Origin: a virus
Strand: one strand, 5' to 3'
Virus record (IMG/VR): IMGVR_UViG_3300044838_000066
Location: 1-50,132 of that record
Length of the DNA stretch: 50,132 nucleotides
Below the pieces are notes generated by a model. The model was not told the origin of the DNA, searched no databases, and saw only the letters and a program-made list of their open reading frames with translations. Position numbers and translations under genes: made by a program. Each line of letters opens with the position of its first letter. Within the stretch, counting starts at the first letter, position 1. This document shows positions 1 through 50,132 of this stretch, piece after piece.

Positions 1-514
<514 letters not shown>

Positions 515-518
515 ACCG

Positions 519-1097
519 TTACTCAGGCTTATGGGCCGGGGCGTTCGTGAGGTCCACGGTGGCCGATGGACTTGTGGGTATTATTTCAATCGCTTCAGTT
601 AGGAGAATCCTCGGCACGCTCACCGAGAGTTTGGATGACGCGATATCTAGGCCGTCAATAGCGATCTTGGATAAGGTGAAAGCCTTATTCCAATACCAAA
701 TGCGGCGCGCATCTTCCAATACGACTTCTGTTCCGTTTCGCGCCTTAAGCGTGCCGAAGTGGACGCCTGCCGAATACGTACGCACGATCACGGCCTTTCC
801 GATCATCTCGGAGCCTAGAGACTGCGTGCCGCATTGGGACACTGAGGATGCAGGCGAGCCGGTCAATATGCCGAGCCGTTCCGATGCCCGCGAGTAGAAG
901 AGTGCGGCAAGCTCGCGGGCTTGGCCGAGCGTGAGATCATCGAGATCCATGGTGGTCTTCTTTCGTTGGTCAGAGATTTGCACGTCGGCGGCGCATTGCT
1001 TCTCGTATTTGTCTATGAGCGCGAGCACGTCGTCGCGATTGACGAGGCGGCTGAGACTCCCGCCTAAAACTGATATTTCATCACGCAGCGCGCTCAC
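519..1097 (-). CDS. DUF6948-like phage protein
   Basis: A 192-residue protein. The N-terminal 50 residues look helical and charged (RDDVLALIDKYEK). The C-terminal half carries a segment typical of the DUF6948 family: IGKAVIVRTYSAGVHFGTL, then VVLEDARRIWYW and a short hydrophobic strand region. Molecular function of the family is unknown. The ATG overlaps the preceding gene by 4 bases, and the Gly-rich repeat gene follows 4 bases after the stop. The family assignment is from memory of the motif. Confidence 0.8.
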   Translation of the reverse strand: MSALRDEISVLGGSLSRLVNRDDVLALIDKYEKQCAADVQISDQRKKTTMDLDDLTLGQARELAALFYSRASERLGILTGSPASSVSQCGTQSLGSEMIGKAVIVRTYSAGVHFGTLKARNGTEVVLEDARRIWYWNKAFTLSKIAIDGLDIASSKLSVSVPRILLTEAIEIIPTSPSATVDLTNAPAHKPE

Positions 1098-1291
1098 CGA
1101 TGCACGTCATTGCTTTTGCACCATACTTCGTGGTGCGTGCGAACCATGCGCTGCTCGTAATCAGGGGATGATATGGTTGCAATCGCGCCGCAGTTGCAGG
1201 TTGATCTGGTGAGGATTCTTGCGCGCTGCCTTGCGTCGTCGTCTTCGAGTTTTTGGACTTCGCTTTGTAGATTTTCAAACCACGTACTCAT
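1094..1291 (-). CDS. Small cysteine-containing protein, operon member
   Basis: A 65-residue product starting MSTWFENLQ. I chose this ATG because it overlaps the stop of the previous gene (ATGA) and has GGGG about 9 bases upstream; two earlier in-frame ATGs lie inside that gene. It has a charged helical N-terminus and a Cys/His-containing C-terminal half (CNCGA, HHEVWCK), perhaps metal-binding. No family recognised. Confidence 0.65.
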   Translation of the reverse strand: MSTWFENLQSEVQKLEDDDARQRARILTRSTCNCGAIATISSPDYEQRMVRTHHEVWCKSNDVHR

Positions 1292-1443
1292 TCGCATTCC
1301 CCGTTGCATGTGATCGTTTGACAAAAGGGGCATGCGTTTTCACATACGCCCGTATCATGAAATCCGTCCCCTAATCCCTCGAAGCATATTTTGCAGTCTC
1401 CTACGTATTTTGGGGCGGCGGTTGTTTCGATTAGTGCGTTCAT
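1288..1443 (-). CDS. Zinc-ribbon-like microprotein (51 aa)
   Basis: A 51-residue ORF starting MNALIETTAA, with six cysteines in the pattern CxxC...C...CxxC...C (CKIC, CPFC, TCNGEC), which suggests one zinc site and possibly a second. It overlaps its neighbours by 4 bases at both ends (ATGA), which is the main reason to accept so short a gene. Role unknown. Confidence 0.65.
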   Translation of the reverse strand: MNALIETTAAPKYVGDCKICFEGLGDGFHDTGVCENACPFCQTITCNGECE

Positions 1444-1598
1444 TTGTAGCTCATCCCATAAAGAAGCCGGCGCGCTATGCCGGGAGGCAGATAAGGGGCC
1501 TGGGCGATGATCGCGTCTTCGCGTTGCTCCTGGGCCGTGCGCGGGGCTTGGAGTGCGCGCTTGGCCTGCATAGCGAGGGCGAAGGTCTGGGCATTCAT
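1440..1598 (-). CDS. First gene of the reverse operon (52 aa)
   Basis: A 52-residue product starting MNAQTFALAMQAKRAL: amphipathic, helical-looking and basic, with a Pro-rich middle (YLPPG). AAGAAGG stands just before the ATG. An extended -10 promoter lies 10 bases upstream, and the stop overlaps the next start. It is the promoter-proximal gene of the operon that runs through the contig ends to 47394. No family recognised. Confidence 0.6.
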   Translation of the reverse strand: MNAQTFALAMQAKRALQAPRTAQEQREDAIIAQAPYLPPGIARRLLYGMSYK

Positions 1599-1607
1599 AG
1601 CCTTCTT

Positions 1608-1616
1608 AGTATATCA
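1608..1616 (-). promoter_or_regulatory. Extended -10 promoter for the reverse operon
   Basis: On the reverse strand the bases read TGATATACT, an extended -10 (TGnTATAAT-like) with no good -35. It lies within a 14-mer, CCTATGATATACTA (1607-1620), found again exactly at the head promoter (17002-17015). If transcription starts 6-7 bases downstream, the leader before the ATG at 1598 is only a few bases. Confidence 0.5.
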
Positions 1617-1664
1617 TAGGTCGATAACAAAAGTACAGATTATGTTTGATGTATGGTATCATAG
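1612..1664. promoter_or_regulatory. Candidate operators: two TATCATAG sites
   Basis: The 8-mer TATCATAG occurs at 1612-1619 and 1657-1664, once over each of the two opposed -10 elements. The second is part of TATGgtatCATA, 4-base inverted arms. The layout fits a Cro/CI-type divergent switch bound by the product of 1669-1923. Binding is inferred. Confidence 0.4.
1654..1662 (+). promoter_or_regulatory. Extended -10 promoter for the Cro/CI-like gene
   Basis: TGGTATCAT is an extended -10. Its expected start point, 6-7 bases downstream, falls on or next to the ATG at 1669, so the transcript would be leaderless. No Shine-Dalgarno precedes that ATG, which agrees with this. Confidence 0.45.
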
Positions 1665-1668
1665 TGGC

Positions 1669-1923
1669 ATGGATACGCGCTTCGCGGCTCTCATCTCGCG
1701 CCTTTCGACCGGAAAGCTTGCCTTGGACGTTGGTGTAACACCAACCACGGTTTCAAAGTGGAAGGGCTCCCTTTGGTTGCCCCGTCCTCAGCATTACGAG
1801 AAGCTCGCCCAGGCGTGCAAGATGACCGTGGACGAGCTTGCCGCGGTTGTCTATGCGGATCATATCCGACGACCCCGCGCGCGTCGCGCCGCCAATCTCA
1901 CCTCACCCTCTAAGGAGTCCTAA
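1669..1923 (+). CDS. Cro/CI-like helix-turn-helix regulator
   Basis: An 84-residue protein (MDTRFAALISRL...). Residues about 16-50 form an HTH: LALDVGVTPTTVSKWKG is a typical XRE-family turn and recognition helix, followed by YEKLAQACKMTVDELAAVV, the usual closing helices. The C-terminus is basic. At this length it is a stand-alone DNA-binding domain with no CI-type cleavage or dimer domain, so Cro-like is likelier than a full repressor. It is divergent from the reverse operon and overlaps recT by one base (TAATG). An upstream in-frame ATG at 1642 is possible but less convincing. Confidence 0.8.
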   Translation: MDTRFAALISRLSTGKLALDVGVTPTTVSKWKGSLWLPRPQHYEKLAQACKMTVDELAAVVYADHIRRPRARRAANLTSPSKES

Positions 1924-3113
1924 TGAATAACACGTCCCTAGCGACCGTCAACACGGAAGCCCTGCCGTCTATTCCCAAGCCCGCAAGCTCCTCGCAATTC
2001 GTCTTTCAGCCGCAGAGTTACGCGGAATGGATGGAGCTTTGCAAGATGCTTTCGCAGTCGGATATTATCCCGAAGTCGCTTCAGGGCAAGCCCGGCAACG
2101 TCTATATCATCCTCCAAATGGGCACGCGCCTCGGTATCGACCCCGGATTCATGTTGCAAAACGTGTACGTCGTGAACGGGCGCCCGGCGATGTTCGGCGA
2201 TTTGCCGCTTTCAATCGTGCGCGCGAGCGGCCGGCTTGAGTGGATTAAAGAGGGATACCGCGGCGAGGAGAAGTCGGCGAAGGACATCGGCGAGGACTTT
2301 ACCGCGGTATGCGAAGTGAAGCGGTACGGGCAAGAACCGATCACGCAAACATTCTCCGTTGCCGATGCGCGCGAGGCGAACCTATGGGGCAACGCCGGGC
2401 CGTGGAAACAGTACTGGAAGCGCATGCTGAAGTTCCGTGCTCGCGGATTCGCACTACGGGATGTATTCGGAGATGTGCTTCAGGGCCTGGCGTGCGGCGA
2501 AGAGGAGCGGGATGCGGAACTAAAGACCGTAACAGAAACGCAGCCGAGCGTCGGCGGATCGCGCACGGAATCGCTGCTCGCGAAGATGCAAAGCGCGCAG
2601 CTCCCCGCAGGGAAGGTTGCCGCGCCGATCACGTTCGATCAGCGAGAGGCGGGCGAGGTTCTCGCTGAGACAATCAAAACGGCGGAAGCGATCGGCCTTG
2701 AGCCGTTGAGCTTGGACGTTAAGATCAAAGACGATCAGCCCGATCCCGAGGTCACGGTAAGCATGGTAACGACCCAGGCGAAGCGCAAGGGCCTCAACGA
2801 GGACGCCTTTCGCATACTCGTCCAAAACTCGACGGGAAGCACGAAGCTTACCAAAGCGAACATTGGAAAGGTTATCGATGCGATTAACGCGCTGCCGCTG
2901 CCGATGATCTCGGATGATGACCTCGAAAAATTTGGTCATAACGTGCCGCCGCCGGATCTGCGGATGCTCGCGGTCGCGGCGAACAAGTGCGGCATGGACC
3001 TGCGCGATGTCATGTCACTTATCGGCGAGCTTGCGTTATCGACCCCGTTGACGGCGGAATCGTACAAGATCGTGCTCGGCGAGATTGATGCTCGCGTGGC
3101 GGCGGCGGTGTAA
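1923..3113 (+). CDS. recT: RecT-family single-strand annealing recombinase
   Basis: A 396-residue protein. Residues about 35-190 match the RecT core: IPKSLQGKPGNVYIILQMG, then a segment with ITQTFSVADAREANLWG and GPWKQYWKRMLKFRARGFAL, the hallmark conserved block. It anneals complementary single strands and works with an exonuclease; the YqaJ-type nuclease at 3751 is the natural partner. The C-terminal 190 residues are a variable, charged tail, making it longer than many RecT proteins. Its start overlaps the regulator gene's stop. Confidence 0.93.
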   Translation: MNNTSLATVNTEALPSIPKPASSSQFVFQPQSYAEWMELCKMLSQSDIIPKSLQGKPGNVYIILQMGTRLGIDPGFMLQNVYVVNGRPAMFGDLPLSIVRASGRLEWIKEGYRGEEKSAKDIGEDFTAVCEVKRYGQEPITQTFSVADAREANLWGNAGPWKQYWKRMLKFRARGFALRDVFGDVLQGLACGEEERDAELKTVTETQPSVGGSRTESLLAKMQSAQLPAGKVAAPITFDQREAGEVLAETIKTAEAIGLEPLSLDVKIKDDQPDPEVTVSMVTTQAKRKGLNEDAFRILVQNSTGSTKLTKANIGKVIDAINALPLPMISDDDLEKFGHNVPPPDLRMLAVAANKCGMDLRDVMSLIGELALSTPLTAESYKIVLGEIDARVAAAV

Positions 3114-3301
3114 TGGGCGACTTTTTGGCGATCAACGGGCATGGCGTCGGACTAGCGGCGATGAATGTGGAGGACAATCGCCGCTATGGATCAGGGCGAG
3201 CGCAACCCGCCTACGGCGATGAAGCAATCTTCTGGTATCTCGCATTTTTGACGCTCGAAGACGCGCGCGAATGGTACGCCATAAGCGCAATGGAGTTTTG
3301 A
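3113..3301 (+). CDS. Hypothetical protein (62 aa)
   Basis: Starts at the TAATG that ends recT and ends in the TGATG that starts the next gene, so translation is probably coupled. The aromatic C-terminal half (AIFWYLAFLTLEDAREWYAIS) suggests a small folded helical domain. No family recognised. Confidence 0.65.
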   Translation: MGDFLAINGHGVGLAAMNVEDNRRYGSGRAQPAYGDEAIFWYLAFLTLEDAREWYAISAMEF

Positions 3302-3420
3302 TGAGCGCACTCAACTGCAAGCACTGCGGCATGGGATGGCGGGAAGCGGTATTCCAGTCATGCGCCAAGGCTCCCAATCACGAGTTCGCATCCAAGGAAA
3401 AAAGAGGCAACGCGCCATGA
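3301..3420 (+). CDS. Zinc-finger-like microprotein (39 aa)
   Basis: A 39-residue product starting MSALNCKHCGMGWRE, with CxxC and a distal Cys/His (CAKAPNHEF), possibly one zinc site. It starts inside the previous stop (TGATG). It is one of many CxxC microproteins in this phage. Function unknown. Confidence 0.55.
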   Translation: MSALNCKHCGMGWREAVFQSCAKAPNHEFASKEKRGNAP

Positions 3421-3429
3421 TTATGACCT

Positions 3430-3744
3430 ATGGCGAGCGAGTGGACGATAGGCACGGCTATGCAGCATTTACTTGCGCTCCGCGAATCGGATTTGCGGGC
3501 GGTCGATACGCTATTCATTGCGAGCCGCGAAGCGATCACGAAAGCAGACGCAGCCAATGAGAAACGATTCGACAACACGAACGAATGGCGCGCGAGCTTT
3601 GCCGACCTGCAAACGAAATTCATTACGCGCGTTGAGGTGGACGCGCTTATGTCAAAACGACAAAGCGGAGACTTCTCCCTTATCGCAGCGATTAGTTCCG
3701 TTGCCGCGATTATCGGCGCACTCCTTGGACACTTTTGGAGATGA
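3430..3744 (+). CDS. Coiled-coil protein with C-terminal membrane anchor
   Basis: A 104-residue protein. Residues 10-75 are charged and helical (LRESDLRAVDTLFIAS, then EKRFDNTNEWR). Residues about 82-102 are one hydrophobic segment (LIAAISSVAAIIGALLG) ending HFWR. Phage proteins of this build are common and some are annotated as holin-like, but this copy lies between recombination genes, away from the lysin, so a lysis role is not supported. Confidence 0.75.
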   Translation: MASEWTIGTAMQHLLALRESDLRAVDTLFIASREAITKADAANEKRFDNTNEWRASFADLQTKFITRVEVDALMSKRQSGDFSLIAAISSVAAIIGALLGHFWR

Positions 3745-3750
3745 TGTGAT

Positions 3751-4698
3751 GTGGTGAATACTGAAGAACGCGCTGCGTTTCTGGAAAGAAGAAAGAAGGG
3801 AATTGGCGGAAGCGATGCTGCTGCCGTAATCGGTTTTAGTCCCTACCGTACAGCGCTGGACGTGTACCTCGAAAAGCGCGGGGAGATTGAACCGGATGAC
3901 CTCTCTGATAACCTCGCGGTGCAATGCGGCATAGAACTTGAGGATTTCGTCGCGCGTAAATATGCGACGGAGACGGGCAACGCGGTCGAGCGCGTACCTG
4001 AGACGCTCGTTCATCCGGTGCATGGATTCATGCTCGCGAATCTCGATGGGCGCGTTATAGGGAAACCGCGCGGCGTGGAATGTAAAACCGCGTCGCCCAT
4101 TCAGGCGAAAAACTCTGACCTTTGGGGCCGCGCGGGGACTGACGAAATTCCGCAACAGTATCTGTGTCAGGTACAGCATTATCTTGGCGTTACGAATCTT
4201 GAGGCGTTCGACGTTCCTGTTCTTTTCTTAGGCGCAGAATTCCGCATTTATACCGTGCATCGAAATCAGGCATTTATCGACGCGCTTATCGACGCGGAGG
4301 CCGCATTTTGGAACGGCGTAGTAAACGGCATCCCGCCGAACGCGCAAACGATTGCCGACACACGGCGCAAGTTTCCTAGTCATGTCGCAAAGACGAAAGT
4401 TGAAGCGGATGAGTACACGCGCGAACTCGTCGAAGAGTACTTGTCCCTTGACGAGCAAATCAAGGCGTTGCGCGAAGTAGAGGAGCGTAAGGAGAACATT
4501 GCGGCCAAGATCGGCGACTTCATGGGAACCAATGAGGTGTTGACTATCGGCGGCGTGGATCGTCTTTCGTTCAAGGGACAAAGCACCGGGAAGCGTTTGC
4601 CGTCGTCCTTCAAGAACGCGGAGCCGGATATCTTCGCCAAGTACGCGGTCGAAGGACAGACGCGCATTATGCGGATATTGAAAGAGAAGAAGTCGTGA
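3751..4698 (+). CDS. YqaJ / lambda-exonuclease-type nuclease
   Basis: A 315-residue protein from a GTG; a second GTG follows directly, and the nearby ATG at 3749 is out of frame. N-terminal KGIGGSDAAAVIGFSPYRTA is the YqaJ signature. The PD-(D/E)xK-like core is visible as NLDGRVIG then GVECKTAS (E-x-K), followed by QQYLCQVQHYLGV. It would resect duplex ends 5'-3' to feed RecT. The C-terminal 90 residues contain a coiled coil. With recT it forms a complete Red-like pair. Confidence 0.9.
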   Translation: MVNTEERAAFLERRKKGIGGSDAAAVIGFSPYRTALDVYLEKRGEIEPDDLSDNLAVQCGIELEDFVARKYATETGNAVERVPETLVHPVHGFMLANLDGRVIGKPRGVECKTASPIQAKNSDLWGRAGTDEIPQQYLCQVQHYLGVTNLEAFDVPVLFLGAEFRIYTVHRNQAFIDALIDAEAAFWNGVVNGIPPNAQTIADTRRKFPSHVAKTKVEADEYTRELVEEYLSLDEQIKALREVEERKENIAAKIGDFMGTNEVLTIGGVDRLSFKGQSTGKRLPSSFKNAEPDIFAKYAVEGQTRIMRILKEKKS

Positions 4699-5018
4699 GC
4701 GAGGTTGCGATGATTATCGACGCCTTCGCCGTCTTCATGGTTCTTGCATGGCTACGCGAGCACGGGCGCGCTATCCGGCTGGAGAACCTGTGCCGCAAGT
4801 GTATTGAGGACATGCGCGTGTGGGAATCCAAAGAGAAGGCGCGCGTGGAACCCGTTGCGCCTGTGAAGGTTCAGGCATCGCCGAGATGTACGATGTGCGG
4901 TCATTGTATGTCCATGGGATCGAAATGCTTTTCGATGTCTCGGAAAACTGCGCCTAATACGAAAATGGCGATTGTATGCAACGCATGCAATTCCAAATTC
5001 CACGCTATGATGAAATGA
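4695..5018 (+). CDS. Membrane-anchored zinc-ribbon protein
   Basis: A 107-residue product from a GTG overlapping the nuclease stop. The hydrophobic N-terminal stretch (MIIDAFAVFMVLAWL) may be a membrane segment. The C-terminal half has CTMCGHCM and CNACNSKFH, good zinc-ribbon ligands. It is the last forward gene before the reverse cassette, and the stops converge with no visible terminator. No family recognised. Confidence 0.6.
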   Translation: MSEVAMIIDAFAVFMVLAWLREHGRAIRLENLCRKCIEDMRVWESKEKARVEPVAPVKVQASPRCTMCGHCMSMGSKCFSMSRKTAPNTKMAIVCNACNSKFHAMMK

Positions 5019-5021
5019 GCG

Positions 5022-5648
5022 TTACCACGGCAGCGTAGTGCCGTTCAGGACGACCGGCGAGAATTGTGCGTGCGCAGTCTCGCAGTACAGTCCCACGCCG
5101 CCCGTGAGATAGGGCGCCTGCGTGTCCGTGAACGTAACGAGTTGCTTGCCGTTTGCGGTGACGGTCATGGTCGGCCCGATTTGTTTTACTTGTACGGATA
5201 TGGGCGTGCCGATGGGAAATCCCGGCGATGAGCCGTCCGAGAGAAAGCGTTGCGCGCCTGGGTACGTGGGATCTTGCTTACTGAGGCTCCATCCGCCCGG
5301 CTCCAACGTGATGGCGTAAAAGTGATTATTGTCCGTGTAACGCCAGAGGAACCACGCGACTTCCCACGGATCGGGCGTGCGCGCGGTACGCAACTGCGCG
5401 AGCGTCGTGAGCATCGTCGATGCGGCGATGTCCCCGAATGATGCAGTTGAGGTCGCCAAGCACGATCCCGCCTCCGTGTTGACGTACGCAGATCCGGGCT
5501 GCATCTGAAGGTCCGATCCGACAACTTGCGTGAGGCCGGACATGCCCCATTGCTGTTTCCATGCGCCGTACGTTTGGCCGTCTTGCCATGCACCCGTCGG
5601 CGGGGGCGTCTTCTTGCGGCGATTCGATCCGAAGGATACGTTACTCAT
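5022..5648 (-). CDS. Concanavalin A-like lectin/glucanase-fold protein
   Basis: A 208-residue protein from MSNVSFGSNRRKK; this ATG overlaps the end of the RHH gene, and longer starts lie inside it. Residues about 25-208 read as an all-beta ConA-like domain of the DUF1080/LamG type: WFLWRYTDNNHFYAI, GTPISVQVKQIG, VTANGKQLVTFTD and APYLTGGVGLYCE. Such domains bind carbohydrate. No catalytic residues are assigned and no signal peptide is seen. Its place in a reverse cassette among recombination genes suggests cargo rather than an early function. Confidence 0.75.
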   Translation of the reverse strand: MSNVSFGSNRRKKTPPPTGAWQDGQTYGAWKQQWGMSGLTQVVGSDLQMQPGSAYVNTEAGSCLATSTASFGDIAASTMLTTLAQLRTARTPDPWEVAWFLWRYTDNNHFYAITLEPGGWSLSKQDPTYPGAQRFLSDGSSPGFPIGTPISVQVKQIGPTMTVTANGKQLVTFTDTQAPYLTGGVGLYCETAHAQFSPVVLNGTTLPW

Positions 5649-5871
5649 ACGTGCCTCTTTTCTTATCCATTCCTTCCGAGCCTTTCGGCTTCGGCGGATC
5701 GGGCGCGTAATACAGATCACCGTTTTTCTCCGTGCGCTCGATAATTATACACGCGAGATAGTTCCCGCGCGAGGTTCCCACGTCGGCCGCGGCCTTGTCT
5801 ATCGCGGCGACAATCGACTTCGGTAGCCGGATCGCGATAGTCTCTGTATCTCCGCGTACGCCGGTTCTCAT
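5641..5871 (-). CDS. Ribbon-helix-helix regulator
   Basis: A 76-residue protein. DTETIAIRLPKSIVAAIDKAAADVG followed by SRGNYLACIIIERT is a CopG/Arc-type ribbon-helix-helix; the beta strand ETIAIRL contacts DNA as a dimer. It precedes and overlaps the lectin-like gene by 8 bases. Overlapping palindromes begin at its own ATG (5871-5884), so autoregulation is likely. Confidence 0.8.
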   Translation of the reverse strand: MRTGVRGDTETIAIRLPKSIVAAIDKAAADVGTSRGNYLACIIIERTEKNGDLYYAPDPPKPKGSEGMDKKRGTYE

Positions 5872-5884
5872 AACGTTACGTAAC
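5871..5884. promoter_or_regulatory. Overlapping palindromes, candidate RHH operator
   Basis: TAACGTTACGTAAC contains two perfect overlapping palindromes, TAACGTTA and GTTACGTAAC, at the start codon of the RHH gene. RHH dimers often bind short tandem palindromes in their own promoters. Occupancy is inferred. Confidence 0.45.
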
Positions 5885-5979
5885 TATCGCGCGGCGTAGT
5901 TGCTATCGGCATGGCGCATCGTATTTGCAACGTGCCCGCGAACATCCTTGCGGGGAGTTTTTACGACGACGGGGGAAAC

Positions 5980-6009
5980 AAAAAAGCGACGCTCCCACGT
6001 CGCTTTTTT
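5980..6009. terminator. Bidirectional terminator hairpin
   Basis: AAAAAAGCGACG and CGTCGCTTTTTT form a perfect 12-bp stem around the loop CTCCCA, with an A-run before and a T-run after, so it can end transcription in both directions. It lies upstream of the RHH gene on one side and of the replication operon on the other, insulating the two. Bases 5885-5979 hold no gene I can support. Confidence 0.8.
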
Positions 6010-6037
6010 ACATACAGCCTTGCCAAAGGACCTGCAC

Positions 6038-6172
6038 ATGATCGCCCCCCAAATCACGAAAGGCTCTCGCGTGAAAGATACCACGCCGCCAAAACACACC
6101 CCTACTTCCTCGGTTGTTGACCTTTCTTCGGCGGTTGAACGTATTGCCCGCCAAGGCGACGTTTTTGCATGA
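6038..6172 (+). CDS. Small protein heading the replication operon (44 aa)
   Basis: A 44-residue product starting MIAPQITKGSRVKDTTPPK, with AAAGGA about 9 bases before the ATG and a 4-base ATGA overlap with the next gene. The N-terminus is basic and Pro/Thr-rich; the end is a short amphipathic helix (DLSSAVERIARQG). No family recognised. It follows the terminator at 5980-6009, so a promoter should lie in the 28 bases between. Confidence 0.55.
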   Translation: MIAPQITKGSRVKDTTPPKHTPTSSVVDLSSAVERIARQGDVFA

Positions 6173-6663
6173 AATTCAAGGGCGACATACGCGAGCTTCT
6201 CATCGGCTCATGGAAGACGATTGAACGCGCAGGGGGCAAGCCGACGATCAATGCCGTGATTCGCGCTGCCCGCGAATGCTACGGAGCTACTTTCCGCACA
6301 ATGGAAGGATTCTCCATCCTAAAACCATTTGCTGAAAAAGCGCAGTCAGGAACAACTTTTCCCGCACGCGGGAACAACATTGACGCTAATACTAAGCAAT
6401 ACGGAACAACTCGGGAACAGAACGGGAACAAAACAGGAACAACTTTTCCCGCACGCGGGAACAACTCGGGAACAACCACGGAACAACATGGGAACAGCAA
6501 CGTGCGCGCGTTACGTCCTAGTCCTATTCCTTATCCTAAATATCCTAACGCGCGTACGCGCGAAAGCAAACAAGCCCAAGGTAGGACGCCAGAGGAAGAA
6601 GAAGCCGTAAGGCGTGCGATTGAACGAGCAGCGGAACAGACACGACGCAGCGAGGAGCTGTGA
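6169..6663 (+). CDS. Putative replication initiator carrying intragenic iterons
   Basis: A 164-residue protein. Residues 1-60 look like a compact helical domain (IRELLIGSWKTIERAGGK, AVIRAARECYG). Residues 60-115 are low complexity and twice repeat GTTFPARGNN, because the DNA beneath is an iteron array (6349-6497). The C-terminal 35 residues are a highly charged helix (PEEEEAVRRAIERAAEQ). Its place directly before a DnaC-like loader, and iterons inside the gene as in lambda O, suggest an origin-binding initiator. No named initiator domain was recognised, so the call rests on context. Confidence 0.55.
   Translation: MKFKGDIRELLIGSWKTIERAGGKPTINAVIRAARECYGATFRTMEGFSILKPFAEKAQSGTTFPARGNNIDANTKQYGTTREQNGNKTGTTFPARGNNSGTTTEQHGNSNVRALRPSPIPYPKYPNARTRESKQAQGRTPEEEEAVRRAIERAAEQTRRSEEL
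6349..6497. repeat. 11-bp-phased iteron array, candidate replication origin
   Basis: GGAACA(A/G) starts at 6349, 6371, 6403, 6414, 6425, 6436, 6458, 6469, 6480 and 6491. Spacings are 22, 32, 11, 11, 11, 22, 11, 11 and 11, so nearly all sites lie on one face of the helix. In both 22-bp gaps sits the dyad TTCCCGCACGCGGGAA (6359-6374 and 6446-6461), an inverted half-site. A 32-bp block is repeated exactly (6347-6378 and 6434-6465). Eleven is not a multiple of three, so coding cannot explain the phasing. Confidence 0.7.
6517..6547. other. Candidate unwinding stretch next to the iterons
   Basis: CCTA or CCTT recurs at 6517, 6523, 6529, 6535 and 6544 in an AT-richer, strand-asymmetric run 20 bases beyond the iterons. 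Lambda-type origins place an easily melted tract in this position. This is inference from layout. Confidence 0.35.
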
Positions 6664-6664
6664 G

Positions 6665-7429
6665 ATGAAGCCGATTGATACGTCACTTCGCCTCTTTCAC
6701 GACGAGCTAATGCGGATGCGCGATAACCCGGAAGTGCAAAGGCGCGTACGAGAAGTCGAAGAAGCGAACGCCCGACGAGACGCGGCTACGGCGCAAATGA
6801 AAATCGACCGCGTGAAAGCCCTGAGCATCATCGGCGAGCGATTCGAGGGACGCACGTTCGATAATTTTAAATCCTTGACCGGGAACGCATTAGCGCTCTT
6901 CGCTGCCAGGCAAGTCGCCGCGAATCCCAAGAAGGGCATCGTCCTTTACGGTCCCCCCGGCAACGGCAAGACGCATATCGTGGGCGCTATCGCTAATGAC
7001 TGCATCGCGCGCGGTATCCCGGCGATATGTAACACGGTCGGTAGGATTCTCTCCAAGGTGCGCGCCACGTATAACGACGGCGGAACGGAAACAGAATCGT
7101 CGTTCCTGGACAAGTGCGCGAATGTAAAAATGCTTATCCTCGACGACCTTGGGAAAGAGACGCTTACGCCGTGGAGTATGCGGTTTTTATGGGAGCTTAT
7201 CAATGCCAGGTATGAGCGCGAACTACCGATCATCGCCACTAGCAACGTCTCGCTCGAAAAGCTTACGCAACACTATCTCGCACCGATCCCCGGCATTGAC
7301 GCGCATATCCCGCTTTCCATGATCGACCGCTTGGAGGAAATGTGGGGGGAGTGGATTCCGGTACGCGGGGAATCCCGCCGCAAGCGAACCAAGAAAGTGG
7401 AAGAGATTCCTTGGCCGACGAGCCGTTAG
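6665..7429 (+). CDS. DnaC/IstB-like AAA+ helicase loader
   Basis: A 254-residue protein starting MKPIDTSLRLFHDEL; GGAG precedes this ATG, and an earlier in-frame ATG lies inside the previous gene. Residues about 95-103 are Walker A (GPPGNGKTH) and about 155-163 Walker B (MLILDDLGKE), followed by sensor-like ATSNVSLEKL. The N-terminal 60 residues are charged and helical, as in DnaC-type loaders. It would load a host replicative helicase, since no phage helicase of that class is visible. It sits directly behind the iteron-bearing gene. Confidence 0.88.
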   Translation: MKPIDTSLRLFHDELMRMRDNPEVQRRVREVEEANARRDAATAQMKIDRVKALSIIGERFEGRTFDNFKSLTGNALALFAARQVAANPKKGIVLYGPPGNGKTHIVGAIANDCIARGIPAICNTVGRILSKVRATYNDGGTETESSFLDKCANVKMLILDDLGKETLTPWSMRFLWELINARYERELPIIATSNVSLEKLTQHYLAPIPGIDAHIPLSMIDRLEEMWGEWIPVRGESRRKRTKKVEEIPWPTSR

Positions 7430-7431
7430 GC

Positions 7432-7791
7432 ATGTATCAGCAGATTTGGCCCCATGATACGGCATCGCTGACCCCATTAGACATGGTGTGGATTATGGCT
7501 CATGGCGATGCATCGATGTCCGAAGATGATCGCAAATGGATTGAATCCAATCGCCAATGGAAGCGTGGAGAATCGGCTCGCTACAATGCAGTCAAGGCGA
7601 TCATTGCCCTGTATCTTTCACGAAATCAAGTTCCGACGTTTCCCGACGTTTGGGCGATGATCGACAAGCTATTTCAAGAGCCGGATGAGGAGTATCGTCT
7701 CGATATGCGCGCCTGCATGGAGGCCGACTTCGACTTTCTCATGATGGAGTGGGCCGAAGATATGGTCGCAGACACCGAAGAGGTTGCCTAG
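7432..7791 (+). CDS. Hypothetical acidic protein (119 aa)
   Basis: Starts MYQQIWPHDTASLTP two bases after the loader's stop, with no strong Shine-Dalgarno, so coupling is likely. It is helical, rich in Trp, Met and acidic residues, and ends DFDFLMMEWAEDMVAD. No family recognised. A GC-rich dyad (CCCGCCC 7794-7800, GGGCGGG 7815-7821) follows the stop but lacks a T-run, so it is only a weak terminator candidate. Confidence 0.65.
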   Translation: MYQQIWPHDTASLTPLDMVWIMAHGDASMSEDDRKWIESNRQWKRGESARYNAVKAIIALYLSRNQVPTFPDVWAMIDKLFQEPDEEYRLDMRACMEADFDFLMMEWAEDMVADTEEVA

Positions 7792-7888
7792 AACCCGCCC
7801 AGGATGCGCGCAACGGGCGGGGGCCTTAGTCTAAGTAAGGGCGACGGCCCGGCGCGCTCCCAGGGGCGTTTAAGGGGCCTTGCCGCGC

Positions 7889-7984
7889 TTACAGGTCTTC
7901 GAGGTTCATTGCCATGATGGCAATGAACGCAATGATGACCACGACGCCGAGCGAGCCGACGATGGCAAGCAGAAACTCAAGCAC
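7889..7984 (-). CDS. Possible tiny membrane peptide (31 aa)
   Basis: A GTG-started frame on the reverse strand reads MLEFLLAIVGSLGVVVIIAF and continues hydrophobic to NLEDL and a TAA. It would be one transmembrane helix flanked by Glu and Asp. It is the only gene-like reading in the gap 7792-8167. The ribosome site is poor (GGTGA 12 bases away, GGGA too close) and it opposes its neighbours, so it may be chance. Confidence 0.35.
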   Translation of the reverse strand: MLEFLLAIVGSLGVVVIIAFIAIMAMNLEDL

Positions 7985-8032
7985 GTCCCTAGGATATCAC
8001 CAACGTCGCGGCGACCGGAGTCGTTGACTGTC

Positions 8033-8085
8033 CACCGAGGCGGCACCGAGGTATTCGTGCCCAAACACCGAGGCGGCACCGAGGT
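8033..8085. repeat. Four CACCGAGG sites at 11/22/11-bp spacing
   Basis: CACCGAGG occurs at 8033, 8044, 8066 and 8077. The 20-mer CACCGAGGCGGCACCGAGGT is duplicated 33 bp apart. Like the array at 6349, the sites are phased at 11 bp, but here in non-coding DNA before the 8168 operon. It could be a regulator or packaging-protein binding site. Confidence 0.6.
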
Positions 8086-8086
8086 T

Positions 8087-8108
8087 AAGCGTTCTTCGGT
8101 CAACGCTT
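8087..8108 (+). promoter_or_regulatory. Leader hairpin upstream of the 8168 gene
   Basis: AAGCGTT and AACGCTT form a perfect 7-bp stem around CTTCGGTC, which contains a C(TTCG)G tetraloop. There is no T-run, so it is likelier a leader structure than a terminator. It follows the CACCGAGG array directly. The rest of 7985-8167 holds nothing else I can support. Confidence 0.4.
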
Positions 8109-8167
8109 GCGTCGATCGAATGAGGCAAGAGGAGGAAGGCTAAGGCTGGAGAGCAAACGTCGGCAGC

Positions 8168-8578
8168 GTGGAATCCAACACCCTCATACCGCTCCCAAGC
8201 GACCGAGACTTCCTCGAAGCCGATTGGATACGACCTGGAGGCGAAGGCAAATGCGACTTTCCCGGATGCGGCAAGGTCCTCACGCGCCGCGGTATGGGCC
8301 GGCACAAGGCGATCCATGCCCGCAAGGCTCCGCCGAACCCGAACGATGCGATCGTGGAGAAGCTGCGCGAGCGGGTGAAGTCGGAGGTCGCCGATAGCCT
8401 CCTTGCGGCGGAGAAGTGCGCGATGGCGATTGATGAGGCATTCGAGGGATTGAGTAGCACAACGGACTATGATGATGTTACTGCAACTGCGTTGCGATCC
8501 GCGCAAATGCTTTCTCGTAACACGATTCGAGCATTCAACGCCGCACATGACGACCTCGTTATATTAGGAGTTATCTAG
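8168..8578 (+). CDS. C2H2 zinc-finger protein
   Basis: A 136-residue protein from GTG. Residues about 28-51 are a classic single C2H2 finger: CDFPGCGKVLTRRGMGRHKAIH. The rest is helical (IVEKLRERVKSEVADSLLAAEKCAMAIDEAF). Single C2H2 fingers occur in some phage and bacterial DNA-binding proteins, so a DNA- or RNA-binding role is plausible. The start is uncertain because no good ribosome site precedes the GTG; GGAGAG lies about 15 bases away. Confidence 0.65.
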   Translation: MESNTLIPLPSDRDFLEADWIRPGGEGKCDFPGCGKVLTRRGMGRHKAIHARKAPPNPNDAIVEKLRERVKSEVADSLLAAEKCAMAIDEAFEGLSSTTDYDDVTATALRSAQMLSRNTIRAFNAAHDDLVILGVI

Positions 8579-8579
8579 C

Positions 8580-8789
8580 ATGTCCGATGTGATCGTAGAA
8601 ACGCTCGATTGGGATAGTAAGCCAACGCCGATTGACCACTCTCGTTGCCGCGTGCTCATTCATGGTACGGCACGTCAATGTAAGAATCCGAGGACGCGAG
8701 ATGTCCAAGGAAAAGGAATGTGTGAAATTCATTTTAAATCGTTGCAGCGCGGAAAACGCTATGCCTTTCAAAAGGATACAGTGAAATAA
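8580..8789 (+). CDS. Small Cys/His protein, paralogue A
   Basis: A 69-residue protein with a strong ribosome site (AGGAG). The core reads CRVLIHGTARQCKNP, then MCEIHFKSLQRGKRYAF. The spacing C-x(9-10)-C...C-x2-H is shared with the next gene (8794), so the two look like tandem paralogues of a small treble-clef-like zinc protein. Function unknown. Confidence 0.65.
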   Translation: MSDVIVETLDWDSKPTPIDHSRCRVLIHGTARQCKNPRTRDVQGKGMCEIHFKSLQRGKRYAFQKDTVK

Positions 8790-8793
8790 CCTC

Positions 8794-8952
8794 ATGTCTA
8801 TATCCAAGGCTTGCACCGTCATAACCAAACGCGACAAACCCTGCGAGCTACCCGCGATTCGGGAAGTGAACGACAAGCGCGTTTGCAGGTCGCACGCGGC
8901 CCATATCAAGGCTGGTAAGACGTCGCGATTCGTTGAGGAGAAACGCACGTGA
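8794..8952 (+). CDS. Small Cys/His protein, paralogue B (52 aa)
   Basis: A 52-residue product, MSISKACTVITKRDKPCELP, then VCRSHAAHIKAGKTSRF. It shares Cys/His spacing and the closing Lys/Gly-aromatic motif with 8580-8789, pointing to a duplication. It is coupled to the next ORF by a GTGA overlap. Confidence 0.6.
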   Translation: MSISKACTVITKRDKPCELPAIREVNDKRVCRSHAAHIKAGKTSRFVEEKRT

Positions 8953-9041
8953 GCGGCGAGCTGAATATGCAAGCGACGGAACTACGAAATAAAGCGATCG
9001 CGCTTCTTGCCGTCGCCGCGCAACTGGAGGCGCTTATATGA
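8949..9041 (+). CDS. Microprotein (30 aa) coupled on both sides
   Basis: GTG-started, MSGELNMQATELRNKAIALL, ending LEALI: a single amphipathic helix. It overlaps the previous gene by 4 bases (GTGA) and the next by 4 (ATGA). Such coupling supports translation, but the length alone proves little. Confidence 0.45.
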   Translation: MSGELNMQATELRNKAIALLAVAAQLEALI

Positions 9042-9775
9042 TCGCATACCACGGAAAACAAGAAACCAAAGACGCTGTACTCTTGCAACTGCAAGGGCAT
9101 TACGACGCGGATCAAATTATCAAGGGAACGTATTGGGAGCGCGGTAAGGGCTGCGCCGTCGGATGCACAATTCACTCATGCGAGCATGTGCAGTACGAGT
9201 CGCTTTTCGGCATTCCGCAATCCTTAGCGCGCTTGGAAGACCGCATCTTTGAGGGCCTTCCGAACGAGAAGGCCAAGGAATGGCCGCTGCGTTTCATGCG
9301 CGCGATCAAGCCCGGTTCGGACCTCTCGCTCGTGCAGTGGCAATTCCTCCGCTGGCTTATGACCGACGCCGAGGTGAATCCCGGTATCAATCACCCGCTC
9401 GTCAAAGATGTCGTGTCCAGCGTCGCAACTCTCCTCGCCGCATGGATCAAGGGTGATCCGATTGATGCGAGGTCGGCGAGGTCGACGGAGTCGGCGGAGT
9501 CGGCGGCGAGGTCGGCGAGGTCGGCGGCGGAGTCGGCGGCGTGGTCGGCGTGGTCGGCGGCGGCGGAGTCGGCGGCGAGGTCGGCGGAGTCGGCGGCGGA
9601 GTCGGCGGCGTGGTCGGCGAGGTCGGCGGCGGAGTCGGCGGAGTCGGCGGCGAGGTCGGCGAGGTCGGCGGCGGAGTCGGCGGCGGAGTCGGCGGCGTGG
9701 TCGGCGAGGTCGGCGGCGGAGTCGGCGTACGAACGCATGGCCGACAAGCTTGTGGCGTTACTGGAGGCGGCGTGA
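9038..9775 (+). CDS. Phage protein with ([E/R/W]-Ser-Ala-(Ala))n repeat
   Basis: A 245-residue protein. Residues 1-140 form a globular domain I know from many phage genomes, uncharacterised: MIAYHGKQETKDAVLLQLQ, GTYWERGKGCAVGCTIHS, EYESLFGIPQ-type segment and AKEWPLRFMRAI. Residues about 142-230 are units of ESA, RSA or WSA with an optional extra Ala, and the end (YERMADKLVALLEAA) caps them. Relatives carry similar tails of different length. The repeat should be helical with a large residue (Glu, Arg or Trp) every 3-4 positions. Function unknown. Confidence 0.85.
   Translation: MIAYHGKQETKDAVLLQLQGHYDADQIIKGTYWERGKGCAVGCTIHSCEHVQYESLFGIPQSLARLEDRIFEGLPNEKAKEWPLRFMRAIKPGSDLSLVQWQFLRWLMTDAEVNPGINHPLVKDVVSSVATLLAAWIKGDPIDARSARSTESAESAARSARSAAESAAWSAWSAAAESAARSAESAAESAAWSARSAAESAESAARSARSAAESAAESAAWSARSAAESAYERMADKLVALLEAA
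9466..9729. repeat. GCG/TCG/[GAG, AGG, TGG] codon microsatellite
   Basis: The array uses only TCG, GCG and one variable codon, GAG, AGG or TGG (Glu, Arg, Trp), in units of 9 or 12 bases; one TCG-ACG occurs near the start. Third bases are all G. It encodes the Ser-Ala tail of the protein at 9038-9775. Length variation by slippage is expected. Confidence 0.9.
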
Positions 9776-10056
9776 GAATCCGCATCATAGTCGGAAAGAA
9801 AGACCTTCACGGCGTACCGGCCGCCCTGCGACAGGTACGCGAAGCCGCAGGCGTGATCGAGAGGAAAATGCGCTACTGCTCCATGCGGCTCGAAGCAATG
9901 ACCGGCAACGAGAAAGGGATGATTACGGTGTATCACCGTTGCCGTCTGCAATCGGGGCACCAAGAACCACATGAATATACTCCTAACGAGGTTACCGCAA
10001 ATGTCGTTCGCGTTGCCCCTGCGATCACGGCGGCGATTCGGGAGACGCGCAAGTGA
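9772..10056 (+). CDS. Hypothetical protein (94 aa)
   Basis: GTG start overlapping the previous stop (GTGA). It begins RIRIIVGKKDLHGVPAALRQ, mixed alpha/beta, with one Cys and a YHRCRLQSGHQEPHEY segment. It ends in a helix and overlaps the next GTG. No family recognised. Confidence 0.6.
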   Translation: MRIRIIVGKKDLHGVPAALRQVREAAGVIERKMRYCSMRLEAMTGNEKGMITVYHRCRLQSGHQEPHEYTPNEVTANVVRVAPAITAAIRETRK

Positions 10057-10340
10057 GCGGCGAGGCGTATTACCATCGCGAGCAGCAATTCCGTGAGCTT
10101 GGCGACACACATAACGGCCTGCCGGCAATCTTTAAGGCACTCGCTGCGATTATCCATTGCCTGAATTGGGGAGACTCCGGCGATTCGTGCGTGCAGTGTT
10201 CGGAATTGGAAGCATTGGCGGGCCTTCGCGCGCTCGCGGAAGATGATGCGATTCTGCCTGAAAACGTGAAGCTGGCGATTCGTTTATGCGGCCTGTGCGC
10301 CCGCTGCGCGGAGCGTAAAGACAAGGAGGCGCGCAAATGA
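10053..10340 (+). CDS. Cys-rich hypothetical protein (95 aa)
   Basis: GTG start in GTGA. It has a helical N-terminal half (YYHREQQFRELGDTHNGLPA) and cysteine pairs SCVQC and LCGLCARC, which could bind zinc. It is coupled to both neighbours. Function unknown. Confidence 0.6.
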   Translation: MSGEAYYHREQQFRELGDTHNGLPAIFKALAAIIHCLNWGDSGDSCVQCSELEALAGLRALAEDDAILPENVKLAIRLCGLCARCAERKDKEARK

Positions 10341-10414
10341 GCAAAGCCGACGAGTTCGACGAGCAAGTGTCCCTTGGCGCGCTCGCTGATCCGGGCCTAT
10401 CTTATTATGACTAA
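10337..10414 (+). CDS. Possible microprotein (25 aa)
   Basis: MSKADEFDEQVSLGALADPG ending LSYYD: very acidic. The ATG overlaps the upstream stop (ATGA) and its TAA overlaps the next start. It may serve mainly to carry ribosomes between the two larger genes. Confidence 0.4.
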   Translation: MSKADEFDEQVSLGALADPGLSYYD

Positions 10415-10976
10415 GAAACCAAAGATCGAAACCTGCATCCTGTGCAAGCGCGTGGGCGATCATGCGAAACACTGCCAGAATCGGCAATGCGTATCATGCG
10501 GACTTATTGGCGGCAAACACAACGACGACTGCTTCATAATTCGCGACGCGATCAAGCCCGCGCGCCTCGAAGTAAACGGCGAAGCGGCGCGCATCATTCG
10601 CTCACGTGATATCGCGAACGCGCCTACGTTCGGACCCGTGAAAATCAAGGTCGAATGGGTCCAACGCCTGCAAGAGCAGTTCGATGTGGGCAAGATCACG
10701 ATTCCCGGCGTCACATCCGACGATCATTGCCGCGTGAAAGAATCGCGCCCGTACAAGGGCGGGGCCGTCGAAGTCAATTGTCCGCATCGCGCCGTGCTGC
10801 GCGAAACGGAGAAGACAACGTGCAACGCCTGCAATAGTCATAAGACGAGCACGATCATCTATCTATGCTTACTGCACGCGATCACGCATCATGGGAACGG
10901 CGCACCGATTGCCGACATGGGGCCGCTCTTCGTCGATCCCGAAGCCGTCGCGGAATCTGCCGAGGAGAAGCAATGA
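10407..10976 (+). CDS. Multi-zinc-knuckle protein
   Basis: A 189-residue protein starting MTKKPKIETCILCKRVG. N-terminal CILC...HAKHC...CVSCG and a distal C form one or two zinc sites. A second cluster lies near residue 140 (NCPHR, TTCNACNSHK, YLCLLHAITHH). The order of Cys/His suggests nucleic-acid binding. An earlier start (10374) would lie inside the preceding gene. No family recognised. Confidence 0.65.
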   Translation: MTKKPKIETCILCKRVGDHAKHCQNRQCVSCGLIGGKHNDDCFIIRDAIKPARLEVNGEAARIIRSRDIANAPTFGPVKIKVEWVQRLQEQFDVGKITIPGVTSDDHCRVKESRPYKGGAVEVNCPHRAVLRETEKTTCNACNSHKTSTIIYLCLLHAITHHGNGAPIADMGPLFVDPEAVAESAEEKQ

Positions 10977-11278
10977 ACGATACGGAGATAGCGTCTAAGG
11001 ATATCGTGACGGATGACGATGTTACGATTATCGTTCCGCCGAACATACACATTGGGATTCTTGCCTCCGCTCAGCCGGAGAAACCCTCATTCGTGGTTAT
11101 CGGCTTCACGAAAAGCAAAGCATTCATGTTCGGAGATACGACAGATAAAACGCGAGAAATGGCAATACGAATTCTCCAATGTGCAGATGAATCCGATCGC
11201 GAAAACGGTATTTTCTCCCCAAAGAAAACCGAGAACACGATACGGAAATATCTCGCAGAGATGAAGGCGCAGTCGTGA
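10973..11278 (+). CDS. Hypothetical protein (101 aa)
   Basis: Starts MNDTEIASKDIVTDDDVTI within the previous stop. It is acidic at the N-terminus, with beta-rich middle (VTIIVPPNIHIGILAS, SFVVIGFTKSKAFMFG) and a C-terminal helix. No recognised family. Confidence 0.65.
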   Translation: MNDTEIASKDIVTDDDVTIIVPPNIHIGILASAQPEKPSFVVIGFTKSKAFMFGDTTDKTREMAIRILQCADESDRENGIFSPKKTENTIRKYLAEMKAQS

Positions 11279-11613
11279 ACGACGATAAACCGAAGAAGGA
11301 ACCGCCGATAACCGCTGCGGAAGCGGGGAAACTTGGCGGCGCGAAAGTCTCGAAACTCTACGGGCACGAGTTCTTCGTCGCTATCGGAAAAAAAGGCGGC
11401 GAAGCAACGAAGGCTACGTATGGTCGTGAATTTTACGAGGCAATCGGCAATAAAGGCGGCAAGAAAGGCGGCGATGCGACGCGCGATAAGTACGGCCCCA
11501 CATTTTACGAAGCGATCGGAAGCAAAGGGGGCGCGAAAGTAAAAGCCATGATGGAAGCCGGGAAAAAAGCGTTAGCGGCTGAAGCGAAGGAAGCGAAGGA
11601 AGAGAAGCCGTGA
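11275..11613 (+). CDS. KGG-motif repeat protein
   Basis: A 112-residue protein from GTG. Three repeats of about 22-26 residues carry the KGG stress-protein motif: YGHEFFVAIGKKGG, YGREFYEAIGNKGG and YGPTFYEAIGSKGG, separated by Ala/Thr-rich linkers, with a Lys/Glu-rich tail. In bacteria (GsiB, Con-10-like) such proteins are hydrophilic and linked to stress or desiccation. A phage copy in the early operon is unusual. It is coupled to both neighbours. Confidence 0.8.
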   Translation: MNDDKPKKEPPITAAEAGKLGGAKVSKLYGHEFFVAIGKKGGEATKATYGREFYEAIGNKGGKKGGDATRDKYGPTFYEAIGSKGGAKVKAMMEAGKKALAAEAKEAKEEKP

Positions 11614-11849
11614 GTTCCTCGCCGCGCGTGCTCTCGGAAATCATCGAACGCTTGTCGGACGAGATCGACCATGCGCGCGAAAAGCATCCGAGAGGTGATC
11701 GGTTCGTGGCATTGACTTGTGAGTTCCTAGAACTTACGCGCGCGATTCAATCCGGAGAATCCAAGCAAAACATCCGCGAGGAAGCCCTTCAAGTCGCCTG
11801 CACCGCGATTCGGTTCATCGAAGAAAGCCTCGATGGTCATAACCATTGA
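11610..11849 (+). CDS. MazG-like all-alpha protein
   Basis: A 79-residue product from GTG. RLSDEIDHAREKHPRGDRF, then TCEFLELTRAI and REEALQVACTAIRFIEE resemble the ExxE...ExxD helices of MazG-type nucleotide pyrophosphohydrolases, which clear non-canonical or signalling nucleotides. The final Asp is not clear, so activity is uncertain. It overlaps the RusA-like gene by 17 bases. Confidence 0.6.
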   Translation: MSSSPRVLSEIIERLSDEIDHAREKHPRGDRFVALTCEFLELTRAIQSGESKQNIREEALQVACTAIRFIEESLDGHNH

Positions 11850-12345
11850 AGTCCCCGGCGCTCCCGTATCCAAGAACGAGGGGATGCGGATCGACCCGCG
11901 CCGTCCCGGTATGCCGATGTTCCGGCCGCAGGAAGCGACGGAATGGATGCGACGCATTCGCCATGAGGCGCAGCGCGTCGCCCGTGCCGCAAAATGGCCG
12001 GAACCGTTCTCAATAGCCGAGGTAGCGATAGACTTTTTCAAGTACAATAGCAGGCACGATTCAGGCGCCGGGAACGAGTACGTTTTCGATGCCTTGCAAG
12101 TTCCCACGGTACGCGATATGGCGCGATTCCGGTCAGCCTGGGGGCTGTACTACCGCGATAAGGACGCCTGGTGCCGCAAGTCCCCCCTGCCCGTCCAGGA
12201 CGGCGGATCGCGAAGATGCGTCTTCGTCGCCGAACTTCTCCGCCTGCGCGAGAAAGAGGAGGCCGATCGACTGCGCGGCCTTTGGCTCGCATCAATCCGA
12301 CGCGCGCATGAAAAATCACATACACCGCCCACGAAAGGCTCCTAA
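11833..12345 (+). CDS. RusA-like Holliday-junction resolvase (divergent)
   Basis: A 170-residue protein. The start MVITIEVPGAPVSKNEGMR is the typical RusA opening strand and loop. VAIDFFKYNSRHDSGAGNEYVFDALQ corresponds to the acidic block of the family but keeps only some of the usual Asp ladder. It would resolve recombination intermediates made by RecT and the nuclease. The long basic C-terminal helix (LREKEEADRLRGLWLASIRR) is extra. Confidence 0.65.
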   Translation: MVITIEVPGAPVSKNEGMRIDPRRPGMPMFRPQEATEWMRRIRHEAQRVARAAKWPEPFSIAEVAIDFFKYNSRHDSGAGNEYVFDALQVPTVRDMARFRSAWGLYYRDKDAWCRKSPLPVQDGGSRRCVFVAELLRLREKEEADRLRGLWLASIRRAHEKSHTPPTKGS

Positions 12346-12626
12346 TGCCCCCTCGCAAGAAAACCGCCGTCAAGAAACGGAAGACGACGGCCAAGAAAGT
12401 CACCAAGCGCGCCAAGCAGAGGGAAACACCCCTTCAGAAGCTTGCCTTCCGCATCTCAATACTCGAAGAGGGATTCGACGCACTCGAAGAAGACCTCCGC
12501 GAATTGCGCGGTGCATGCACCAAAGCTAACGCCGAAAACGAAGTGATCGTAGAGCGTGATGTGATCGACGTTGCGCCGGAGCATGAGAATGCGATTGACG
12601 AACACAGTCCTGCGCATAATGAATGA
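12345..12626 (+). CDS. Lys-rich coiled-coil protein (93 aa)
   Basis: Starts at the TAATG ending the resolvase gene. Residues 1-28 are strongly basic (PPRKKTAVKKRKTTAKKVTK), residues 35-65 form a coiled coil (LAFRISILEEGFDALEEDLR) and the tail is acidic. Nucleic-acid binding by the basic arm is plausible. No family recognised. Confidence 0.65.
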   Translation: MPPRKKTAVKKRKTTAKKVTKRAKQRETPLQKLAFRISILEEGFDALEEDLRELRGACTKANAENEVIVERDVIDVAPEHENAIDEHSPAHNE

Positions 12627-12906
12627 GAAAGAACCCATAAAGCAGAGTCTCTACGTCTCGTGCAAAACCTGCAGTGAAGTCGCATCATGGGTCCCGCACA
12701 AGGAAGGCGGGGAGTGGGAGTGCCAAGCATGCCGCACTGGTACTCGTCAATTCGGCCGCGCGGAGCGGGAGAAGTACCTGCGCGGCAAGATAAGCCCGGA
12801 GGAACGCCGCGAGCAAATCAGGCGCATGGGAGTCAGTATGATCGCGTTCGCGTTCGGCGCGTGGATAACGTGGGAAGTATTCCGATTCCTCTCCCATGTT
12901 CAATGA
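12619..12906 (+). CDS. Zinc-ribbon protein with C-terminal membrane helix
   Basis: A 95-residue product starting MNEKEPIKQSLYVSCKTCS; this ATG is chosen because it overlaps the previous stop. CKTC...CQAC forms a zinc ribbon, followed by a charged linker (GKISPEERREQIRRMG) and a membrane segment (MIAFAFGAWITWEVFRFL). It is the last gene of the forward early operon. Confidence 0.65.
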   Translation: MNEKEPIKQSLYVSCKTCSEVASWVPHKEGGEWECQACRTGTRQFGRAEREKYLRGKISPEERREQIRRMGVSMIAFAFGAWITWEVFRFLSHVQ

Positions 12907-12916
12907 TAGAACGGAC

Positions 12917-12957
12917 AAAAAGCGAACGCCCCGCCTTTTTTTTCAGCGGGGCGTTCG
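12917..12957 (-). terminator. Terminator of the reverse lysis block
   Basis: CGAACGCCCCGC (12923-12934) pairs with GCGGGGCGTTCG (12946-12957) in a 12-bp stem. On the reverse strand the stem is followed by CTTTTTG, a normal terminator. On the forward strand the T-run lies in the loop, so forward termination is doubtful. Confidence 0.7.
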
Positions 12958-12990
12958 TCGTACGTAAACTGATGTGATTCCGATGAGAAA

Positions 12991-13179
12991 TTACGCCTTT
13001 TTTGGAGTCTGTCCCTTCAGCGCGATCGACACCGCTTCGCGGGCGGTCTCGAACGTCTTCTTGCCTTCGGCAATGTCCGACGTAACGCCCGAAGATCCGA
13101 GCGCCTTCGCGGCGATTACAAGCGCCGTCGTCGCGGCGATAAATTCTGCGAGAACGGGATCGGATTTAGGATTGGACAC
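12991..13179 (-). CDS. Small Ala-rich protein of the lysis block
   Basis: A 62-residue product from GTG with AGGAG 6 bases upstream. It is Ala/Lys-rich and helical (FIAATTALVIAAKALGSS) with no clear membrane span. It ends 34 bases before the reverse terminator. Its neighbours include the lysin, but a lysis role is not shown. Confidence 0.65.
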   Translation of the reverse strand: MSNPKSDPVLAEFIAATTALVIAAKALGSSGVTSDIAEGKKTFETAREAVSIALKGQTPKKA

Positions 13180-13245
13180 ATGAACTCCTCAGAGGGGTGT
13201 TAGGTGCCGCGAATTTCCGCATATACGGTCGCGCTTTCCTGTTCG

Positions 13246-13288
13246 AAAAACACAACGGCGACGCTCTGGAAAAAGCGACGCCGTTGTG
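13246..13288 (-). terminator. Reverse-strand hairpin terminator
   Basis: CACAACGGCG-A-CGCT (13251-13265) pairs with AGCG-A-CGCCGTTGTG (13274-13288), one A-A mismatch, and on the reverse strand is followed by TTTTTCG. It ends the lysin transcript after gene 13299-13679. Bases 13180-13245 hold the ribosome site of the next gene. Confidence 0.7.
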
Positions 13289-13298
13289 CTTCTTCAAT

Positions 13299-13679
13299 TC
13301 AGGGAGTCCGTTCAAGAACATGCGTTGAGCTTACGATAACCCCTTTTAGCCAGCTATGAGCTAGGCCGAGCGCCGTACTGACAAGCGAATCGACCGCCGT
13401 ATTGAGCGGCCCCTCCGCCTTTGCCGCCGCCGCATGGATAAACGGCGTTACAATACCGCGGAAGATAGGCGGAATCGTATCGACAATGATCGGAATCGCT
13501 GCCGCTTCAGCGGCGCTGAGAAGTGTTTTCTCCTCGCCTGCGGCAATGGCGAGCAGCTTTTCAACTGCCGTATGCGCGTCTGTGAGAAGCACAAGCGCGC
13601 TTTTCTTGGCCGCAGCGACGATCTTTTGCGTCTCGCTGAGAACGATCGGTTCGGGAACGCTAGATGGATCTGTCGGCAT
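13299..13679 (-). CDS. Ala-rich amphipathic protein, lysis block
   Basis: A 126-residue product from MPTDPSSVPEPIVLSETQK; a longer in-frame start lies inside the upstream gene. It is helical throughout, with moderately hydrophobic segments (AAIPIIVDTIPPIFRGIV, ALGLAHSWLKGVIV). It could be a holin-like or pinholin-like partner of the lysin, but the segments are weak membrane spans. The start overlaps the upstream gene by 20 bases. Confidence 0.6.
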   Translation of the reverse strand: MPTDPSSVPEPIVLSETQKIVAAAKKSALVLLTDAHTAVEKLLAIAAGEEKTLLSAAEAAAIPIIVDTIPPIFRGIVTPFIHAAAAKAEGPLNTAVDSLVSTALGLAHSWLKGVIVSSTHVLERTP

Positions 13680-13986
13680 GCATATCTCTCTCTTGGGAAG
13701 GTGCAATATACGTCGTTACCGGCGGTATATCGGTTATCTTCGTGACGGTGACTTGATACAAATCTTCTCCGCACGGGACTTTAAATTGTCCCGGCTGACC
13801 GCTGGAAATCGAAGCCGCGATTAGTCCGGCCGCTGTAAACGAGAACCCCGGCACTGCGGGCTTACATGTTATCGAAACGACGGCGATATTGAAATGCTTG
13901 CCGTTAATCGTTTGCACGAATGAATGTGAACGATGCACGTAGAGTTGCGCGAACGATTGGGCATAGGCTGAGAGGTTTTTTATCAT
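13660..13986 (-). CDS. Hypothetical protein of the lysis block (108 aa)
   Basis: Starts MIKNLSAYAQSFAQLYVHRS in the ATGA that ends the lysin. The middle is beta-rich (FNIAVVSITCKPAVPGFSF). No membrane helix and no recognised family. It is co-transcribed with the lysin. Confidence 0.65.
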   Translation of the reverse strand: MIKNLSAYAQSFAQLYVHRSHSFVQTINGKHFNIAVVSITCKPAVPGFSFTAAGLIAASISSGQPGQFKVPCGEDLYQVTVTKITDIPPVTTYIAPSQERDMHADRSI

Positions 13987-14543
13987 GATGCGTATTGACT
14001 CCATGCAACATCGACGCTCATTGAGACCGCCGAAAAGTTAATCCAATCGGTAAAGACGGAGAATCCGTAATTTTGCCCGGTTGTCCATGCATCCGGGCTC
14101 AGGTGCTGGGCAAGTTCCAAGCCGACGCCTTGGATTCCGAGATTGTACGCAGCGAACGCGGCGATGTGATCGTTCGGATACTTCCGAAGCGCAGGGTCGA
14201 GAAACTCATGCGCCGCGACACGCAGGTTCGTGAGCGGGTCCATGAGGTTGCCGTATCCGGGATAGAACGGAAACACTCCAGACCATTGAACGCCCCAGGT
14301 AATTTGACAGATTCCAGCCCCCGTGCCCGCTCCCGGTATCATCCCCCTCTGTAAAAGATTCTCGCCTCCCGATTCCCGATCCACAATCGCGGCCAGCATG
14401 CACGGCTCCGTAAGCGCGCATCCGGCGACGGCTGCGGTATAGAGCGGCGCGTACTTCATGAGCGCCTTGCGCCAGGGAACCATAAAAGCGGGCTTCTTCG
14501 TAGCCGAGAGCGCGGCGACTTGCTGCACGGTGATGAGTCCCAT
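13983..14543 (-). CDS. Endolysin with lytic-transglycosylase/lysozyme-like domain
   Basis: A 186-residue protein starting MGLITVQQVAALSATKK; a 26-residue longer form would need a TTG inside terS. MLAAIVDRESGGENLL holds the likely catalytic Glu, and GAGICQITWGVQW and HIAAFAAYNLGIQGV follow in SLT order. It would cleave peptidoglycan glycan strands. No export signal is evident, so a holin would be expected. The start has no good ribosome site, and it diverges from terS across 38 bases. Confidence 0.8.
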   Translation of the reverse strand: MGLITVQQVAALSATKKPAFMVPWRKALMKYAPLYTAAVAGCALTEPCMLAAIVDRESGGENLLQRGMIPGAGTGAGICQITWGVQWSGVFPFYPGYGNLMDPLTNLRVAAHEFLDPALRKYPNDHIAAFAAYNLGIQGVGLELAQHLSPDAWTTGQNYGFSVFTDWINFSAVSMSVDVAWSQYAS

Positions 14544-14581
14544 GGTTAGGGCATTCAGGGGCTCATAGGGAAACTCTTGTA

Positions 14582-15037
14582 ATGGAGGAGCCCAAACTAG
14601 CCCAAAAAGAACGAACCGCAAAGCAGCTTGAAAGGCAAGAAAAATGCTTTAATCTTTCTATTGAGCAGAGCAAATCAACCCGCGAAATTGCTCTCGCAAT
14701 GAAAATGTCAAAAACAACAGTTTCCGATGATATTCGTGCGGAACTTTTGCGTCGTCATACGGAGAATGCGAGTCGTCGCGAATATGAAACGACTCGTGCG
14801 GTTGCATTTTATGAACGAATGATTGCTCTTGCATTAACATTTGAACCAGATGGAGAGAATGAAGAGATTGATAAGGAAGACCGCATCAAGCGTATTCCTG
14901 ATAAGTCAATAAATACTGCGATCAAGGCGCGCGAACGAATTGATAAACTTTTTGGACTAGAAGGACCAGATAATGCGCAACAGCTTATGAAAATCATCGT
15001 CGAGAATGCTATACGTGAGCGCGAATGCCAACAATAA
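14582..15037 (+). CDS. terS: Terminase small subunit
   Basis: A 151-residue protein. Residues 15-60 have an HTH (SKSTREIALAMKMSKTTVSDDI). A coiled/oligomer region (YETTRAVAFYERMIALALTF) and an acidic linker follow. Small terminases recognise the packaging site as rings. It overlaps terL by 13 bases. Its codons are AT-richer than those of neighbouring genes, a hint of separate ancestry. Confidence 0.8.
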   Translation: MEEPKLAQKERTAKQLERQEKCFNLSIEQSKSTREIALAMKMSKTTVSDDIRAELLRRHTENASRREYETTRAVAFYERMIALALTFEPDGENEEIDKEDRIKRIPDKSINTAIKARERIDKLFGLEGPDNAQQLMKIIVENAIRERECQQ

Positions 15038-16290
15038 CGTTGCCTCGTCTGCATGATGGTCAGAAGGCCGTCGTCGCGGGAGAAGGGCGATTCAGAGCTG
15101 TGCGGTGCGGTCGCCGCTTCGGGAAAACGCTCATGGCATCCGCGTTGATATGCGACGGCGCAGCATCGGGAGAATCATGGGGGCTCTTTGCGCCTGATTA
15201 CAAGATTCTTTCGGAAACGTATCGTGAGATACACGAAATACTTAATCCGATTATTATTTCATCCTCAAAAATAGACGGCGTGATTCGCGTTCTCGGAGGT
15301 GGGCGCGTTGACTTCTGGACGCTCAATAATCCGCGCGCGGGTCGTTCGCGCAAGTACCACGGCGTCATGATCGACGAAGCTGCGTTCGCGGATAAAGACA
15401 TGGAATCGTTATGGACGAAATCTATCAAGCCGACGTTACTCGATTACGGCGGAATTGCATGGGCGCTCTCCACGCCCGCAGGCAAGGACGAAGACAACTG
15501 GTTTTATCAGATTTGCAACGATAAGAGCCTTGGTTTCGTCGAGTTTCACGCGCCGACCGAAAACAATCCATACCTCCCGCGAGAAGAAGTCGCCAAGCTC
15601 AAGGATGAAAACTCACCGGAAGTTTACCGGCAAGAATACCTCGCGGAGTTCGTCGATTGGTCAGGCGTCGCGTTCTTCTCCATCGACGCGCTTCTCGTGG
15701 ACGGGAAGCCTGTTCCGATGCCTGCTAATTGCTATGTCGTCTTTGCCGTGATTGATACGGCAGTTAAATCAGGGGAAGAACACGATAGTACCGGCGTTGT
15801 GTACGTTGCATATAATCCGCTCATAAAACCATGTACGGTCATCCTGGATTATGACATTCTACAAATTGAAGGCGCGCTTCAAGAAGTATGGCTATCGACC
15901 GTCTATGATCGGTGCGAGCAACTTGCGCGCCAATGCGGTGCGATTAAGGGATCATACGGCGCATGGATTGAGGACAAGGCGACGGGAAGCGTCCTCATCC
16001 AGCAGGCCAAGGCGAAGGGTAGGCCAGCGTTTGCGGTCGACTCCAAGCTAACCGCGATGGGCAAGGACGAGCGCGCTATCGCGGCAAGCCCGTACGTGTA
16101 CGCGGGCGACATAAAGATCGCGGATGAGGCGTTCAATAAAGTCAAAGTGCATAAGCGCATTTCCGCGAACCATCTCATCAAGCAAGTAACGGGCTTTCGC
16201 ATCGGCGACAAGGGGACGGGGAAACTCGACCTTTTGGACTGCTTCACTTATTCCATTATCATCACGCGCAATAAGCTCTGGCGGAAGTAG
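15025..16290 (+). CDS. terL: Terminase large subunit
   Basis: A 421-residue protein. ATPase: Walker A CGRRFGKT at about residue 28 and Walker B HGVMIDEAA at about 112, with the coupling motif ALSTPAG. Nuclease: RNase H-like acidic residues in VIDTAVKSGEEHDSTG at about 242 and WIEDKATGS at about 313, then KLDLLDCFTYSI. It pumps DNA into proheads through the portal at 17951 and cuts it. Confidence 0.95.
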   Translation: MPTITLPRLHDGQKAVVAGEGRFRAVRCGRRFGKTLMASALICDGAASGESWGLFAPDYKILSETYREIHEILNPIIISSSKIDGVIRVLGGGRVDFWTLNNPRAGRSRKYHGVMIDEAAFADKDMESLWTKSIKPTLLDYGGIAWALSTPAGKDEDNWFYQICNDKSLGFVEFHAPTENNPYLPREEVAKLKDENSPEVYRQEYLAEFVDWSGVAFFSIDALLVDGKPVPMPANCYVVFAVIDTAVKSGEEHDSTGVVYVAYNPLIKPCTVILDYDILQIEGALQEVWLSTVYDRCEQLARQCGAIKGSYGAWIEDKATGSVLIQQAKAKGRPAFAVDSKLTAMGKDERAIAASPYVYAGDIKIADEAFNKVKVHKRISANHLIKQVTGFRIGDKGTGKLDLLDCFTYSIIITRNKLWRK

Positions 16291-16331
16291 GTGGAGGGAG
16301 GATCGAAAATTCAGGGTACATACTATAGGGA

Positions 16332-16916
16332 ATGTTCAAAAAACTTGTCGTAGAGAAACTCTACGCGCTAGAAACTCAACTCACTCGCATTGAAGGGATA
16401 TTACATACCATGGCTACAGCCCAGATCAATAACCAAGCCGCACTCGACGCGGCAATCGCCGCAGTCGATGCCGCCGTAACGCAACTCGGCGCAGACCAAA
16501 CGACCGCGATCGCTGCACTCCTCGCGAAAATCGCCCAGCTTCCCGCCGGGACAGCCGACTTCACGCCGGAAGTGACCGCGCTCCAGAATATCGCGACGAA
16601 ACTCACCTCCCTGGACGCCGCCGCCGTTGCGACGAACCCGCCTGGGACCGGGACATCCGCGATCGTCGCCAATCCCGCATCCCTCACGATCACCGGAGGC
16701 GCGAACGCGACCGGCACGTTTTCCGTCTCCGAAGCGGCCAACACCGCGGCGACGTTCACGGCAGTAAGCTCGGCTCCCGCCACCGTCACGGTCGCCCCGG
16801 CCAATACGGCAGGCTCGTTTACCGTTACCACGGTTGCCCCCGGTACGGCGTCGATCACCGTCTCGGACAACGCGACGCCCGCGAACACGGTCACAGTCCA
16901 AGTCACCGCCTCCTAA
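16332..16916 (+). CDS. Virion-type protein with coiled coil and Ig-like domain
   Basis: A 194-residue protein. Residues 1-75 are an Ala-rich coiled coil (AALDAAIAAVDAAVTQLGAD); residues about 105-194 are an Ig-like (BIG-type) domain (NPASLTITGGANATGTF, then TASITVSDN). Such proteins often decorate capsids or tails. A start at 16410 (MATAQINNQ) is possible, with GAAGGGA upstream. It is the last gene before a terminator. Confidence 0.65.
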   Translation: MFKKLVVEKLYALETQLTRIEGILHTMATAQINNQAALDAAIAAVDAAVTQLGADQTTAIAALLAKIAQLPAGTADFTPEVTALQNIATKLTSLDAAAVATNPPGTGTSAIVANPASLTITGGANATGTFSVSEAANTAATFTAVSSAPATVTVAPANTAGSFTVTTVAPGTASITVSDNATPANTVTVQVTAS

Positions 16917-16951
16917 ACCGTTCCCTACAGGCGAGCGAGGATAGCAGAGGG

Positions 16952-16980
16952 GCGTCGGGCAACCGGCGCTCTTTTGTTTT
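16952..16980 (+). terminator. Terminator after the packaging genes
   Basis: GCGTCGG and CCGGCGC pair (one G-U) around a GCAA tetraloop and are followed by TCTTTTGTTTT. It separates the packaging transcript from the head promoter just downstream. Confidence 0.75.
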
Positions 16981-16985
16981 GGGGC

Positions 16986-17020
16986 TTGCTTCTCGCCTGT
17001 CCCTATGATATACTAGGGAC
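16986..17020 (+). promoter_or_regulatory. Sigma70-type head-gene promoter with operator
   Basis: TTGCTT (16986-16991), a 17-base spacer, then TATACT (17009-17014) with an extended TG. GTCCCTA (16999-17005) and TAGGGAC (17014-17020) are inverted arms over the -10, a probable operator. The core CCTATGATATACTA is shared exactly with the early reverse promoter. The first gene follows a roughly 30-base leader with AAGGAG. Confidence 0.75.
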
Positions 17021-17052
17021 ACAAAGCAGAGACATCAATAAGGAGCCTTAAA

Positions 17053-17196
17053 ATGTTCAACCCGGAAACCGATACCAGCTACATCCTCTGCCTCAACTGC
17101 GGAGCAGGCGAGACGAGCGCAGACGAACTGAAAGCGCCGTGTCCCGAAGATGCCAACGGCGAACACACAGTAATCGAAGAGGCGGTGTACGCATGA
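17053..17196 (+). CDS. CxxC microprotein leading the head operon (47 aa)
   Basis: Ribosome site AAGGAG. MFNPETDTSYILCLNCGAGE, then a third Cys in KAPCPEDANGEH. It is acidic, with a half zinc-ribbon. It overlaps the next ATG by 4 bases. Function unknown. Confidence 0.65.
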   Translation: MFNPETDTSYILCLNCGAGETSADELKAPCPEDANGEHTVIEEAVYA

Positions 17197-17420
17197 ACGC
17201 CTCCCCTTCCCCGGCCCAATCCCAATATGACAACCTGATCGAAGCCCTCGGCCGCGACGGGCAAGAGTGGACGATTCGCCGCCTTGAAAACTACCGGCAC
17301 GAGTTCAAGAAACGCTTCCTCACCCTCGACGAGATACACGACGCATTCGGCAACCCGGAAGACAATGAGAAGAAAGCCGATGCTCTCATCGACGCGCTAT
17401 CTGCGGCGAACTTCCAATGA
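17193..17420 (+). CDS. Hypothetical helical protein (75 aa)
   Basis: Starts MNASPSPAQSQYDNLIEALG in the previous ATGA. It is all-helical and charged (RRLENYRHEFKKRFLTLDEI). The family is not recognised. It is coupled to the next gene. Confidence 0.6.
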   Translation: MNASPSPAQSQYDNLIEALGRDGQEWTIRRLENYRHEFKKRFLTLDEIHDAFGNPEDNEKKADALIDALSAANFQ

Positions 17421-17611
17421 TAAAGATTCACTTTCCGCAGGATTTCAGGCCGAAAAGCTCCACCTCACGCGCTCCCCTCTGCCGATCTTATGGCGATTGG
17501 CACCGCAAGCGGTACGTAGTGACGCAGGACCCATCGAAAGTTACCTGCGCCAAGTGCCTCACGCATAACCTTGAACACCTCCAAGCCATATACCGCGCAG
17601 ACGCCTCATGA
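17417..17611 (+). CDS. Hypothetical basic protein with CxxC (64 aa)
   Basis: Starts MIKIHFPQDFRPKSSTSRAP, basic, with a late TCAKCLTHNLEHLQA that could chelate zinc with His. It is coupled by 4-base overlaps on both sides. Confidence 0.6.
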   Translation: MIKIHFPQDFRPKSSTSRAPLCRSYGDWHRKRYVVTQDPSKVTCAKCLTHNLEHLQAIYRADAS

Positions 17612-17766
17612 CGAAGCGAATATGCGCCTGCGGGTGCGGCGAGCCGATACCGGAGGCCGTACTCGCGAGAGCGCGGATGCTCGGGAATGATCATATCGTC
17701 CGGTACGCCTCTCCCACGCACCGGGAACGCGCAAGGAAGCGACGGATGCGAGCGAAGAAGGCCTGA
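17608..17766 (+). CDS. Very basic CxCxC microprotein (52 aa)
   Basis: MTKRICACGCGEPIPEAVLA, then a Lys/Arg-rich tail (HRERARKRRMRAKKA). The CxCxCGEPI opening occurs in small phage zinc proteins. RNA or DNA binding is likely from charge. No further assignment. Confidence 0.6.
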   Translation: MTKRICACGCGEPIPEAVLARARMLGNDHIVRYASPTHRERARKRRMRAKKA

Positions 17767-17805
17767 CTTCAGGGAGGCGTAACCGCCCGCGCGGAAGGTG
17801 CGCGT

Positions 17806-17970
17806 ATGAGATTGCTTGACGATCCCGAGCAAAAGGAAAACGGAACCGTACTCCTCGGCTTGCGCCAGGTGCTTGCGGATAACTCCGACCGCTACGTTGG
17901 GATTGAGTTCTCTCGCGAGGAAGCGAAGGAATACGGCGGCATTCTCATAGATGCTGCGTCTCATGTATAA
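17806..17970 (+). CDS. Hypothetical acidic protein (54 aa)
   Basis: MRLLDDPEQKENGTVLLGLR, ending GGILIDAASHV, with GGAAGG upstream. It overlaps the portal gene by 20 bases. No family recognised. Confidence 0.5.
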   Translation: MRLLDDPEQKENGTVLLGLRQVLADNSDRYVGIEFSREEAKEYGGILIDAASHV

Positions 17971-19453
17971 CTCCAGCCCAGAGCAGAGCGATACGTCGTC
18001 AACCGTCTCCGTGGGCGGGCAACTTGGCTCCGTGCTTACGAACCTGCTCATGTGCGGAGACATCGTTCCTGGGAGTCCTCCTAGTTACGGCTTGTGCAAA
18101 TCCATACATGCGTATCACACAATGGGGCCGGTCCTCGCTGACGCACCTATAACGCGCGCACAGAGCAAGAAGCGCGAGATAAGCGTTCCCGTCATTCTCG
18201 GCGAGCAACGTATTATCGAGCAATTCGAGAAAACATATCGGGAATTAGGGCGCGTCGGCGCTACGATCATCATTCACAACCTCGTGAAAACGAGCCGCAT
18301 CTATGGTATCGCATCGCTAGCCGTGGGCGAACGCGGCAAGCCTACGAACACGCCACTCGACCTCGCGAAAATATCCGAAGCAGACTTATTCTTTAATGTG
18401 CTTGACCCGCTGAATACAGCAGGCAGTTTAGTCCTCGAACAGGACCCTAACTCGGCAGACTTCCTCAAGCCGTCCGATACCGTGCATGTGCAAGGGCAAG
18501 CATGGCATCATTCGCGTCTATTCGTCAAAATGAACGAGCAGCCGATTTACATTGAGTGGTCTTCTTCAGGTTTCGGCTTCGTGGGACGCTCAATCTATCA
18601 GCGCGCGTTATTCCCGCTGAAATCATTCGTGCGAACGCAAATCGCAAACGAAATGGTCGCACGCAAAGCTGGGCTTCTCGTCGCAAAGATGGAATCGCCT
18701 GGCAGTATCATAGATAATAAGATATTGAATTTTTTCGGTATCAAACGCGCGGCACTCAAAGAAGGCATGACGAATGAAATCGCGTCTATCGGCATAACCG
18801 AGAGCATCGAAACGCTCAACATGCAGAACATTGATAAGGCGCTCAATACCGCGCGAGCCAATATCATCAAAGATATTGCAACGTCTGCCGGAATGCCCGC
18901 ATCAATCATCGCGCAAGAAACCATGACCGAAGGCTTTGGAGAAGGCGTTGAGGACGCGAAGAAAGAGGTCGCATATCTCAACTACATCCGCGAGGACATG
19001 CAGCCCGCGTACGACTTCGTGGACAAGATCGTCATGCGCCAAGCATGGACGAAGGAGTTTTACAATTCGCTCAAGCCGGATTACCCGGAACTAAAGCCGT
19101 ACGAGACATGGCTGTACGAGTGCATTAACTCATTCACCGCGACGTGGCCGAACCTCATGGAAGAGGCGGATAGCGAGAAAAGCAAAACCGAAAAGGTGAA
19201 AATGGAAACGGTGATCGCCGTCGCCGAAGCCGTCGCAACGCAATGCGATCCAAAAAACAAAGCGAAAACAATCGCATGGATAGCCGATAATGTGAACGCC
19301 TGCGAGCACTTATTCGCGGGGAGGCTCGACATCGACGAAGATGACCTCGCGGAATGGGCGGAAGAGAACGAAGCGGCGCAGCAAGAGGCGGCAACCGCAA
19401 CCGCAGCCGATAAGCCGTCAGGGCGACCGAGGCCGTTCGCGGCGGCATCCTAG
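17951..19453 (+). CDS. Portal protein, DUF1073 type
   Basis: A 500-residue protein. It shows the DUF1073 portal layout: N-terminal clip and wing, GRSIYQRALFPLKSFVRTQ, then MESPGSIIDNKILNF and ARANIIKDIATSAGMPASII, and a C-terminal acidic, Ala-rich tail. Portals form the dodecameric DNA gate and nucleate the prohead. An alternative start at 17963 exists. It is followed by the Mu-F-like gene, as expected. Confidence 0.85.
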   Translation: MLRLMYNSSPEQSDTSSTVSVGGQLGSVLTNLLMCGDIVPGSPPSYGLCKSIHAYHTMGPVLADAPITRAQSKKREISVPVILGEQRIIEQFEKTYRELGRVGATIIIHNLVKTSRIYGIASLAVGERGKPTNTPLDLAKISEADLFFNVLDPLNTAGSLVLEQDPNSADFLKPSDTVHVQGQAWHHSRLFVKMNEQPIYIEWSSSGFGFVGRSIYQRALFPLKSFVRTQIANEMVARKAGLLVAKMESPGSIIDNKILNFFGIKRAALKEGMTNEIASIGITESIETLNMQNIDKALNTARANIIKDIATSAGMPASIIAQETMTEGFGEGVEDAKKEVAYLNYIREDMQPAYDFVDKIVMRQAWTKEFYNSLKPDYPELKPYETWLYECINSFTATWPNLMEEADSEKSKTEKVKMETVIAVAEAVATQCDPKNKAKTIAWIADNVNACEHLFAGRLDIDEDDLAEWAEENEAAQQEAATATAADKPSGRPRPFAAAS

Positions 19454-19456
19454 CGC

Positions 19457-20269
19457 ATGACCAAAGCCTTCCGCACGCTTCTCCTTGAGGCGATCCGGGA
19501 ATTCTCGACGCGCGGGTACGTGAGCGAATCCGACCTCCAGCAGTGGACCGCACGCCTCCATGCCATGATCGAGAGCGAGCTGCCCACAGACGAGGAGAGC
19601 CGGGACATCCTCGCGGGGATACTTGGGAGCGTCTATGCGAAGGAGTACCGCAGCGGCATCGCTAGGCGCGTTCCGGGCGTCTCTAGGTACACGCTAGACC
19701 GCGTAGCGCCGCACCTGCGCGCGGAACTCGACAAGCGCATCTTCGCGAGCGCCGACCTTATCCGCATTCGTAAGAAAGAGACGGTGGAGAAGACGCTAGC
19801 CCGCTTCTCGGGGTGGGCATCGTCTGTGCCGCCGGCAGGGACGTTCGACTTCTCCCCGCGAGCGCTATCCAAGCAAATAACCAAGGACGTAGTATCGTTC
19901 AAGTTCGAACGGCGGCGCGTCGCGATAGACCAGGGGCATAAGCTAGTCAGTAATATCTCGCATGTGGTTGCAATGAACGAAGGGGCAATCGCGGCAACTT
20001 GGTATGATCGTGGCGAAGACGATCACGGATACGATGCGCGCCCAGAGCATCTCAAACGCAGCGGCAAACTCTTCATCGTCAAAGATAGCTGGGCGATAAA
20101 CGAGGGGCTCATTCGCAGAGGCGCGGCTCCTTATACGGATAGCGTAGAGCAGCCCGGAGTGCCCGTGTACTGCTCGTGCTTTTGGACATGGATCGTGCAT
20201 CTCCAAGACTTGCCTGAGACAATGCTCACTGCGAAAGGCAGAGCATCTATTCGGCCTATCGCGAGCTAG
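19457..20269 (+). CDS. Mu-gpF/SPP1-gp7-like minor head protein
   Basis: A 270-residue protein. It has a helical N-terminal 110 residues, then AIDQGHKLVSNISHVVAMNE and a C-terminal block WYDRGEDDHGYDARPEH with SGKLFIVKDSW and VYCSCFWTWIV. This Asp/His/Cys block is typical of the Phage_Mu_F head morphogenesis family. It ends in a 4-base overlap with the reverse cassette. Confidence 0.8.
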   Translation: MTKAFRTLLLEAIREFSTRGYVSESDLQQWTARLHAMIESELPTDEESRDILAGILGSVYAKEYRSGIARRVPGVSRYTLDRVAPHLRAELDKRIFASADLIRIRKKETVEKTLARFSGWASSVPPAGTFDFSPRALSKQITKDVVSFKFERRRVAIDQGHKLVSNISHVVAMNEGAIAATWYDRGEDDHGYDARPEHLKRSGKLFIVKDSWAINEGLIRRGAAPYTDSVEQPGVPVYCSCFWTWIVHLQDLPETMLTAKGRASIRPIAS

Positions 20270-20628
20270 TCTTCCGGCTCTCTAGGCTCCCAAACCTTAT
20301 CCGCTTGGGAGCAACCTTCGTCATGTTTTTTATCCATCCGGCAAAAGCACATCGCACAACGAGGGATAACTTTCACCTTCATTTGACAATGCACATAGGC
20401 ATAATCGCCATCCCAAGTAATGCGCGTCTCAGGAAAAATAATCTCGGCGGATATTCCTGCCGCGTTCATCTCTGCAATATCCTCGAAAACCTCAAGCATC
20501 GCGCGCTTATGTTCTCGGGAGTTTGGATCATGTGCATTTATCGTTGCATTGGGGTCTCTTTTGAGAGCATTCTTCATGGATTTAGTTCTAGGTTTCCGCT
20601 TGAGATAATCTTTCAGTAATTCAGTCAT
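20266..20628 (-). CDS. Hypothetical Cys-containing protein, reverse cassette gene 5
   Basis: A 120-residue protein. It has a basic N-terminus (LLKDYLKRKPRTKSMKNALK) and a C-terminal VIPRCAMCFCRMDKKHDEGC that may bind zinc. It is the last gene of a five-gene reverse cassette inserted among head genes. No family recognised. Confidence 0.7.
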   Translation of the reverse strand: MTELLKDYLKRKPRTKSMKNALKRDPNATINAHDPNSREHKRAMLEVFEDIAEMNAAGISAEIIFPETRITWDGDYAYVHCQMKVKVIPRCAMCFCRMDKKHDEGCSQADKVWEPREPED

Positions 20629-20845
20629 TCGGCGGCTCCCCGCGCTTCACGGCTTGCGTTTGCTCCCTGAATCCCGTCGTATGCCTGGTAATATCAATTT
20701 CTTGCGGCGGATTATCTAACCGCGCGCCGCCTGCGTTCTTGTTCGGTCCGTGCGCGCCTGGTGGCACATAATGGATCGCCCATTTAATAAGGAAAGTAGC
20801 AGTAATCGCTCCTGCGGCAAAGATCGCTCCAATAATGCAGATCAT
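20621..20845 (-). CDS. Single-pass membrane protein, cassette gene 4
   Basis: A 74-residue protein with N-terminal membrane helix MICIIGAIFAAGAITATFLI and a Pro/Gly-rich polar tail (PPGAHGPNKNAGGARLDNPP). It overlaps the next gene by 8 bases and shares TAATG with the RHH gene. Possibly exclusion-type cargo, unproven. Confidence 0.7.
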   Translation of the reverse strand: MICIIGAIFAAGAITATFLIKWAIHYVPPGAHGPNKNAGGARLDNPPQEIDITRHTTGFREQTQAVKRGEPPND

Positions 20846-21123
20846 TAGGACTCCTCCGGGCGAAGATGATTTTTTATCGCATCTTCTTTTGTCCCTGAAT
20901 TACCAGAAGCATAATTTGCCCATTGGCAATTTGTCGCCGCGAGCATGAATCCGTCGTTCATAGCCTTTTCTAAAGTGGGGTTTCCAGTTTCGCACATCAG
21001 CCCAAGAAAGTATTTCGTGAGACCGTGAACGATTTCGCCATTTACTGAGCGAAAGTTCGCCTCAGATTCTGACTTGATTTTCTCCGCGAGGTCATCGGGA
21101 ATGCGGATGTGAAGATCGATCAT
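20845..21123 (-). CDS. Arc-like ribbon-helix-helix protein, cassette gene 3
   Basis: A 92-residue protein. DLHIRIPDDLAEKIKSESEA then SVNGEIVHGLTKYFLG matches the Arc/CopG ribbon-helix-helix. A 45-residue C-terminal extension is unfamiliar. It probably regulates the cassette. Confidence 0.75.
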   Translation of the reverse strand: MIDLHIRIPDDLAEKIKSESEANFRSVNGEIVHGLTKYFLGLMCETGNPTLEKAMNDGFMLAATNCQWANYASGNSGTKEDAIKNHLRPEES

Positions 21124-21278
21124 GGCGGACCCATGTCTACGAGGATGAGTTGTTCTTCGTGAATGAGTAGCGGCTCCGGAGGGTTACTTCCCCACATAGG
21201 CTCAACGTTTGTTTCAAAATCGTCACCATGCTTTTTAGCGAATGCCTCAAGCGCGTCGATCAATTCGCGGATTTTCAT
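21120..21278 (-). CDS. Hypothetical microprotein, cassette gene 2 (52 aa)
   Basis: MKIRELIDALEAFAKKHGDD, then a Pro-rich stretch and EEQLILVDMGPP. It is coupled by 4-base overlaps to both neighbours. It resembles small helical phage proteins of unknown role. Confidence 0.6.
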   Translation of the reverse strand: MKIRELIDALEAFAKKHGDDFETNVEPMWGSNPPEPLLIHEEQLILVDMGPP

Positions 21279-21472
21279 GCAGTATGCCTCAAATGATCTT
21301 CAGCTATTTTCCTCATGGCCTTCTTATCAAGTTTTTCGAGGAGAAAATAAACCCAGCCACATACGCACGAGACTTTGCTTCCAATACCAGGGCGAAAGCG
21401 CATTGATACTGCATGCGGAAACGTCGCGTCCTTTTCGACATAGATGAATGGTTCGCTCATATCGGAAGCCAT
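21275..21472 (-). CDS. Hypothetical protein, cassette gene 1 (65 aa)
   Basis: Starts MASDMSEPFIYVEKDATFPH; an alternative ATG lies at 21460. It contains VCVCGW-like Cys (KVSCVCGWVYFLLEK) and a basic helical tail. It is the first gene of the reverse cassette and diverges from the protease gene at 21503. Promoter not resolved. Confidence 0.6.
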   Translation of the reverse strand: MASDMSEPFIYVEKDATFPHAVSMRFRPGIGSKVSCVCGWVYFLLEKLDKKAMRKIAEDHLRHTA

Positions 21473-21502
21473 TATCCCATTTATACCCCATAGAGGGAAG
21501 CC

Positions 21503-22972
21503 GTGCAATACCGGGCCGTTCTCGCGAGGCCGCGAATGGGCAAGCACATGCCCGAAGCCCTTTCGGACCACGAAACCGCAGAAGCGATCCGCGACGGTGC
21601 GCCGAGCCCGCAAAAGTACGGCGATTTTTGGCTGTTCGACCTGCGTGTAACCGGAACAGGCGCTGCCTACCGGGACGCGATTGACGAGTATGCCTTCCGC
21701 GATCCCGAGAAGTGGCTAACCCCTGCTTTCATCGAACGCGCAGCCTCGGTTCCCGTCATCTTCGGGCATCCCGAAAAATCCGGGCTCAACAGCGATGAGT
21801 ACCGCGAGCGCTCAATAGGCAATATGGTTCTCGCATATCGCAAGGGCGATGAGGTATGGGGCGTCGCGAAGATTTTCGATGAAGACGCGGCTCACTTGAT
21901 GCAAACGACCCATGCGAGTACTTCGCCGGGAGTGACAACCTCAAAGGGCTCTACCACCTCTACGTCGCAGGACGGTACGAAAGTCCTAAACGAAAACCTT
22001 CCTTTGATACTCGATCACCTCGCGGTATGCGAGCAAGGCGTTTGGGATCTCGGCCAAGAGCCACGCGGTATTAGGCTGGACGCAATCACGAAGGAGCAAG
22101 AAAGCAGCATGACACCCGAAGAGGAAGCCAAGCTCAAGCAAGAGCGTGATGACGCCGTTCGCCGTGCCGACGCCGCCGAGGCCAAGGAAAAAGAGCGCGA
22201 AGATAAAGCGCGCAAGGACGCCGAGGAAGAGGAAAAAGCGAAGGCCGATAAGGCCCGCAAAGATGCCGAGGCGGAAACCGAGCGCCAGGCAGTAGAGAAG
22301 GCCGAGAAAGAGAAGGCCGATGCCAAGCGCGCGGATCGCGCCAAGCGGCACGATTCCGAAAAGCACGACGGAGCGCACAATGACTGCGCCCGGTGCGACG
22401 CCTTTGAGAAAGGCGAAGTAGAAGATAAGAAAAAGGACGCTGCCGCCGCGGTTGAGACCGTGAACGCGGAAGTTGACAAGATTGCCGATGCGCAAAAGCG
22501 ACACGACGCCGATCTCAAGGCACTCCAAGCGGAAATCGCCGCGCTCAAGAAGCAGCCGACTATGGACGACGCGAACGCGATTGCAACGGCGTACCATCGC
22601 TACGATTCGATATACCAGATGCTCGGCGAGCGGGTGCCCCAGCATATGCCCGGCGAGTCGCCGATTGCATATCGCCGCCGATTGGCGGACGGCCTGCGCA
22701 AGCATACGAAGACCTGGAAAGAGCACGTCCTTCACGACGCCGTAACCGGCCCGGCATTCGACATGCTCGAGCAGTCGATTATCGACGAGGCGCTCGCCGA
22801 GGCCAAGAACCCGACGCGCACCGATGCGAACGCAGGTCGGCTCATCGAGCGAACGACCGTGCAGAACGGCAAGACGCGCACCGAGTTTTACGGCGATTCG
22901 TCCGTAGCGTTCGCGCCGTTCGAGGCTCCGGTCATGTCGTTCAAATTCAAGAAGCCTTCGAAGGCAGCGTAA
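21503..22972 (+). CDS. Prohead protease fused to scaffold (DUF2213-like)
   Basis: A 489-residue protein from GTG with AGAGGGA upstream. Residues 1-190 resemble DUF2213 prohead proteases (YRDAIDEYAFRDPEKWLTPA, VPVIFGHPEKSG, RSIGNMVLAYRKGDEVWGVA). Residues about 205-355 are a long charged coiled coil with very high Lys/Glu/Ala content, a scaffold. The last 130 residues may bind capsid. Self-cleavage during maturation is expected. Confidence 0.8.
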   Translation: MQYRAVLARPRMGKHMPEALSDHETAEAIRDGAPSPQKYGDFWLFDLRVTGTGAAYRDAIDEYAFRDPEKWLTPAFIERAASVPVIFGHPEKSGLNSDEYRERSIGNMVLAYRKGDEVWGVAKIFDEDAAHLMQTTHASTSPGVTTSKGSTTSTSQDGTKVLNENLPLILDHLAVCEQGVWDLGQEPRGIRLDAITKEQESSMTPEEEAKLKQERDDAVRRADAAEAKEKEREDKARKDAEEEEKAKADKARKDAEAETERQAVEKAEKEKADAKRADRAKRHDSEKHDGAHNDCARCDAFEKGEVEDKKKDAAAAVETVNAEVDKIADAQKRHDADLKALQAEIAALKKQPTMDDANAIATAYHRYDSIYQMLGERVPQHMPGESPIAYRRRLADGLRKHTKTWKEHVLHDAVTGPAFDMLEQSIIDEALAEAKNPTRTDANAGRLIERTTVQNGKTRTEFYGDSSVAFAPFEAPVMSFKFKKPSKAA

Positions 22973-22975
22973 AAT

Positions 22976-23581
22976 ATGAGCAGCATTTCCTTTAATCCGA
23001 CAATTACAACGAACATAGCCGGCGGCTTCGTCCTCTCTACTGAGGGCTACGTCCAGGGCGTCTTCTTAGACGATCCCTCGATGCGCACGCAACTTGAGGG
23101 CGGGCAGGTCGGCAGCGGCGTTTCTCAGCCTCTCTGGGGCGGCCTAGCCGTCGCGCTCAACGTGCAGGCGGTCGGCGTCAACGCGCAAGGCTCGACTGTG
23201 ATTCCCGCGACAAGCGCGGGCACGATCGACGGTTGGACGCTTTTCAATCAGGGCATGGCGGGCATCATTACGCCGTCGTCTCAGGTTCCGCTCTACGCGG
23301 CGGGCGCGTCGATCAACTTCGCGCGGAACGGCTCGCTTTTGCGGGTTGCCGTCGCGGTCGAAAATACCACGATTCTCAACGCCCTCGCGAATGCCGCGGC
23401 GAACGTCGCGCTGTACTGGGACCCGACGAACCTGTGTATCACGAACAGCGCGGGCGGGAACTACGCGCTCCCGGCGGCTACGCAGTTGCTCGCCTTGAGC
23501 GCGACGAGTAAGACGGTAACGTACAGCGGCGGCAACGCAACCTGGAATGCGACCGGCCCGGCCGCGATCATTCGGATCTAA
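22976..23581 (+). CDS. Capsid decoration/cement-type protein
   Basis: A 201-residue all-beta protein with Gly/Ala/Thr-rich sequence (NIAGGFVLSTEGYVQGVFLD, VGSGVSQPLWGGLAVAL). Its position between protease and major capsid gene is usual for decoration proteins. The call rests on position and composition. Confidence 0.65.
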   Translation: MSSISFNPTITTNIAGGFVLSTEGYVQGVFLDDPSMRTQLEGGQVGSGVSQPLWGGLAVALNVQAVGVNAQGSTVIPATSAGTIDGWTLFNQGMAGIITPSSQVPLYAAGASINFARNGSLLRVAVAVENTTILNALANAAANVALYWDPTNLCITNSAGGNYALPAATQLLALSATSKTVTYSGGNATWNATGPAAIIRI

Positions 23582-23595
23582 GGAGCGCATAACAC

Positions 23596-24612
23596 ATGCC
23601 ATTGATCGCACCGTCTCGCGTCCTGGTTCATCCGAATCGCATCGAGCCGAACCTGATTATCACGATCGCGCAACCTTCCGGCTTCATGCAGGGCCTGGGC
23701 GGCAAGAAGCTGCGCCAGCTTCTGAGCGATAACGATAAGGTCGTCTACCAAAACCATGTGGATGTGCGTACTGCGGTAGCCGCGCAGCAGGCCGCGGCGA
23801 ACGTGCTGCCGTCCGCGACGATCACGCTGGATTACATTCAGACGCTCACCTACCTGATTCGCACGCGACAGGACTACAACGAGTTGGACGTTGCCGATGC
23901 GGGCGAATATAACGTCGCGCTTCCGGCGGCGTATCGGCTCGCGTCGCGGCAGGGTATCAACCAGTTCATTCGCGCGGCGTTCATCTACGGCGTGAATGCG
24001 AGCAACTCCGAAGGCATCATCAATACGCCGAACGCGACGGCGGTAACGCTACCTCCTGACTCCTTCGGCGATACGACGCTTCGAACGTACGACGCGGGGC
24101 AGTTAGCAATTTGGTTCAACGCGCAGATTCAGTATGCGCTTCAGTCCATGTTCCGCCTGGGTATGCCGGGCCGCGTGGTTCTCCTGGGGCCGCAACGCAT
24201 TATCGGCACGCTGCAATGGCAAGATATCGTGCAGGTTACGTCCTACCAGCGTCCCGGCGCGGGTACGGCGACGACCGGGCAAGTCGTCTCCAAGATCGGC
24301 GACGAGAACGATGTCACGATTGATTGGGCGTACGACGACACCTTGATAGGCAAGGGAGCAGGCGGTACGGACGCCGTGCTCTTGCTCGTTCCCGAAGCGG
24401 TTGTGCCGACAATCCCAGGCATCAATACGAACGAATTTGCGAAGCTTTCGCCGACGACCGACGCGATGATTTTGCAATATACGAACGTCGCCGCACCGAT
24501 CGAAATCACAACGCCGATTCCCGAAGGGCTTGACGTGGTGAGCATGCAGCGGATTACCTCGGGATGGTCACCCCGTCCAAACGCCGTGAACGTGCTTTCG
24601 CTGCCATATTAG
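23596..24612 (+). CDS. Major capsid protein, DUF2184 type
   Basis: A 338-residue protein with DUF2184 features: YIQTLTYLIRTRQDYNELDV, NVALPAAYRLASRQGINQFI and the C-terminal PIEITTPIPEGLDVVSMQRI. It should take the HK97 fold and build the icosahedral shell. A terminator follows directly, consistent with high expression. Confidence 0.85.
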   Translation: MPLIAPSRVLVHPNRIEPNLIITIAQPSGFMQGLGGKKLRQLLSDNDKVVYQNHVDVRTAVAAQQAAANVLPSATITLDYIQTLTYLIRTRQDYNELDVADAGEYNVALPAAYRLASRQGINQFIRAAFIYGVNASNSEGIINTPNATAVTLPPDSFGDTTLRTYDAGQLAIWFNAQIQYALQSMFRLGMPGRVVLLGPQRIIGTLQWQDIVQVTSYQRPGAGTATTGQVVSKIGDENDVTIDWAYDDTLIGKGAGGTDAVLLLVPEAVVPTIPGINTNEFAKLSPTTDAMILQYTNVAAPIEITTPIPEGLDVVSMQRITSGWSPRPNAVNVLSLPY

Positions 24613-24642
24613 CAAACTGGAAATGGGTTTCAGATAGCAACG

Positions 24643-24665
24643 AAGGCCGGATTCCCGGCCTTTTT
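24643..24665 (+). terminator. Terminator after the major capsid gene
   Basis: AAGGCCGG and CCGGCCTT form an 8-bp stem around ATTC, followed by a T-run. It ends the capsid transcript; the connector genes continue 18 bases downstream, so some read-through is likely. Confidence 0.8.
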
Positions 24666-24682
24666 CCTTGAAAAGGAGCCGT

Positions 24683-25201
24683 ATGCAACTCCTCGTCGGC
24701 AACCCCACGCTCCAGACCGTGCATTTCCATTACCGCGTGCCGGAAGTGGAACGTGCGCTCATTGCCGAGATTCCGCCGGGAAGCCAGGCGCATCTCATGC
24801 CGATGGACTTGAGCGAAGCGCAAATCAAGGCGATCATTCCGCAACTTGAGCGCTACGGCGGCGTGCCCGAATCCGACATCGTAAACATGAAGACGGCGCA
24901 CAGCCTCGTCTTCTCCGTGCGCAAGCCGATAACGGAAAACCAGCTCAACACGGCGCGCGAGAAAGACGAGCAAATCCGCCAGAAAATCTCCGATCAGGAG
25001 ACCGAGAACGCGGGCGTTGCAACGATCCCCTCTGTTCTCCCGCCCGGCATCCAAGAGACGATGCGCAAGCAGCAACAGACTTCATCGCTCCATGTGGAGC
25101 AGATTGAGCATCTCGACGGCGAGCGCGCGGTCAAAGGCGGCGTGAATACGACCGTCACTGTCTCGAAAAAGGCCGGAGCCCGCGAGCGTAAGGAAGGCTA
25201 A
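24683..25201 (+). CDS. Hypothetical head-region protein (172 aa)
   Basis: ATG with AAGGAG upstream. The N-terminal half is mixed (VHFHYRVPEVERALIAEIPP), the C-terminal half polar and helical, ending with a basic tail. Position suggests a head or neck component. No family recognised. Confidence 0.65.
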   Translation: MQLLVGNPTLQTVHFHYRVPEVERALIAEIPPGSQAHLMPMDLSEAQIKAIIPQLERYGGVPESDIVNMKTAHSLVFSVRKPITENQLNTAREKDEQIRQKISDQETENAGVATIPSVLPPGIQETMRKQQQTSSLHVEQIEHLDGERAVKGGVNTTVTVSKKAGARERKEG

Positions 25202-25804
25202 GTGAGCGTCACCGGCACCGGCGCGTCATCTCAGGCCGAGCAGACCGCGAACGGGATCGGTGCGGAGACACCCACGAACGGCTTCCTCTGGCCGAATCGA
25301 CCGAACATTATTGACTTCTGGTTTTGGTTGCAAACCAACGTCTCCATCCCGGAGGCCGCGCTTCCCGTAACGTCGCCCTATCCGCAGTACGCGCTATGGC
25401 AGGCGCTGGAACTTGTGCTGTGCGATCGCGGCGTATCGTCCTGGGCGACGAACCCGAACGGGGATAATTGCATCGCGCCAATGCCTCGGAACCTCTGGGG
25501 CGGCATTAGCTACACGCTGGCCGTCTATAATTGTGCGACACACCTTTTGCTCGGAATTGCACCGGATCAGCCGGGACAGAACTTCTTTACCGCAGCGCGC
25601 GCGAACAGCGGGTATTCACTCGTTAACCCGTCAACGGGGCTCATCGTAGCAGCATCCGATGTCACTACAAGCTCGACACTCACGCCCCCTAAATGGGCAT
25701 CTGGACTTACGGTTTCTCAGCTTGGATTCATGAAGACGCCTTACGGGCGCGAATATCTCGCTTACAATCAGGCTTATGGGCCGACAATCGTAGGACTCAC
25801 ATGA
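25202..25804 (+). CDS. Head/neck protein with one QxxQ repeat unit
   Basis: A 200-residue protein from GTG. Residues 3-22 contain TGTGASSQAEQTANGIG, one unit of the repeat found in 30447-31499 and 31951-33228. The rest (FLWPNRPNIIDFWFWLQTNV, YPQYALWQALELVL) resembles phage connector proteins. Role inferred from position. Confidence 0.65.
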   Translation: MSVTGTGASSQAEQTANGIGAETPTNGFLWPNRPNIIDFWFWLQTNVSIPEAALPVTSPYPQYALWQALELVLCDRGVSSWATNPNGDNCIAPMPRNLWGGISYTLAVYNCATHLLLGIAPDQPGQNFFTAARANSGYSLVNPSTGLIVAASDVTTSSTLTPPKWASGLTVSQLGFMKTPYGREYLAYNQAYGPTIVGLT

Positions 25805-26001
25805 ATCCTTGGATATGCCCACGCTGCTCACAAGTAAACGGGCCTATGGCGATGGTGTGCATGAATTCACGATGCGGCAAGCTTACCATTACCGGAACAG
25901 GCACAACAGTTTTTCCCACGCCATCAACTTGCAGGTTCTGTAAAAAGCCGTTACCCTGCGGAGAAACGCATGTAACATGCGGCGTAATGGGAGTAACCTA
26001 A
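25801..26001 (+). CDS. Double zinc-ribbon protein (66 aa)
   Basis: MNPWICPRCSQVNGPMAMVC, then SRCGK, and CRFCKKPLPC...CGV. Eight cysteines suggest two zinc sites of rubredoxin type. It overlaps the previous stop by 4 bases. Function unknown. Confidence 0.65.
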   Translation: MNPWICPRCSQVNGPMAMVCMNSRCGKLTITGTGTTVFPTPSTCRFCKKPLPCGETHVTCGVMGVT

Positions 26002-26002
26002 C

Positions 26003-26125
26003 ATGGAATCCGCATTCACCCTGCACGGATTCTTTGACGACGTGCTCATCGGCTTCGCGTTCGCCGTTGGATTCGGCATTGCAAATGCGATCTTTCGCCT
26101 CATCGGCGGCGGGCGCGTGCCGTAA
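26003..26125 (+). CDS. Small membrane protein (40 aa)
   Basis: MESAFTLHGFFDDVLIGFAF then AVGFGIANAIFRLIGGG: one membrane helix with a basic C-terminus. It shares TAATG with the next gene. Role unknown. Confidence 0.55.
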   Translation: MESAFTLHGFFDDVLIGFAFAVGFGIANAIFRLIGGGRVP

Positions 26126-26259
26126 TGTATTGTCAGTATTGCTCTACTGAGATGCGCGAGGTGGATCAATGGGTACAAAACGATAGCGGCGATGGAGAGT
26201 ATTGCACGCGATGGTATGTTTGCGTCAATGAGCATTGTTCTGGAAGAACGAGGCGCTAA
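26125..26259 (+). CDS. Zinc-ribbon microprotein (44 aa)
   Basis: MYCQYCSTEMREVDQWVQND, then YCTRWYVCVNEHCSGR. Two Cys pairs are spaced as a zinc ribbon. It starts within the previous stop. Confidence 0.6.
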   Translation: MYCQYCSTEMREVDQWVQNDSGDGEYCTRWYVCVNEHCSGRTRR

Positions 26260-26415
26260 GTGCCGTCAATCGACGAACCCCAAATCGTCTCCGTCTGGTG
26301 GACGTGCCTAGCTTCTCGCACGGATGAATGCGGAGACTTCCTTGCGCTCGCAAGCGAAGATACGCCTTCATGTCCTGACTGCGGAGAGATAGCATGTGAA
26401 AGGATTTTTTACTAA
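26260..26415 (+). CDS. Zinc-ribbon microprotein (51 aa)
   Basis: GTG start directly after the previous TAA. MPSIDEPQIVSVWWTCLASR, DECGDF and SCPDCGEIACERIFY: CxxC pairs in an acidic protein. It is the third consecutive small metal-binding-type gene here. Confidence 0.55.
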   Translation: MPSIDEPQIVSVWWTCLASRTDECGDFLALASEDTPSCPDCGEIACERIFY

Positions 26416-26952
26416 ATGCCTACGCTTCATCTCGGCGTTTTGGACGTGGCTTATTCAGACGCGAACGGCGGCGATCCGAATACGACCACTGGCGAAGTCG
26501 CGGAGAAGCTTGAGAAAAAGTATCACGTCATGGAGATTTTCTATGATTCGCGCAAGCATTCGATAGCGGACTATCTCGCGGAAGACATGGCCGCGTCGCT
26601 TAATAATCTCATTAAGCGCGGCAAGGCCATTAAGGGAAGCGGCACAGTGACAACGCTCAGACTCAAACAGTGGTATGAAAAAAAAGGCGAGCAGCGCGTC
26701 CTCACGAGCGAGCAATCATCACTCACATACGGCGCAGATCAAAAAATAGAGCGCGACTTCCGCAAGTTCATATTTTCCAATGAAATGCAGAAGTTGAGCC
26801 TTGCGCTTACAGGTGCGCCGACGTCGCAAGCAGCGGCAAGCGGAGTTAATCATCGGTTCAAGCGGCCCTACGCGCGCAAGAATAAGGCTCGTCCGGCGTT
26901 TGTGGATACGGGAACCTACGTCGCGGCATTTCGCGCATGGACTCAGCGGTAA
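26416..26952 (+). CDS. Conserved phage virion protein, neck/tail completion type
   Basis: A 178-residue protein. HLGVLDVAYSDANG, then EVAEKLEKKYHVMEIFYDSR and AGVNHRFKRPYARKNKARPA-like end with FVDTGTYVAAFRAW. I recall this as a recurring virion protein family in myoviruses with DUF2184 capsids; exact role unknown. It ends just before 26956. Confidence 0.7.
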   Translation: MPTLHLGVLDVAYSDANGGDPNTTTGEVAEKLEKKYHVMEIFYDSRKHSIADYLAEDMAASLNNLIKRGKAIKGSGTVTTLRLKQWYEKKGEQRVLTSEQSSLTYGADQKIERDFRKFIFSNEMQKLSLALTGAPTSQAAASGVNHRFKRPYARKNKARPAFVDTGTYVAAFRAWTQR

Positions 26953-26955
26953 GAA

Positions 26956-28020
26956 GTGCCAAGCGCGCAAGAGGCTTCCGGCCAACAATCGGCGATCCAA
27001 TCGGCATTAGACGCGGGCCTGAATTCCATTGCTCAACGGCAACAAGTTCAGTTCCAAAAATATTCCCGCCTCGCGCTCGCGTCGGATGGAAGCGTCTTTT
27101 GGGTTGCGCAACAAGCCGTCGTTATGACCGCGATAGGATCGCTTCATTACGCGACGGACAGAGAGCAATCGGAAACCAGCACCCTCGGATTATCGGATGT
27201 GATCTTCAGCTCGGAATCTGAGATAACGCAGTTCTCGGCGATTGCTCCTGATTTTATGTGGATTGGGCGATGGGATATTCCGAACGCGCCGCCGTTGCGC
27301 GTCGCATTTTCGCACCTGGGCAACCTCTTTCGAGAGGCTGACATTTATCATTACACCGGCACGGCGATCACGGCGATCATGCTGCCGAACATCATCGACA
27401 ATCCCGCCGACATCCCCGCGGGGCCTATCGTGTCGAATAGCCTGCCGATATGGTTAGCACAGACCAATCTGACTGGACAGGCGGTGCCGATTTTCCCCAG
27501 TTTTTTGATTCCCGAAAATCTGCCTCCACCATATATCGCAGTGCATATCGAGCCGAGCATGACGGAATCATTGTCGGCTGCTCCCCTGATTGGCCCTTGG
27601 CCGGGAACGATCGAACCGAACAGCGGAGCATCGCCGCTGCACGAAATGCCCGCATCGCAGCTTTACCGCGACGAGGTAACGCTTACGCTCTACGGCTTCT
27701 CAAATCAGGCTGCTTGGCAATGGTGGGTCGCGCTCATCGAAGCATCCGCCAGCGGAACCGCGCCGTTCGGATTCGCAAACTCCCCAGCGATTCAGGATGA
27801 AAAGCATCTTTCCAGAGAATTGGCGGCAATCGCGCAAAAGAAAATCTTGCACATCAGCGCCAACTACCTCCAAGGCGCCGCCAACGCGGTAGCCCGCAGG
27901 CTCATCCTGGAAGCGATGCTCTCGGAGATTACCGTCATCGGGGGCGTGACGCCGACCGGGACAGGGGCAAGCATCCAGCCCCCGCCAATGGTATCGTCCA
28001 TGGGGAACGTGTTTGACTAG
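26956..28020 (+). CDS. Conserved phage structural protein (354 aa)
   Basis: GTG start. Features: LHYATDREQSETSTLGLSDV, IIDNPADIPAGPIVSNSLP, YRDEVTLTLYGFSNQAAWQW. It recurs in related myoviruses as an uncharacterised virion protein. The C-terminal 22 residues contain TGTGASIQPPP, a decayed unit of the QxxQ repeat. It overlaps the next gene. Confidence 0.7.
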   Translation: MPSAQEASGQQSAIQSALDAGLNSIAQRQQVQFQKYSRLALASDGSVFWVAQQAVVMTAIGSLHYATDREQSETSTLGLSDVIFSSESEITQFSAIAPDFMWIGRWDIPNAPPLRVAFSHLGNLFREADIYHYTGTAITAIMLPNIIDNPADIPAGPIVSNSLPIWLAQTNLTGQAVPIFPSFLIPENLPPPYIAVHIEPSMTESLSAAPLIGPWPGTIEPNSGASPLHEMPASQLYRDEVTLTLYGFSNQAAWQWWVALIEASASGTAPFGFANSPAIQDEKHLSRELAAIAQKKILHISANYLQGAANAVARRLILEAMLSEITVIGGVTPTGTGASIQPPPMVSSMGNVFD

Positions 28021-28309
28021 CGGCGACCGAGGGCCGGTGATCGAGATGAACGCGGGCGGATACAGCCTGATCGGATCGACTTGCACTCTGCTCGCAGCGC
28101 CGGGCAAACTCAACGTACAAGGCCCCGCGCTCTCGCTTGCGCCGATCGTGATCGCTAGCGACGGACTCACGGCATCGTACAGACAAACGGGCAGCGACTT
28201 CACGCAAGGGGGCCTTTGGGAATTCATGCTGAGAATCAAAACCGCAGACGGGCAAACGCTTCATTCCCAGAAGCGTAAGTTATACGTTTTCCCGAGATTA
28301 GGGGCATAA
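28013..28309 (+). CDS. BppU-like immunoglobulin-type domain protein
   Basis: TTG start at 28013, or GTG at 28037, or ATG at 28046 (MNAGGYSLIGSTCTLL). The whole protein is one domain also found at the C-terminus of 30447-31499: both read AGG-aromatic-x-hydrophobic-x-G-x-T, AAPG and a closing (F/W)-P-R-(I/L). It resembles baseplate BppU N-terminal domains. Start uncertain. Confidence 0.65.
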   Translation: MTSGDRGPVIEMNAGGYSLIGSTCTLLAAPGKLNVQGPALSLAPIVIASDGLTASYRQTGSDFTQGGLWEFMLRIKTADGQTLHSQKRKLYVFPRLGA

Positions 28310-28310
28310 C

Positions 28311-29483
28311 ATGGCCGTAACTGAAGCAGGCGCACCAGTTCTCGCAACGACCGCAGCGACGGCGCAGATTGTCGATGCCGCGTTGTTCACCATAGCGACG
28401 ACAAGCTCGACGGCAGTGACGGCTGGAAGTTCGCAGACGATCACCGTTGCTTCTGGCACTGCATTGTCAAATCCGATGTGGCTTACGATTGATGCAGGAG
28501 CCGCAACTGAAACGGTTCTCGCTGCTATTTCAGGGACGAGCGTTACGGCGTTTTTCACGAATGCTCATAGCGGCACGTACAACGTTGTAGCAAACCTGAA
28601 TCGGCAGATTGAGTCAATTGGCTCGCCTTCTGTGCGAACGCAAATCGCGGAAGTCGATGCGAATAATCGGCTTAATACGATCACGCCGGATATTGTCGTC
28701 ACGGGGCAAACCCTGTCTTCTTCAGCGACGACAAATAGCAATGTTATTTCAAATGTTATAGGGTTAAGAACTTTAGTGTTGGATATTCTTACTATATTCG
28801 GTTCTTTGATTATTGAAGGGTCTATTGATAATGTAAACTGGTTTTCTTTACCATTTTTTCAATTAGGATCTGGATCGTGGAATGCAGCGGGTTCAATAAA
28901 TTCAACAGGAGTTTATTTTTGGCCAATTTCTGGATTCCCTATTTTTAGAATAAGGTGCTCAGTAACTGGAGCTTCGCCTTCGACATACACATACAATTTA
29001 AGTTCTACAAATATAGCTTCCGTTTATGGACCTCAAACAGGTTCGGTAATTTTGGGAATTGGAACTGCCGGTATTCCTTCAACTATTACTGATGGCACAG
29101 GGCCTCTCAGTGTCCTTCCAACTTTAAATTATGTCAAAGCATGGAACGGAACAAATTGGGATCGCATTCGCAAAGATTCATACGCAAACGGCCCGCAATG
29201 GATGACAAGCGGCGGCGGAACGCTTGCGGCGGTTGCCGCAGCGGCGGGTACGACTGCGATTAAGGCGAGCGCAGGGCGTTTATGCAGAGTGCTTGTGACG
29301 ACCCTTGGAACAGCGCAGTTGACATTTTTTAATAACGCTTCCGCCGCAAGCGGTACGATCATCGGAATCGTACCAGCAAGCGTTCTCGCGGGCACTCTCA
29401 TAAACGTAGATATGCCTGCTTCATTAGGCATAACGGGAGATTTTCTTACAAATTCACCAGCCGTTACCGTCGCATTTTGGTAG
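28311..29483 (+). CDS. Tail-fibre-like beta-rich protein with AT-rich centre
   Basis: A 390-residue protein. Residues 1-130 are Thr/Ala/Ser-rich beta sequence. Residues about 140-275 (NVISNVIGLRTLVLDILTIF, EGSIDNVNWFSLPFFQLGSG) form a jelly-roll-like domain encoded by much AT-richer DNA (28735-29145). The C-terminal part (AAAAGTTAIKASAGRLCRVL) is again GC-rich. It is probably an adhesin exchanged as a module. Confidence 0.65.
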   Translation: MAVTEAGAPVLATTAATAQIVDAALFTIATTSSTAVTAGSSQTITVASGTALSNPMWLTIDAGAATETVLAAISGTSVTAFFTNAHSGTYNVVANLNRQIESIGSPSVRTQIAEVDANNRLNTITPDIVVTGQTLSSSATTNSNVISNVIGLRTLVLDILTIFGSLIIEGSIDNVNWFSLPFFQLGSGSWNAAGSINSTGVYFWPISGFPIFRIRCSVTGASPSTYTYNLSSTNIASVYGPQTGSVILGIGTAGIPSTITDGTGPLSVLPTLNYVKAWNGTNWDRIRKDSYANGPQWMTSGGGTLAAVAAAAGTTAIKASAGRLCRVLVTTLGTAQLTFFNNASAASGTIIGIVPASVLAGTLINVDMPASLGITGDFLTNSPAVTVAFW

Positions 29484-29492
29484 GAGGTTTTT

Positions 29493-30437
29493 ATGTCATA
29501 TATTCCTGCGGCGCTTAATGCGGTATACGATATTGATTGGACGACGCTCGGCGCAGGCAAGGTTCTCACAAATACTGCGAGCAACGGGAAGCCGTATTCG
29601 TTCCAAGCTGCTCCGGTAACAAACGTCACCGGGACAGGAAACATATCATCGACCGGCGGTATAACACCAAATATAGGTCTTACCGGCGTGGTAGGGGTTT
29701 CAAACGGGGGAACGGGTTTCTCGTCATACACACCCGGCTCTTTATTGTGCCCGTCGGGGCCAACAACAATGTCAACAATAAACCCTGTTGCAATAGGCTC
29801 CGTCTTAGTATCCAATGGTACCTCAGCCACTCCTCAATGGACAACCGCTCCTGGATTTCAGGGTGCAAATATAACATCCGGCACGATCCCAAACTCTGCG
29901 CTTATAACGACGCCCGTAACATCCGTCACCGCAAGCGGAAATCTCTCGTCTTCCGGTGGCACGACTCCTGCAATCACTTGCACTGCGTCGCCTACGTTTA
30001 CCACCATTACCGCAAGCACGGGCCTTAGTCTCACGGCAAATCCCGGCGGCGGAACGGCGGCAACCCTCAACGACTATGAAGTCGGAACGTGGACACCGAC
30101 AGATCAAAGCGGCGCGTCATTGACGTTTTCGACCGCTATCGGATCGTATATAAAAATCGGGCGACTGGTATGGATTACGGCAAATATCGTCTATCCAACG
30201 ACAGTAAGCGCGAGCGTGGCTCAAGTGTCGTTGCCGTTCACGCCTATTAGTTCGAGTTCAATCGTCGGTCTTTCCCTTGCGTACTCATCCGTGTCTGTGG
30301 CGATTTTACCGAACGTGGCTACGACGACTTTCGTACGGTTCAATGGAGGATTGAACGGATCAACGTTGGGGGTCACGAATTCCGTCATGTCTGCACAACA
30401 GACGCAATTCACGGGAACGTACCAATCGGCTGCATAG
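29493..30437 (+). CDS. Tail fibre protein
   Basis: TAGGAGG precedes the ATG. A 314-residue protein, with Gly/Ser/Thr-rich shaft repeats (NGGTGFSSYTPGSLL, VTASGNLSSSGGTTPAITC) and a typical fibre head start, DYEVGTWTPTDQSGASL then YIKIGRLVWITANIV. It should act in host recognition. Confidence 0.8.
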   Translation: MSYIPAALNAVYDIDWTTLGAGKVLTNTASNGKPYSFQAAPVTNVTGTGNISSTGGITPNIGLTGVVGVSNGGTGFSSYTPGSLLCPSGPTTMSTINPVAIGSVLVSNGTSATPQWTTAPGFQGANITSGTIPNSALITTPVTSVTASGNLSSSGGTTPAITCTASPTFTTITASTGLSLTANPGGGTAATLNDYEVGTWTPTDQSGASLTFSTAIGSYIKIGRLVWITANIVYPTTVSASVAQVSLPFTPISSSSIVGLSLAYSSVSVAILPNVATTTFVRFNGGLNGSTLGVTNSVMSAQQTQFTGTYQSAA

Positions 30438-30446
30438 GAACGTACA

Positions 30447-31499
30447 ATGTCGCTGCTTCTGCTTTTTAATTCTGGCATTGCCGCTATCAGCGGAACAGCC
30501 GCGACGCGCCAAGATGACCAGCGCGTGGCGGCTTCCGGGAGCGAGATATTTTCCGCTAGTGCGGCAACGCGCCAGGATGACCAAAGGGTATCGAGTGCTG
30601 GTGCGATTGGAGAGATAGGAACCGGCGCAACCTCTCAAGATCACCAAAGAATAGCAGCGAGCGGCGTCGAGACGTTCATAGGCAGCGCATCGACAATCCA
30701 AGATCATCAGCGCGTATCGACATCGGGAAGCGAAGTCTTTGTCGGCACTGGCGCGATGCGACAGGACGAACAGCGCGTATCCGGCATTGGTCACGAAGCG
30801 TTCACCGGCAGCGGCGCGAGCATACAAGCGGAGCAAGTCGTTTCGGCTCCTGGCGAGGTCGGAGAACAGGGTACGGCAGCGACGACGCAGGCGCCCCAGG
30901 TTATCTCCGCGAGCGCGCTACAGTCGTTCATCGCGGCGGGCGCAAGCGCCCAGGATGCGCAAACTGTCGCGGCGATCGGGATCGAGGCATTCGATGGGCT
31001 AGGCGCAAGCGTGCAAGTCCCGCAGGCAATATCGGGCATCGGCGACCTCATAGAGAGCGGCACGGCGACGATCGCACAGGATGCGCAGATCGTGACCGCA
31101 TCGGGCGTCATCGGCGAGCATGGCACCGCGAACGCCGCCCAGGACGATCAGACGGTCTCCGCAACCGGCACCATGCAACCGCTTGGACTTGGCCGCGCGA
31201 TCAATATAGATGCGGGCGGCTTCGATATGATGGGTTGCACTGCGACGCTCATCGCCGCCCCCGGCCCCTTCGACGCGCAAGGCGAACCGATACGCTTGAC
31301 GCCCGTGGGTATCTTCAATAGCGGCCTTACTGCCGTCTATCGCGAGGTCGCCGACGAATTCGCGATCGGCGGAGAATGGTCGCTCCAACTTGAAGCTTTG
31401 ACCGCGACCGGCGATATGTACACCTCAGCGCCCGGCCAGGTCTTTTTTCCGAGAATTCTGGAAACTCAAGAAGAACTTGAAGGAGCACTAAGTGGCTAA
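30447..31499 (+). CDS. Eleven-repeat QDxQ protein with C-terminal BppU-like domain
   Basis: A 350-residue protein. After a hydrophobic start (MSLLLLFNSGIAAISG), residues about 16-246 are eleven consecutive 21-residue units, consensus GTAATxQDDQRVxASGxExFx. Invariant or near-invariant positions are the first Gln, the second Gln, the hydrophobic after it and a Gly. A 95-residue C-terminal domain follows, homologous to 28013-28309. It is a likely virion stalk. The repeat is dispersed in four other proteins. Confidence 0.8.
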   Translation: MSLLLLFNSGIAAISGTAATRQDDQRVAASGSEIFSASAATRQDDQRVSSAGAIGEIGTGATSQDHQRIAASGVETFIGSASTIQDHQRVSTSGSEVFVGTGAMRQDEQRVSGIGHEAFTGSGASIQAEQVVSAPGEVGEQGTAATTQAPQVISASALQSFIAAGASAQDAQTVAAIGIEAFDGLGASVQVPQAISGIGDLIESGTATIAQDAQIVTASGVIGEHGTANAAQDDQTVSATGTMQPLGLGRAINIDAGGFDMMGCTATLIAAPGPFDAQGEPIRLTPVGIFNSGLTAVYREVADEFAIGGEWSLQLEALTATGDMYTSAPGQVFFPRILETQEELEGALSG

Positions 31500-31896
31500 T
31501 ATCATTAACTTGTCCGACCTGGCGGCAAACACCGAGGCGAACGCCTTTGCGCCGCTCTTGAACGCGGGCCTCATTGAGATTTTCACCGGCACGCAGCCTG
31601 CGAACGCGAACACGGCACTTAGCGGCAATACGTTGCTTGCTACCTTGACCTTCGCGAATCCGGCATTTGCGACGGCCGTCGCTAGTGTTATCACGGCGAA
31701 TGCGATCGCGAGCGGAACGGCAGTAGCGACGGGCACGGCGACATTCGCGCGCCTGTACAAGAGCGACGGAACGACGGTCGTAGGTGATATAGCGGTCGGT
31801 ACGAGCGGTGCGGGCCTCAATCTCAATACGACGAGCATTGTCACGGGCGGATTAGTGTCGGTCACAAGTTACACCCATACGGTTACGGAGACTTAG
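31492..31896 (+). CDS. Phage virion protein, fibre accessory type (134 aa)
   Basis: GTG start overlapping the previous gene by 8 bases. Beta-rich, with LLNAGLIEIFTGTQPANANT, LLATLTFANPAF, ATFARLYKSDGTTVVGDI and a Thr/Ser-rich end. It resembles small conserved proteins of fibre clusters. Role unknown. Confidence 0.65.
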   Translation: MANIINLSDLAANTEANAFAPLLNAGLIEIFTGTQPANANTALSGNTLLATLTFANPAFATAVASVITANAIASGTAVATGTATFARLYKSDGTTVVGDIAVGTSGAGLNLNTTSIVTGGLVSVTSYTHTVTET

Positions 31897-31950
31897 TAGG
31901 TAGTATAGCGAGCGGTATTTATTCTCCATAAGCGCTAGAGGCGGGGAGCT

Positions 31951-33228
31951 ATGAGCATTCAAGCCGAGCAAGCCGTCTCAGGCGTCGGCGTCGTTGAGGC
32001 GCGTGGTACGGGCGCGTCGACACAGGCGGAGCAAACGGTTCTGAGTGCTGGCGGTGAGCCTTACGGGGCGACGCGCCAGGACGATCAGCGCGTATCGGCA
32101 AGCGGCACTACAGGTCAGACGGGCACCGGCGACACGGCGCAGGCTCCGCAGACGGCCGGCAGCGTCGCCGCGGTCGGCGTTAGTGGTACTGCCGCGATCG
32201 CGCAGGACGATCAGCGTCTTTCCGCGTCCGGCGTAACGACATCGGCAGGCACGGTTCAGCGATCCCAGGCCGTCGCCGGCGTTGGCTTCGTAAGCTCATC
32301 CTCATCGGCGCAAGGCGCGCAGACGGTCGCCGCATCGGGCACCTTCGAAACTGTCGGCGGCGTCGGCGCGACGACGCAGGGCGAGCAAATCGTCGTTGCG
32401 CGCGGATTCGAGACGTTCACCGGCACGGGATCATCGACGCAGGACGAGCAGCGTATTGCATCTTCCGGGCAACTGCTCATCAGCGGCAGCGCGGCAACCT
32501 CGCAGGACGCGCAGCATGTCGCCGCTGCCGGAATTGAAGCGTTTCGCGGGGTAGGCGCAAGCGCCCAGGCGGAGCAGACGGTATCGGCAACAGGGGCCGG
32601 CTATCGGTTCAATACCGGCCCCGCAGCGCCGGTTCAGGCACCCCAGGCCGTTACCGCCGCCGGGGTCTTCGTCGCGCCAAGCGGACCCGCGACTCCCGCG
32701 CAGGCACCGCAAGTAGCCAGTGGCACCGGCTCATTCACGATCAGGGGCACCGCCTCGCCGCGCCAGGATAGGCAGCGGGTATCGGCAAGGGCCGTCCAAA
32801 CGCTCCCAGGCGTCTCATCAATCGCGCAAACGCCCCAAACTACACGCGCCCTCGGCAACGTCGCCGGGCCTCCGGTAACGGGCACGGGAGCATCGTCGCA
32901 GGATGCTCAGACCGCATCGGGCAGCGGCAATCTGCGGTATGCGGCAGTGGGCGATTCCACGCAAGCCCCGCAAACCGCGATCGGCTCAGGCGCACTCACC
33001 ATAGTTGCACGTGGAACATCGACGCAGGCCCCGCAGACGGCTTCCGGGATCGGCCAAACCTTCGCGGGCGTCGGCGCTAGCTCCCAAGCGACGCAGACAG
33101 CGAAGGGCACCGGCAACATGGGCGAAGTCGTCTGCGTTCGCCTGCCGATCATGGCGATTACCCGAATCACGCTGCCGATTACACCGCCGCACGAATGCCC
33201 ACGCAATGTGACGTTATCGCGTGGCTAG
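31951..33228 (+). CDS. QDxQ/QAxQ repeat protein with about 19 units
   Basis: A 425-residue protein with GGGGAG before the ATG. It consists almost wholly of 18-24-residue units such as GTGASTQAEQTV and GSAATSQDAQHVAAAG, with more length variation than in 30447-31499. A short unique end (CVRLPIMAITRITLPI) has no repeat. The regular hydrophobic/Gln/Gly spacing suggests a beta-solenoid or extended fibre. A terminator follows. Confidence 0.8.
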   Translation: MSIQAEQAVSGVGVVEARGTGASTQAEQTVLSAGGEPYGATRQDDQRVSASGTTGQTGTGDTAQAPQTAGSVAAVGVSGTAAIAQDDQRLSASGVTTSAGTVQRSQAVAGVGFVSSSSSAQGAQTVAASGTFETVGGVGATTQGEQIVVARGFETFTGTGSSTQDEQRIASSGQLLISGSAATSQDAQHVAAAGIEAFRGVGASAQAEQTVSATGAGYRFNTGPAAPVQAPQAVTAAGVFVAPSGPATPAQAPQVASGTGSFTIRGTASPRQDRQRVSARAVQTLPGVSSIAQTPQTTRALGNVAGPPVTGTGASSQDAQTASGSGNLRYAAVGDSTQAPQTAIGSGALTIVARGTSTQAPQTASGIGQTFAGVGASSQATQTAKGTGNMGEVVCVRLPIMAITRITLPITPPHECPRNVTLSRG

Positions 33229-33263
33229 CTCGTCAAGGCGAGCGTAGGGAGTAGCAAGAACAC

Positions 33264-33293
33264 AAAAAGCGGCGCGTTGAACGCCGCTTTTTT
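33264..33293. terminator. Terminator after the repeat-protein cluster
   Basis: AAAAAGCGGCG pairs with CGCCGCTTTTT around CGTTGAA, with further T; a strong hairpin with A- and T-runs, so possibly bidirectional. The next ATG is only 24 bases on. Confidence 0.85.
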
Positions 33294-33317
33294 ACTCGTC
33301 TCCGGCACGGAGAACAC

Positions 33318-33983
33318 ATGAAACCTACCACGGCAACGAGTGCCGGTCCTACAACTTCTTCCCGGTTCGCGCATCTCGGCGACGACATGTACGGGATGCT
33401 CCCCGTCGCATGGGCTCCAAAGATGCGCGGACTGAAGGTTATCGTCTTCTGGATTCTTTGCGCACATGCCAATGAGGACGGCATATGCTTTCCGAGCCGG
33501 AAAACGATAGCGCGATTAGCGGGAATCCATGTAAGTCACGTTACGCCGGCTCTTCGAGAACTTGAGGCGATGGGGGCGATTGAGACTGCGCCCGCCGTAG
33601 GGCACTCCTCGCATTATCGCATCATGCCTCCCCCTCCATATAAGGTATCATCTAATTCAGATAAGACCCCTCCATGTGAGGTGTTATCCGAATTAGATAA
33701 CACAGTCTTACCTGATTTAGATAAGGGGGTGTTATCCGAATCAGGTAAGGGGGGCTTATCTGAATCAGATAACCATAACAGACCAGGTAACATACCTATG
33801 GACATATTTTTTAACAAACCAGCCGACGCGCCCAAAAAAAACGGAGAGAATCCTGTGGAAAAACGAAATGACGACCGCTTACGCGCGATTCCCAAACCGC
33901 CGAAGCCGACGCAGCCCCTCAATGCCGAAGCCGTCGCCCGCGCGAACGCGATACGCACCGGACAGATGAAAGGCACCGCCTAA
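33318..33983 (+). CDS. Winged-helix replication-initiator-like protein with intragenic iterons
   Basis: A 221-residue protein with GGAG upstream. Residues about 28-105 match the HTH_36 class: WAPKMRGLKVIVFWILCAHA, GICFPSRKTIARLAGIHVSH, VTPALRELEAMGAIE. Such domains occur in plasmid and phage replication initiators. Residues about 110-152 are an 8-residue repeat (VLSELDNT, VLPDLDKG, VLSESGKG, GLSESDNH) created by five DNA palindromes. The C-terminus is basic and Pro-rich. It stands alone between two terminators in the virion region, so it is a separate unit. Confidence 0.7.
   Translation: MKPTTATSAGPTTSSRFAHLGDDMYGMLPVAWAPKMRGLKVIVFWILCAHANEDGICFPSRKTIARLAGIHVSHVTPALRELEAMGAIETAPAVGHSSHYRIMPPPPYKVSSNSDKTPPCEVLSELDNTVLPDLDKGVLSESGKGGLSESDNHNRPGNIPMDIFFNKPADAPKKNGENPVEKRNDDRLRAIPKPPKPTQPLNAEAVARANAIRTGQMKGTA
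33648..33772. repeat. Five 17-bp palindromic iterons
   Basis: Consensus TTATCTGAATCAGATAA at 33648, 33684, 33708, 33732 and 33756, spaced 36, 24, 24 and 24. Copy 2 extends to 8-bp arms (GTGTTATC/GATAACAC, 33681-33703). Each unit is a near-perfect dyad. They lie in the coding region of the HTH gene. A candidate origin or autoregulatory array. Confidence 0.75.
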
Positions 33984-33985
33984 CA

Positions 33986-34018
33986 AAAACCCCCGCGACT
34001 TGGCAGCACGGGGGTTTT
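33986..34018. terminator. Terminator after the HTH gene
   Basis: AAAACCCCCG and CGGGGGTTTT form a 10-bp stem around a 13-base loop, with T after and A before. It isolates the HTH gene from the tail genes. Bases 34021-34166 hold an imperfect dyad (GAGAG-TACTTG-CTCTC) but no gene I trust. Confidence 0.8.
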
Positions 34019-34177
34019 CGCTTCTCGCTTTACCTGCAACCAGCTTTGATAATTGCAGATATGAGAGTACTTGCTCTCTCCCGATCCATTCCGCCCGCGC
34101 GGGCGCTTTCCTCAAGGGTAGCGCGTTCACGGGCGACGAAGGGCGCGTACGAAGTAGTTCCGTGCCGGAGGTGTACC

Positions 34178-34756
34178 ATCGCATCCCAAAACCCGTATGC
34201 GCCCAATCTATCGCTCGGACAGTATGCCAACGCCGGGAACGGAATTAGCGGGCAGCTTTTTCAAGGCGGCAATCAGGCGGTCGTAGCGACGGCTCTGAGC
34301 GCGGGCGTGCCGACGACGTACACCGGCGGACTTGTCCTTGCGAATCCGATCGCGAGCACCGTGAACCTGCGAATCCAAAAGGCGAAGGCATCGTTCATCG
34401 TCGCGCAGACGAACGCCGCGGTGATCGGCCTGGGTATCGGATTCTCCGCGACGGCGCTCGCAGGTACGCTTACCGCAGTCGCATCGCTCCCCGGAAATAA
34501 CGGCGCAACGCCCGCAGTCGCGCAGGGCCTGCTCTATTCATCCGCGAGCATTACGCTCCCCGCAGCGCCCTATCTCGCGCGCATTCTCGGCACCGTCAAT
34601 ACCGGCGCGCTCACGACGGGCGTAGCGAATCTTGGATTGGAAGCCGATCTTCAGGGCAGCATCATTCTTCCGCCGGGCGGATACGCTGTGTTTCTTAGCT
34701 CGGCGGCGGGCACGGCGTCATCGTTCTTCGGATCGTTTGTTTGGGTTGAGGCGTAA
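34178..34756 (+). CDS. Virion protein with apparent ATC start
   Basis: The frame reads IASQNPYAPNLSLGQYANAG onward, a Gly/Ala/Thr-rich beta protein of about 193 residues ending FGSFVWVEA. A perfect GGAGG (34167-34171) lies 6 bases before an in-frame ATC (34178). The open frame continues upstream to ATG 34061, but those residues are Arg/Ser-rich and unlike the rest. So initiation may use ATC, unless this base is an error. It precedes the tail sheath. Confidence 0.6.
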   Translation: MASQNPYAPNLSLGQYANAGNGISGQLFQGGNQAVVATALSAGVPTTYTGGLVLANPIASTVNLRIQKAKASFIVAQTNAAVIGLGIGFSATALAGTLTAVASLPGNNGATPAVAQGLLYSSASITLPAAPYLARILGTVNTGALTTGVANLGLEADLQGSIILPPGGYAVFLSSAAGTASSFFGSFVWVEA

Positions 34757-34762
34757 GAAGTA

Positions 34763-35863
34763 GTGCCTACCATTACGAGTCAAATCGTAACTGTAAACGC
34801 GATTGTAACCGAAGCGCCGACACCCTCGCAGCTTCAGCAGAGCGGCGCATTGGTATCGGTCGGCGGTACGACGCAAACGACGGGCACGTACACGTACTAC
34901 GGCACCCTCGCGGGCGTAATCGCGGCCCTGTCCTCCAGCGGCAACTTCGATGAGATTCAGGACATGGCGACAACGTTTTTCGCGCAGGGGAACGCCGTCG
35001 GCTTGTACGTCCTCGAACTCGGCGTCGAAGGCTCATCGGCGGCGGGGATAACCGCGCTCGGCTCGTGGATAACATCGAACCCAGGCATCTTTTACGCCTA
35101 CCTCACGCCCGCGGCATGGGACGCATCCGGCGCAGCGCTCAACACGCTTGCAGCGAACCACTCAAGCCCAACAGGGAAAACGTACTTCTTCGTCACGACG
35201 ACAAGCGCAACGATAAGCGCGTACGCGATAACGACGAAGGCCATATTCGCCACGGTTCCAAGCCCAACGGCAGCGGGAACCGAATTCCAAGCAGCCGCGT
35301 TTTTCTACCAATGGTTGTCGAATGCGCCGAGCGCAACGTCCCCGGCTCCGCCGATGGGATTCCGTTTTCTTTACGGCGTGACGCCCTGGGTACAAAACGG
35401 GAATCAAACGACGATCAATTCGATTCTCACTGCGTACGGGAACATCGTCGGGACAGGCGCCGAAGGCGGCATATCGACGGCGACGACCTTTCGCGGAACG
35501 ACAATGGACGGCGAGCAGGCCATGGGATGGTGGGCGATCGATTGGGTGCAAATCCAAGCGAAGCAGCAGCTCGCAGCCGCGATCATCGACGGAAGCAATG
35601 AAAACCCGCCGCTGTACTACAACCAAAACGGCATAAACCGTTTGCTCGCGATCCTAACAGACATCGGCAGCACGGGCATATCGTACGGGCTCTTGCAGGC
35701 CGCGACGTTCGCAGCCGTGCCGTTCGCGACGTACATCGCGCAGAATCCGGGGAACTACCCTGCCGGAATCTACAACGGCTTCAGCGCGACGGTAACGCCG
35801 CAGTACGGATTCGAGCAGATCGTCTTCAATGTTGACGCCCTATCGTTTGGGAGTGGCGCGTAA
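34763..35863 (+). CDS. Contractile tail sheath protein, DUF3383 type
   Basis: A 366-residue protein from GTG. DUF3383-like segments: TQTTGTYTYYGTLAGVIAAL, VLELGVEG, NPGIFYAYLTPAAWD, TPWVQNGNQ and NGFSATVTPQYGFEQIVFNV. It polymerises around the tube and contracts on infection. It is followed by the tube gene with one-base overlap (TAATG), the standard order, and defines the phage as a myovirus. Confidence 0.85.
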   Translation: MPTITSQIVTVNAIVTEAPTPSQLQQSGALVSVGGTTQTTGTYTYYGTLAGVIAALSSSGNFDEIQDMATTFFAQGNAVGLYVLELGVEGSSAAGITALGSWITSNPGIFYAYLTPAAWDASGAALNTLAANHSSPTGKTYFFVTTTSATISAYAITTKAIFATVPSPTAAGTEFQAAAFFYQWLSNAPSATSPAPPMGFRFLYGVTPWVQNGNQTTINSILTAYGNIVGTGAEGGISTATTFRGTTMDGEQAMGWWAIDWVQIQAKQQLAAAIIDGSNENPPLYYNQNGINRLLAILTDIGSTGISYGLLQAATFAAVPFATYIAQNPGNYPAGIYNGFSATVTPQYGFEQIVFNVDALSFGSGA

Positions 35864-36306
35864 TGTTTAATCCACAGATCAGACAGGGCGTACTCAATCG
35901 CGTAATCGTCTCCGTAGTTGTGACGAACTTTCCGCAACTGAGCCTTACCGCTCCGTTCATGGCGAAGTCGATGGCGCAACTCGACTTCGACGAAGACGCC
36001 GTGGATCAGATCGGCACCGCGACGGGCATCGTGAATTCTCCGCATCCCTACGTCATGGCGACCCTCACCGCAAATTTGCTTCGCAGTCAACCAATCGCCG
36101 CCGCGTACATCGCGCAATGGCAATTAAACGCGATTCTCGGCTCCGTAACGGTGTACCCGGATTCCGACGTATTCCCGCCGATTACGCTTGTGAATTGCTC
36201 GCTATTACGACCGACACCAGGGCCGTACGACGGCCAGGATCCAACGGTGAAGACAACGATCAAGGGCGTTTTCTATACCAATAGCATCATGTGGAGCGGC
36301 TTGTAG
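35863..36306 (+). CDS. Tail tube protein
   Basis: A 147-residue protein starting MFNPQIRQGVLNRVIVSVVV. Mid features are LTAPFMAKSMAQLDFDEDAV, then PYVMATLTANLLRSQ and TIKGVFYTNSIMWSGL. Its size and place directly behind the sheath fit the inner tube subunit. Confidence 0.8.
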   Translation: MFNPQIRQGVLNRVIVSVVVTNFPQLSLTAPFMAKSMAQLDFDEDAVDQIGTATGIVNSPHPYVMATLTANLLRSQPIAAAYIAQWQLNAILGSVTVYPDSDVFPPITLVNCSLLRPTPGPYDGQDPTVKTTIKGVFYTNSIMWSGL

Positions 36307-36309
36307 CGT

Positions 36310-36888
36310 TTGCAAATCAATAACGCGCTGAATCTCGTTCTCCCGATTCGGTATGACGACAAGGGAGAACCGAATATATACGCCTACCATTCCCCGATCT
36401 CGACTGAAGTCTTCACCGCGAACTACCGCATCCTCGTAGCGGCGAATGCGGCGATATGGCAGCGCGGATCGAATTACGCGGCGGCATGCGCGAGCACGGC
36501 GAACCTCGCGCTTCTTGACGCGGCAACGGCAGACGCGCAAGAACGCGGAATCGACAGCCAAGGCCCGGCGTTTCTCGCGCAGATAAAACGGCTCACATAC
36601 GTTCTTGCTCCCGGCGCGAACGGATACGAACAACTGCCGGTAGACATTGCCATTACGCGCGATATCATCGACGCCGCCGATTGGAACGAGGCTGAAAGTT
36701 CCATAGTATTTTTTTTCTTGGGATATGCCCTACTCCCAAGAGCAGCACGCAAGGTCCGCTGTACCCTAATCGCATCAGCCTTGAATGGATCGACAGCCTC
36801 TGCGCTGCCGCTAGAGTGGATTCAATCTTTGCCCGCTGCGATACCGGCGAGCGATACGCCGGAGATTCTGTCCTCGCAGCTGTCCTGA
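36310..36888 (+). CDS. Tail assembly chaperone, zero-frame product
   Basis: A 192-residue protein from TTG. Residues 1-136 are well-formed (NLVLPIRYDDKGEPNIYAYH, RILVAANAAIWQRGSNYA). After the T8C run at 36709-36717 the frame turns into unlikely sequence (VRCTLIASALNGSTAS) and stops at 36888, while the -1 frame continues as good protein to 37025. Position between tube and tape measure is that of gpG. Confidence 0.75.
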   Translation: MQINNALNLVLPIRYDDKGEPNIYAYHSPISTEVFTANYRILVAANAAIWQRGSNYAAACASTANLALLDAATADAQERGIDSQGPAFLAQIKRLTYVLAPGANGYEQLPVDIAITRDIIDAADWNEAESSIVFFFLGYALLPRAARKVRCTLIASALNGSTASALPLEWIQSLPAAIPASDTPEILSSQLS

Positions 36889-37025
36889 ATTGGGTCATCG
36901 GCGCAGGCTTCGCCGAGGTCTTCTCGCGGCATGGAATAGATCAATTCAATTCCGCGCACGCATACCGTAATCGCCACATCCTAGAGCTAACGCGCGGGCT
37001 CAAAGGGCTAGTTGGCGGTTCTTAA
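36310..37025 (+). CDS. Tail assembly chaperone, -1 frameshift fusion
   Basis: Slippage at T TTT TTC would join 136 zero-frame residues to 102 residues read in the -1 frame: LGICPTPKSSTQGPLYPNRI, SLEWIDSLCAAARVDSIFAR, then VLNWVIGAGFAEVFSRHGID, ending GLVGGS. The product, about 238 residues, is the gpGT-type fusion that binds the tape measure. The homology of the process is established in tailed phages; this instance is inferred from the frames. Confidence 0.7.
36711..36717 (+). promoter_or_regulatory. Slippery heptamer T TTT TTC
   Basis: The heptamer lies in an 8-T run, with zero-frame codons TTT-TTC over X-XXY-YYZ. A -1 step leads into 102 open codons. A homopolymer indel error is the alternative explanation. 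Confidence 0.7.
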
Positions 37026-37285
37026 CTGGATATGCGCATTGAATGCCGCGAAACGTAATCGCAATACGAACCGCCCACAACCAATGCAACGCCTAAGATC
37101 AAGTAAAGCGTAGCGGGCGGGCTATCCACAAAGAATGCAATAACGGACAAAATAAACACTGGGAAAGCCGCCCATTTCAGCAGCGTTCCGAATGCGCCGA
37201 GAATGAACGAACCCGCAAGGGAAGATTGCTTAGGGGTATTATTATCCGGGATGCGGACGGCATGGATCGTTTGATCGCTGTTCAT
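37022..37285 (-). CDS. Two-pass membrane protein, reverse single gene
   Basis: An 87-residue protein. It has a polar N-terminus, then two membrane segments (ILGAFGTLLKWAAFPVFILS and ATLYLILGVALVVGGSY) and a short basic tail. It overlaps the chaperone stop by 4 bases from the opposite strand. A lone reverse gene in the tail module suggests cargo, such as an exclusion protein; unproven. Confidence 0.7.
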   Translation of the reverse strand: MNSDQTIHAVRIPDNNTPKQSSLAGSFILGAFGTLLKWAAFPVFILSVIAFFVDSPPATLYLILGVALVVGGSYCDYVSRHSMRISS

Positions 37286-37545
37286 TTAGGTCGCCTTATA
37301 GAGAGAGTTTGCTCTGGTAGTATATGCCAATAATCCTTAGAACCGCTGATAGGAAGCACACTCTTTACACGTCTTACGGTTGCATTGCCTTACAATGTTA
37401 CCGTTAACAGAAATTAACGGAAATTAACGCCGCGTTTTCGGAGGGAAAAGCCGAACCTCGCGCAAGCGAAAAGGCAGAGCCGAACGCACCGAGCGGGCGT
37501 CCTAACGGGCGTGCTATCCCTCCTGCGCGGTACAAAGAATTGCAA

Positions 37546-37581
37546 AGAAAAAACCCGACATGCCTTGCGGCGCATCGGGTT
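37546..37581 (-). terminator. Reverse-strand terminator in the gap
   Basis: AACCCGA (37552-37558) pairs with TCGGGTT (37575-37581), with inner GCGCC/GGC pairing; reading leftwards, six or more T follow. No reverse protein gene upstream is convincing, so it may end a small RNA. Confidence 0.6.
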
Positions 37582-37612
37582 CCCTCACGACATTTGGGAA
37601 CGTCTGAGGGGT
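37546..37612 (-). ncRNA. Candidate small reverse-strand RNA with terminator
   Basis: On the reverse strand GATACAATATA (near 37618-37628) resembles a -10. It is followed by CCCTCA...TGAGGG and GTTCCC...GGGAAC pairings, then AACCCGA/TCGGGTT and a T-run. The product would be about 65-70 nt. No family recognised. Confidence 0.35.
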
Positions 37613-38061
37613 ATATTGTATCATCGCCGGGACGGCTTCCTAGCAATACGAGCAGCTATGGGCGCACAAGGTCCCTCGGACATCCGCTGATGCGCAAGCC
37701 AATGCGCTTCCCCCGTCGCTCGACGTAGCGGACCGAATCGAGAAACCCCGACCGGCCTAACCGGCTCGGTAGTCGATCCCGGCCCAACGGGTGCGCCAAG
37801 CTCGAATCAAGCGAGGCGTAGCGCTGGTGCAGATGAACACGTCGTTCCTTGAACGCGCGACGAGCATTTGCCACCTGACCCCTGCAAGCAACGTACAGCC
37901 AACCGCCGTTGCGCCTGAGCAGGGAATGACGATTCCTTCCGAAGCGATGGCGACGGAGACAGAAGTCATAAGGGTTCCGTGAGAGCGGCACCTTTATGCC
38001 ACAACCTCGCTCATGCTCAAGAGATGAGGGCTCCTTGTGCGCACGTGCGAAACGGTAATCC

Positions 38062-39972
38062 ATGCCGAACACGCGGTCGATAATTCAGATTGACGTTGCC
38101 GACTCAGCCTTCGATGCGTTCCAGGAAAAATTCAAGTCCTACCTTGGCGAGCTAGACAAGCAGCAAGAGAAGTGGGAGAAGGCCGGCTCGGCGATGGGGC
38201 TCTCGGGCGAGGCGCTCGCGGGCGGCGCGCTCAACGCGAAGGACGCCCTCGCAGTAGCGGCGGCGCAAGCCGGGGTTATTTCCGAGGCGATAGCCAAGGC
38301 CGTGAAGGCACAGAACGACCTGGGCGGGGCGACCAAGCGTAGCGGCGATCACATGGGCAAGCTCCACACAGCGGCGAAGGGCGTGGGCGGGGCGATAAGC
38401 AGCATCGCGGGGTTCATCGTCAAGATCGCCGCCTTTGGAGGCTTGGGGGGCCTTCTCGGGGGCCTTGGGATTTCCGACCTCGCGGGGGCTACGCTCCAGC
38501 GTTCGCGATCGGCGGGACGGCTCAATATGAGTACCGGCGCGCTGGCGAGCTTCGGGGTACACCTCCAACAGTTTCTCGGCACGGGCGACCTCCAGAATGC
38601 CGTCATGGCACAAAACACCGTGGGTGGCCTCGGTGCGCTTTCCATGCTCGGGATTAACCCGCAGCGTGCTCAAGGGATGAATCCAGGGAACCTGGCTATT
38701 GAGGAACTCAGGGCCGCAACGAAGATATACCTTGGCGACAAGGCTCGCGGCATGCAGACACCTCTGAGCGATCCGTACCTCAAGAACGTATTCCAGGGGA
38801 TGCTCGGCGGCGATATTCAGAGCGTTCTCCTTGCCGCGCAGCCTGGCGGATTGTCAGAATTAGATAAAAGACAACGCGGATTCAATCAAGATATCGCTGG
38901 GAATCAAATAGGAAAAAAACAGCAAGATGCATGGAATAATCTCGCTATTACGCTTGGAGCGGCCGGTACGAAAATCCAAACACTGTTTATCGACAAGCTA
39001 TCCGGGCTTGCGGGGCCGATAGGAAAACTCACGGACGCATTCGTGGGGTTCATTGGGAAAATTCTCGGAAGCTCCGGCGCTACGTATGCAATTGACACAC
39101 TCTCGAAAAACTTGGATAAGTTCGGCACGTACTTAACCGATGGGCAATTCCAAAAAGACTTACAGACGACGCAGAAGAATTTTCACGATTTCAGTAACGA
39201 GCTTGCGGTTATCGTGAATCATCTCCGATGGTTACTGCCAAATGCGCCGCCGGCAACCGAATCCCAGAAGGACGTAAATACACATAAGTACTTGGAAAAC
39301 CAAAATCCGCTCGCATCTTTGGGCGTTGACTTAGGATTGAAGGCTTCGAACTTTTTCAGCGGCCCCCATGGCGTCATGGCAAAGAAAATCATGGGAATTG
39401 CAGCGAATATGATGGTCGATCCGATTACGGCTGCTGCAACCGCGTTTTTAGAATCAGGTTTCAATCCACGCGCGCAAGGCGACAAGAATAAGAAAGGGGG
39501 ATATGATTCTAGCGGACTCTTTCAACTCAATCGGTACGGAGAGGGTGCGGGCATGCTCCTTAGTCAACTGTTCGATCCGAAAACGAATACGCAGACTGCT
39601 CTCTCACGGTTTTCGTACATAAACAAAATAGGCGAGAAGGCGACGGAGAATCTCTTTTCAAAGGCAGTAAGAAGCGCGGCAACTCATGTTGATTCACACG
39701 GTAATCCCTTGGGGCCAAACGTATCGCACGCACAAATCTCAGCGCTTTTCAACACGGAGGGAATGCGATCTGCTGCATCTCAGCGCCCTTCAGACCCGTA
39801 TGATTATGCGATCCACATAAACCAAATACGCGCAGCAATGCTTAGGCAACTTTCGCATTCTCCTAAGCCCGCACAGAAGACCGTACCTCATACGCCTGTG
39901 CCGACTAAAATTCACATCGTAAACCAAACGCAAGCGCGCGTCGTCGTGCAAGCAAACGCGGCGGCGTACTAA
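38062..39972 (+). CDS. Tape measure protein with lytic transglycosylase domain
   Basis: A 636-residue protein. The N-terminal coil region (DAFQEKFKSYLGELDKQQEK) is followed by hydrophobic Gly-rich segments (GAISSIAGFIVKIAAFGGLG). Residues about 450-540 are an SLT-like domain: AAATAFLESGFNPRAQGD with the likely catalytic Glu, then GGYDSSGLFQLNRYG. It sets tail length and may open peptidoglycan at entry. Short for a tape measure, so a short tail is expected. Confidence 0.85.
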   Translation: MPNTRSIIQIDVADSAFDAFQEKFKSYLGELDKQQEKWEKAGSAMGLSGEALAGGALNAKDALAVAAAQAGVISEAIAKAVKAQNDLGGATKRSGDHMGKLHTAAKGVGGAISSIAGFIVKIAAFGGLGGLLGGLGISDLAGATLQRSRSAGRLNMSTGALASFGVHLQQFLGTGDLQNAVMAQNTVGGLGALSMLGINPQRAQGMNPGNLAIEELRAATKIYLGDKARGMQTPLSDPYLKNVFQGMLGGDIQSVLLAAQPGGLSELDKRQRGFNQDIAGNQIGKKQQDAWNNLAITLGAAGTKIQTLFIDKLSGLAGPIGKLTDAFVGFIGKILGSSGATYAIDTLSKNLDKFGTYLTDGQFQKDLQTTQKNFHDFSNELAVIVNHLRWLLPNAPPATESQKDVNTHKYLENQNPLASLGVDLGLKASNFFSGPHGVMAKKIMGIAANMMVDPITAAATAFLESGFNPRAQGDKNKKGGYDSSGLFQLNRYGEGAGMLLSQLFDPKTNTQTALSRFSYINKIGEKATENLFSKAVRSAATHVDSHGNPLGPNVSHAQISALFNTEGMRSAASQRPSDPYDYAIHINQIRAAMLRQLSHSPKPAQKTVPHTPVPTKIHIVNQTQARVVVQANAAAY

Positions 39973-40718
39973 TGAGTAACCTTCCGCCGACCGTGCAAAC
40001 CTCCACATCGCCCGCACAATCGTTCCGATCGCAGTATGACCTTGCATTTCAAGTGTCTCCCATTATATTGCAAAACGGCATCGTGACCGCGCAGGGACAC
40101 CTCGCGCCGATTACCGATTACACGGGCGGTTCTCCCGCTTCGCTGGACGACGCATTCGCGCGGTATCTTCCGATGCCGGGATCGACGTTGATTAGTCAGA
40201 CAGTTGCAACGTATCCCTTTGCAAATCAAAGCGTGGCGGCAAACGCGACGATTCAACAGCCGCTTACAATCTCGTTGCTTATGATCGCGCCCGTGAATCA
40301 AGAAAGCGGATACCAAGCGAAGTTGTCACTCTTCACCGCGCTCCAAAACACGCTGCATCAGCACAACGCTCTCGGCGGAACGTACATAGTCGCGACGCCT
40401 GCATTCGTGTACTCGTATGTGATTATGACTGCCATGACGGACGTGACGCCGCAAGTCTCAGCGGACGGCGGTAAGCAAGTCCAGATAATGTACCAGCTCG
40501 ACTGGATACAGCCGTTGGTCACAAGCGCGGCCCTCACCGTGCAGCAAGGCGCGCTTATGCAAACCATTACGAATGGAAATAAGATCACAGGTCAGCCGAG
40601 ATATTCCGGCAATCCGTCGTCGTCGCCCGCGAATCAAACCGGCGTCGTCGCATCGCTTGGCAATGTAACGGCAGCGGGTTCGTCCTTCGGCGTTCCGACA
40701 CCGAGCGCGGCGATATGA
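39972..40718 (+). CDS. Baseplate/tail protein (248 aa)
   Basis: Starts in TAATG after the tape measure. Features include YDLAFQVSPIILQNGIV, QQPLTISLLMIAPVNQESGY and LDWIQPLVTSAALTVQQGAL. Its place between tape measure and hub fits an initial baseplate or tail-tip subunit. Precise homology not recognised. Confidence 0.7.
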   Translation: MSNLPPTVQTSTSPAQSFRSQYDLAFQVSPIILQNGIVTAQGHLAPITDYTGGSPASLDDAFARYLPMPGSTLISQTVATYPFANQSVAANATIQQPLTISLLMIAPVNQESGYQAKLSLFTALQNTLHQHNALGGTYIVATPAFVYSYVIMTAMTDVTPQVSADGGKQVQIMYQLDWIQPLVTSAALTVQQGALMQTITNGNKITGQPRYSGNPSSSPANQTGVVASLGNVTAAGSSFGVPTPSAAI

Positions 40719-40999
40719 GTACGACGCTGCTTGCGTTTACGCCAAGCCCTGTCGCAGCGCCGCCGTTCTCCGCGATTGTGACGATCGACGGAGCGAGCTA
40801 TACGCTTGCGACGGCTTGGAATTTTTACGGTCAGAGATGGTACTTCAGTCTTAGCGATCAATTCGGCAATCTCACCATAAATTCTCCGCTCATCGGCTCA
40901 CCTCCGAATGCAAACATCTATCTTGCGCCGGGCATCTTCACGAAAACGACGTTGCTCTTTCGTGTATCGACAAACAATTTTGAGATTACGACGACGTGA
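40715..40999 (+). CDS. Small baseplate-associated beta protein (94 aa)
   Basis: ATG in ATGA. SAIVTIDGASYTLATAWNFY, then QRWYFSLSDQFGNLTINSPL and NIYLAPGIFTKTTLLFRVS. Small beta proteins of this type (DUF6983-like) recur next to hub genes. Role unknown. Confidence 0.7.
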   Translation: MSTTLLAFTPSPVAAPPFSAIVTIDGASYTLATAWNFYGQRWYFSLSDQFGNLTINSPLIGSPPNANIYLAPGIFTKTTLLFRVSTNNFEITTT

Positions 41000-41973
41000 G
41001 ATATTACTCGATCGCCCTGACTCCTCCGACGTTCGCAGGACAAGGACCGCAACTCCCAACGAAAACGTGGACATCGTATCCCGGAGGCAAGATCGACCCC
41101 GGCGCGCTGCAAGTGGAAATGGACATCCTCGGAAGTTTCCTCGGCATACCCGGCGGAGACGTTGGCGCATGCACCGTTACGATTCACGGCATTCCGCTTT
41201 CCGACTTGCGCCAAGCGCAGAATTACTTCGGATCGACCATTTCAGTAAGCGGCGGATTCAAGAAGGGCCTTCCGCTCGCATCTCCGTCGCAGTCGGGATT
41301 GCTTGTGAAAGGCACCGTATGGCAATCGTTTAGTAATTGGATCGGCGACGATATGTCCCTGACATTTGTCATCGTACCATCCTTTTATACGCAGGACATA
41401 AATCGGGGTGATTTTTCGTTTTCATGGTCTAAAGGACAGCCGCTTTCCGATGCGATACAAACAGCGCTGAAATCTGCATATCCGCCTCCTAGATTTAAAA
41501 TAAATATGGCGATCGGCAACTACTCAACGCCGCAATTTATCGGTCATAAAATAGAAACGCTAATCGAATTTTCACAGTTCATCAATTCGCATATAAAAGG
41601 GCTCATAAATATCTTCATGTGGGACGGCGTGAACGTCTTCGTTACGGACAATTCCGTACAGCCCAAGCCCAAGATCCTCAATTTTATCGACCTCATCGGG
41701 CAACCGAAATGGGTAAACTTCAAGATCATGCAATTTATGACGCCCATGCGCGCAGACATCCAGATCAATACCCTAGTAAATATGCCGCAAGGGCTCCCGG
41801 ACGCACCCGGTACGGTGACGACGACGGCTGTATCCGCACCCTCGCAAGCGAAGTATCAATCCGCGTTCCAAGGGAGTTTCACCGTGCAATCGGTACGGCA
41901 CGTCGGCAACTTCCGCGATCCCGACGGCGCATCATGGTCAAGCATCTTCGAGGCATTCCCGAATGCCGTCTAA
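40996..41973 (+). CDS. Baseplate hub protein (gp27/gpD-like)
   Basis: A 325-residue protein from GTG. It has an N-terminal beta domain (GALQVEMDILGSFLG, TVTIHGIPLSDLRQAQNYFG), KGTVWQSFSNWIGDDMSLTF, and a second half with HKIETLIEFSQFINSHIKG and FVTDNSVQPKPKILN. Position and layout match the trimeric hub that holds the spike. Confidence 0.7.
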   Translation: MRYYSIALTPPTFAGQGPQLPTKTWTSYPGGKIDPGALQVEMDILGSFLGIPGGDVGACTVTIHGIPLSDLRQAQNYFGSTISVSGGFKKGLPLASPSQSGLLVKGTVWQSFSNWIGDDMSLTFVIVPSFYTQDINRGDFSFSWSKGQPLSDAIQTALKSAYPPPRFKINMAIGNYSTPQFIGHKIETLIEFSQFINSHIKGLINIFMWDGVNVFVTDNSVQPKPKILNFIDLIGQPKWVNFKIMQFMTPMRADIQINTLVNMPQGLPDAPGTVTTTAVSAPSQAKYQSAFQGSFTVQSVRHVGNFRDPDGASWSSIFEAFPNAV

Positions 41974-42577
41974 CGATAACAATACGCTATGGTTTCAGCG
42001 ATCATTAAATAAAACGGCTGAAAATAAAGCCCGTGCGGTCATTGCGCGAACGGGACGCGCGCTTCCATGCGTCGTTACCGCTATATTCGGATCGATGGTT
42101 ACTGTTTCGTTCCAGGTTCAGAGTTCCAGTCCGTATTCTCTGCCGGAGTTAACGATTCCGAAGGCGGAAAGCCAATGGATGCGCGCACCGACGCAAATCG
42201 GAGACGCGGGGATAACGGTTCCCGCCGACACATCCATAGGCGGCATTAACGGTGCAGGCGCGGGCGTTGCACAAGTGAATATTGCATACGGAAATTTATC
42301 TGCATTGATTTTCGTGCCGGTCGCTTCGAGCGCGTTTCCCGCATCGCCTAATGCAAATCAAGCCTGGATAAATGGACCTGCGGGCGCGGTTCTCTCCGAT
42401 GAAGCGCAAACTGCATCCGTTACCGTGAGTGCGAATCTCGTAACGATTAAAGCGGGCTCTTCGACGTGGACGTTTGCGCCGGGCGCGTTCACAATGGCAT
42501 CGGGCGTCGTCGCGGAGACGCACGTACATGGCGGGGTCGCAGGCGGAAGCAGCGTAACAGGGACACCGGAGGCATAA
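41963..42577 (+). CDS. Baseplate spike, gp138/gpV-like
   Basis: A 204-residue protein overlapping the hub gene by 11 bases. ALPCVVTAIFGSMVTVSFQV is an OB-fold opening. GSSTWTFAPGAFTMASGV and ETHVHGGVAGGSSVTG form the end; HxH in this place binds iron at the tip of gpV-type spikes. It punctures the outer membrane. Confidence 0.8.
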   Translation: MPSNDNNTLWFQRSLNKTAENKARAVIARTGRALPCVVTAIFGSMVTVSFQVQSSSPYSLPELTIPKAESQWMRAPTQIGDAGITVPADTSIGGINGAGAGVAQVNIAYGNLSALIFVPVASSAFPASPNANQAWINGPAGAVLSDEAQTASVTVSANLVTIKAGSSTWTFAPGAFTMASGVVAETHVHGGVAGGSSVTGTPEA

Positions 42578-42927
42578 TGCGCGTTTGGGGAAGAACCGGA
42601 CAAGTCAACGGCATCGGCGGGACATGGACGCTCGTGCAAACCGATGCGAACGGGTTCAACGGAAATGTATACCTGACAAACGTAGTTCAGGTCCTCAAAC
42701 TTTCGCTTGGAGAATCGCCTATTTTCGGTTCATACGGAATACCTGGCGCTCAGAGCGTGATTACCCAGGTGGTTCCTGACTTTTACGCGGCGGCAACGCA
42801 AACGCAATTTTCGCCGCAATTCGCGAGCTTGTCGATTACCCGCGTGCGAGGTTCATTTCCGCCTACCTACAACGTCGCGGCGACCTTCATCCCAGGAACG
42901 ATAGCCTCTTCGCCGGTAGCTACCTAG
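42577..42927 (+). CDS. Baseplate wedge protein, gp25/gpW-like
   Basis: A 116-residue protein starting at TAATG. GGTWTLVQTDANGFNGNVYL, VLKLSLGESPIFGSYGIPG and QVVPDFYAA show the gp25 pattern (a GE near the middle and a final strand). It connects sheath and wedge. Confidence 0.75.
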   Translation: MRVWGRTGQVNGIGGTWTLVQTDANGFNGNVYLTNVVQVLKLSLGESPIFGSYGIPGAQSVITQVVPDFYAAATQTQFSPQFASLSITRVRGSFPPTYNVAATFIPGTIASSPVAT

Positions 42928-42928
42928 C

Positions 42929-44131
42929 GTGAGTGCTCTCCCGCCGCTCCTCTTCGCGGCTTCCGGCCCCGTAGCGACCCCTCCGGCGGATTTGAACGCG
43001 CATCTTATCGCGCTCGCCGAATCGATGTCTCCCGGCTTGACGATCTTGCCGGCGGGATTGATCGAGGACCTCGCTTCGACCGGCACCGGCGCGCTCGTAA
43101 CGATTGACCAGGCGCGCGTTGACGCCGTGAACTCTGTTTCCCCCCTATATGCGAACGCCTACCTCCTTGCCGCCGAAGGCGCGCAGTTCGGCATCCCGCA
43201 GAATCAGCCGTCGAACGCTTCGGTCTATGTCGTTTTTACCGGCAGCGCGGGCTACGTCATCCCGCCCGGCTTCACGGTATCGGACGGGACTTCGCAATAC
43301 AGCATTCAAGATGGCGGCGTGATCGCGAGCGGCGACACCTCCTCGCCGCTGTACGCCGTCGCGACGAATTCGAACGTCTTCGCGATCCCTGCGGGCACCG
43401 TAACGCAGATCGTGACCTCTGTCCCGAAACCGTACACGCTCACGGTAACGAACCCGCTTGCGGGCGTCCCGGCGCAGGCGGCGGAGACGGAAGAGAGCTA
43501 CCGCTCGCGGCTCCTCCAGGCGTCTCAGGTCGCACTCAGCGGCACGCAAACGTACCTGAAGGCGCTGCTTCATGCAGTGCCGGGCGTAGCGGCGCGATTG
43601 GTATCGGTCATACAGGCCGGTGGAACATTTGTCGTTGTTTGTAGCGGAGGCGATCCCTATGCAACTGCTTACGCGATTTATCAAGGCGTAAGCAACGTCG
43701 GACTACTGTCCGGCTCTACGGTAAGCTCCGGGCGCAATATCTCTGCCTCAATTTATGATGCCCCTGATACATACAACGTTGTTTTTGTTTCGCCGCCTCA
43801 AGCCGTTGTTGGAATATCCGCGACCTGGAATACAACGCTCGTCAACTTCACTTCATCGCTTGTGGTAGACCTTTTGATCGTCAAAGCTATGCAAGCATAC
43901 ATCAATGGGATTCAAGTCGGACAGCCGATCAATCTCCTCGTGATGACCGAAGCGATTCAGGTCGCTATCGCGCCGGTTCTCGCCGCCGTGAATTTGACGA
44001 CGCTTATATTTGCAGTCACAATAAACAGTATAACGGCAACGCCAACGGCTGGAACGTCAATAATTCCTGCGCCAGATGCGGAAACATATTTTTACATTTC
44101 CCCAAGCGGCGCAACAAGCGCACAAGGATAA
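42929..44131 (+). CDS. Baseplate wedge protein, J/gp47-like
   Basis: A 400-residue protein from GTG. ALAESMSPGLTILPAGLIED, VYVVFTGSAGYVIPPGFTVS, TETEESYRSRLLQASQVALS-like block with AAETEESYR, and GVAARLVSVIQAGG: the J family layout. Follows gp25 as usual. Confidence 0.85.
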   Translation: MSALPPLLFAASGPVATPPADLNAHLIALAESMSPGLTILPAGLIEDLASTGTGALVTIDQARVDAVNSVSPLYANAYLLAAEGAQFGIPQNQPSNASVYVVFTGSAGYVIPPGFTVSDGTSQYSIQDGGVIASGDTSSPLYAVATNSNVFAIPAGTVTQIVTSVPKPYTLTVTNPLAGVPAQAAETEESYRSRLLQASQVALSGTQTYLKALLHAVPGVAARLVSVIQAGGTFVVVCSGGDPYATAYAIYQGVSNVGLLSGSTVSSGRNISASIYDAPDTYNVVFVSPPQAVVGISATWNTTLVNFTSSLVVDLLIVKAMQAYINGIQVGQPINLLVMTEAIQVAIAPVLAAVNLTTLIFAVTINSITATPTAGTSIIPAPDAETYFYISPSGATSAQG

Positions 44132-44134
44132 AAC

Positions 44135-45145
44135 ATGGCAAATTTACTCAAAGAATCATTCGCTATCGAGAACATTGCAGACTTTGCGGCAGGCAAATGG
44201 ACGAGCGGAACTCCGAACGCTGTAGGAACAGCGCAAGGTCGCTTAGGCGGATATGGGGTTCAGATATTAGGAGGGAATGATTTAAAATACAATATACCGG
44301 GAACGCCTGGCACCATTATCGTTGGCGGTGCTTATTATTTCAGAGGCGCTCAAGTACGGATGATGCTTTCTGATGTTTCTAATACCACGCAGATGTATCT
44401 TTATCATGATAGTAATACATCATTATTATCCGTGCGGAATTGGGCTGGAACTATCCTCGGTTCTTATACGGTGCTATTAAATGCTTGGAATTACATTGAA
44501 TTTAAGATTGTATTGTCAACATCGACGACAGGCAGCTTTACCACGCAGATCAATGGAGTGAACATTCCGGCTCTAACATTCACTGGTATAAAGACCTCAA
44601 ATACTACAACAGCCGCTGGTATATTACAATTTTCTGGAGATTCGGGAGGAGACAATTACAATTTCGCAGATGTGTATGTGAACGACACAACTGGATCGAC
44701 AAATAATTCGTTTATGGGAGATATCAAACAACTTACTGGGAGACCAATCGGTGCGGGATTAAATACGAATTGGGCGATTGGTGGGACATCGCCCGCAGCA
44801 ACGAATTGGCAAAGCGTCAATGATGCCCAGCCTAATTACGATGTGACGTACGTCGACGATCTTACGCCTGGCGATATTGATCTTTATCCAATGAGTGTGC
44901 CGTCCGGTTTAAATACATTTGAATCGCTTACGGTATATTCAATGGTACGAAAAGACGATGCTGGAACTCGTCAGGTCGCCGTATGTATTTCGAATGGGAC
45001 AACGGTTTTCGTTGGGCCTACATATACTATCGGCACGACGTATAGCTACATACAAGGAACGTGGGATTCTAATCCCTTTACGTCTGCGGCCTGGATCGTT
45101 GCGGATGCCTCAACGCTGCAAATTGGCATTAAGGTAATTTCGTAA
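44135..45145 (+). CDS. Lectin-like virion protein
   Basis: A 336-residue protein. LSVRNWAGTILGSYTVLLN, WNYIEFKIVLSTSTTGSFTT, DNYNFADVYVNDTTGSTNNS: a concanavalin-like beta sandwich found in phage virions. The DNA is AT-richer than neighbours, and it splits the J and DUF2612 genes, so a transferred adhesin is likely. Confidence 0.7.
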   Translation: MANLLKESFAIENIADFAAGKWTSGTPNAVGTAQGRLGGYGVQILGGNDLKYNIPGTPGTIIVGGAYYFRGAQVRMMLSDVSNTTQMYLYHDSNTSLLSVRNWAGTILGSYTVLLNAWNYIEFKIVLSTSTTGSFTTQINGVNIPALTFTGIKTSNTTTAAGILQFSGDSGGDNYNFADVYVNDTTGSTNNSFMGDIKQLTGRPIGAGLNTNWAIGGTSPAATNWQSVNDAQPNYDVTYVDDLTPGDIDLYPMSVPSGLNTFESLTVYSMVRKDDAGTRQVAVCISNGTTVFVGPTYTIGTTYSYIQGTWDSNPFTSAAWIVADASTLQIGIKVIS

Positions 45146-45149
45146 GAGC

Positions 45150-46031
45150 ATGGCTAATCGCGCGACGCAGGTCTCCGCGTTTCTTGAATCGAGCGCGTCG
45201 CCGCACATTCGCGCGACGCAGGTCTCCGCGTTTCTTACCGCTCAAACTAGCGCGGGAGCGACGATTCAAGATGCGCAGCGCGTATCAGCTATCGGCGCCG
45301 AGTCGTTCAGCGCCAGTGCCGCGACGCGACAGGACGATCAGCATGTATCTGCGAGCGGAAAGGCTCTCGGGCCAAAGCCGACGCCTAACCCTGCTCCCGT
45401 GTGGCCTACGCCGCTTACCGAGATATTAAAAGCCTATCCGTATGTGCAATATCAAGACGATCCGAACATCGTCGCGTTCTTCAGCGCGTACAATATCATT
45501 GCGCAGTCCTATCTTGACTGGTTCAATGAAACGCCGCTCGCACTATACACGAACCCGAACGTGAACGGACAACTCCTCGATTGGATCGGCCAAGGAATAT
45601 ACGGCATACCGCGTCCCGTGTTCTCCACGCTTGCGAAGCATATCATCGTCGCGAATATCGACGGCATTCCGCTAGACACAATGGAGATCGACGGCAGCAG
45701 TTTCTTCGAGACGGGGACTGCTGTCACGGCGAACGATGATTTTTACAAGCGCGTGATTACATGGCTTACATACATCTGCGACGGGCGCATGACGAACGCG
45801 AACGTGATACGCAAGCGCGTCGCGCGCTTTCTCTACGGCGTCAACGGCACGGATATCACCGCAACGCAGGCGCAGGCCGTGAGCGTCGCGGTTGTCACGT
45901 CGCCGAGTCTATCGTATGCGATCACGGTACCGTCGTCGGCGAATCCGGCATCGACGTACTTCCAGGATGCATTTAATTCTGGTACGTTATCTTTTCCCTT
46001 CCAACTCTCCGCAACTGTGAGCATAGTTTGA
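45150..46031 (+). CDS. Baseplate protein, DUF2612 type, with QDxQ N-terminus
   Basis: A 293-residue protein. Residues 4-36 contain RATQVSAFL twice, from an exact 28-bp DNA repeat (45158-45185, 45209-45236), then two QDxQ units (IQDAQRVSAIG, RQDDQHVSASG). Residues about 90-293 are DUF2612 (YPYVQYQDDPNIVAFFSAYN, GQLLDWIGQGIYGI). The repeat arm may dock with other repeat proteins. Confidence 0.75.
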   Translation: MANRATQVSAFLESSASPHIRATQVSAFLTAQTSAGATIQDAQRVSAIGAESFSASAATRQDDQHVSASGKALGPKPTPNPAPVWPTPLTEILKAYPYVQYQDDPNIVAFFSAYNIIAQSYLDWFNETPLALYTNPNVNGQLLDWIGQGIYGIPRPVFSTLAKHIIVANIDGIPLDTMEIDGSSFFETGTAVTANDDFYKRVITWLTYICDGRMTNANVIRKRVARFLYGVNGTDITATQAQAVSVAVVTSPSLSYAITVPSSANPASTYFQDAFNSGTLSFPFQLSATVSIV

Positions 46032-46225
46032 TGAATATCAACGAGAAAATCAACAGCGCAAAGGCATACATGGATACGCTCACGCAGCAGGTCAGGAGCC
46101 TAGAGGCGGAGTCTGCTGGGATCGCGCAACGGCTGAAAGTGATTCTCTTTTCCCTTGCGCGCGTAGAAGGCGGCATCATCGCGCTCGAAGAGTTGAAGGC
46201 CGATCTGGATAAAGAGGTCATTTAA
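46031..46225 (+). CDS. Coiled-coil tail protein (64 aa)
   Basis: MNINEKINSAKAYMDTLTQQ, then LEAESAGIAQRLKVILFSLA: one coiled coil. The ATG overlaps the upstream TGA and it shares TAATG with the fibre gene. Perhaps a fibre adaptor or chaperone. Confidence 0.65.
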   Translation: MNINEKINSAKAYMDTLTQQVRSLEAESAGIAQRLKVILFSLARVEGGIIALEELKADLDKEVI

Positions 46226-47397
46226 TGTCATTGTACGCTTTTGCAAATAATGTTAAGACCACCTTAGCGGGAGCGATTAGCTCAACGGCGACGACGATCA
46301 CGCTCGCATCGTCCGCGAACTTTCCCACGATCCCCGCAGGGTACGTATGGGCCGTAACACTTAACGACCTCGCAACGCAAACGCTCTACGAAATCGTCTA
46401 TGTTACCGCGAACTCGGGAAGCAATTTGACATGCCTACGCGGGCAAGAAGGCACGAGTGCACGTGCTTGGAACGTCGGGGACATCGTTTTCGCTGCCGAC
46501 ACCGCGGGCATTCTTTCCTCATTCGTAAACCAAACGCAACTCGCAAATACCGTCCAACTGAATCCCGCTTCTCAGCAGAGCGGATCGATCAATATCTCCG
46601 GCTCCGCGTCCTTTGGCGCGAACGTCGCGGCGAATGGAAACCTATCTCTCGGCGGCGCGATCACGAATGCAACGACGGGAAACTTCAGCGGGCAAACAAC
46701 GGCACTCAGCTTCTTCGCATCGCAACCGTACACGAATCGCACGATAGCGGGCCTGCATATTGGATTCTTCGGCGGCGCATCGTACACGGGACTAGGTCCT
46801 TCGATCGGCCTATCGTCTCGCGGTATCACCGCCAGTATGCTTGCGATCGGATCCGTGGGAACCGGCGCGCTCGTCGCGATCGACACGAGCGGCAACGTCG
46901 CCGCATCGGGTAGTTTTTACGGGCAGAATGGAGCATTCAGCGGCGCGGTCTTCCAGGGTAGCGATCAAGTCGTAAGCACGCTTACATCTTCAACTTTGTC
47001 TCTGTCGAAAAGTGGCGGTAATTATGCAATTAACTATACGCCTCCGTCGCAGTTTCCCGTAGGCACGACGTTCATAAACGACGGCAACGGCGGCAACCCA
47101 TCGTTTTCAATTCCCAATTATGGACAGTGGTTCATCGAGGTCTTCTACGGCGTGCAAGAGACGAGCAACACGAACATGACCATCACGCTCGCGCTCATCG
47201 GCGGAACGATGACGGGCGGGTTCTTGACGAACGCAAACGGGCATACCGCCTTCAATGCCGAGAGCATCATCATGGTGTATGGCAAGGGGCGCACAACGGC
47301 AAACAATCAAACGGTGACGTTCGCCTTGACGGCGACCGGCGGTTCATTCGATCCCTCGAATCAGCCTTGGACGGTGCGTGCAACGCGCTATAACTAG
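46225..47397 (+). CDS. Tail fibre protein (390 aa)
   Basis: N-terminal attachment-like region (FANNVKTTLAGAISSTATTI, RGQEGTSARAWNVGDIVFAA), then a Gly/Ala/Ser-rich shaft and a C-terminal beta domain (QWFIEVFYGVQETSNTNMTI). It is the last forward gene and converges, by 4 bases, with the methyltransferase gene. Confidence 0.8.
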   Translation: MSLYAFANNVKTTLAGAISSTATTITLASSANFPTIPAGYVWAVTLNDLATQTLYEIVYVTANSGSNLTCLRGQEGTSARAWNVGDIVFAADTAGILSSFVNQTQLANTVQLNPASQQSGSINISGSASFGANVAANGNLSLGGAITNATTGNFSGQTTALSFFASQPYTNRTIAGLHIGFFGGASYTGLGPSIGLSSRGITASMLAIGSVGTGALVAIDTSGNVAASGSFYGQNGAFSGAVFQGSDQVVSTLTSSTLSLSKSGGNYAINYTPPSQFPVGTTFINDGNGGNPSFSIPNYGQWFIEVFYGVQETSNTNMTITLALIGGTMTGGFLTNANGHTAFNAESIIMVYGKGRTTANNQTVTFALTATGGSFDPSNQPWTVRATRYN

Positions 47398-48254
47398 ATG
47401 AGCGTGAGGTGCCGTTCGAGGTCGAAAACGGCGGCTTCAAGGTTCGCCTTGGATTGATCGAAGTAGGACTTCTTGAGTTCTATGCCGACGAATTGGCGCT
47501 TTTCTTCGATTGCGACGACGCCTTCCGAACCGATTCCCATGAACGGGGAAAGCACGAGGTCGCCGGGATTCGACCATAGCCGGATACCGCGCCGGATGAC
47601 TTCTAACTGCAACGGGCAAATGTGACGTTCGTCTGCGTCTTCGCGTACGCTACGATGCTGCAATGTTTCGCTTGGGTTTATATCCATCCATATGGGAGAA
47701 GCCCACTGCTGCCACATTTCAACAGGGAATGATTCATTAGAATGCGTTACGGGTTCTAGGTTTTTTCCCGGCTTGCGCATCGTTACGAGATAATCCGGGA
47801 TACCTTGGCGACTCATGCACGAATCTTTCTTGAGTTGTTTATGCAATAAGCCGATTGCTTTCGTTCGTTGCATGGCGGTAACAGGGTCTTTCCATATCGT
47901 AACCGATGAATGAAAAATGAACCCAACATCTTGAAACGCACGAATCAAGAGTCCGCGAAAATCCGTTAAGCCGATTACGCCGTCGCGGAATTTACTCATC
48001 GGTAAATCCATGCAATGAAAACTCAGGTTTCTTCCCGGCTTCATAACGCGGAATAATGAGGGAACGAGGAATGAAAAATGCTCGTGAAACTCCTCATGCG
48101 TCGCGCAGTTTCCCATGTCATGCTCAACGGGAGAATATGTGTAGAGGCTGGCGAAAGGCGGAGAAAAAATTGAGTAGTGTATGGATTCGTCTGCAATATT
48201 GTTTATTTCAGTCACGCAGTCACCGTGATATATGCGAAAGTGATCTGCGCTCAT
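47394..48254 (-). CDS. Beta-class DNA methyltransferase (N4/N6)
   Basis: A 286-residue protein from MSADHFRIYHGDCVTEI; a longer frame lies in the helicase gene. Motif IV SPPFASLYTYS is N-terminal, and motif I SPFMGIGSEG with FVGIELKKSYF is C-terminal: the beta order. It would protect phage DNA or mark it. It ends the reverse operon and follows the helicase by ATGA. Confidence 0.9.
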   Translation of the reverse strand: MSADHFRIYHGDCVTEINNIADESIHYSIFSPPFASLYTYSPVEHDMGNCATHEEFHEHFSFLVPSLFRVMKPGRNLSFHCMDLPMSKFRDGVIGLTDFRGLLIRAFQDVGFIFHSSVTIWKDPVTAMQRTKAIGLLHKQLKKDSCMSRQGIPDYLVTMRKPGKNLEPVTHSNESFPVEMWQQWASPIWMDINPSETLQHRSVREDADERHICPLQLEVIRRGIRLWSNPGDLVLSPFMGIGSEGVVAIEEKRQFVGIELKKSYFDQSKANLEAAVFDLERHLTLI

Positions 48255-49561
48255 ACGATCTCTTTCGTCGCGGATACCATTGCCGCAGCCATAGCTTCCG
48301 CGTCCTGTTGTTTTCGTTTCAGGTTCAAGATAATCTCTCCCTCGAATTCGGATGTTACGATATGCACGTTGACGGGATGCTGCTGACCGAATCTCCAACA
48401 TCGTCTTACGGATTGATAGTATGCCTCGAATGAATGGCTAATTCCGCAAAAGATTACATCATGGCAGCACTGTAAGTTCAAGCCGAATCCCATAATACTC
48501 GACTTGCTTATGATAACGCGAATACTTCCGTCAAGAAATCCCGTGATCGCATTCTCTTTATGTTCATCATCATCTGCGCCTGATACTTGCACCGCATCGG
48601 GAATCGCTTTTTCGAGTGCATCTCCTTCCGTGTTGAGCCCGCACCATACGAGAACTTGTCCTTCAATCGTTGCCGCAATCTCCGCGCACTTCGCAACGCG
48701 CGCATCAATCGTGCTTCGCCGCACATCGCGCTGATCGGATAGCGTCTTCGCAAATTCAGGGATGAGAACGCCGGAAGCGTGAATCTCTTCTTGCGATGCT
48801 GGGATGACATGATGATGATAGTGAAGCGGCGTGAGAATATACCCGTCGTCCTTGTAATCTCCGATGTCCGATGGCAATCGCGCAGTGATCGCCCAGGACG
48901 ATACCCATTTCCAGAAATCCTTTTGCGCGTGCCATTTTAATCTCCAGTCGCCTGTATGCGTCATGTCGTTTATGAAATACATGGAGAGCATTTCCGTCTG
49001 CGTCATAACGCCGAGAAACTGCGCGTGATTGCCTAGCTCGACGTAATCGTTCGGCGCAGGCGTTGCCGTAAGCGCTAATCGCCACGGGGTATGGGAGAAT
49101 GCTTCGATGATTGCGCATCGTGTTTTCGAGTCAAAGGACTTGAGGATGCTGCTCTCGTCGATAGCAACGCCCGCGAATTGCGTCGGATCGAATTTATGAA
49201 GCTTCTGATAGTTCGTTATGTTTATGCCGTTTACGACTTGGGAATCGTCGGCGGCGATGTTCACCGGAACACTGAGCTTCTTGGATTCCTTGACGAATTG
49301 GTGCGATACGGCAAGCGGCGCGAGAAGGAGAACGGGCTTATTTTCCAATCTGTGAACATGCCGAAGCCATTCAAGCGCGATGAATCCTTTCCCAAGGCCT
49401 GTATCGAAAAAGCAAGCGCATTGTCCGCGCTCTAACGCATTGAGAACGGTATCTTTCTGGAACTCGAACAGCATCGGGCTAATCGAATCGCGCGGAACGA
49501 TCTTGCCATGAGAGCGAGCGCGCCGTGTTTTCGACGCAAGAAACTCCGCATACGCCGTCAT
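48251..49561 (-). CDS. SNF2-type helicase/translocase
   Basis: A 436-residue protein. Motif I is ACFFDTGLGKGFIALEW (GKG where GKT is usual), motif II AIDESSILK, motif III LALTATPAPND, and motif VI YYQSVRRCWRFGQ. Such helicases are often paired with a methyltransferase in phages; a role in modification or anti-restriction is inferred. It overlaps both neighbours by 4 bases. Confidence 0.9.
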   Translation of the reverse strand: MTAYAEFLASKTRRARSHGKIVPRDSISPMLFEFQKDTVLNALERGQCACFFDTGLGKGFIALEWLRHVHRLENKPVLLLAPLAVSHQFVKESKKLSVPVNIAADDSQVVNGINITNYQKLHKFDPTQFAGVAIDESSILKSFDSKTRCAIIEAFSHTPWRLALTATPAPNDYVELGNHAQFLGVMTQTEMLSMYFINDMTHTGDWRLKWHAQKDFWKWVSSWAITARLPSDIGDYKDDGYILTPLHYHHHVIPASQEEIHASGVLIPEFAKTLSDQRDVRRSTIDARVAKCAEIAATIEGQVLVWCGLNTEGDALEKAIPDAVQVSGADDDEHKENAITGFLDGSIRVIISKSSIMGFGLNLQCCHDVIFCGISHSFEAYYQSVRRCWRFGQQHPVNVHIVTSEFEGEIILNLKRKQQDAEAMAAAMVSATKEIV

Positions 49562-49767
49562 ACGCGCGGAAGCTTGGGATCGTACCCGATGAGCATGTTG
49601 CGCCGTGCGATGATCGCATTCACGATATTCTGCGCGAACGCTACGTTATGCTTATGCGTGGGATGTGATCCGACTAGATTCATGATTTCCGCGCCGATGA
49701 GAAATAGGTCCTTCGTCGTTTGCGCCGCTTCAATGCGGGCGAGGAGTGCCGAGTCTATATCGGTCAT
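49558..49767 (-). CDS. Hypothetical helical protein (69 aa)
   Basis: MTDIDSALLARIEAAQTTKD, then AEIMNLVGSHPTHKHNVAFA and ARRNMLIGYDPKLPRV. ATG chosen because it overlaps the previous stop by 4 bases. No family. Confidence 0.65.
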   Translation of the reverse strand: MTDIDSALLARIEAAQTTKDLFLIGAEIMNLVGSHPTHKHNVAFAQNIVNAIIARRNMLIGYDPKLPRV

Positions 49768-50012
49768 TTCACGGATTCCCAGTTGCCTCGCAGGCAACGG
49801 CATTGCCTATGCGCGCGTACCATATTTCCGCACGACGGGCATTTTTCGACTTTTAGTTCATCGGCGATAACCTGCGCATAGAACGCGGTTAGCTTGTCGA
49901 TCATTTCCGGCGGCAACGTCGCGAGATCGTGCTCCGCTTCGTTGAGGAGTTGGGGCGCAATGCCGACGTGACGCGCCGCTATGCGTTGTGATATGTTCGC
50001 CGCCACGCGAGC

Positions 50013-50119
<107 letters not shown>

Positions 50120-50132
50120 TCGCCGGAGCCGG

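Follow-up and report, generated by a model that had tools for sequence, protein, structure and literature searches.

Comparison with described intragenic origins

Two phage origins located within genes of the replication module offer the closest described parallels to the locus considered here. The origin of lambda lies inside gene O (PMC7466680), and oriL of SPP1 lies within gene 38, the helicase loader being encoded by gene 39 (PMC6316719). In lambda and its Stx-phage relatives, the iterons are found mid-gene and encode a low-complexity linker, and the helicase-loader gene comes next. The same arrangement is seen in the window, by which is meant the whole stretch of DNA analysed, a complete virus record of 50,132 bases (Table 1). 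However, lambda has four partly palindromic iterons of ~18 bp each (e.g. ATCCCTCAAAACGAGGGA) and a strong AT-rich tract, whereas in the window the sites are short GGAACA words, ten in number and phased at 11 bp, the AT-rich flank is weak, and sequence similarity to O-like families is lacking. In SPP1, direct repeats lie inside the initiator gene, which encodes the replisome organizer G38P, and the gene of the loader (gp39) follows; the putative initiator gene of the window shares both features. SPP1 differs in the protein itself. It also has an additional origin, oriR, and an AT-rich unwinding element, and no counterpart of either was found in the window.

The PHROG O-like and DnaD-like initiators of loci L010, L027, L028, L032, L033, L040 and L045, identified in the comparisons below, share with the window the word, the phase and the position of the array in the linker. 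In L010, L027, L028, L032 and L033, a DnaB- or DnaC-like gene is situated just downstream, as in the window. The N-terminal domains of these L010-type initiators match known initiation families, whereas that of the window protein, which is much shorter, does not. The layout is of a known kind, represented by lambda O and SPP1 gene 38; its novelty lies in the individual member, whose small N-terminal domain matches no family and whose word is found again in unrelated phages. Very likely, the array provides the binding sites of a phage replication origin that lies within its initiator's own gene, with the product of gene 6169–6663 (here the 6169 protein) binding and the loader being recruited.

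Table 1. Coordinates of the array, the genes around it and associated sequence features in the window
Feature	Position	Strand	Basis or remark
RecT-like annealing protein	1923–3113		Upstream of array; profile matches
YqaJ/RecE-type exonuclease	3751–4698		Upstream of array; profile matches
44-aa ORF overlapping start of proposed initiator gene	6038–6172	+	Sequence; coding score
Proposed replication initiator gene, 164 aa	6169–6663	+	ORF; coding statistics; AlphaFold2 model
32-bp exact repeat CAGGAACAACTTTTCCCGCACGCGGGAACAAC, copy 1	6347–6378	+	Sequence comparison within gene
Ten-iteron GGAACA(A) array	6349–6496	+	11/22-bp steps, one of 32
Dyad TTCCCGC-AC-GCGGGAA, copy 1	6359–6374	n/a	Occupies skipped 11-bp slot
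32-bp exact repeat, copy 2	6434–6465	+	87 bp further, in frame
Dyad TTCCCGC-AC-GCGGGAA, copy 2	6446–6461	n/a	Part of second 32-bp repeat
Four TCCTA (6516, 6522, 6534, 6543)	6516–6547	+	Mildly AT-rich; candidate melting stretch
Perfect 14-bp palindrome CGCGCGTACGCGCG	6549–6562	n/a	Follows TCCTA run
DnaC-like helicase loader (AAA+), next gene	6665–7429	+	PHROG 50, IstB_IS21, PRK08116
Large-terminase gene	at 15025		~8.5 kb from array

Structure of the array

Gene 6169–6663 contains ten GGAACA sites on the plus strand (6349, 6371, 6403, 6414, 6425, 6436, 6458, 6469, 6480 and 6491), at successive steps of 22, 32, 11, 11, 11, 22, 11, 11 and 11 bp. A position count and shuffles thus bear out the first-pass annotation, in which ten sites at steps of 11 or 22 bp, with one of 32, had been described within this gene. 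The final eight sites make up a chain of exact 11- or 22-bp steps, and chains in shuffles of the gene reach three at most. By chance, 18.7 copies of GGAACA would be expected on both strands of the whole 50-kb window, and ~0.03 on one strand of the 148-base array, as against the ten seen. The chain is the longest of its kind in the window, excepting a GAGCCG microsatellite at the left end.

Four of the hexamers lie in codon frame 0, four in frame 1 and two in frame 2, and depending on the frame they are translated as Gly-Thr, Gly-Asn or Glu-Gln. Since all three frames are used, it is the DNA word that has been kept rather than a peptide; the pattern is maintained at the DNA level, which agrees with the original proposal that the period serves DNA and not protein. 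Between copies GGAACA alone is constant, and the remaining five bases of the unit vary.

The two internal dyads reported at first are both present, each with arms of 7 bp and a spacer of 2 nt, and both belong to a single exact direct repeat of 32 bp. The copies of this repeat are 87 bp, or 29 codons, apart and hence in frame. Part of the array therefore arose by in-frame duplication, the dyad being included in the duplicated 32 bp. No occurrence of the core of the 32-bp repeat was found in a scan of viral contigs.

An AT-richer run had also been placed just beyond the array. It is present only in weak form, with 47% GC over 60 bp, which is the 16th percentile of the window, and a clear AT-rich unwinding stretch was not found at that position. 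The AT-richest stretch precedes the array (6300–6359, 35–38% GC). The palindrome beyond the TCCTA run is one of three perfect palindromes of at least 14 bp in the window. The order of iterons, AT-richer run and palindrome is similar to that in ori-lambda, a likeness that serves as a lead and not as a test. The cumulative GC-skew curve, suggested earlier as a check on the origin, is without a turning point near 6.4 kb and has its maximum at 16.4 kb, so that this signal is absent. By the consensus used, there is no DnaA box near the array.

Runs of CCTA-type hexamers follow arrays both in the window (6516–6547) and in the initiator gene of L028, where the run is of CCTAAT; these runs are translated as Pro-X repeats.

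The putative initiator gene and the helicase loader

The putative initiator gene is packed between its neighbours, overlapping the 44-aa ORF upstream by ATGA and ending 1 nt short of the start codon of the DnaC-like gene. Codon statistics for the N-terminal part of its product (60 aa) are positive in frame and negative in the other two frames, and the gene is real at least in this part. The coding score of the C-terminal part is poor. A single-sequence AlphaFold2 model comprises an N-terminal three-helix domain (aa 7–59) of moderate confidence, a middle region (aa ~61–140) whose disorder coincides with the array-coded stretch, and a C-terminal helix (aa 141–163) predicted with confidence.

The absence of recognizable O-like similarity, remarked upon in the first-pass annotation, is confirmed at the sequence level by profile searches. 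The 6169 protein has no sequence match to initiator profiles (O-like, DnaD-like, Phage_rep_O or replisome organizer), and no match above noise in PHROG, Pfam, NCBIfam or PDB sequences. A search of phages with the N-terminal 61 aa, and of plasmids with the whole protein, gave nothing but a tandem repeat. Among viral contigs, no close relatives of the 6169 protein, outside the array-coded stretch, or of the DnaC-like protein were found. Comparison of 5900–7429 with phages by blastn gave no match, and the best E value in a phmmer comparison of the 6169 protein with the 39 upstream genes described below was 0.14.

Matches of the N-terminal model to winged-helix domains are weak (Foldseek E values no better than 0.35, VIA Z scores no higher than 5.5). 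The best fold matches were the ribosomal P1/P2 stalk and the KAT6A/SAMD1 winged-helix domains; the ribosomal-stalk helices score as high as the winged-helix domains, and other unrelated helical folds were also matched. To judge from the model, an N-terminal winged-helix or helix–turn–helix (HTH) domain is plausible. The protein may possibly represent an unfamiliar initiator family, as first suggested, a reading that draws on absent matches and a low-confidence model.

The next gene had been described as a DnaC-like loader, and this holds for PHROG, Pfam-type and PRK08116 matches alike. A longer form of the gene, ORF 6614–7429, matches PHROG 50 (E 8.5e-48) and IstB_IS21 (E 2.7e-21), and the loader matches PRK08116 (E 8.6e-43).

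The proposed mechanism starts from what was observed here, namely the array, its phase, the use of three frames, the DnaC-like neighbour and a layout common to many unrelated phages. By analogy with lambda O and SPP1 gp38, binding by the 6169 protein would lead to melting, recruitment and the start of replication at the array. Several protomers would bind GGAACA side by side via the N-terminal helical domain and, because the sites are spaced one or two helical turns apart, would be brought onto one face of the DNA. The bound protein could wrap or strain the DNA, such that a nearby stretch melts (6516–6562, or 6300–6345). The C-terminal helix may then recruit the DnaC-like product of the next gene, and this loader would place the host DnaB helicase on the opened stretch.

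Comparison by gene position and by word

A starting set of 88 loci with DnaC-like relatives was drawn from 8 annotated phages and 80 viral contigs, and the genes upstream of the DnaC-like match were reduced to 39 at identity under 50%. Local repeats significant at p ≤0.01 against codon shuffles are present in the gene before the DnaC-like gene in 33 of these 39 non-redundant phage loci, counts that are rough, as upstream genes were chosen automatically and some repeats are low-complexity runs. In the control, DnaC-coding stretches of the same loci, significant repeats occur in 1/39. The best repeat shift is 10–12 bp in 13 and 20–24 bp in nine, so that spacings of one or two helical turns predominate. 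Annotated initiation genes adjoining DnaC genes carry repeats of other sequences spaced by 11 or 22 bp: AACGACCGTTN at 11-bp steps in L169, ACAGAGACTAC in L172 and CCCCTTCGGAAAAC at 20–23 in L168. From these sequence comparisons, intragenic repeats near the helical phase are the rule for the gene preceding a DnaC-like gene. As phages that have a DnaC-like gene generally show such a layout, the locus is less unusual than the first-pass annotation supposed. Phage origins might accordingly be located from sequence by a simple rule, that of seeking repeats at helical phase in the gene that immediately precedes a DnaC-like one, and an orphan phage here gains a concrete candidate origin and a putative initiator of 164 residues.

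When 2.9 million viral contigs were scanned for GGAACAA repeated three times at an exact phase of 11 bp, 47 contigs were found, with 25 distinct flanking-sequence contexts, some of them mutually related. As controls, a permuted heptamer at 11 bp was found in 8 contigs and GGAACAA at 13-bp phase in 1. Nine of the 25 arrays are inside genes matching PHROG replication-initiation, O-like or DnaD-like families, and five of these nine are followed directly by a gene with a match to DnaB- or DnaC-like families. The nine phage contigs appear to be otherwise unrelated. The early reading of the array as an origin with a lambda-O-like layout is thus supported by both phage comparisons, that by position (33/39 loci) and that by word (nine initiator-gene arrays). 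A literature search on the 11-bp word returned no phage-origin paper among its matches.

A broader interpretation, to which we attach a low probability, is that unrelated phages of different hosts may reuse GGAACAA at 11-bp phase as a recognition element, both in replication initiators and adjacent to genes for the terminase small subunit. One class of small DNA-binding domain would read it in all of them, and the 6169 protein would represent a new, minimal initiator family founded on this element. That GGAACAA by itself identifies an origin was rejected, since bacterial tandem repeats contain such arrays too, and others adjoin terminase small-subunit genes. Uniqueness of the 11-bp phase to GGAACAA was likewise rejected: arrays of the permuted control heptamer are present in two initiator-type genes (L057 and L059), and the phase is therefore more general than the word.

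Alternative explanations

The array could be an origin that is bound by another phage or host protein, the 6169 ORF being a remnant or a carrier. The product is short (164 aa, compared with about 250–320 aa in the annotated initiators examined), is without a family match and has a weak coding score in its C-terminal part. However, the first 60 aa look like coding sequence in the gene's own frame and in no other, little room separates the gene from those on either side, and in the compared phages the array-bearing gene is the annotated initiator, all of which makes a different binder unlikely. Neutral or selfish growth of an 11-bp tandem repeat in a tolerant linker, without origin function, would be in keeping with a unit that is stop-free in all frames, and with the GGAACAA 11-bp tandems found outside recognizable phage genes in Burkholderia stagnalis and a Verrucomicrobia bin. 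Fresh tandem expansion would not be expected to keep GGAACA alone while the other five bases vary, and the place of the array beside a DnaC-like gene fits the rule of 33/39 loci; this explanation is considered quite improbable.

A packaging (pac/cos) or transcription-control site is suggested by the GGAACAA arrays of L012 and L039, which immediately precede a gene for the terminase small subunit, and by that of L008, with which an ArpU-like gene ends, but is very improbable for an array that is inside the replication module and so distant from the large-terminase gene of the window (Table 1). The LexA consensus in alphaproteobacteria is GTTCN7GTTC / GAACN7GAAC (PMC3091678). The spacing in the window is exactly GAAC-N7-GAAC, the alphaproteobacterial 11-bp geometry, and the sites could on this basis be SOS boxes. 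Such a role is most improbable for ten sites in a row, deep inside a gene and away from its promoter; the same unit, moreover, forms arrays in many initiator genes and in phages whose hosts are Lactobacillus-like, and the host of the phage considered here is not known to be alphaproteobacterial. The reading of the array as the binding part of an origin is accordingly preferred.

Other occurrences of the word and other repeats in the window

Arrays of GGAACAA at 11 bp were also seen in other settings. In L012 (2084–2112) and L039 (197–225), both numbered with the array on the plus strand, they lie just before terminase small-subunit genes and are perhaps packaging-site repeats; L025, L029 and L049 are relatives. 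In L008 (558–586), a Lactobacillus-type prophage, the array is at the 3' end of a gene for an ArpU-like activator. L051, L001–L003 and L078 are Lactobacillus-type prophages with the 11-bp unit at the same end of an ArpU-like gene, and in L001–L003 the array extends past the stop codon. The arrays of L163, L165 and L144 lie in or at the end of genes that, on inspection by eye, resemble AlbA_2/Schlafen-like ATP-binding regulators.

The pattern of three GGAACAA at 11 bp also occurs in 105 stretches of bacterial genomes, of which many are simple tandem repeats. In one bin of Verrucomicrobia subdivision 3, such repeats are carried by L070, L082, L092, L105, L108, L109 and L126, that of L070, L082 and L092 being GGAACAATCGA. 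A further repeat of this kind, in L174 (Burkholderia stagnalis), has about ten tandem copies of GGAACAACGCG.

The window itself contains further repeats. The long GAGCCG-type microsatellite (59–514) is open on both strands, giving Ala-Gly or Ser-Gly-Asp repeats, and a gene at 9038–9775 has a long Ser-Ala-Ala-Glu/Arg-Ser-Ala repeat tail with a 27-bp unit. Two adjacent ORFs at 30447–33228 consist of ATRQDDQRVSASG / STQAPQTVSA-like repeats, perhaps those of a tail fibre or adhesin.

Follow-up and report, generated by a model that had tools for sequence, protein, structure and literature searches.

A 21-residue repeat, the QxxQ unit, forms tandem arrays in two accessory virion proteins of a single phage and occurs in one or two copies on three more of its virion proteins. 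Judged from sequence, it is an old, protein-level module of phage virion accessory proteins that belongs to no named family, and this module is probably a stalk: we give a probability of about 0.5 to the reading that the arrays build a modular stalk, rich in beta structure, for accessory adhesins, and that neck and baseplate proteins carry appended single units. How new phage adhesins, which are constantly swapped, find their place on the virion is poorly known, and a variable-number protein repeat on both accessory adhesion-type and baseplate proteins provides a testable case of modular stalk building, possibly with docking by matched repeats. The family is unnamed in Pfam and PHROGs, default BLAST filtering probably hides such repeats, and a literature search for this one found no description.

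The repeat unit and its distribution

The window, by which we mean the whole stretch of 50,132 nucleotides analyzed here, is an IMG/VR virus record (IMGVR_UViG_3300044838_000066), and its genes are named below by their coordinates. As originally predicted, 30447-31499 contains 11 QxxQ units at a spacing of exactly 21 residues; the longest QxxQ run in 10,000 shuffles of this protein was 2. The predicted set of about 19 looser units in 31951-33228 was likewise recovered, with 19 QxxQ units counted (spacing mostly 18-24 residues) and 17 scoring as HMM domains. Two further units lie 63 nt apart in 45150, and one is N-terminal in 25202. A profile search with the unit, using a 21-position HMM trained on 52 units that all came from other phages and none from the window, returned precisely these four window genes, with E-values of 1.7e-32 (30447), 1.2e-25 (31951), 1.4e-7 (45150), and 7.5e-4 (25202); across the remaining window ORFs nothing rose above noise (next best E 1.2; shuffled ORFs at best 0.58). 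The copy ending 26956-28020, which had been called decayed, does not score by itself, and its identity is upheld by intact orthologous copies (GTGASTQAPQTASGVGSVYE and GTGASTQAEQTALGVGSVYE) at the same place in two relatives.

Across 32 window units, the conserved positions are G1, A4, Q7, Q10, V12, A14, and G16 (the register was set on the two Q, which makes them invariant); G16 is kept in 29 units, and G1, A4, V12, and A14 are strongly kept, which gives the consensus G-T-[GA]-A-x-x-Q-x-x-Q-x-V-x-A-x-G. The residue after the first Q is D in 16 units and A in 11; because D is only about half conserved, QxxQ is a better name for the unit than QDxQ. The earlier label DUF2612 for the 45150 protein rests on GenBank, where a 30%-identical protein of Pantoea phage PdC23 is so annotated; the Pfam scan did not return the family, and we write DUF2612-like. 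The features discussed are as follows.

25211-25273 (+): one QxxQ unit, TGTGASSQAEQTANGIGAETP, N-terminal in 25202-25804, a neck-region protein (phrog_6356); kept in two relatives
27958-28017 (+): C-terminal unit of 26956-28020 (phrog_6359), decayed here; orthologous unit intact in L062 and L061
28013-34756 (+): accessory virion cassette, from the 26956 gene to the tail sheath gene (34763); absent from PdC23, with corresponding cassettes in L008, L061, and L062
28013-28309 (+): first cassette gene, a 98-residue protein paralogous to the 30447 C-terminal domain (tblastn self-match and alignment)
30447-31499 (+): array protein 1, with a short MSLLLLF N-terminus, 11 units, and an Ig/BppU-like C-terminal domain
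30489-31181 (+): the eleven 21-residue units of 30447 (QxxQ spacing, codons, shuffles, HMM)
31179-31496 (+): BppU/Ig-like beta-sandwich domain and acidic tail (Foldseek), a candidate virion-attachment domain
31492-31896 (+): phrog_3758, "virion structural protein" (E 6.6e-30)
31951-33228 (+): array protein 2, with about 19 looser units (QxxQ spacing and HMM; homologues with 1 and 12 units), then a conserved tail, NMGEVVCVRLPI..ITLPITPPHEC
45150-45230 (+): 51-bp RATQVSAFLESSASPHI repeats, N-terminal in the DUF2612-like protein; one more copy in L009
45246-45371 (+): pair of QxxQ units carried by the DUF2612-like protein of the baseplate (phrog_8212)
46225-47397 (+): tail-fibre protein (phrog_8469), whose N-terminal anchor is 80% identical to L062 11435-11743, where it heads a tailspike gene in the G001 cassette

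No PHROG family matched 30447 or 31951; the array of the related locus L008 touches phrog_34844 (unknown function) over 22 residues; a PDB sequence profile search found nothing for the array and only noise for the 30447 C-terminal domain. Searches of phage records by tblastn returned nothing for the array proteins, a result that is uninformative since it is most likely due to the low-complexity filter, which is also the probable reason why the L008 array found nothing even at E 10. Short exact peptide patterns had no relative in host genome contigs, and the exact variant GAxxQAPQTA occurred in only two IMG/VR contigs, both of the window's group.

Age and copy number of the repeat

The 30447 units are saturated at synonymous sites, with codons shared between units at the same residues at a rate of 0.384 against 0.377 expected from codon usage; in the other genes and between genes, the excess is small to moderate (0.43-0.48 vs 0.37-0.39, a range taken from comparisons with at least 84 shared residues). 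Because amino acids are shared between the 30447 units while their synonymous sites are saturated, the repeat is old and has been kept as protein. The single unit of 25202 is conserved together with the remainder of its gene across three phages. We therefore find no support for a recently mobile DNA repeat inserted into genes, nor for a recombination-driven tag in so far as it meant recent DNA movement.

Copy number varies among relatives. Arrays of the 30447 type have 1, 1, or 11 units and those of the 31951 type 1, 12, or 19. The 25202-, 26956-, 30447-, and 31951-type genes carry one unit each in G001, and 1, 1, 1, and 12 in G003; G002 has one 7-unit gene and no units in its 25202 and 26956 homologues. 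The unit is absent from the 25202 homologue of L008 and from the C-termini of the 26956 homologues of L008, L013, L018, L024, and PdC23. Of 27 related loci, the window and L009 alone have units in the DUF2612-like protein.

The N-terminus of that protein also carries the adjoining 51-bp RATQVSAFLESSASPHI (RATQ) repeats, which differ from the QxxQ unit and represent a recent DNA repeat. L009, 98.9% identical to the window over 4810 bp, has one additional copy (window 45150-45230 vs L009 1402-1560), which is strain-level copy-number variation at a baseplate protein N-terminus. This difference between two nearly identical phages is the kind of event expected if unequal exchange simply extends the ends of virion proteins by repeats that are tolerated, most copies being neutral spacers with no specific function, and the wide variation in array numbers, the DUF2612-like homologues that do without units, and the decay of the 26956 unit fit such accretion as well. 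Synonymous saturation and the conservation of G1, A4, V12, A14, and G16 over the 32 window units nevertheless need long purifying selection, and the 25202 unit has been kept in three phages, so that we regard repeat accretion as unlikely.

An accessory cassette between neck and tail sheath genes

The window phage has a contractile tail (sheath gene 34763, phrog_205), the gene order of PdC23, and a capsid protein 37-50% identical to proteins of Shewanella, Klebsiella, Yersinia, Pantoea, and other phages. A 6.7-kb cassette contains both array genes; in PdC23, the 26956 homologue is followed directly by the gene in the sheath position. A self-match at 27932-28300 was considered as read-through of 26956 into 28013 and rejected, since its frame is that of 28013 and not of 26956. 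The phrog_3758 family is filed under "head and packaging", yet it stands among tail genes in several phages; the succession of phrog_3758 and a repeat or short-motif gene recurs in the environmental contig L037 and in Vibrio phages. A gene placed between those of the virion cassette and those of the tail (33318-33983; phrog_270, HTH_36) encodes a replication-initiation-like HTH protein and contains a 24-base tandem repeat at 33684-33772.

In the 30447 homologues of L007 and L061, the C-terminal domain and one unit are kept, while the array has given way to another repeat of about 21 residues, ASDSxxAWSDSxSR (L007 7736-10636; a 1044-residue ORF in L061), plus added N-terminal sequence. As hhalign found no relation between the L007 ASDS repeat and the QxxQ unit, we do not take the shared period of about 21 as homology. 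The G001 and G003 homologues have about 400-450 residues of N-terminal beta-rich sequence and another repeat of about 21 residues. In G001, the tail-fibre gene lies within the cassette, its body bearing a pectate-lyase-like domain, and the examined stretch downstream of the DUF2612-like gene, its usual place, had no fibre-anchor match; parts are thus exchanged between the cassette and the tail-fibre locus (cf. PMC10276861). At L062 11417-13750, the fibre anchor with its pectate-lyase-like tailspike body has left its site after the DUF2612-like gene and now lies in the cassette between neck and sheath.

As for the record itself, bases 1-107 recur at 50013-50119, so it is probably a circular or terminally redundant complete assembly. 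A GCCGGA hexamer array is present at both ends (68-455 and 50080-50132), and positions 9467-9727 form a tandem array rich in GC, with periods of 21 and 33 bases.

Predicted structure and a putative stalk

AlphaFold2 (AF2) models of the tandem units are beta-rich. The window 30447 protein gave about three short strands per unit in a weak model (pLDDT 62, pTM 0.48), whereas 14 units of the environmental contig L053, modelled in alignment with window units, gave a more regular one (pTM 0.67, pLDDT mostly 70-82 mid-model) with about three five-residue strands per 21 residues. The Foldseek neighbours of the L053 model were mostly beta-solenoids among the PDB entries listed, none of them significant, the best being the RTX-type solenoid 3p4g (TM 0.50). 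Left-handed beta-helices (LpxD, GlmU) and 3p4g, a class represented among these neighbours, share about three strands per coil with the model, but there is no significant E-value or sequence relation, and the predicted coil has 21 residues here vs 18; as a family assignment, the left-handed beta-helix was rejected, since the unit consensus lacks the hexapeptide repeat [LIV]-G-x4 and there is no Pfam match. Tandem repeats are prone to being wrongly predicted as beta-solenoids by AF2 (PMC11795689), so we treat the fold as a hypothesis. Structure prediction yields a solenoid with modest confidence.

That bias, together with the low-complexity composition that probably emptied the tblastn array searches, would suit a flexible linker or surface coat, intrinsically disordered and rich in glycine and polar residues. 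Against disorder, which we consider improbable, speaks a strict 21-residue phase in which Q and G are strongly conserved and V12 alternates with A14, kept in imperfect repeats and matched in phase by unrelated phages. In less related environmental contigs there are GTLAETQDDQTSTASGT-type arrays, and the GTLAETQDDQTxxASGT-type tandem repeats of L037, L045, and L051-L054 place Q..Q and ASG as the window unit does. The L037 units match the window units with a profile probability of 96, and in L037, as in the window (31492, then 31951), the repeat gene comes after a phrog_3758 gene; however, the L037 period is 24, the environmental repeats are joined to other N-terminal domains, and the phages are otherwise unlike the window so far as the comparison went. 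More distantly, a GQAAIDEQPDELTASGTLTNS repeat protein of Vibrio phage 367.14 also follows phrog_3758, has a 21-residue period, and is matched by a mixed unit model that included one 367.14-type row, but its motif is QPD (EQPD variant) rather than QxxQ, and its profile match to the window units is weak (probability 20).

The C-terminal domain of 30447 offers a possible attachment point. By fold it matches the BppU N-terminal domain, with several BFVD matches named BppU at Foldseek probability 1.00, and the Ig-like attachment domain of the R4C adaptor (8gtd_M); it differs from both in being attached to a repeat array, and Pfam profiles found no family in 30447 or in this domain, and so no BppU sequence match.

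Taken with the cassette, these models suggest that each unit could form one coil or structural repeat of a rod rich in beta structure; its likeliest fold is a beta-solenoid in which every 21 residues supply three short strands. At about 4.8 A per coil, the stalk would be about 5 nm long with 11 units and 9 nm with 19. In 30447, the Ig/BppU-like domain probably fixes this putative stalk to the virion, while the relatives that combine other repeats of about 21 residues with a large N-terminal beta-rich part at the same position may display something resembling a distal, ligand-facing end. The solenoid fold, the stalk role, presence in virions, and host adhesion are what we infer; the repeat itself, its distribution and age, the variable array length, the place in the cassette, and the exchange of modules are shown. 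The adhesion cassette gains, loses, and swaps repeat blocks, which would tune stalk length and exchange the distal part. At the ends of neck and baseplate proteins, the single or double units would be appended copies, possibly capping or extending their carriers. Stalk length does not explain the role of these single units, and the "head and packaging" filing of phrog_3758, the empty PDB sequence search, and the weak window model also count against a stalk.

Matched repeats and docking

In a docking code, units of different proteins in one virion would stack end to end, and single or double units would seat the array proteins. Curli provide the analogy: CsgA and CsgB have units of about 20 residues with conserved Q and G, common to subunit and nucleator, and the CsgB repeats nucleate CsgA. 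CsgA (8c50) is a weak Foldseek neighbour of the unit model, and no sequence relation to it was seen.

Besides the presence of the same unit on five proteins of one phage, the Vibrio phages CKB-S1, VP16T, and 367.14 favour docking: their Mu gp48-like baseplate protein and the protein neighbouring phrog_3758 have a short motif in common (AGEALAQAGEP, NAGEALAQCGEP, or MQDGxxxAQDG, different in each group, with the CKB-S1/VP16T group distinct from 367.14). Local alignment of the partners gave z of 7.7 (CKB-S1), 9.5 (VP16T), and 6.4 (367.14) against shuffles, 367.14 being the weakest case (shuffle maximum 80 vs 89 observed), and an A/C change between CKB-S1 and VP16T occurs in both partners (AQAGEP/AEAGEP vs AQCGEP). 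Against docking, the Vibrio cases number only three, of which two come from related phages, the 26956 unit is decayed in the window, the DUF2612-like proteins of G001, G002, and G003 have no units, and G002 has a 7-unit protein beside unit-free 25202 and 26956 homologues. We thus find docking rather unlikely. Of the originally proposed shared docking or fibre module, a module shared by several virion proteins is supported, more stalk-like than tag-like, with docking or co-assembly as a possible role. A more general form, a like-with-like assembly code in which one repeat family occurs both on a fibre-accessory protein and on its receiving protein in the baseplate or neck, appears quite unlikely; in that case, the family may be swapped in concert between phages (QxxQ here; QDG or AGEALAxAGEP in Vibrio phages), and matching repeats would let new adhesins be plugged into the virion. 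The motif AGEALAxAGEP / NAGEALAQCGEP was seen in two tail proteins each of the Vibrio phage loci L038 (5411-6076 and 7269-8000) and L064 (5412-6077 and 7267-7989).
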